IMG/VR virus record: IMGVR_UViG_3300013109_000271 | Span: 1 to 22,123 of that record | Source: a virus | Direction: 5' to 3' (one strand) | DNA length: 22,123 nt | In this document: one piece after another, positions 1-22,123 of the stretch | How positions within the stretch are numbered: position 1 is the first letter of the stretch | Layout of the letters: the number at the start of each line of letters is the position of its first letter | The notes under the pieces: generated by a model | What the model was told of the DNA's origin: nothing | Seen by the model: only the letters and a program-made list of their open reading frames with translations | The model's database searches: none | Translations under genes and position numbers: made by a program

Positions 1-314
1 GTAATGATAATGTAATCTTTGGAATATATGATGGAAACAAAAACTTATTAGATTCAACAGCTTGGACTTCTACAAATGGTTATACTGTTGGACAGTTTGT
101 TTTTGAGCCTTTACTTTCTCCAATCACTTTACAAGGTGGGCAAGATTATTGGTTGGCTGTTAAGGGTAATTTGGGTTCAATAAACTTCGGAACGCAAGGT
201 GTTTTTACCAGTTCCTCAATAGCTATAAGTCAATTTTTCGGTGGAACTACTTTACCAGCTACACTAACCGGAGGCGCTACTAGTATCGGTACTTACATAA
301 CAATAAAAGAATAA
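1..314 (+). CDS. C-terminal part of a probable tail/structural protein (5' end outside window)
   Basis: An open frame (phase starting at base 3) runs from the window edge to a TAA at 312-314 and gives about 103 residues with no start inside. The sequence is rich in G, T, S and aromatic residues in a beta-strand-like pattern (for example GQFVFEPLL and DYWLAV), which suits the C-terminal beta-sandwich of an adhesion or tail-fibre protein. I do not recognise the family with certainty. The neighbour downstream begins one base after this stop, so the genes are co-transcribed with the LamG-like tail protein. The tail assignment is inferred from composition and position. Confidence 0.6.
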   Translation, partial: NDNVIFGIYDGNKNLLDSTAWTSTNGYTVGQFVFEPLLSPITLQGGQDYWLAVKGNLGSINFGTQGVFTSSSIAISQFFGGTTLPATLTGGATSIGTYITIKE

Positions 315-315
315 A

Positions 316-669
316 ATGATAAATTTAAAAAATAATAGCGCACAAGCTATAGAAATTAATTACGATTCTAGTAATATTACTTTAGTAGAGTCTTTTTCCG
401 TAGGAGGAACTTACGATATATTAGAAATTGCTTCTATTCGATATTCTAAAGGATGTGCGGAAATTATAAAAAACGTACTCGAAGAAACTTTAGAAGTGAG
501 ATTAGACGGAGTTCTAGTAGAAAAAAGCAAAGCGGCGGAATATATTATAGAAGCTAATAAAATAGAACTTAGTAAAACAAGTGCTTTCTCCAAAGTAACA
601 GAAAGAGAAAAGCTTTACCAAGGTTTAGCCGGTGGCTTTCTTTATGTAAAAAATTGTTCAATAGGTTAA
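316..669 (+). CDS. Hypothetical protein in tail gene cluster
   Basis: 117 aa, ATG start one base after the stop of the preceding tail-type gene and preceded by an A-rich stretch. No signal peptide or membrane segment is visible. The first half looks beta-rich, the second helical and charged, and it ends in a short hydrophobic Gly-rich tail. No family is recognised. Lying between two probable tail proteins, it is likely a virion or tail-associated component such as a linker or a chaperone for the fibre, but that rests on position alone. Confidence 0.65.
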   Translation: MINLKNNSAQAIEINYDSSNITLVESFSVGGTYDILEIASIRYSKGCAEIIKNVLEETLEVRLDGVLVEKSKAAEYIIEANKIELSKTSAFSKVTEREKLYQGLAGGFLYVKNCSIG

Positions 670-680
670 TTTTAAAAAAA

Positions 681-1682
681 ATGTCAAGACTAGAAAATTT
701 AGCAGTAGACAAATTATCTTTAAGAGGTTTAGGTAATCAATTTAATTCTTTTGAAAGATTGTTTCAATCAAAGGCAGATGCTCTACAGGCGGTAGCCACA
801 GGGGATTATGTACCGGAGGCAGGTAAATTAAATTCCGTATTAATAGGAGGAGAACAAAAAAGCATTCAATTCTGGAGCTTTGATATAAACGATTTCGTTC
901 CTTTGTCGGAGTTTTCTTCCGTTGGTAATCAGTCTAATAAGTACATTGATTTGGATGGCGTTAATGACTACATTGAGTTTACGAATGCGGAAAACGTATT
1001 AGATTTCACGCAAGATTGGACCATAGGAATTACACTTGTCGGAGTAGAAGCTCCATCATCAAATGAAAATTTTACTTTATTCGGTAGGGGAGGAGTAAAA
1101 ATTACTCTAAAAGCAAATTCAGCCTCAACAAACTGGGGGTTATATGTTACCTCAAACAATGATTTATTTAACGTAACAAGTAGAGCTCAAGCAAATACAT
1201 GGTACAGACCTAACGATTTTAGTCGTATTCTATTTGTGTATTGTGCTACTTCTAAAAGATTAAAATACTACTTAGGTGACCCTTCTACAGGGGATTACGC
1301 AATGAGAGCAAACCTTTCTATCCCTCAAAGTATGATAGATAGCCAAAATATTACGGGTGGGCTTGAAATCGGTAAAAATTGGAGTGGTACAGGTGGAAGC
1401 TATTTTAGTGGAGTAAATTGGAACGGTGGAGTCAATAATTTGATAGGAAGTAATATTAAATTTACAACTCCTTTTATAACAGAGTATTTTCAAAACCAAT
1501 CTAGTGACCCGGATCAACCGGATGCGTTTTTTACTCAATCGGAATTTTATTCAGATTTACAATTTTATTGTAAACTAGGAGAGGATACGTTTCCGGGTGT
1601 AACAGACGAAAAAGGAAACTTAACAGGGGGTGAATTGTTTAACGGTTCATCAGAGGACTTTAAAGACATTCCAACACAATAA
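681..1682 (+). CDS. Tail fibre-like protein with LamG/concanavalin-like domain
   Basis: 333 aa from the ATG at 681. An in-frame ATG at 654 would overlap the previous gene by 16 bp. The 681 start is preferred because it lies just after the previous stop and directly follows an A-rich run (TTTAAAAAAA). The N-terminal 60 residues are polar and helical and could attach to the tail. The segment with YIDLDGVNDYIEF and FTQDWTIGITL is the classic opening of a laminin-G/concanavalin A-like jelly roll, which usually binds glycans or host surfaces. Several further beta-strand stretches follow (LYVTSNND, GLEIGKNW, LQFYCKLGED). Probably a receptor-binding or fibre component; substrate unknown. Confidence 0.72.
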   Translation: MSRLENLAVDKLSLRGLGNQFNSFERLFQSKADALQAVATGDYVPEAGKLNSVLIGGEQKSIQFWSFDINDFVPLSEFSSVGNQSNKYIDLDGVNDYIEFTNAENVLDFTQDWTIGITLVGVEAPSSNENFTLFGRGGVKITLKANSASTNWGLYVTSNNDLFNVTSRAQANTWYRPNDFSRILFVYCATSKRLKYYLGDPSTGDYAMRANLSIPQSMIDSQNITGGLEIGKNWSGTGGSYFSGVNWNGGVNNLIGSNIKFTTPFITEYFQNQSSDPDQPDAFFTQSEFYSDLQFYCKLGEDTFPGVTDEKGNLTGGELFNGSSEDFKDIPTQ

Positions 1683-1690
1683 TATTGTGT
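1674..1690. repeat. Inverted repeat at the end of the LamG-like gene
   Basis: Arms ACACAATA (1674-1681) and TATTGTGT (1683-1690) are perfectly complementary around one central base and overlap the TAA of the tail gene. As RNA it would fold as a 6-bp stem with a 5-nt loop. No T-tract follows, so a factor-independent terminator is unlikely. It could be an RNA-processing or stability element, or a protein-binding dyad. Confidence 0.4.
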
Positions 1691-1707
1691 ATTAATTATT
1701 AACAGTT

Positions 1708-2100
1708 ATGAAAAGGTACAGTATAAACGATTTAGATATTAGGTTAAAACCATTGGAGGGGAAGAAATGGGAGTTGATTCATAATCTTACTTACGAGTTG
1801 AGTGATGGTGAAATCATAAGAATACCTAAAGGATTTAAAACCGATTTATCATCTGTACCTTTAAAGCTGTGGGGGTTGTTCCCTCCTTTTGGGGACTTTC
1901 TACCTGCCGCATTAGTTCATGATTATTTATATGTAATTAGGTATAATAATGATAGAGTTTTTGCAGATAAAGAAATGCTAAGGATTAGTGATAAATTCCA
2001 CTCTAAGACACGTTTAAACAGATTAGATAATTACCTTAGATATTATGCTGTTCGTTTGTTTGGGTGGATTTATTGGAATGATAAGAACAAAAATGGGTAG
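1708..2100 (+). CDS. DUF1353 family phage protein
   Basis: 130 aa. The DUF1353 signature is readable: IPKGFKTDLSSVP (residues 39-51), then PAALVHDYLY (66-75), then a conserved Arg and Ala-Asp (R83, A86-D87) in the following helix. DUF1353 proteins are small and common in tailed phages, usually near tail or lysis genes; their biochemical role is not established. Length is normal for the family. The ATG is preceded by AACAGTT, a variant of the AAAGTTATG initiation context used throughout this genome. Confidence 0.85.
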   Translation: MKRYSINDLDIRLKPLEGKKWELIHNLTYELSDGEIIRIPKGFKTDLSSVPLKLWGLFPPFGDFLPAALVHDYLYVIRYNNDRVFADKEMLRISDKFHSKTRLNRLDNYLRYYAVRLFGWIYWNDKNKNG

Positions 2101-2135
2101 TGTAGCGTTACAAAGTCGTAACAAAACACAACAAA

Positions 2136-2423
2136 ATGAATTTTATAAACATATTCAATCTTTTAGCAAACAGTTTATTAGCTGTTTTGTGTATTCGATT
2201 TGTCTTTATTAATATAGAGATGCTTTGGAATACTAAAATTATAGCATCAATTACTAGGGTAAATTTATTCAATGATTTACTTAAGTGTAGTTGGTGTTTT
2301 TCTTTTTGGACCTCATTAGTTTGGGGTGTTGCATCTGCTACTATTACAGGCAATTGGTATTTATTACTAATTTGGTTTATTGTTCCACCTTTAAATAATA
2401 TTATTGATGGAATTGTGGAGTGA
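2136..2423 (+). CDS. Small membrane protein, DUF1360-like
   Basis: 95 aa with hydrophobic segments at about residues 8-27, 55-70 and 74-88, so probably an integral membrane protein. The LLKCSWCFSFWTSL segment (48-61) carries a CxxC followed by aromatic residues ahead of a membrane span, as in DUF1360 membrane proteins. That family match is tentative. The leader is AACAAAACACAACAAA, a type also found before the amidase and terminase small-subunit genes. The 3' end overlaps the next gene by 17 bp, suggesting translational coupling. Confidence 0.7.
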   Translation: MNFINIFNLLANSLLAVLCIRFVFINIEMLWNTKIIASITRVNLFNDLLKCSWCFSFWTSLVWGVASATITGNWYLLLIWFIVPPLNNIIDGIVE

Positions 2424-2787
2424 TATAGATACAATGCCGCATAAGGTATTTATGAGGTTTCAGAGGTATGTTATGATTGAGCAGGGAATTGGTAGTGATG
2501 TACAAAGCTTTGATAAGCTATTTACAAAAACCTATGAATACATTAGCCATAATAAAATGCAATATGCTTATGATGAGGTTATGAACATGCGTAATCTATT
2601 CTTTAACTTAGTTGAAAAAGAACAAGATCCTAAACTATCTGCAATTGCTGTATTAGTAAAAGGTAATGAGGACAAAGGAGAAGATGAGATAGATAAGTAT
2701 GTAAATGATGTATTAAAGCACAAAAGTGTAGGAGAGATTTACAAAACGTACTTTGACTTAAAAAAAAAATTATTGAGCGTAGTATAA
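2407..2787 (+). CDS. Hypothetical protein, candidate donor ORF of a -1 frameshift pair
   Basis: 126 aa from the ATG at 2407 (an in-frame TTG at 2404 is possible but less likely). Mostly alpha-helical and acidic in the middle, with a lysine-rich C-terminus; no family recognised. The codons TTA AAA AAA AAA near the 3' end form a run of ten A (2760-2769). After a -1 slip on this run the reading frame stays open through the intergenic bases and continues into the gene at 2790, giving a fusion of about 236 aa. That arrangement resembles tail-assembly-chaperone G/GT pairs, although here it lies among tail-fibre and lysis genes, away from any visible tape-measure gene. Confidence 0.75.
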   Translation: MELWSDIDTMPHKVFMRFQRYVMIEQGIGSDVQSFDKLFTKTYEYISHNKMQYAYDEVMNMRNLFFNLVEKEQDPKLSAIAVLVKGNEDKGEDEIDKYVNDVLKHKSVGEIYKTYFDLKKKLLSVV

Positions 2788-2789
2788 GT

Positions 2790-3119
2790 ATGTTTCCTGA
2801 GTATTTTAGTGCAGGTGATGATTATATTAGGTATATCAAAAAACGAGCGCAACTAACTATTAAGTTGTTGAAATGCCAAGATGAGGAGGAGAAACGAAAG
2901 ATACAAAATAGTATTACTAAAATCAACTCATTTATATACGCTAAGGATAAACCATTTAAGGCGGCAGAGGTACTAAAAGACTTTAATTTAAAATATGAGG
3001 AGGCTTGTATTAAGTTAAGACAACATACAGGAGGGGGAAAGGATATAAAAGATTATACAGTAATTGAATATTACACATTGCTAAAAGTATTAGAAAAAGA
3101 ATCTAGAAAAAACAAGTAA
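2790..3119 (+). CDS. Hypothetical helical protein, possible frameshift partner
   Basis: 109 aa, ATG two bases after the stop of the previous gene. The sequence is charged and helical (RAQLTIKLLKCQDEEEKRK) and ends with YTVIEYYTLLKVLEKES, a short helical motif with paired tyrosines. No family is recognised. It can be translated from its own ATG or, if the ten-A run at 2760-2769 is slippery, as the C-terminal half of a fusion. There is no stop in this frame between the A run and the ATG. Confidence 0.72.
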   Translation: MFPEYFSAGDDYIRYIKKRAQLTIKLLKCQDEEEKRKIQNSITKINSFIYAKDKPFKAAEVLKDFNLKYEEACIKLRQHTGGGKDIKDYTVIEYYTLLKVLEKESRKNK

Positions 3120-3124
3120 ATAAA

Positions 3125-3256
3125 ATGCCAGGAAAAATGAAGTACAAAAGTAATGGAAAAAACGGAAGTAAAAACACAAAACGCACAGGGAGACCAGAAA
3201 AAAACAAGAAGAAAAGAAAGTTGCGAAAGCCACGTATTAAAACATCTAAAGGATAA
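3125..3256 (+). CDS. Very basic 43-aa protein overlapping the next gene
   Basis: An ATG five bases after the preceding stop, in the context AAATAAAATG, opens 43 codons ending at TAA 3254-3256. The product begins MPGKMKYKSNGK and is very rich in Lys and Arg with almost no acidic residues. Small basic proteins of this sort are frequent in phage structural regions and could bind nucleic acid. It overlaps the membrane-protein gene (start 3153) for 104 bases in another frame, so one of the two starts may be wrong; the good position of this ATG argues that it is used. Confidence 0.5.
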   Translation: MPGKMKYKSNGKNGSKNTKRTGRPEKNKKKRKLRKPRIKTSKG

Positions 3257-3641
3257 TAGTAAGTGGATATTATTGGCAGTTGTATTTGATCTACTGCATT
3301 ACAATATTTATCCTCTATTTGATGAACATTTGCATTTATATATTTATGATTCTAGTCAATCTATAGCTTTTCTATTTTACATATATGCTATTTACCGATT
3401 GATACCAAAGGAATTAATTATAATGAGTGTTGTAACAAGTACTTGGTTGTGGTTTAGTGTTGGTGATGTATTCAATGTTGTTTACAATTACAACGCAGTA
3501 AACGAAGTAAGACTAGATAATATATTCTTAGTATTCAATGTTATTATGCTTTGTTACAAGTTTAGAGGATACTTGTATTTACAATGGGAGATATTTAAAT
3601 TTAACTTAAAAATAGACAGATATGAAGGAGTATTGGCGTAA
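3153..3641 (+). CDS. Polytopic membrane protein of unknown function
   Basis: 162 aa. A charged, polar N-terminus (1-36) is followed by about four hydrophobic segments (near 38-50, 69-83, 88-105 and 121-137), so this is an inner-membrane protein. No family recognised. It belongs to a run of membrane proteins just before holin and amidase, so a lysis or membrane role is possible. Its first 104 bases overlap the small basic gene at 3125, and no other ATG exists before residue 91, leaving 3153 as the only reasonable ATG. It overlaps the next gene by 20 bases. Confidence 0.68.
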   Translation: MEKTEVKTQNAQGDQKKTRRKESCESHVLKHLKDNSKWILLAVVFDLLHYNIYPLFDEHLHLYIYDSSQSIAFLFYIYAIYRLIPKELIIMSVVTSTWLWFSVGDVFNVVYNYNAVNEVRLDNIFLVFNVIMLCYKFRGYLYLQWEIFKFNLKIDRYEGVLA

Positions 3642-4047
3642 GTTAAAAGAAATGTTTTCAAACGATTATACAAGTCTTATGTATTTTACTATGGGCTTTT
3701 TAATGTTTGGTTCTGCTGTAGTACAAATTGATGACCCTATTAATAAAGTTGATAATGCTATTGATCACCCTATTGCCTTTGTTTGGGTATTGACGTTATT
3801 AGGATTGTTCACAATGTTTATTAGCCCTATACGTGAGTGGTTTATTATTCGTAATTCCACTATGGGTTTTAGTTTCTTCTTGAGTATCTATACAATACTA
3901 GATGGTTGGGAACATATCGCAAATAGTAGTAATGGTGTATGGTTAATCGCTTTGCTTATTTATACCTTCTTATTTGCTCGTAGTTATAAAGATTTGTTGA
4001 AAGATAAAGAAAGATACACTAAACCAAGAAAGGAGGATAAAGAATAA
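3622..4047 (+). CDS. Four-segment membrane protein of unknown function
   Basis: 141 aa with hydrophobic stretches around residues 17-35, 50-68, 79-95 and 105-121 and a highly charged C-terminal tail rich in Lys, Arg and Glu. This arrangement predicts an integral membrane protein with a cytoplasmic tail. No family is recognised. It starts inside the preceding membrane-protein gene, and its TAA shares one base with the next ATG (TAATG), so the genes are probably translationally coupled within the lysis-side cluster. Confidence 0.7.
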   Translation: MKEYWRKLKEMFSNDYTSLMYFTMGFLMFGSAVVQIDDPINKVDNAIDHPIAFVWVLTLLGLFTMFISPIREWFIIRNSTMGFSFFLSIYTILDGWEHIANSSNGVWLIALLIYTFLFARSYKDLLKDKERYTKPRKEDKE

Positions 4048-4466
4048 TGTTATCATATTTATTAGCAATTTTATTGGAATGGTTTTCATGGCTAAGTTCA
4101 GCAGATGATTTTAAAACAATTATTACAGGTTTAGCAGGGCTTTTTGGAGCATCAAAGATTTGGGACTTTTGGCAGAAACGCAATGATAATGCAACAAAGG
4201 TAAAGGAGGCGGAGATTAACGCACAGAAGGAAATAGAGAACAATAAGGATAAACATAATGCAGAGGTTGAAAGACTAAAGGATACTATTACTTATCAAGC
4301 AGGGGAAATATCATATAAGGATAGTATTATAATCAAACAAGAGGAAACTATAAGAGAGTATAAAAGAAAGAATGAGGAACTAGTTAGAGTAAATGATTTA
4401 AAAGATGATGAGATCCGCAAAATGCATGAACGCTTATTAGATTGTGAGAAGAGTAAAAAGAAGTAG
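4047..4466 (+). CDS. Membrane-anchored coiled-coil protein, possible spanin-like or holin-associated
   Basis: 139 aa. The N-terminal 40 residues are hydrophobic or amphipathic and end at a tryptophan-rich border (KIWDFWQKR), consistent with a membrane anchor. Residues 46-139 are a long charged coiled coil with many Lys and Glu heptads and a lysine-rich end. This architecture and the position just before holin and amidase resemble an i-spanin, but no outer-membrane lipoprotein partner is seen, so the role is uncertain. An AGGAGG lies at 4031-4036 upstream of the ATG but it is within coding sequence and may be coincidental. Confidence 0.65.
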   Translation: MLSYLLAILLEWFSWLSSADDFKTIITGLAGLFGASKIWDFWQKRNDNATKVKEAEINAQKEIENNKDKHNAEVERLKDTITYQAGEISYKDSIIIKQEETIREYKRKNEELVRVNDLKDDEIRKMHERLLDCEKSKKK

Positions 4467-4469
4467 AGT

Positions 4470-4967
4470 ATGAGTAAGGATAAAAAGCAGAGTAAATTTA
4501 GAGATTTCCTTGATAAAGCTAAGAAGGTAGTACCAGATATTATTAAAGTAGGTGGTAAATTAGCTACAGGTAATATTAGTGGAGCTATTAATGACGTTGG
4601 GCAACTGCTACAAGAAAAGGCAGAGACAAACGAAAAAGCCAATGAACTATTATATGAGTTTGAACTACAAAAGATTGAATTTGCATTAGAGGAAAAGGAA
4701 TTATTACTCAAAGATAAAGCAGATGCGAGAAGCATGTATAAAGAGGATAACGCACTACAAAAAACGTTTGCTATTACCTTTTTAGTTTGTTACATAGGAA
4801 TGACCATATTAATGCTATACGGGTTTTATAAGATTGGAATTGCTGAGGTGGAAGTACCTAACTATGTAGTTGCATTTGTAACATCTGTTTATACTGGTAT
4901 GAGCATGAAAGTTAATACTATTGTAGAGTTCCTATTCGGATCTAGTTTATCAAGTAATAAGAAGTAA
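4470..4967 (+). CDS. Holin-like protein (GTA/3TM holin-type)
   Basis: 165 aa. The first 95 residues are charged and helical (ELLYEFELQKIEFALEEKE, then KADARSMYKEDNALQ). Two hydrophobic segments follow (about 98-121 and 131-146), and the C-terminus reads EFLFGSSLSS plus lysines. A long soluble front, closely spaced membrane segments and a terminal FGSS motif are features of the GTA_holin_3TM-type family. The gene lies 17 bases before the amidase, as expected for a holin-endolysin cassette. Pore formation in the inner membrane is the presumed role. The family assignment is by recognition of motifs only. Confidence 0.7.
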   Translation: MSKDKKQSKFRDFLDKAKKVVPDIIKVGGKLATGNISGAINDVGQLLQEKAETNEKANELLYEFELQKIEFALEEKELLLKDKADARSMYKEDNALQKTFAITFLVCYIGMTILMLYGFYKIGIAEVEVPNYVVAFVTSVYTGMSMKVNTIVEFLFGSSLSSNKK

Positions 4968-4984
4968 TTAAAACAAAACACAAC

Positions 4985-5410
4985 ATGAGAAAGATTAAAG
5001 GTATTATTATTCATTGCAGTGCTACAAAGCCCTCTATGGATATTGGAGTAGATGAAATAACAGATTGGCATGTAAAAGGCAATGGTTGGAGTGATATAGG
5101 TTATCATTATGTAATTCGTAGAGATGGTACACTAGAACATGGTAGGGATATTAAAAAGAACGGTGCTCACTGTAAAGGTCATAACGATGGAACTATTGGT
5201 ATTTGTATGGTTGGAGGAGTAAATGACAAGGGTACACCAACTGATAACTTTACACCTAATCAATGGTATGCACTAGAAAACTTAGTTGAAAACCTTGTTT
5301 GGAAAGAATTTGTAAATACAGATGCTTATATTAAAGGACACAATGAGTTTAGCTCAAAGGCTTGTCCATCATTTGACGTTAAAGAGTGGCGTGATAAAGT
5401 AGGTTTATAA
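4985..5410 (+). CDS. N-acetylmuramoyl-L-alanine amidase (endolysin, T7 lysozyme-type Amidase_2)
   Basis: 141 aa, a single Amidase_2 domain matching T7 lysozyme in size. Zinc ligands are readable as H10 (IIIHCSAT), H119 (KGHNEF) and C127 (KACPSFD). K125 and Y40 correspond to the T7 residues K128 and Y46 that assist catalysis. Other family landmarks are HYVIRRDG and the central GTIGICMVGG. It cleaves the amide bond between muramic acid and the stem peptide to lyse the host. No signal peptide is seen, so it should depend on the holin-like protein encoded just upstream. It is the last gene of the rightward late block and is followed by a terminator. Confidence 0.93.
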   Translation: MRKIKGIIIHCSATKPSMDIGVDEITDWHVKGNGWSDIGYHYVIRRDGTLEHGRDIKKNGAHCKGHNDGTIGICMVGGVNDKGTPTDNFTPNQWYALENLVENLVWKEFVNTDAYIKGHNEFSSKACPSFDVKEWRDKVGL

Positions 5411-5414
5411 TAAA

Positions 5415-5449
5415 AAACCCTCTGCAATAATACAGGGGGTTTAGTTTTT
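5415..5449. terminator. Bidirectional intrinsic terminator between converging operons
   Basis: AAACCCTCTG (5415-5424) pairs with CAGGGGGTTT (5433-5442) around an 8-nt loop, a 10-bp stem with one wobble. A T-run follows on the + strand (5445-5449), and an A-run (5412-5417) gives a U-tract on the - strand. It lies between the amidase stop (5410) and the end of the leftward block (5448), so it should end both transcripts. Confidence 0.85.
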
Positions 5450-5681
5450 AAAGGTGTCGTTTTTTTAGCCTATTACTTAAATACATTAAATACTTACCGT
5501 AAGGCATTTGTCTAATCCTAGCAGTTTCCCTAGATATATAGGTATTGTATTTTGCTGATAACTCGCACATTTCCTTAAATTGTAATATACTTTGTTTATC
5601 AATAAACTCAAATCTATTCATCCTTTCCTGTATTCTCCTCCTAGCTCTTAATAACTTATCTATTCTTTTAATTTTAGTCAT
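5448..5681 (-). CDS. Hypothetical basic helical protein
   Basis: 77 aa, very rich in Arg and Lys (KLLRARRRIQERMNR; NRLKKRHL at the C-terminus), predicted all-helical. No family recognised; the charge pattern would suit nucleic-acid or acidic-protein binding. It is the last gene of the leftward block. Its ATG overlaps the end of the upstream acidic gene by 8 bases (ATGACTAA), implying coupled translation. The pairing of an acidic protein with a basic one is notable but no complex can be claimed. Confidence 0.65.
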   Translation of the reverse strand: MTKIKRIDKLLRARRRIQERMNRFEFIDKQSILQFKEMCELSAKYNTYISRETARIRQMPYGKYLMYLSNRLKKRHL

Positions 5682-5850
5682 CTGTTAATTCTTCTTCTAC
5701 TTCCATCATTAACCACCTTAAATCGTGTATAATACGATTGTAGAACTTTTTCATCTCTGGAGTTTTTATCAAATGCTTTTTATCCTCCAATAAATCTTCA
5801 AAATCTGATAACTCATCGTGTAACTCGTCGTATTCTTCTAAATCACTCAT
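5674..5850 (-). CDS. Small acidic helical protein
   Basis: 58 aa beginning MSDLEEYDELHDEL and ending with a Glu- and Asp-rich stretch. It has long runs of acidic residues and heptad-like leucines, suggesting a short coiled coil. No family recognised. The start is supported by an ATGA overlap with the upstream gene (stop 5847-5849), and the end overlaps the next gene through ATGACTAA. The tight coupling on both sides supports it as a real gene. Confidence 0.6.
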   Translation of the reverse strand: MSDLEEYDELHDELSDFEDLLEDKKHLIKTPEMKKFYNRIIHDLRWLMMEVEEELTDD

Positions 5851-6017
5851 ACTTGATAATTATTACTTTTTAATCTAAAATGTTTTTGATACTCTTTAGT
5901 TATACCATATTTTTTAAACAACTCTTTTGCTACTTTACAGGGCTTAAGCTTACCGTTTATTAACTTACAATCTTTGCAGTCGTAAGGATATTCTATGTTT
6001 TTAGGTTTTTTAGTCAT
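5847..6017 (-). CDS. Small Cys-containing basic protein
   Basis: 56 aa. A CxxC pair (YDCKDCK, residues 14 and 17) is followed by a third Cys at about residue 27, in a lysine-rich protein, which suggests a small metal-binding or zinc-ribbon-like fold with at most three visible Cys ligands. No family recognised. It is coupled at both ends: ATGACTAA overlap with the upstream gene and ATGA overlap with the downstream one. The open frame, strong coupling and basic composition support it. Confidence 0.58.
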   Translation of the reverse strand: MTKKPKNIEYPYDCKDCKLINGKLKPCKVAKELFKKYGITKEYQKHFRLKSNNYQV

Positions 6018-6423
6018 CTCCTAACTCCTTTCCTGTTAAAGCTTTGTATAACTCCTCAAATTGTTGTAATGTCTTGATGTGGGGGAAACCTATAATATCT
6101 CTTACTTCACTACTTTCTGTAACATCACAATAATCTAAAACAGGTATAAATTCTTCATGTGTTATGTACAACTCTGAAAAGCCATTAATTTTAAATCGAG
6201 TCTTTTGGTATTTATTTACTACCTCTACTTTTAAATTAACTTCTATATCTTCACCTTCTAAATCATCATTATTATAATCAAAGTGTAAATGCTCATCTAA
6301 TAACTCAACCTCATAAACCTCTTTATTCCTTAACGCAGGAACTTTAAATGTAAAATTCCAAATATTATTGTCCTTTTCCCTTATCAACTCCAACGCTTTT
6401 TTTACTTTATCTTTGTAACTCAT
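6010..6423 (-). CDS. Hypothetical protein of the leftward early block
   Basis: 137 aa. An N-terminal basic helix (MSYKDKVKKALELIREK) precedes an acidic, beta-rich middle (VELLDEHLHFDYNNDD) and a C-terminal helix (LQQFEELYKALTGKELGDD). No family recognised and no membrane segment. The leader AAACAAATAATATT before the ATG closely resembles that of the DUF3127 gene. It overlaps the small Cys protein by 8 bases. Confidence 0.68.
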   Translation of the reverse strand: MSYKDKVKKALELIREKDNNIWNFTFKVPALRNKEVYEVELLDEHLHFDYNNDDLEGEDIEVNLKVEVVNKYQKTRFKINGFSELYITHEEFIPVLDYCDVTESSEVRDIIGFPHIKTLQQFEELYKALTGKELGDD

Positions 6424-6453
6424 AATATTATTTGTTTAATTTTTCAACTGCTT

Positions 6454-6642
6454 TTATTTATCCTCAATATTTTTTCTAATCTTAAAAACATCATGGTGTG
6501 CATCCAATACAGCAACTAATATGGCAAACTCTATACTTACAACTGCCCACAATACACTGTAAATAACTCCACCAATTAAATAAAAGGTAAAATTCTCATT
6601 ATTACCTAACCAATATCTAAATCTTTCTATATACTCTCTCAT
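6454..6642 (-). CDS. Small single-pass membrane protein
   Basis: 62 aa: an Arg- and aromatic-containing N-terminus (MREYIERFRYWLG), one long hydrophobic stretch at about residues 18-46 and a charged C-terminus (FKIRKNIEDK). Predicted to sit in the host inner membrane. No family recognised. Early phage membrane peptides of this size sometimes act in superinfection exclusion or host takeover, but nothing in the sequence shows that here. Confidence 0.6.
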   Translation of the reverse strand: MREYIERFRYWLGNNENFTFYLIGGVIYSVLWAVVSIEFAILVAVLDAHHDVFKIRKNIEDK

Positions 6643-6682
6643 AATCTAAATATTTTAAGGAGGCTTTTACACCTCTTGTTGT

Positions 6683-6958
6683 TTAATCTGTTAAATAATG
6701 TAATATACCTTTTTCATCAACATAATTGACAACGTCAATAGACATAACTAAAAACTCTCCTACTACTTGAGTTACTCCTATTTCAGCAGTTGCCAATCTA
6801 TATGTTTGTTGATCTGTAACCTCGTTATATTCCTCAATAACTACTGTGTCACCATATTTAACACCTATACTTTTTTCTCTAACATCAAATGTTTTTGCAC
6901 CTGTCAATAAATCGATGAAATTATCCTCTGTAACTTTTAATACTTTTATATCACTCAT
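6683..6958 (-). CDS. DUF3850/ASCH-like (PUA-fold) protein
   Basis: 91 aa. The pattern LLTGAKTFDVREKSIGVKYGDTVVIEEYNE, with a Lys-Thr-Phe-x-Val-Arg motif followed by a GD turn, is that of the DUF3850 group of ASCH/PUA-like RNA-binding domains often encoded by phages. The usual N-terminal His/Lys-lead strand is replaced by IKVLKVTEDNF. The role in phages is not established; RNA binding or nucleotide-modification recognition is the family expectation. Start context is ATAGTTATG. Confidence 0.68.
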   Translation of the reverse strand: MSDIKVLKVTEDNFIDLLTGAKTFDVREKSIGVKYGDTVVIEEYNEVTDQQTYRLATAEIGVTQVVGEFLVMSIDVVNYVDEKGILHYLTD

Positions 6959-7009
6959 AACTATTTATTTAATTTGTAAATCTTTCTCATTTCCTCCATT
7001 AGCTTTGTT

Positions 7010-7663
7010 TCATCTGTTGTTTGATGGTGTGATAAATTGGTAATCAGAATAAATATCTAAAACATCATCATCTGATAAATTAAACCATTCACCGTACTTT
7101 CTTTTTTCTTTGTAATCTTCGTGTATTATATTCTCAAAGTCAGTATCACACCAACCTATCAATATTAATTCCACACCAAATTCTCTCGATAGTGACGCTA
7201 TTCTTTTCCCTAAATTCTTCGTCTTACCTACCTTAATCAAATTAGTGTCAGGGTTTTTTAATATATATGTCCCATAACCAATAGAACATCTTTTAATATC
7301 ATCATTGGGTAATTTATTATATAAATTCAAATCAACATCTTTAATAGCAGACATATCTTCTAATAAATTACCATCATATAAATTCATTATTGTCTTAGCT
7401 ACCGTTTTTGCATCTGCTAAAGTTGTTTTGATTATGATATTTATTTTAGGATGCACAAATGTTTTTCTGTTTTCTCCTCTACCAGTAACTTTATACAATC
7501 CTAACGCTTTTAACACCTTTATCACACCATTTCTATTTACTTTAGATGTGAAATCACCATAAGATATATTTACACCATCTTCTCTTAATACAGATATAAC
7601 TCTATCTGCAAACTGAGTACTTCTAAAATCGTACTGTTTAACTTTTTGATCTAATTCAACCAT
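7010..7663 (-). CDS. T5orf172/GIY-YIG-like protein with N-terminal DNA-binding-like region
   Basis: 217 aa from the ATG at 7663; a longer frame to 7765 is unlikely because its extra 34 residues are low-complexity and come from the AT-rich leader. The C-terminal half shows the T5orf172/MUG113 pattern: GYGTYILKNPDTNLIKVGKT (129-148), then R154, then E177-H181 and GEWFNLSDDD (191-200), a GIY-YIG-related fold. The N-terminal half (about 10-75) is helical and may form a winged-helix domain. Such domains occur in phage antirepressor- and nuclease-like proteins. It is the first gene of a separate leftward unit that follows a terminator at 7874-7894. Confidence 0.75.
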   Translation of the reverse strand: MVELDQKVKQYDFRSTQFADRVISVLREDGVNISYGDFTSKVNRNGVIKVLKALGLYKVTGRGENRKTFVHPKINIIIKTTLADAKTVAKTIMNLYDGNLLEDMSAIKDVDLNLYNKLPNDDIKRCSIGYGTYILKNPDTNLIKVGKTKNLGKRIASLSREFGVELILIGWCDTDFENIIHEDYKEKRKYGEWFNLSDDDVLDIYSDYQFITPSNNR

Positions 7664-7901
7664 AATAATAAATACTGTTTGATTAATTATACTGTAAATA
7701 TAATAAAAAGTTTTATTTATAACTATAAAAATATTAAGTTTTATGAAATATGCATAATTCCTCACATTTAAATATTTATTATTATATATATAATGCAGTG
7801 GATAAAAATAGATATTTATTTACATATCTTTACTAGCCATCATTGGCAAGTAATCCCGCCCTAAAAACAAATAAGCCCATCTAAAAGACAGGCTAATTAG
7901 G
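7664..7901. other. AT-rich non-coding stretch before the T5orf172 unit
   Basis: 238 bases without a credible gene. It contains the leftward terminator at 7874-7894, a small GC-richer island (about 7836-7862) with a GCCA/TGGC mini-dyad, and a very AT-rich leader next to the T5orf172 start. A promoter for that gene is expected here, but no exact TAnnTTTG element is visible on the - strand. The closest is TATATTTA close to the gene. Confidence 0.5.
7862..7894 (-). terminator. Leftward intrinsic terminator with strand-specific wobble pairs
   Basis: On the - strand AGCCTGTC (7894-7887) pairs with GATGGGCT (7881-7874) around the loop TTTTA, giving 8 bp including two G-U wobbles, followed by a U-rich tail (TATTTGTTTTT). 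The wobbles become A-C mismatches on the opposite strand, so the hairpin is good only for leftward RNA. It lies just after the stop of the gene at 7902-8219. Confidence 0.72.
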
Positions 7902-8219
7902 TTATTGTTTATCTTCTAACTCTTCTCTTTGTTGTTGTGCAGATGCTAATTGTTCATCTAACAGTTTTCTAAAGTTGCTTTTTTTACCTTCTGGTTTTTC
8001 GTCTAAACCTGCTTCTAATAATTCGGATACGTCAACCTTTTCCTTCTCAAATACTGAGTACACCCATGTAGCCCACATTAAAACTAATAATACTCCAACA
8101 ACTCCAAATAACCATTGAGGCGCATTAAAGTAAAACAAAGCCATCACATAAAGTATAGTGGATTGCAAAGGGAATCTAGTAGGTAAGTTTTTATAACTGA
8201 TTACTTTTTTATTACTCAT
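7902..8219 (-). CDS. Membrane protein with C-terminal charged tail
   Basis: 105 aa. A basic N-terminus is followed by two hydrophobic segments (about 20-31 and 36-55), then an acidic, glutamine-rich helical tail (residues 60-105, for example LDEQLASAQQQREELEDKQ). It is probably an inner-membrane protein with a cytoplasmic coiled tail. No family recognised. The start overlaps the upstream gene by 8 bases (ATGAGTAA), and a terminator follows the stop, so it ends a transcription unit. Confidence 0.65.
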   Translation of the reverse strand: MSNKKVISYKNLPTRFPLQSTILYVMALFYFNAPQWLFGVVGVLLVLMWATWVYSVFEKEKVDVSELLEAGLDEKPEGKKSNFRKLLDEQLASAQQQREELEDKQ

Positions 8220-8424
8220 ACTCTTCTAATTGTTTATCATTCCAAATATTGCAAACCTCTTTTAATTCTTGTAAAGTACTAATATGCCCTACATAATGCA
8301 GGGGTTTAATCTCATCTCTCAACCAGACATAACCGTAAACATCTAATACTAACACTCCGATCATGTATTTATCACCTGCTTTTTTACCGTACTGCTTTAA
8401 TAAATCTTGATACTCTTTGTTCAT
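8212..8424 (-). CDS. Hypothetical small protein
   Basis: 70 aa, charged N-terminal helix (MNKEYQDLLKQYGKKAGDK), a hydrophobic beta-like centre (MIGVLVLDVYGYVWL) and an acidic helical end. No transmembrane length and no family recognised. The ATG is preceded by TTTAAGTT, the common initiation context here, and the end overlaps the next gene through an ATGAGTAA junction. Confidence 0.62.
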   Translation of the reverse strand: MNKEYQDLLKQYGKKAGDKYMIGVLVLDVYGYVWLRDEIKPLHYVGHISTLQELKEVCNIWNDKQLEEYE

Positions 8425-8427
8425 AAC

Positions 8428-8673
8428 TTAAATCTTTAAAGTTGTTTTAATTCTTTCAATTTGTTTTTCAGCTTGTTTAATATCACTGTTTAACATTCTG
8501 TTATCACTTTGAATATGCTCAGTGGTATTACTCAATAGTATTTGATTATCTTTTAGTTTTTGTTTTGATCTAATTAGTAATCTTTCAAACTCTTTTAGGC
8601 TTTTTAACAACTCCTTTTCTGCAGGTGTAAAATTTTGCCCTTCTTTTTCTATTGCGTTTTGTCTTTTAATCAT
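8428..8673 (-). CDS. Small coiled-coil protein
   Basis: 81 aa, almost entirely helical with heptad-like spacing (FTPAEKELLKSLKEFERLL; MLNSDIKQAEKQIERIKTTL) and high Lys, Glu and Gln content. No family recognised. It sits in the run of very small leftward genes between the SSB-like gene and the terminator at 7874. Oligomerisation through the coiled coil is likely, function unknown. Confidence 0.62.
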   Translation of the reverse strand: MIKRQNAIEKEGQNFTPAEKELLKSLKEFERLLIRSKQKLKDNQILLSNTTEHIQSDNRMLNSDIKQAEKQIERIKTTLKI

Positions 8674-8677
8674 AATC

Positions 8678-8845
8678 TTAACAATCTAAATAACGTTCAT
8701 CAATTTGTGTTTCTATTGTTTGCAGTTGTTTAGTTAGTTTAATTCTAACTTTGTTAGTAGGATTGTAAGATAATTTAATTCTTATCTCCTCTGCTAGTGC
8801 ATGTAATTCTAAAATTGTCATGCTGTTGTAATCGCTCTCTGTCAT
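8678..8845 (-). CDS. Small helical protein
   Basis: 55 aa beginning MTESDYNSMTILELHALAEEI and ending ERYLDC, predicted two-helix hairpin. The sequence LELHALAEEIRIKLSYNPTNKVRIKLTKQLQTIE separates into two amphipathic helices. No family recognised. Its start overlaps the stop of the tiny membrane peptide gene by ATGA, which supports the start choice. Confidence 0.58.
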   Translation of the reverse strand: MTESDYNSMTILELHALAEEIRIKLSYNPTNKVRIKLTKQLQTIETQIDERYLDC

Positions 8846-8916
8846 AATCTTCCTAATATTATCAATATTAATCCTATAATTGCAGATGCAATAATTAATA
8901 GTGTTTGTTTATTCAT
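8842..8916 (-). CDS. 24-aa single-span membrane peptide
   Basis: A 25-codon frame (MNKQTLLIIAS to LGRL) encodes one hydrophobic helix with short polar ends. The ATG lies downstream of the SSB-like gene and of a hairpin, and the stop overlaps the next ATG as ATGA, the coupling used elsewhere in this block. Very short reading frames are weak evidence alone; the coupling and membrane-helix composition are what support it. Confidence 0.45.
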   Translation of the reverse strand: MNKQTLLIIASAIIGLILIILGRL

Positions 8917-8921
8917 GGGGT

Positions 8922-8943
8922 AAAAGCCCTAACTTAATAGGGC
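8922..8943 (-). terminator. Short hairpin after the SSB-like gene (terminator or attenuator)
   Basis: GCCCTA (8926-8931) and TAGGGC (8938-8943) form a perfect 6-bp stem with a 6-nt loop; on the - strand it is followed by only four U (8925-8922). It begins 7 bases after the stop of the DUF3127 gene. With such a short U-tract it is likely to stop leftward transcription only partly, lowering expression of the small genes beyond. Confidence 0.55.
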
Positions 8944-8949
8944 AGTTGT

Positions 8950-9318
8950 TTAAAATGGTAAATCGTCGTTGTTTTCCTCACTTGCTTGTGGTTGTTCTTC
9001 TTGTGTAGGCAGTGGATTGTCTGTACCTTGCGCACCACTAAGATAAAAAGCGTTCAAGCTAGTAAAGTAATTTACATTTCCTTCTTTCTCCCACTTATTA
9101 CCTTTGATACTAAACTTTACAGTTAGAGTTGATCCAATCGGAAAACTGTCTAACACATCGCATTTATCCTGCATTAATTGAAACTTGATGTAGTCTGTGA
9201 ATACACGACCTGCGTTTTCTTCCTCTACTTCAATAACAAACTCACGCTTTTTAAATGTTGCTGTAATTTGTTGTGTTGCATCTGCTACTATTAGTTTTCC
9301 TGTTAATTCAAATGACAT
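8950..9318 (-). CDS. DUF3127 protein, SSB-like
   Basis: 122 aa. MSFELTGKLI, TQQITATFKKREFVIEVE, IKFQLMQDKCDVLD and the C-terminal strand with YFTSLNAFYL match DUF3127, a family typical of Bacteroidota. After residue 95 comes an acidic, Gln-rich linker ending in DDLPF, which copies the acidic tip by which bacterial SSB proteins recruit partners. I infer an OB-fold ssDNA-binding protein serving replication and recombination. It lies close to the Rad52-like annealing gene, and no other SSB is present in the window. Confidence 0.8.
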   Translation of the reverse strand: MSFELTGKLIVADATQQITATFKKREFVIEVEEENAGRVFTDYIKFQLMQDKCDVLDSFPIGSTLTVKFSIKGNKWEKEGNVNYFTSLNAFYLSGAQGTDNPLPTQEEQPQASEENNDDLPF

Positions 9319-9329
9319 AATATTATTGT

Positions 9330-9539
9330 TTAAATGTTTTTTGTAATTGTAATAATTGATTCGTTTAATACTTTTAAAGGGAAGTAATATTTATGATCTC
9401 CATTAACGAATGCTAAATGTTGAGCTTTTCCCGTTACTACATCCTCTATAAATCCTGCTATTGAATCTAATTCTTCATCATCAAATAACTCAGATGTATA
9501 AGTTTCTTCTCTATAATTCAATGTTATCTTAAATGACAT
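9330..9539 (-). CDS. Hypothetical small protein beside the SSB-like gene
   Basis: 69 aa starting MSFKITLNYREETYTSEL, with an acidic middle (FDDEELDSIAGFIEDV) and a C-terminal beta-like stretch (HKYYFPLKVLNESIITIT). No family recognised and no membrane segment. It lies between the pyrophosphohydrolase and DUF3127 genes, two bases after the former, so it is part of the same transcript. A role linked to DNA metabolism is only a guess from position. Confidence 0.65.
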   Translation of the reverse strand: MSFKITLNYREETYTSELFDDEELDSIAGFIEDVVTGKAQHLAFVNGDHKYYFPLKVLNESIITITKNI

Positions 9540-9541
9540 AA

Positions 9542-10156
9542 TTATAAATATTTTGGGTTAATAAATTGGTTTAAATTTGGTTTGAAATAGTTAGGACCTT
9601 TCATTACTTTACCATCTTCTCTAAAGATTGGCTTACCGTGTCCATCTAGTTTAGACATGTTACTCATATGAACCTCTGTAAATGCTTTCTCAAATGCACC
9701 TGATTTAAAGATTCCTGCATCTGTCAAATCGTTAAAACAAGATAATACATATATGCACAGACTGACATTCCAAGATAAGGTATTAGAGGCTGTAATTGTT
9801 CCATTAATATAATCATGCTTAACTACACTTAAAAGGTTATCTATTTTTACTGGGTATTCTGTAGGGTAATCAAGTTCCTCAGCTAGTGAGTTTTGAACAA
9901 ATGCACCGAACTGTCTAAAACCATGATAATGTGCAGTTCCAAAGTTGATATATAATATATCTACCAATGCGTCTAAAACTTCTGTGTAATTGTGATCATC
10001 AAAAGCTTTGAATAACTCCTTTAACTCCTCATCAACAAGTTTAAACCTTAACGCTCTACCTTTTTCCTTACCCATGCTTAAACTGTGTGTCTGTGAGTGC
10101 TCAAACGCCTCTTGGAAGTCCCAAACTTGGCGTAATTGTTTACTAATATCTCTCAT
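9542..10156 (-). CDS. MazG-like all-alpha NTP pyrophosphohydrolase
   Basis: 204 aa. The metal-binding motifs of the all-alpha NTP-PPase/MazG superfamily are visible: E43-E44 and E47 in FKLVDEELKELFKAF, then E59, D62 and D66 in EVLDALVDILY, followed by FGTAHYHGF. The C-terminal region EVHMSNMSKLDGHGKPIF is the extension common in phage PRA-PH-like proteins. It should hydrolyse a nucleoside triphosphate to the monophosphate and pyrophosphate; the substrate is unknown (dUTP, modified nucleotides or (p)ppGpp-like alarmones have been suggested for relatives). It shares one base with the upstream annealing gene. Confidence 0.8.
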   Translation of the reverse strand: MRDISKQLRQVWDFQEAFEHSQTHSLSMGKEKGRALRFKLVDEELKELFKAFDDHNYTEVLDALVDILYINFGTAHYHGFRQFGAFVQNSLAEELDYPTEYPVKIDNLLSVVKHDYINGTITASNTLSWNVSLCIYVLSCFNDLTDAGIFKSGAFEKAFTEVHMSNMSKLDGHGKPIFREDGKVMKGPNYFKPNLNQFINPKYL

Positions 10157-10908
10157 TACTTAACTGCTAAATATTCTGAATAATCTTTATCTAATTTGTT
10201 TAAAACCTGCTGACCGTCAATGTAAGCATTTAAAATACTGTGTTTAATACTATCTCTTTTTGTTTTGCTTTCCGCATCACGATAAGCCGTAAAAGCTTTG
10301 CTATAACCTTGCGTATTAGTCCCTAACTTTGGTTTTGTTTTGGTATTAGTTGTAGTTGCTTTATTAGTAGTTGTACTTGTGGATGATGTACTGTTAGAGG
10401 TACTGGGTTTCTTACCATGATACCAACGTAATGTATTACCTTTGTAAGCACCTAAGAATACTAAATTTCCTTGCTTATCTCTTATCATTTCCCATTTTAG
10501 AGTATTAATAAAAAACTTACCACCATTATTATTTAACTCATCTTGGTTAAGCTTAATTCTAATCAAAGGCATATCATACAATTCTCTGCCAATACCCCAA
10601 TTAAAACACGCTCTTTTAAAACTATCAGATGCTAAACCTTTTTCTTTCTCAGTATTGCTCTCTGTACCTGTGTCCTCTTTACTAATCCACTGCTTTTTAT
10701 CATCACACCAAATAGAGACTACGCAGTTTTTATTGTCTCTTGTATGCTCTCTTTTCCAATTTAAAGCGCCTACAACATCATCTAAACGTTGCATGTCTAC
10801 ACGTGCATCTTTGTAAGCTAAAACGATTACATGACCGTTTTTAATTGATTGAGTCCTAAACTCTATATTTTCAATTGCTAGTGGTTCGCTTAATTTACTT
10901 ATATCCAT
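10156..10908 (-). CDS. Rad52/22-type single-strand annealing recombinase
   Basis: 250 aa. The Rad52 family core is clear: RLDDVVGALNWK (41-52), WISKEDTGTESN (74-85), EKGLASDSFKRACFNWGIGRELYDMP (89-114). The conserved SDxFKRA and GIGRELY segments form the DNA-annealing groove in this family. A Ser/Thr-rich linker (about 169-190) leads to a helical C-terminal tail that may contact the SSB-like protein. Phage members pair complementary ssDNA during replication and recombination. Leftward neighbours are the MazG-like and DUF3127 genes, consistent with a recombination module. Confidence 0.87.
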   Translation of the reverse strand: MDISKLSEPLAIENIEFRTQSIKNGHVIVLAYKDARVDMQRLDDVVGALNWKREHTRDNKNCVVSIWCDDKKQWISKEDTGTESNTEKEKGLASDSFKRACFNWGIGRELYDMPLIRIKLNQDELNNNGGKFFINTLKWEMIRDKQGNLVFLGAYKGNTLRWYHGKKPSTSNSTSSTSTTTNKATTTNTKTKPKLGTNTQGYSKAFTAYRDAESKTKRDSIKHSILNAYIDGQQVLNKLDKDYSEYLAVK

Positions 10909-10909
10909 A

Positions 10910-11065
10910 TTAATATTTCTCGTCTTTAATTGATTCGTGCTTAACTTGTTTATCTATCTTAGCTTTTAAGGTTGCTAAAGATTTTAGGAGCTTAGTACAA
11001 TTACTATCTTTTAACTTGTCAATTGCAAACTCTAGTACCTGACTATCGTGCTTTGTAAAACTCAT
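10910..11065 (-). CDS. Small basic helical protein
   Basis: 51 aa beginning MSFTKHDSQVLEFAIDKL, lysine-rich and helical to the end. The ATG context is TAAAGTTATG, the strong initiation motif of this genome, and the stop lies one base upstream of the Rad52-like ATG, so it is in the same operon. No family recognised. Confidence 0.62.
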   Translation of the reverse strand: MSFTKHDSQVLEFAIDKLKDSNCTKLLKSLATLKAKIDKQVKHESIKDEKY

Positions 11066-11074
11066 AACTTTATA

Positions 11075-11263
11075 TTAAAATGGAACTTTTGTAAAATCTG
11101 CTTTTGTGAAACCTAAGTTATTAATGTAGTTCCACATCGTTACAGGATCAAATGTATGTTTGTTTTCTGTCTTAGTGTTTTTGTGGATAACTAATAACTG
11201 ATTACCAATTATTTGCAGTTGCATTGTTTCGCTATTAGCTATATATGTTGTTAGATTCTTCAT
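11075..11263 (-). CDS. Hypothetical small protein
   Basis: 62 aa with a beta-rich N-terminus (MKNLTTYIANSETMQLQIIGNQLLVIH) and a helical C-terminus (VTMWNYINNLGFTKADF). No family or membrane segment recognised. Start context ATAGTTATG. A single perfect DnaA-type 9-mer (TTATCCACA on the - strand, 11190-11182) falls inside its coding sequence and is probably coincidental. Confidence 0.62.
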   Translation of the reverse strand: MKNLTTYIANSETMQLQIIGNQLLVIHKNTKTENKHTFDPVTMWNYINNLGFTKADFTKVPF

Positions 11264-11265
11264 AA

Positions 11266-11463
11266 CTATCTACTTAATTTCTTTCTATTTTTAATTTCCT
11301 CTGCTATTGTAATTGCTGACCTAACCAATCTTTTACGGTCGAATCCTGCTTTCGCTTCTCTCTCTTCACGCTTGCGTTTAAACTCTTCAAAACTATCAGT
11401 ACTTAGTTTATGATCTGTACCAGGTGCGGGGGTGTCGTTTATATCTGTATTATAATAAGTCAT
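11266..11463 (-). CDS. Small charged protein, second gene of the leftward operon
   Basis: 65 aa when started at MTYYNTDINDTP (11463); an in-frame ATG at 11481 would add six residues. The C-terminal half is very basic and helical (FEEFKRKREEREAKAGFDRKRLVRSA). It overlaps the upstream gene by 14 bases. No family recognised. The highly charged helix could bind nucleic acid or RNA polymerase, but nothing more specific is visible. Confidence 0.6.
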   Translation of the reverse strand: MTYYNTDINDTPAPGTDHKLSTDSFEEFKRKREEREAKAGFDRKRLVRSAITIAEEIKNRKKLSR

Positions 11464-11653
11464 GGTTTGTAATAATTTCATTGTTAAACATATCAATAGT
11501 CTTTTGGATAGATGTAATTCTATTAACTAAATCATCTGTATCTGTGCAACCGAATTTAATCCTGTTTTCTAACTCAACTTGTAATCTTGTTCTATCCTCA
11601 ACTAATCTAAATGTTGCTTTGATAATATTTACTCTGTTTAATTCTGCTTTCAT
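11450..11653 (-). CDS. First small protein of the leftward early operon
   Basis: 67 aa beginning MKAELNRVNIIKATF (ATG 11653 in the context CAGTTATG; an upstream in-frame ATG at 11692 falls inside the promoter -7 element and is rejected). Predicted helical with a central charged stretch (DRTRLQVELENRIKFG). No family recognised. It lies about 30 bases downstream of the expected start point of the operator-controlled leftward promoter, so it would be expressed first. Confidence 0.65.
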   Translation of the reverse strand: MKAELNRVNIIKATFRLVEDRTRLQVELENRIKFGCTDTDDLVNRITSIQKTIDMFNNEIITNHDLL

Positions 11654-11689
11654 AACTGTAATTATTTGCGTTTGATTATTAGAACGATA

Positions 11690-11720
11690 CAAAGGTAGTA
11701 AAGGTTATATATATAACCAA
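11690..11720 (-). promoter_or_regulatory. Leftward early promoter (Bacteroidota type)
   Basis: On the - strand TTG (11720-11718), a 20-base spacer and TACCTTTG (11697-11690) match the Bacteroidota primary sigma promoter form TTG-N20-TAnnTTTG. The predicted start point is about 11683, giving a leader of roughly 30 bases to the ATG at 11653. It drives the recombination/SSB block leftwards. A perfect 16-bp palindrome fills most of the spacer, so it is probably repressed by a dimeric DNA-binding protein. Confidence 0.78.
11703..11718. promoter_or_regulatory. Operator: perfect 16-bp palindrome inside the leftward promoter
   Basis: GGTTATATATATAACC is a perfect palindrome. It begins on the G of the TTG box of the leftward promoter and fills the spacer towards the -7 element, so a bound protein would block RNA polymerase. 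A related dyad occupies the same position in the rightward promoter (11946-11961). As RNA it could also form a weak hairpin, but the promoter overlap fits an operator better. Confidence 0.65.
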
Positions 11721-11725
11721 CTTTT

Positions 11726-11905
11726 TTATGAATTATTTTTAAACAGCTCGTCGTTTACATCGCAATCTACTATATAATAACGTCTTCTATCATTATCAAA
11801 ATACTCTACTAATTTACGCTTTTTAACCAACTTTGCTATATAAGGCTGTGTAACACCTTTTAATTTGGCGTATGCTGTCTGTGTGTACAATTTACTTTTA
11901 TCCAT
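11726..11905 (-). CDS. Small helix-turn-helix protein, candidate early repressor
   Basis: 59 aa, MDKSKLYTQTAYAKLKG start, ATG at 11905. Residues 7-33 (TQTAYAKLKGVTQPYIAKLVKKRKL) have the form of a MerR/excisionase-type HTH: short helix, Gly turn, recognition helix with basic residues. A beta-like segment (RRRYYIVDCDV) follows. The gene sits between two promoters that carry matching dyads, the arrangement expected for a repressor or switch protein, and its own leftward promoter element (11926-11933) lies next to the second dyad, suggesting autoregulation. Identity as repressor versus activator is inference. Confidence 0.7.
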   Translation of the reverse strand: MDKSKLYTQTAYAKLKGVTQPYIAKLVKKRKLVEYFDNDRRRYYIVDCDVNDELFKNNS

Positions 11906-11925
11906 ATTTTTAAATTTTGTTTATG

Positions 11926-11933
11926 CAAATATA
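11926..11933 (-). promoter_or_regulatory. Probable -7 element for the small HTH gene
   Basis: CAAATATA on the + strand is TATATTTG on the - strand, an exact TAnnTTTG match, about 20 bases from the HTH gene ATG. No good TTG lies at the 20-base spacing; instead the 11946-11961 dyad covers the upstream element position. The promoter is likely weak or regulated. Confidence 0.5.
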
Positions 11934-11943
11934 TTGAAATAAT

Positions 11944-11974
11944 TTGGTAATTACTATAACCTTCTTTAACTTTG
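11944..11974 (+). promoter_or_regulatory. Rightward early promoter (Bacteroidota type)
   Basis: TTG (11944-11946), a 20-base spacer and TAACTTTG (11967-11974) match TTG-N20-TAnnTTTG exactly as in the leftward promoter. The predicted start is about 11980, 34 bases before the ATG at 12014. It should drive the rightward block towards replication genes. The spacer holds a degenerate copy of the leftward operator. Confidence 0.78.
11946..11961. promoter_or_regulatory. Second operator-like dyad, in the rightward promoter
   Basis: GGTAATTACTATAACC shares 12 of 16 positions with the perfect palindrome at 11703-11718 and keeps the GGT/TAACC ends. It occupies the identical place relative to the TTG and TAnnTTTG elements of the rightward promoter, and also overlaps the upstream region of the HTH gene promoter, so one protein could control all three. 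Confidence 0.6.
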
Positions 11975-12013
11975 TAACGTTAAGTCAATCAAAAGGTTTA
12001 AAATTATAAAGTT

Positions 12014-12169
12014 ATGAGAGTATTTTTAAAAGTAGATGAAAAGCGTAAGCAAGATTTAATAGAGTTAGCAAACTATTCTAGATCTATCGAAGTGCAAGGA
12101 GAGTATTATAAAGGCTGTCAGTTGATCAAACATATTAAAGGAGATAAAACAGTTTTAGAAATTAAATAA
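12014..12169 (+). CDS. First small protein of the rightward early operon
   Basis: 51 aa beginning MRVFLKVDEKRKQDLIEL, ATG in the context ATAAAGTTATG. A short beta strand, a basic helix, and a C-terminal strand region (YYKGCQLIKHIKGDKTVLEI) suggest a small alpha/beta fold. No family recognised. It directly follows the operator-controlled rightward promoter, a usual place for immediate-early takeover peptides, but function is unknown. Confidence 0.68.
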   Translation: MRVFLKVDEKRKQDLIELANYSRSIEVQGEYYKGCQLIKHIKGDKTVLEIK

Positions 12170-12177
12170 ATAAAGTT

Positions 12178-12930
12178 ATGAGTAGTAATAAAGTAACATC
12201 TTACACAAAAAACAGCAGAGACTTAGAGAAACTTATTGAGTTAAAAAAATTATCCGAGCAACAACAAAAAGAAAAAGAAGCCATTAAGTTAAGGCAATTA
12301 GCTTATAAGGAACAGCAAAAAGTTGAGAAAGGGCTTTTACCTCCTAACAAAGCATTTCATTTAATTATAGTAAAGCAACAAGAGTTATACGTGAAAACTT
12401 TACCACTGCTAAGACAATTTGATTACATGTTGGATAAATTAATGGAGTTGTCGCCTCTAAATTTTTACGATAAAGAACTTGCGAAATTTGTAAAGATTTT
12501 AAAAAACAAGACTGAGCAAAAATTAGATAAAGACTTGTTCTGTAATCAAAATATACAAGATCAATATTATGCTATTAATAAGCAGATGCAACGTTTAGAT
12601 GACAATATACAAAAGATTGATTACTCTAAATTTGAGGAACTTAATACTATTTTGGAATACTGGATTGAAAACGGAAACGTAGATATTGAAAGTGTTTGTA
12701 ATAAAACTGTAGATAAAAAGTACCTAACTTTGAATCAGCTTACAATGGATACGGGTGTAAAAAACAAACTAAAACAGTTTAGCACAAAAGGTATTGATGT
12801 GTTAGATATACCATTAATACAATTAGCTGTATTAATTCCTAAAGATAAACTAGAAAAAACTAAAGGGTTTGGTGCAAAAAGCATAGAGGTATTAGAAAAT
12901 GTATTTGAAGAAGTTTTAATTGAGTGGTAA
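12178..12930 (+). CDS. Coiled-coil protein with RNA polymerase alpha-CTD-like C-terminal domain
   Basis: 250 aa. Residues 12-55 are a charged coiled coil (EKLIELKKLSEQQQKEKEAI). Residues 60-170 are helical with no recognised family. Residues 190-246 (DTGVKNKLKQFSTKGIDVLDIPLIQLAVLIP, then KTKGFGAKSIEVLENV) follow the helix-hairpin-helix pattern of the RNA polymerase alpha C-terminal domain, including a GFGxKSIExL end similar to its NFGxKSLxEI motif. It could contact DNA, sigma or activators and steer host transcription; a simple HhH DNA-binding role is the alternative. Start context AAAGTTATG; it shares one base with the next gene's ATG. Confidence 0.7.
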   Translation: MSSNKVTSYTKNSRDLEKLIELKKLSEQQQKEKEAIKLRQLAYKEQQKVEKGLLPPNKAFHLIIVKQQELYVKTLPLLRQFDYMLDKLMELSPLNFYDKELAKFVKILKNKTEQKLDKDLFCNQNIQDQYYAINKQMQRLDDNIQKIDYSKFEELNTILEYWIENGNVDIESVCNKTVDKKYLTLNQLTMDTGVKNKLKQFSTKGIDVLDIPLIQLAVLIPKDKLEKTKGFGAKSIEVLENVFEEVLIEW

Positions 12931-13403
12931 TGTATAAATGGGATGGTAAACAGATTAGAAAAGATATTGCAGAAATGATTATGCAAAAAGTAATCGAAGT
13001 GGGAGAGCTTACAACTGCAATACAAATACTTAAGCGAGAAGGCAAGATAAGTAAAGATTTAAGTGATAGTACTTATATTAAAAGATTGTACAACCTTGAT
13101 AGTTATAAGTCGTGGAGAAAGTCAAAAGACGAACAGATTAAAGCTAAGAATCAGCAGATGATTGAATTAAGACAAAAAGGCTATACTATTGGACAGATTG
13201 CTAAGATAGTTGGTAAAAGCTTTACTCTAGTACAAAACGTTTGTATCAAAGTCAAAAAGGATGATGTTAGTGTAACTGTAAGTTCAGCTAAAGCCAAAAA
13301 GATTGTTGATTATTGGAATAGCTATAGTTATCCTGGTCAGATAATGACAAAAGAAACCAAAGAAGCATTTAAATTATTAGGATTAGAAATACCAAAGTTA
13401 TGA
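12930..13403 (+). CDS. HTH-containing protein of the rightward block
   Basis: 157 aa from the ATG at 12930 (TAATG overlap with the previous stop; an upstream in-frame GTG at 12924 is not needed). Residues about 78-108 (MIELRQKGYTIGQIAKIVGKSFTLVQNVCIKV) form a resolvase/sigma-like helix-turn-helix, with GYTIGQIAKIVG as the turn. The N-terminal half is helical and basic; the C-terminus has no recognised domain. Probably DNA-binding, perhaps a regulator of the phage middle genes. It ends in an ATGA overlap with the next gene. Confidence 0.68.
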   Translation: MYKWDGKQIRKDIAEMIMQKVIEVGELTTAIQILKREGKISKDLSDSTYIKRLYNLDSYKSWRKSKDEQIKAKNQQMIELRQKGYTIGQIAKIVGKSFTLVQNVCIKVKKDDVSVTVSSAKAKKIVDYWNSYSYPGQIMTKETKEAFKLLGLEIPKL

Positions 13404-13591
13404 AAACAACAATTATAATACATTTAGAAGCTATGCTAATAATAACAGCAATAACCTTTTTTTTGCTTTGTTGTGCAATGTATCCTAGAGAGTGGAGATA
13501 CAGAGGAATAGCGGATATTATATTAGGGTTAAGCTTAACGGGTTTATTCTTAATGACATTAGTTGAAACAATTAAATTATTATTATGGTAG
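13400..13591 (+). CDS. Small two-span membrane protein
   Basis: 63 aa with two hydrophobic helices (about 4-26 and 39-60) joined by a short charged loop (YPREWRYRG). ATGA overlap with the upstream gene and AAAGTTATG context support the start. No family recognised. It is followed by another tiny membrane gene, so this pair may act together at the host membrane early in infection; that is inference. Confidence 0.62.
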   Translation: MKTTIIIHLEAMLIITAITFFLLCCAMYPREWRYRGIADIILGLSLTGLFLMTLVETIKLLLW

Positions 13592-13677
13592 GTATAGGAA
13601 TGATAGGTATGTGCATACTGACAGGATGTTTATTTATTGCAATTGTAAGATATTTAGGAAATAAAGGAGGTAATTAA
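13585..13677 (+). CDS. 30-aa single-span membrane peptide
   Basis: An ATG overlapping the end of the previous gene opens 30 codons (MVGIGMIGMCILTGC start, YLGNKGGN end) with one hydrophobic helix and two Cys. The stop is two bases before the next ATG. It is too short to be certain; the close packing and membrane-helix pattern support it. Confidence 0.45.
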   Translation: MVGIGMIGMCILTGCLFIAIVRYLGNKGGN

Positions 13678-13679
13678 TT

Positions 13680-14006
13680 ATGAGTAAATTAGATAATAAT
13701 AACAGTTACGAAGATTGGGCTAAAGTTCAGTATAGAATGGATAACGAGGGGTTTGAGTATTGTTTTGTGCATTATGATACATTTGATTATATCAAAAATC
13801 AAGAGTTTCATAAATTAAGATTGGAAACAATTGCAAAAATGGAGGAGCTTAGAAAGATGGTAGAAAGTAAAGTTGAACAGTTAGAGCCATCATATGAGCC
13901 TATTAGTGAGGAAGAAAAAACAAGGATATACCAGTCAAGGTTAAAAGGGTTAAATAAAAAACCTGTAAACCATGATGCAAGAAGAATTTGGAAAACAAAT
14001 CAATAA
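13680..14006 (+). CDS. Hypothetical helical protein
   Basis: 108 aa, acidic to neutral N-terminus (MSKLDNNNSYEDWAKVQY), a long helix in the middle (IAKMEELRKMVESKVEQLE) and a basic C-terminus (NHDARRIWKTNQ). No family or membrane segment recognised. It lies in the rightward block behind two membrane genes and before a strong RNA hairpin, so it probably ends one segment of the operon. Confidence 0.65.
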   Translation: MSKLDNNNSYEDWAKVQYRMDNEGFEYCFVHYDTFDYIKNQEFHKLRLETIAKMEELRKMVESKVEQLEPSYEPISEEEKTRIYQSRLKGLNKKPVNHDARRIWKTNQ

Positions 14007-14015
14007 AAAACAAAT

Positions 14016-14047
14016 GGGCAGATGCTACTAAACTTCACAATCTGCCC
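14016..14047 (+). promoter_or_regulatory. RNA hairpin between genes (possible attenuator or processing site)
   Basis: GGGCAGAT (14016-14023) and ATCTGCCC (14040-14047) pair perfectly over 8 bp around a 16-nt loop. The following sequence is only weakly T-rich (TTAATCTTATTATT), so it is not a clear terminator. It lies in the 76-base gap between two genes of the rightward block and could be a processing, stability or attenuation element. Confidence 0.5.
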
Positions 14048-14082
14048 TTAATCTTATTATTAAACAAATATAGTAAAAAGTT

Positions 14083-14391
14083 ATGGATTTATTAACATAT
14101 AGAGCAAGTCTTTTAAAATTTGAACATAGAGGGTTGGTATTAGATATTACCTCTGCATATTTACAAGATATTTATAGACCTGAACAGGGTAGAGTCGTGT
14201 ACTTAGAAATATTAGAAAACATACATTTACACATAAAACTTTTTAAATCATTACCTCCTATTGGTATGGAAATTAAATATAATGAACACATGCCGACTGT
14301 AAAGATCACAAATATAGAATTCAGTAAAAAATACGAGTATATATTATTTAACATTAGTAAAAGCGATAACCATGAGCGAAAAGATAATTAA
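14083..14391 (+). CDS. Hypothetical alpha/beta protein
   Basis: 102 aa starting MDLLTYRASLLKFEHRG (AAAGTTATG context). It shows alternating short strands and helices (LVLDITSAYLQDIY; VVYLEILENIHLHIKLF) and no membrane segment. No family recognised. The 3' end overlaps the next gene by 20 bases, so the two are coupled. Confidence 0.62.
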   Translation: MDLLTYRASLLKFEHRGLVLDITSAYLQDIYRPEQGRVVYLEILENIHLHIKLFKSLPPIGMEIKYNEHMPTVKITNIEFSKKYEYILFNISKSDNHERKDN

Positions 14392-14581
14392 AATAAAATG
14401 GAGATCCGAGATACTACCAGAGGAGTATTACAACAAAGTATCAAAACCTGTATTATGTCTAACTAACAAAGGACATAGAATTTTAAAGTACGATCACTTA
14501 TTCGAACTATGGTTTCATGATGATAACCCTAAACAAGAATTTAAAGGAAGTGTAATTAAATGGATGGTAATCCCTGAGTAA
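14372..14581 (+). CDS. Hypothetical small protein
   Basis: 69 aa beginning MSEKIIKIKWRSEIL, with a beta-like core (HRILKYDHLFELWFHDD; VIKWMVIPE). The ATG lies inside the end of the preceding gene. No family recognised. Position only places it in the rightward early operon. Confidence 0.6.
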   Translation: MSEKIIKIKWRSEILPEEYYNKVSKPVLCLTNKGHRILKYDHLFELWFHDDNPKQEFKGSVIKWMVIPE

Positions 14582-14585
14582 AGAT

Positions 14586-14765
14586 ATGATAGTATTAGTT
14601 CCAATAATAATAACTTTGTTTTGTGCAATTGCTTGTATGTATTGTGTAAAACAAGAAAACAAGTATAATGATGGTTTATTTGGTGTAAGTGCTATATTTG
14701 GTGCGGGTGCTACATTATTTGGTTTAGCAGTATCAACCTTTTATATAATTACTCACTGGTTTTAA
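14586..14765 (+). CDS. Small two-span membrane protein
   Basis: 59 aa with two hydrophobic helices (about 2-20 and 34-56) flanking a polar turn (KQENKYNDG). The second span is Gly-rich (FGAGATLFG). Predicted membrane protein; no family recognised. It starts 4 bases after the previous stop and ends 7 bases before a strong terminator, so it is the last gene of that transcription unit. Confidence 0.6.
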   Translation: MIVLVPIIITLFCAIACMYCVKQENKYNDGLFGVSAIFGAGATLFGLAVSTFYIITHWF

Positions 14766-14772
14766 ACCAACT

Positions 14773-14802
14773 GCCTACTGATTAATTTTAGTAGGCTTTT
14801 TT
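14773..14802 (+). terminator. Intrinsic terminator after first rightward unit
   Basis: GCCTACT (14773-14779) pairs perfectly with AGTAGGC (14790-14796) around a 10-nt loop and is followed by six T (14797-14802). It lies just after the stop at 14765 and 30 bases upstream of a new promoter, marking a clean boundary between two rightward units. Confidence 0.85.
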
Positions 14803-14832
14803 GTAACCTTTGTAAAATAGTTGCGTTAATAG

Positions 14833-14863
14833 TTGTATAATAAATTACAAATGTATATATTTG
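14833..14863 (+). promoter_or_regulatory. Rightward promoter for the replication block
   Basis: TTG (14833-14835), a 20-base spacer and TATATTTG (14856-14863) match the same TTG-N20-TAnnTTTG form as the divergent early promoters. The expected start point is about 14869, 16 bases before the ATG at 14885. It follows a terminator, so replication genes have their own promoter. A palindrome overlaps the -7 element. Confidence 0.78.
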
Positions 14864-14865
14864 TA
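14846..14865. promoter_or_regulatory. Palindrome over the replication-block promoter (candidate operator)
   Basis: TACAAAT (14846-14852) and ATTTGTA (14859-14865) are inverted repeats separated by 6 bases. They overlap the -7 element of the promoter. The sequence differs from the GGT/TAACC operator of the divergent region, so a different regulator is likely, perhaps the HTH protein encoded at 15123. Confidence 0.5.
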
Positions 14866-14884
14866 TAAATTAAAACACAAAGTT

Positions 14885-15118
14885 ATGAGAGAATCAAAAA
14901 AATATTTAGCGTGTATCATGGTTAGTAAGTATAATTTAAAACCTACTTACGGTAACGAAATGAGAAGTAACTTAATTGAAAAAGAATTTGATACAGTTGC
15001 AGATGCAAAAAGTTTTATTAACCAATTTAATTACGAACAAGAACACATTGACTCAGTGGATTTATATATTAATCCTGTAATTAATGATGAAATTGATATG
15101 GATGTAAATTGCTATTAA
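14885..15118 (+). CDS. Hypothetical small protein, first in the replication operon
   Basis: 77 aa from the ATG at 14885 in the ACAAAGTTATG context; a longer frame starting with TTG at 14861 lies within the promoter and is rejected. It begins with a basic strand (MRESKKYLACIMVSKY), then a helix (TVADAKSFINQFNYEQEH) and an acidic strand-like end (VDLYINPVINDEIDMDV). No family recognised. Confidence 0.65.
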   Translation: MRESKKYLACIMVSKYNLKPTYGNEMRSNLIEKEFDTVADAKSFINQFNYEQEHIDSVDLYINPVINDEIDMDVNCY

Positions 15119-15122
15119 GATT

Positions 15123-15308
15123 ATGACAAACGAACAAATAACAATAGAAATTAAGACTTTAGTAGGTGTACAAAACAAGTACACCTATACTAAAATATGT
15201 GAGATGACTGGTATAGTAAGACAAACACTATATAACAGACTAAAAAACGATAGTTGGACTAAAACGGAGATTTTAGCACTTAAATATGTAGGGATTTTAA
15301 AAGATTAG
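15123..15308 (+). CDS. Small helix-turn-helix protein (Cro-like candidate)
   Basis: 61 aa. Residues 22-42 (YTKICEMTGIVRQTLYNRLK) form a clear HTH: helix, MTGI turn, recognition helix with RQTLYNRL. It has the size of a Cro-type or small phage regulator. It is the second gene of the unit that begins at the 14833 promoter, whose -7 element is overlapped by a palindrome, so autoregulation is plausible. A strong 9-bp dyad lies within its own coding sequence (15163-15187). Confidence 0.68.
   Translation: MTNEQITIEIKTLVGVQNKYTYTKICEMTGIVRQTLYNRLKNDSWTKTEILALKYVGILKD
15163..15187. repeat. Perfect 9-bp dyad inside the small HTH gene
   Basis: TAGGTGTAC (15163-15171) and GTACACCTA (15179-15187) are perfect inverted repeats around AAAACAA. 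The 25-base unit could be a dimer-binding site or an RNA hairpin about 40 bases into the coding sequence. No T-tract follows, so it is not a terminator. Confidence 0.5.
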
Positions 15309-15311
15309 ATT

Positions 15312-15581
15312 ATGGATGGCATAAAATCAGTTGCAGACTTTGAACATTTGATTTGGATTTCAATGGGTTACGGTGATGATATATATGAGCAAAACCAAGA
15401 CAACAAAGAAGCTTTAAAAAAAATAATGTTAGACGTATTAGATGCGATACACGATTTAAACAACACAAAAGGAGGCAGAGAGTACAGAGGCAGAGAAGGT
15501 ATGTTAAGGAATTACAAAAAGTTTTTAATAAAGTATAACAATAAAGAACTATGGAGGGGAACAAAAACGGATACACTCTAA
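15312..15581 (+). CDS. Hypothetical small protein before the initiator
   Basis: 89 aa beginning MDGIKSVADFEHLIWISM, an acidic N-terminal half with a helix (NKEALKKIMLDVLDAIHDL) and a basic C-terminal half (GGREYRGREGMLRNYKK). No family recognised. It overlaps the initiator gene by 31 bases. A role with the initiator is possible from position only. Confidence 0.62.
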   Translation: MDGIKSVADFEHLIWISMGYGDDIYEQNQDNKEALKKIMLDVLDAIHDLNNTKGGREYRGREGMLRNYKKFLIKYNNKELWRGTKTDTL

Positions 15582-16327
15582 CTAAAAAATGGTTTGAATG
15601 GTGCTTAGAAAATAGAGAGCAAAATTCACCTGCTTTAACAGCTTTGTATTTATACATAATTGAAAGATGTAATTCTTTAGGTTGGAAGGAAAAGTTTGGA
15701 ATACCTACCGAGCATACTATGTATATTTTAGCAATCGGATCATACAATACATACAAAAAGCATCTGCAAAAATTAAATGATATTGGGTTTATAAAAATAC
15801 ATGAAAAATCTAAGAATCAGTTCTCATCTAATATAATTGGTCTGTCAAATTTTGACGAACCAACTGACGAGCCAACTGACGAACCACGTGACACCTTAGT
15901 GACGAAGCACGTGACACCTTTGTTAAGTCATAATAAAACTATAAAACAAGAAAATATAAAACCTAAAAACAATAATAAGTATCCATCATTCGAAGAGTTT
16001 AAAGAATATGCTTTACAGAAGGAAAAAGATTTAGGTTTTGAAATTGACTTAGATAAGTTGAGAACAAAGTTTATTGCATGGTCTGAAAATGATTGGAAAA
16101 ATGGTTACGGTAAAAAAATTAAAAATTGGAAATCTACACTTACAAACTCTTTAACATATTTGAAAGCTAATGATAACAATGCAGTTGCAAAACCTAATAA
16201 ACCGATTGACTACAAGATGCAACAGCATTTGGAACACGATAAAAATATAAGATCAAAGTTTAATAGTGGTAAGCGTAATTTTGTTTATGGTAGCCAAATG
16301 AGACAAAACCAACAAAATGAAAATTAA
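15551..16327 (+). CDS. Phage replication initiator-like protein (winged-helix)
   Basis: 258 aa. The N-terminal domain (about 8-98, GYTLTKKWFEWCLE, then TYKKHLQKLNDIGFIKIHEK) is a winged-helix of the kind in phage replisome organisers. A polar linker (101-142) contains EPTD repeats encoded by the iteron-like array 15854-15923. The C-terminal domain (145-206, FEEFKEYALQKEKDLGF, then FIAWSENDWKNGYG and IKNWKSTLTNSL) resembles DnaD/replication-protein tails of Bacteroidota phages. It lies three bases before the primase-helicase gene, so it probably binds its own coding DNA and loads the replisome. The family is recognised in general form, not by exact name. Confidence 0.68.
   Translation: MEGNKNGYTLTKKWFEWCLENREQNSPALTALYLYIIERCNSLGWKEKFGIPTEHTMYILAIGSYNTYKKHLQKLNDIGFIKIHEKSKNQFSSNIIGLSNFDEPTDEPTDEPRDTLVTKHVTPLLSHNKTIKQENIKPKNNNKYPSFEEFKEYALQKEKDLGFEIDLDKLRTKFIAWSENDWKNGYGKKIKNWKSTLTNSLTYLKANDNNAVAKPNKPIDYKMQQHLEHDKNIRSKFNSGKRNFVYGSQMRQNQQNEN
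15854..15923 (+). repeat. Iteron array in the initiator gene (candidate replication origin)
   Basis: GAC-headed units repeat every 12, 12, 12, 11 and 12 bases: GACGAACCAACT, GACGAGCCAACT, GACGAACCACGT, GACACCTTAGT, GACGAAGCACGT, GACACCTTTGTT. The last four form two 23-bp direct repeats (15878-15900, 15901-15923) that match at 21 positions. 23 is not a multiple of three, so the repeat is conserved as DNA and not as protein. An AT-rich stretch follows. The layout is like lambda ori inside gene O. Confidence 0.68.
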
Positions 16328-16329
16328 TT

Positions 16330-18282
16330 ATGATTATAGCAGAGGATAAAATACAAGAGTTAAAACAGTTGGATATATTACCAGTAGCAGAACGCTACTT
16401 ACCACAATTGAAAAAAGTAGGTAGTGTGTGGAAATGTCATAGCCCTTTTAAACAGGAAAAAACACCAAGTTTTACCGTTATCTCAAATAGCACTGATAAT
16501 TATTTTAAATGTTTTGCAAGTGATAAAAGTGGCGACGTTATCGAATTTGTGAAGGAAATAGAGCAGGTGAGTTTTACAGAAGCTTGTAAGGTATTAGCGG
16601 AATTATCAGGAATAGATTTAGAGTTAAAAGAGATGGATAAAAAGCAGATGCAAAAAAAAGTTAATAATGAGAGTAGGAAAGCAATAGGTAAAAAATCGCT
16701 TGTAAAGAAAGAAAATTTTAAACCTATAAAATCGTACCAAAAACCAAATATAATTCAACACAACCCAAGTAAAAGCGTTTTAGAGGTATTTGCAACACGT
16801 TGTATTAGTGAGGATATTGTAAAAGCATTCAAAGTTAAAGAATCTGAGTATTATTTTGGACAATTACAAAGTAAATCAACATCAATAGATTTTAACTATT
16901 ATAAAGCAGGTGAATTAGTAAATATTAAGCATAGGGCAACAACACAAAAAGCATTTGGATTAGAGAAAGGTTGCGAGTTAGTTTTATACAATTATGATAA
17001 TATTGAAGATGATGCAGAGGCTATATACTTCACAGAAGGAGAGTTTGATTGTATGTCATTAGCTGAATACTTTGGTTCTGTTAAAAACATTGTATCAGTA
17101 CCTAATGGAGCAAGTGGTAAACAACAAAGCTTAAAGTATTTAGATGGTGAAGATGTTAGCAAGAAGTTAGAAGGCAAAAGGCTGTATCTATTCTTCGATA
17201 ATGATAGTGCGGGTAAATTACTTACAGATGCTTTTATCAAGCGTTACGGAGCGCATAGATGTTTAATACCTAAATACCCTACTGATTGCAAAGATATTAA
17301 CGAGGTGCTAATGCAATACGGTTCTATCGGTGTAAAACACTGTTTAGACTCGGTGGAGTATGATATGATTGATGGTATTTTAGACATGAGACATATTGCG
17401 CCAAAAGCCCGAAATTATTATGATAATGGTTTTCCTGTTTGTGATCGTGTTGGATTAAAAAACTTTGATGCTTTATTAGGTTTTAGAGGTGGTGAGCTTA
17501 CAATGGTTACAGGTATTAGTGGTTCTGGTAAATCAGAGTTTTTAGATTATATCATGGTACAACTCGCTAAACGTCACGCTTGGAAATTTGCAATATGTTC
17601 AATGGAAAATCCTCCAGATATACATTTTACTAAGATTGCAGAAAAGTACACAGAAAAGCCATTTGAAAATGTATTTGATCCAAATACGGGGGAGGTACAT
17701 ATTGATAGAATGAGTGAACAAGAGTATGAGGATGCAGAACAATTTGTATTCAATCATTTTAATTTTATAACTCACGCAACTAAAAAACAAGATGGTGAAA
17801 CACATAGAAGTGTATTATCTATTGATTACATATTAGATCAAGCTAAAAAGTTAGTTGCTATGTATGGCACAAAAGGGCTTGTTATTGATCCTTGGAATAC
17901 TATCGAACATGAGATAAAACAAAATGAAGTTGAAACAAATTACGTTAGCCGTATCCTATCTAAAATCATTGCATTTGCAGAGGATTACAATGTACATGTG
18001 TTTTTGGTAGCTCATCCAACAAAAGGGGTAACGATTAATGGAGTTGATAGAGTAGCAACATTAAATGATATTTCTGGTTCTGGTAACTTCTTTAACAAAA
18101 CACATAATGGTATATCGGTTTACCGAGAAAAAGACAAAGACAGGAATCCAGATAATTTAGTGGAGGTACATGTGCAAAAGGTAAAATTCAAATTCGTGGG
18201 AACTTTAGGCTCATGTAAGTTAGAATATGATTTATTAACAGGTAATTATTTTGATACCACTAAAGATTATCCACAACAATAG
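16330..18282 (+). CDS. Bifunctional primase-helicase (TOPRIM + DnaB/Twinkle-type)
   Basis: 650 aa. Residues 30-96 resemble the CHC2 zinc domain (SPFKQEKTPSF, then FKCFASDKSGDVI), but most ligands are changed (Ser and Lys in CPFH, Ser for the last Cys). TOPRIM residues are E237 (FTEGEFD) and D290/D292 (LFFDNDSAG). The helicase half has Walker A GISGSGKS (395-402), Walker B GLVIDPW (516-522), H562 in FLVAHPTK and SGSGNFFNKTHNGISVYRE near 582-600. It should unwind the fork and prime lagging-strand synthesis, as T7 gp4 does. It starts two bases after the initiator gene. The stop region overlaps the first of a cluster of DnaA-type boxes. Confidence 0.9.
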   Translation: MIIAEDKIQELKQLDILPVAERYLPQLKKVGSVWKCHSPFKQEKTPSFTVISNSTDNYFKCFASDKSGDVIEFVKEIEQVSFTEACKVLAELSGIDLELKEMDKKQMQKKVNNESRKAIGKKSLVKKENFKPIKSYQKPNIIQHNPSKSVLEVFATRCISEDIVKAFKVKESEYYFGQLQSKSTSIDFNYYKAGELVNIKHRATTQKAFGLEKGCELVLYNYDNIEDDAEAIYFTEGEFDCMSLAEYFGSVKNIVSVPNGASGKQQSLKYLDGEDVSKKLEGKRLYLFFDNDSAGKLLTDAFIKRYGAHRCLIPKYPTDCKDINEVLMQYGSIGVKHCLDSVEYDMIDGILDMRHIAPKARNYYDNGFPVCDRVGLKNFDALLGFRGGELTMVTGISGSGKSEFLDYIMVQLAKRHAWKFAICSMENPPDIHFTKIAEKYTEKPFENVFDPNTGEVHIDRMSEQEYEDAEQFVFNHFNFITHATKKQDGETHRSVLSIDYILDQAKKLVAMYGTKGLVIDPWNTIEHEIKQNEVETNYVSRILSKIIAFAEDYNVHVFLVAHPTKGVTINGVDRVATLNDISGSGNFFNKTHNGISVYREKDKDRNPDNLVEVHVQKVKFKFVGTLGSCKLEYDLLTGNYFDTTKDYPQQ

Positions 18283-18321
18283 TTATCCACATTAAAAAAG
18301 TTATTAACAGAGTTATAAACA
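18267..18321 (+). repeat. Cluster of four DnaA-box-like 9-mers
   Basis: TTATCCACA occurs twice exactly (18267-18275, 18283-18291), then TTATTAACA (18301-18309) and TTATAAACA (18313-18321); all fit TTATNNACA on the same strand. The first overlaps the end of the primase-helicase gene and the rest fill the AT-rich gap before the next gene. It could recruit host DnaA to a phage origin or regulate the downstream gene. Confidence 0.6.
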
Positions 18322-18328
18322 TAAAGTT

Positions 18329-19393
18329 ATGAAGTATGCGATAAATAAAGATAATGAAACGATAAATATAAAAAACGTTAGTAATGGTAAATCATGTAAT
18401 TGTATTTGTAAATGTTGTGGTGAGCCTGTAATGGCTAAACAAGGGAAAGTAAAAGATTGGCACTTTGCTCATGTATCAAAAATAGATTGTAAATACTCTA
18501 ATAATCCTGCCGAAACTGATTTACATATTCTAGCTAAAGAAGTAATTAAAAAACATAAAAGCATTTACATGCCTAGTGTTTATTATGAAACTGCAAAAGG
18601 TGATGATGTTGAAATATTAAAAAGAGGTGTAATTGAATTTGATAATATAGAGCTTGAAAAAAGAGTTGATAAGTTTACTCCAGATATTATAGCTTATAAA
18701 GGAAGTGAAAAAGTTTGGATAGAAATAGTTGTTACTCACTTTACAGAAAAAAACAAAATTGATTACTGCAAAAACAACAATATTACTTTGATTGAAATTG
18801 ATATATCACATCTTGATAGAGATATAACAGAGGAAAGTTTACATTCTTCAATAGTTACAAACAATCCATTTAAAAGGATATTATGGTCTACAAAGTTATT
18901 CAATAAGGTTAATAAATATTATGCGGTTGATTTTGATTATTACCCCGATCTTATAGAGTATAAAACAGGTTTAAATAAATTCTTTTTAGGTTATCCATTA
19001 ACAGGTGAAACAACTATAAAGGCAGTTGAGGAAAGAATAAAAGTATTAGAACGCAGAGCAAAAGCGCAAAGTAAAAAAAGACTTGTTAGCTCAGTGAATT
19101 ATATTAAAAACCAAATACACGATATAGATCATTTAGTTAATTGGTGGAGAAACGAGCAACACCATAGAAAAATGAAAAACGGTACGCCAATTTATCCTCA
19201 TCCAGATTTAGCAAATTATGTAAAAGCAAAAGGCTTTACATTGGATTGTCGAGAATTAGAAGAAGATGAACTACAAAAAATAAGAGAGTTCTTAGGAGTT
19301 TTCAATATGGAAGATTACAAGAAGCTATTAGAAGATTATGGAGAATATGTTGATCATTTAATGAATTTAAACAAAAAAAGTTATGAGTTATAA
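18329..19393 (+). CDS. CoiA-like nuclease with N-terminal Cys cluster
   Basis: 354 aa. The N-terminal region (23-66) has a Cys cluster (CNCICKCCG), then DWHFAHVS and ETDLHILAKEVI, the signature of the competence CoiA-like family. PD118-119 in FTPDIIAYKG and E132-x-V134 in VWIEIVVTHF give a PD-(D/E)xK-type nuclease core. The C-terminal 150 residues are helical (IKVLERRAKAQSKKR) with no named domain. CoiA-like proteins act in DNA processing; in a phage it could process recombination intermediates or host DNA. It begins after the DnaA-box cluster and overlaps the VRR-NUC gene by 11 bases. Confidence 0.78.
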   Translation: MKYAINKDNETINIKNVSNGKSCNCICKCCGEPVMAKQGKVKDWHFAHVSKIDCKYSNNPAETDLHILAKEVIKKHKSIYMPSVYYETAKGDDVEILKRGVIEFDNIELEKRVDKFTPDIIAYKGSEKVWIEIVVTHFTEKNKIDYCKNNNITLIEIDISHLDRDITEESLHSSIVTNNPFKRILWSTKLFNKVNKYYAVDFDYYPDLIEYKTGLNKFFLGYPLTGETTIKAVEERIKVLERRAKAQSKKRLVSSVNYIKNQIHDIDHLVNWWRNEQHHRKMKNGTPIYPHPDLANYVKAKGFTLDCRELEEDELQKIREFLGVFNMEDYKKLLEDYGEYVDHLMNLNKKSYEL

Positions 19394-19751
19394 AATGACA
19401 GAGAGTAAATTACAACAAGCCTGTGTTACTTGGTTTAGGTATAATTATCCTAAGTTAAAACTGTGTTTGTTTGCAGTTCCTAATGCTTTGTATATTCATG
19501 GAGTTAGTAAGGAGAAATTAAGAAATGCAGGAGCTAAACAGAGAAGAGAAGGTTTAACCGCAGGAATACCAGATTTAGTATTAGTACATGATACAAAGGT
19601 TTATGGCATAGAGATGAAATTACCTTATAATAAACTACAGCCTGTACAGGAGGAAGTACACAAATCTTGGAAAGAACAAGGTGTAGAGGTTTATGTTGTT
19701 AGAAGTTTTGAAGAGTTTAAAGAGTTAATTGAGAGAATAATTGAAGTATGA
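19383..19751 (+). CDS. VRR-NUC domain nuclease
   Basis: 122 aa, a stand-alone VRR-NUC domain. Visible landmarks are E7 (TESKLQQACVTWF), AVPN (31-34), GIPDLVLV with D64, E77-x-K79 in YGIEMKL and Q86/Q89 in LQPVQEE. The phage members cut branched or structured DNA (Holliday-junction-type substrates). The ATG at 19383 is preferred to the next Met because of its AAAAGTTATG context. Its last bases overlap the next ATG (ATGA). It follows the CoiA-like gene, so the two nucleases are co-expressed. Confidence 0.88.
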   Translation: MSYKMTESKLQQACVTWFRYNYPKLKLCLFAVPNALYIHGVSKEKLRNAGAKQRREGLTAGIPDLVLVHDTKVYGIEMKLPYNKLQPVQEEVHKSWKEQGVEVYVVRSFEEFKELIERIIEV

Positions 19752-19945
19752 ACAAGAAACTAAATAATTTTATACCAAGATCAACACACTACATAGTTGA
19801 TAAAGCAGGTGAGTTAAAGTTCCTGACTATCTGCCCAAAGTTGAATAAACAAAGTGCTGAGTATTGGTTGTTAGATCAACCAAAGAGATTAGAAAAAGAA
19901 TTTGGATTAGTAGGATCGTTAGAGTTTTATAAATATAAGTTTTAG
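19748..19945 (+). CDS. Hypothetical small protein
   Basis: 65 aa beginning MNKKLNNFIPRSTHYIVDK, mainly basic and polar, ending in LEFYKYKF. ATGA overlap with the VRR-NUC gene and immediate junction with the next gene (TAG then ATG) support it. No family recognised. Confidence 0.6.
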   Translation: MNKKLNNFIPRSTHYIVDKAGELKFLTICPKLNKQSAEYWLLDQPKRLEKEFGLVGSLEFYKYKF

Positions 19946-20470
19946 ATGATTATAAATAGGATTTGGGAAATGCCTAATAAAAATACATTTGATATAAAGT
20001 GTATAAGTAGGTTAGTGAATAAATATGCGCATAAATCCAGTAATAGTATAGATCCTTTTGCTAATAAAAACAAGATAGCAAATATTACAAATGATTTAGA
20101 TAGTCAATATAATACAGATTTTAATTTAGATGCGCTAGAGTTTTTACAAATATTTGGTAATAAGTCAGTAGATTTAGTGTTGTTCGATCCTCCTTATTCA
20201 CCTAGGCAAGTAAGTGAATGTTATAAAGCATTAGGTAAAACTGTTAACATGGAAACTACACAATCATCATTTTGGAGTAAGCTTAAAGATCAAATAAGTT
20301 TAATTACAGATGATAATGGTATTGTAATGTCTTTTGGTTGGAATTCTAACGGAATAGGAATAAACAGAGGATTTGAGATTATAGAAGTGTTAATTGTAGC
20401 GCATGGAGGAAATCATAACGATACTATATGTGTAGTTGAAAGAAAAAAGCCAACATTGTTTAATATTTAA
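19946..20470 (+). CDS. DNA adenine methyltransferase-like protein (DPPY)
   Basis: 174 aa. DPPY (81-84) in LVLFDPPYSPRQVSECY is the catalytic motif IV of N6-adenine (or N4-cytosine) methyltransferases; DPFA (36-39, SIDPFAN) resembles the motif I neighbourhood, and ITNDLD (47-52) the motif II acidic position. The GHGGNHNDT-like end (VAHGGNHNDTICVVE, 151-165) is typical of short phage DAM-like proteins. It is shorter than classical Dam enzymes, lacking an obvious target-recognition domain. Possible role: protecting phage DNA from restriction or marking it. It starts directly after the stop of the preceding gene. Confidence 0.78.
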   Translation: MIINRIWEMPNKNTFDIKCISRLVNKYAHKSSNSIDPFANKNKIANITNDLDSQYNTDFNLDALEFLQIFGNKSVDLVLFDPPYSPRQVSECYKALGKTVNMETTQSSFWSKLKDQISLITDDNGIVMSFGWNSNGIGINRGFEIIEVLIVAHGGNHNDTICVVERKKPTLFNI

Positions 20471-20482
20471 AATAATAAAGTT

Positions 20483-20743
20483 ATGAGAGAAAGAAGTAAA
20501 AACAGAGTCCACAAGCGATTAAAAAATAAAAAGAGTATGAATACACAAGAAAAGTATAAAAGTCCCGTAATAACGAAATTGCCACCCGTACCACATACAT
20601 TTTGGGTAAGACCTAATTACAGTGAAGCTCACAAGATGTATACTATTAAGAAAATGAATGAATCAGGTAAAACATTAGCAGTTATTTATCGTAAGAATAG
20701 ACAAAGCTTAGAAGATATATATAAGAAGATTGTAAAAAATTAG
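20483..20743 (+). CDS. Basic hypothetical protein, last of the rightward early block
   Basis: 86 aa, N-terminus very rich in Arg and Lys (MRERSKNRVHKRLKNKK), a Pro-rich middle (ITKLPPVPHTFWV) and a helical C-terminus (SLEDIYKKIVKN). The end (KTLAVIYRKNRQSLEDIYKKI) has HTH-like spacing. The protein could bind DNA or RNA; no family recognised. Start context AAAGTTATG. A terminator follows the stop, closing the operon. Confidence 0.62.
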   Translation: MRERSKNRVHKRLKNKKSMNTQEKYKSPVITKLPPVPHTFWVRPNYSEAHKMYTIKKMNESGKTLAVIYRKNRQSLEDIYKKIVKN

Positions 20744-20769
20744 TTTTAGTTAGGAATATTGTTGTTCAG

Positions 20770-20799
20770 CCTACTGTATTGATTTATGGTAGGTTTTTT
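20770..20799 (+). terminator. Intrinsic terminator of the rightward early block
   Basis: CCTACTGTA (20770-20778) pairs with TATGGTAGG (20785-20793), 9 bp with two wobbles and a 6-nt loop, followed by six T (20794-20799) and further T after one G. It begins 27 bases after the stop at 20743. Confidence 0.8.
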
Positions 20800-20838
20800 G
20801 TTTTTACTGATTTTATAACTATCTTTAAGACATAGAAC

Positions 20839-20865
20839 TTGTATACTCACATCCGCTTAACTTTG
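20839..20865 (+). promoter_or_regulatory. Possible promoter in the pre-terminase region
   Basis: TAACTTTG (20858-20865) is an exact TAnnTTTG element, identical to that of the rightward early promoter. TTG at 20839-20841 lies 16 bases upstream, shorter than the 20 bases in the other promoters here. Transcription would begin near 20871 and meet a terminator at 20893-20923, giving an RNA of about 50 nt unless antitermination occurs. Confidence 0.45.
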
Positions 20866-20892
20866 ATCTGCTATTTTCGATCATAACTTTTA

Positions 20893-20923
20893 CCTCGATT
20901 ATTTGATTAGTCGGGGTTTTTTT
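20893..20923 (+). terminator. Second intrinsic terminator in the series
   Basis: CCTCGATTA (20893-20901) and TAGTCGGGG (20908-20916) form 9 bp with two wobbles around TTTGAT, followed by seven T (20917-20923). There is no gene between this and the terminator at 20770-20799. Confidence 0.78.
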
Positions 20924-20949
20924 ATTCAATAGTTTTTATTATATTAGCG

Positions 20950-20977
20950 GTGTAAAGGATTTCTTCATACACTTTTT
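20950..20977 (+). terminator. Weak terminator-like hairpin, third in the series
   Basis: GTGTA (20950-20954) pairs with TACAC (20968-20972), with a possible inner AAG/CTT extension across a two-base bulge, and five T follow (20973-20977). It is weaker than its neighbours. Confidence 0.5.
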
Positions 20978-21004
20978 GCAATAATTTGATTTTAGTTATA
21001 ATCA

Positions 21005-21037
21005 GCCTGTAGTATTCACACGTTACAGGCTTTTTTT
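21005..21037 (+). terminator. Intrinsic terminator just before the late genes
   Basis: GCCTGTAG (21005-21012) pairs with TTACAGGC (21023-21030), 8 bp ending in one wobble, around a 10-nt loop, followed by seven T (21031-21037). The next gene begins 40 bases downstream, with no TAnnTTTG promoter between, so late transcripts must cross this terminator or start at an atypical promoter. Confidence 0.82.
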
Positions 21038-21076
21038 ATGCCTAAACTATTTTTAGTACTATTGTGTTTTAGGGTT

Positions 21077-21364
21077 ATGACATCAAGAATTAAAATAGGA
21101 AAAACAGTAACCGTAAAAGGTAAACAATATAAAATATCTTCTGGTACTGCAAAAGGTAAGAAATACAAAGCAACTCCCGTTAGCGGTAAAGGTCGCTCTA
21201 TACAATTTGGAGATAAGAATTTTAAAGTTGCACCAGGAACACCAAGAGGAGATAATTATTGTGCAAGGTCAAGCGGTATTAAATCATCTAAACCAGGTGC
21301 AGGTGCTAATGATTTTGCTAGAATGCTTTGGAATTGCAGAGGTAAGAAGAGTATGAAAAAATAA
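21077..21364 (+). CDS. Small basic phage protein of unknown function
   Basis: 95 aa from the ATG at 21077 (GGGTTATG context); a longer in-frame ATG at 21038 directly follows the T-tract of a terminator and is less likely. Strands rich in Lys and Gly (KIGKTVTVKGKQYKIS) lead to SIQFGDKNFKVAPGTPRGDNYCARSSGI and a terminal WNCRGKKSMKK. The FGDxN ... CAR ... WxC spacing resembles a short conserved phage structural-type family that I cannot name. It precedes the terminase genes and may be a virion or packaging-associated protein. Confidence 0.65.
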   Translation: MTSRIKIGKTVTVKGKQYKISSGTAKGKKYKATPVSGKGRSIQFGDKNFKVAPGTPRGDNYCARSSGIKSSKPGAGANDFARMLWNCRGKKSMKK

Positions 21365-21387
21365 GTTAAAACAAAACACACAAAAGT

Positions 21388-21774
21388 ATGGCAGCAGAAA
21401 AAGGTAATAGATATGCGGAAAAGCATAGTTTAGAAGAGTGGGAGGAGATATTTGAGGGTATTTATAAAAGAGCTATTAAAGGCAAGTATTTAAGCTTACA
21501 ACAGGCTTTTATCGAGTCAGATGTTAGACCAAGTACAGAACGTTGGTTATGCTCAAAGTATGAAGTATTAGCGACTATTAAAAAAGATATTGCGGCTGCT
21601 ATTGCAAACAAAATCAATAAAGGAGGTTTAAAAAGTGATTTTAACCCTGCTATGAGTATTTGGAGATTAAAACAATTAGGCGAGGTTGATGAGTCTAAAA
21701 CAGATATTACAAGTAATGGTAAGGATGTTAACACAACTCCTATCATTAACTTCATTAAAAAGGATAGTGAGTGA
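21388..21774 (+). CDS. Terminase small subunit
   Basis: 128 aa. The start MAAEKGNRYAEKHSLEEWEEIFEGIYKRA and end IWRLKQLGEVDESKTDI match the pattern of small terminase subunits of Bacteroidota phages: an N-terminal helical DNA-recognition region (with an HTH-like stretch LSLQQAFIESDVRPST at about 34-49), a central oligomerisation part and a C-terminal tail that contacts the large subunit. It recognises phage DNA for packaging. The leader TTAAAACAAAACACACAAAAGT is the recurring A-rich type. It overlaps the large-subunit start by GTGA. Confidence 0.78.
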   Translation: MAAEKGNRYAEKHSLEEWEEIFEGIYKRAIKGKYLSLQQAFIESDVRPSTERWLCSKYEVLATIKKDIAAAIANKINKGGLKSDFNPAMSIWRLKQLGEVDESKTDITSNGKDVNTTPIINFIKKDSE

Positions 21775-22123
21775 TAAACCTTAGTGATAAATATCAAACA
21801 CTGTTTTATAATAATGATAAGCGATATCATATTGTTACGGGTGGTCGTGGTTCTGGTAAATCCTTTGCAGTAACATTGTTTTTAGTGCTACTTACTGAGC
21901 AAAAAAACGAGGTAATATTATTCACTAGATATACATTAGTGTCTGCACATATTTCCATTATACCTGAGTTTTTAAATATGATTGAGTTATTAGGTTGGGA
22001 GGATAGATTTACAATTACTAAAGATGCTGTAACCAATAATAATACAGGATCTAAAATATTATTCAAAGGATTAAAAACATCTAGTGGAACACAAACCGCT
22101 AACCTTAAAAGTTTATCAGGTGT
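21771..22123 (+). CDS. terL: Terminase large subunit, N-terminal part (3' end outside window)
   Basis: 117 codons from a GTG start that overlaps the small-subunit stop (GTGA); the frame is open at the window end. Walker A GGRGSGKS (24-31) lies in HIVTGGRGSGKSFAV, followed by LFTRYTLVSAHISIIPEF (50-67), the conserved segment of PBSX/Terminase_3-type large subunits. The full protein would carry the packaging ATPase and a C-terminal nuclease; only the ATPase front is visible. It drives DNA into the capsid with the small subunit upstream. The GTG start is chosen because no ATG occurs before Walker A in this frame. Confidence 0.92.
   Translation, partial: MINLSDKYQTLFYNNDKRYHIVTGGRGSGKSFAVTLFLVLLTEQKNEVILFTRYTLVSAHISIIPEFLNMIELLGWEDRFTITKDAVTNNNTGSKILFKGLKTSSGTQTANLKSLSG

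Follow-up and report, generated by a model that had tools for sequence, protein, structure and literature searches.

In lambdoid phages, the immunity region is laid out as pL with its operator OL, the repressor gene, and then pRM, OR and pR. Among the Bacteroidota, promoters of the sigma-ABfr type (Flavobacterium johnsoniae, Bacteroides fragilis) combine a -33 element, TTTG or TTG, with a -7 element, TAnnTTTG. Transcript leaders of such promoters are usually longer than 10 nt. The -7 consensus is TAHHTTTG, transcription starts 4-5 nt past this element, and in F. johnsoniae the leaders average 33 nt (PMC6847099). In the literature that we searched, we did not find an early switch or operator that had been mapped in a Bacteroidota phage.

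The window analyzed here is one whole IMG/VR record of 22,123 bases, for which no DNA match was found among annotated phages. Its gene orientation diverges at about 11.7-12.0 kb, with a leftward block that encodes a Rad52-type annealing protein (SSAP), a single-strand binding protein (SSB) and a PRA-PH protein, and a rightward block that encodes a primase-helicase. The genes and promoters of concern are as follows:

10156-10908, minus strand: Rad52-type single-strand annealing protein of the leftward block (PF04098, E=3e-6)
11450-11653, minus strand: 67-aa gene that opens the leftward block, no assigned function; predicted leader ~32 nt
11690-11720, minus strand: P_L, putative leftward early promoter, TTG-N20-TACCTTTG, by consensus fit; predicted start ~11685
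11726-11905, minus strand: 59-aa ORF, probable small HTH DNA-binding protein and candidate regulator, by weak matches
11944-11974, plus strand: P_R, putative rightward early promoter, TTG-N20-TAACTTTG, by consensus fit; predicted start ~11979
12014-12169, plus strand: 51-aa gene that opens the rightward block, no assigned function; predicted leader ~35 nt; homologue in contig L088
16330-18282, plus strand: primase-helicase of the rightward block (PF01807, E=5e-21; PF03796, E=2e-9)

The leftward block also contains a GIY-YIG/T5orf172-type protein (7010-7765, minus strand), and a DNA methyltransferase-like protein is encoded at 19946-20470 on the plus strand (PHROG 11619, 167 bits). No integrase was found among the proteins scanned, which represent part of the ORFs of this 22-kb record without structural genes. 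A Bacteroidota host is indicated by the type of promoter and by the named relatives that were found.

P_L (the reverse complement of 11690-11720, TTGGTTATATATATAACCTTTACTACCTTTG) and P_R (11944-11974, TTGGTAATTACTATAACCTTCTTTAACTTTG) agree in sequence and position with an earlier note on this DNA, which had described them as opposed promoters that both fit TTG-N20-TAnnTTTG. When spacers of 19-21 nt are allowed, three sites in the window show this pattern, namely P_L, P_R and one at 14833 on the plus strand. As in sigma-ABfr promoters (TAHHTTTG with TTG about 20 nt upstream), both boxes are present at N20 spacing, G is absent from both n positions, and the predicted leaders lie close to the published mean of 33 nt. 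P_L and P_R differ from these promoters in an extended TTGGT and in a common, phage-specific spacer containing AACC, and their starts are predicted. The fit of the boxes, the predicted leaders and the gene content of both blocks support the view that P_L and P_R belong to one family of early promoters of a Bacteroidota phage and point in opposite directions. The third site (14833-14863, TTG-N20-TATATTTG) is likewise a full-consensus promoter; its TTTG overlaps the TTG start codon of an ORF at 14861, which makes this start codon doubtful.

The likeness between P_L and P_R continues past the boxes. Over 32 aligned positions, 24 are identical on our recount, instead of the 23 reported before, and the match continues to 29 of 38 positions, through TTTGTA(T/A)CGTT. 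Of 29 non-consensus positions, 20 are alike (random pairs, P = 3e-5); among 741 pairs of TAnnTTTG sites, the two promoters rank first. An independent repeat finder returned a single 57-nt inverted repeat, its arms 72% complementary and 209 nt apart, that encloses the 59-aa ORF; the common block is larger than the earlier note had reported:

11671-11727, minus strand: left arm of the inverted repeat, 57 nt, copy 1 of the promoter block
11937-11993, plus strand: right arm of the inverted repeat, 57 nt, copy 2 of the promoter block

A gapped alignment extends the likeness to the start codons, where the final stretch is the start-codon context of many genes of this phage. A context near AAAGTTATGA, without Shine-Dalgarno sequence, is common to many genes of the window (11653, 12014, 12178, 6958, 18329 and 20483), which agrees with Kozak-like initiation as reported in Flavobacterium (PMC6847099).

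Inverted repeats could also serve a non-transcriptional role, marking an origin of replication or a stretch of invertible DNA that carries the 59-aa gene. The AT-rich palindrome described below, the minimum of cumulative GC skew near the strand switch and the 57-nt repeat around the gene would suit such a role. However, the skew changes because gene orientation switches, the promoter boxes would be coincidental, the arms are 72% alike rather than near-perfect, and a recombinase catalytic domain is absent among the proteins scanned. An origin or invertible element was rejected, as supporting genes and near-perfect repeats are lacking, and we regard it as very improbable.

A scan for contigs sharing the geometry of the promoter pair yielded 79 pairs including that of the window, which is tied second by match count and first by a score weighted for rare letters. 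Four contigs of Bacteroidota-type phages (L196, L200, L231 and L198) were used for comparison. They share with the window TTG-N20-TAHHTTTG promoters with a common spacer and start region, but their families comprise about 10-30 promoters, often in tandem, whereas the window has one divergent pair. The families of L231 (G440) and L198 (G443) have 12-17 similar promoters each, with phage-specific spacers and start regions. Promoter families of this sort were found neither in crAss001 nor in a B. fragilis phage. A match of at least 20/29, the level of the window pair, is reached by 4.5-31% of pairs within the four phages and by 0.5-0.7% of pairs between phages, in a sample that is biased because contigs were chosen for promoter pairs or dyads. 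Within-phage pairs in these contigs are about as alike, so that P_L and P_R resemble each other in the way that members of a single phage's promoter family do.

We favor the reading, with a probability of about 0.5, that P_L and P_R are divergent early promoters that are copies of one phage-specific module, are read by the host polymerase and fire together. The primary Bacteroidota RNA polymerase of the host would read both; P_L would drive the genes for recombination, P_R those for replication. Each would be a copy of a module that spans the -33 element, the spacer, the -7 element and the first transcribed stretch, and such copies would be expected to fire jointly on infection. The sequences, their fit to the consensus, the common block and the gene layout are observed; we infer transcription from both promoters, its early timing, and an origin of the pair by duplication. 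The common spacer would be mainly promoter-family sequence, with TTGGT as a frequent extended -33 and TTTGTA frequent around the start.

Inside the spacers lie the two dyads from which the earlier note had proposed that one dimeric protein controls both early blocks:

11703-11718, no strand assigned: GGTTATATATATAACC, perfect 16-bp dyad within the spacer of P_L; as RNA, a hairpin of ~-5 kcal/mol
11946-11961, no strand assigned: GGTAATTACTATAACC, imperfect dyad within the spacer of P_R; 12 of 16 positions as in the P_L dyad, 5 of 8 pairs symmetric

The P_L dyad is indeed perfect and is the sole perfect 16-bp palindrome in the window. By chance 0.92 would be expected (Markov shuffles of the AT-rich window), and a perfect palindrome inside a promoter spacer is improbable (~0.0003 per 21-mer). 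For the P_R dyad the conservation relative to P_L holds, but its own symmetry is weak, as 5 of 8 pairs are reached by 3.9% of the 16-mers in the window. The dyads do occupy the same register, which is not independent evidence because both sites are N20 promoters aligned on their boxes. Between P_L and P_R, 12 of 16 positions are conserved inside the dyad, and of the non-consensus positions outside it 8 of 13 are, so that conservation is not clearly higher in the dyad.

The two arms of the dyad differ in how ordinary they are. GG at positions 3-4 (TTGG) occurs in 56 of 109 other promoters and TTGGT in 38, so that most of the left arm is an ordinary extended -33. By contrast, CC at element positions 17-18 is present in both window promoters and in 0/109 others, which means that the two resemble each other in more than ordinary promoter sequence. 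AACC as a whole is confined to the window pair among the promoters compared, and this right arm is the strongest argument left for a specific site common to both. In the reading that we favor, the P_L dyad would be perfect because TTGGT is followed by AACC, which is unusual; the likeness of the promoters can be explained without this dyad, which may be incidental or may also act as a weak hairpin that closes the transcript of the 59-aa gene.

The candidate regulator would be the 59-aa protein. Its profile matches are weak, with HTH_3 at E=0.048, PHROG HTH/regulator families at E=0.016-0.019 and a PHROG terminase small subunit at E=5e-4, none above curated cut-offs. The structure model from the single sequence is poor (mean pLDDT 60). 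A homologue search gave three weak viral matches, two of them to a terminase small subunit-like gene; none was found in 395 Bacteroidia genomes, and a relative in a B. fragilis phage sits in a one-direction operon. The gene may have a promoter of its own:

11926-11933, minus strand: tentative -7 element TATATTTG, candidate promoter of the 59-aa gene

The corresponding -33 position, ~11954-11956, reads TAG instead of TTG and lies inside the P_R spacer.

The main alternative, plausible if less probable than the joint-firing module, is that the locus works as a switch resembling that of lambda immunity, in which a dimer of the 59-aa putative HTH protein binds both spacer dyads and blocks RNA polymerase at both promoters. 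The protein would also repress its own gene, since the tentative promoter at 11926-11933 has a -33 region that coincides in part with the P_R site. The topology, with a promoter and dyad on either side of the regulator gene, favors such a switch, as do the exact copies of GGTNATNNNNATNACC, found at the P_L and P_R sites only in the entire window, the AACC arm, and variation between the dyads that is mostly central. As in the lambdoid immunity region, a gene with a putative regulatory role lies between divergent early promoters and shares the orientation of P_L, recombination genes are to the left and replication genes to the right, and the dyads overlap both promoters. In contrast to that region, there is one dyad per promoter rather than operator clusters, the 59-aa protein has no evident dimerization domain, and an integrase was not seen among the proteins scanned in the 22 kb. 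The resemblance is one of layout, with no claim of sequence homology, and the operator role is putative. Should the operator model be right, the absence of an integrase among the proteins scanned would make a Cro-type early shut-off likelier than a lysogeny switch. Counting against the operator model are the symmetry of the P_R dyad at 5 of 8 pairs only, the weak HTH assignment and poor model of the 59-aa protein, a dyad not clearly better kept than the remainder of the block, and searches that yielded no relative with both sites.

Several searches, including IMG/VR and the 395 genomes, covered relatives with both promoters and found none; the pattern search of IMG/VR for the same block gave no match. 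Among 80 loci of SSAP relatives and the relatives of the helicase, synteny of the promoter region was seen only in L088, the only syntenic relative found. This contig begins with GTAACGTTA at the G of the P_R -7 box and thus misses the promoters; this start region is identical to the window just past the -7 box, and the remaining leader has diverged. That its positions 1-10 start exactly at the G of the box possibly reflects a break in the assembly where a promoter is repeated. Looser block patterns gave 28 matches that lack a second opposed copy and were taken as chance. The 395 genomes gave seven block matches, the best of which (L282) lies at an apparent host gene and was likewise taken as chance. 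One genome scanned for a close prophage contained none.

The position of P_L suggests yet another explanation, in which its dyad is the end hairpin of the 59-aa transcript and fills the spacer of the next promoter by chance; because no rightward gene precedes P_R, the latter would hold only a decayed or partial copy. P_L starts 5 nt past the end of the 59-aa coding sequence, and the hairpin is more stable at P_L (-4.7 to -5.3 kcal/mol) than at P_R (-1.2). Strong spacer hairpins 1-18 nt past a stop codon, with differing arm sequences, also occur in L200, L196, L206 and L234. The L200 record has six spacer dyads with arms of at least 6 (0.8 by column shuffles), in which the arm sequences vary, the symmetry is kept and the three strongest lie 2-8 nt past the upstream stop codon; such dyads would look like hairpins that end the upstream transcript rather than the operator of one protein. 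In the L196 record four spacer dyads have arms of at least 7 (0.24 by column shuffles). Perfect hairpins fill the spacers at 7225, 7389, 7771 and 8882 of L196 (G436), three identical copies among them, and at 3099, 11503 and 12552 of L200 (G437), where the arms differ in sequence. However, strong hairpins are not significantly enriched in close tandem promoters (7/77 versus 4/115 of 192 promoters, Fisher P=0.12). The P_L hairpin itself has a z-score of only -1.7, two G-C pairs in its stem and a poor U tract with the tail UUUACU, a terminator scan was negative there, and the G+C-rich stem and U run of an intrinsic terminator are lacking. We consider a fusion of terminator and promoter improbable.

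Of the proposal that one dimeric protein controls both early blocks, the promoter pair, the layout and the AACC in both copies stand. The likeness as such is normal within one phage among those surveyed, the left arm is mostly ordinary, the P_R dyad is barely symmetric, conservation is not centered on the dyad, and the strongest spacer dyads elsewhere resemble terminators.

For Bacteroidota phages more generally, our comparison suggests that promoters of one phage share spacers so often in this group that such sharing alone is no ground for calling an operator. A speculative and rather unlikely extension is that many of these phages have a private promoter code, made up of families of primary-sigma promoters with a spacer and start region that are shared within a phage and differ between phages, and recognized or silenced by a phage factor. 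A subset would have spacer hairpins whose arms change while the symmetry is kept. If such a code exists, the window would be its minimal case, with one divergent pair and its own regulator gene. The P_L/P_R pair is in any case a small testable unit of 300 bp and one 59-aa protein, and it separates ordinary promoter sequence from a part that is possibly regulatory, the AACC.
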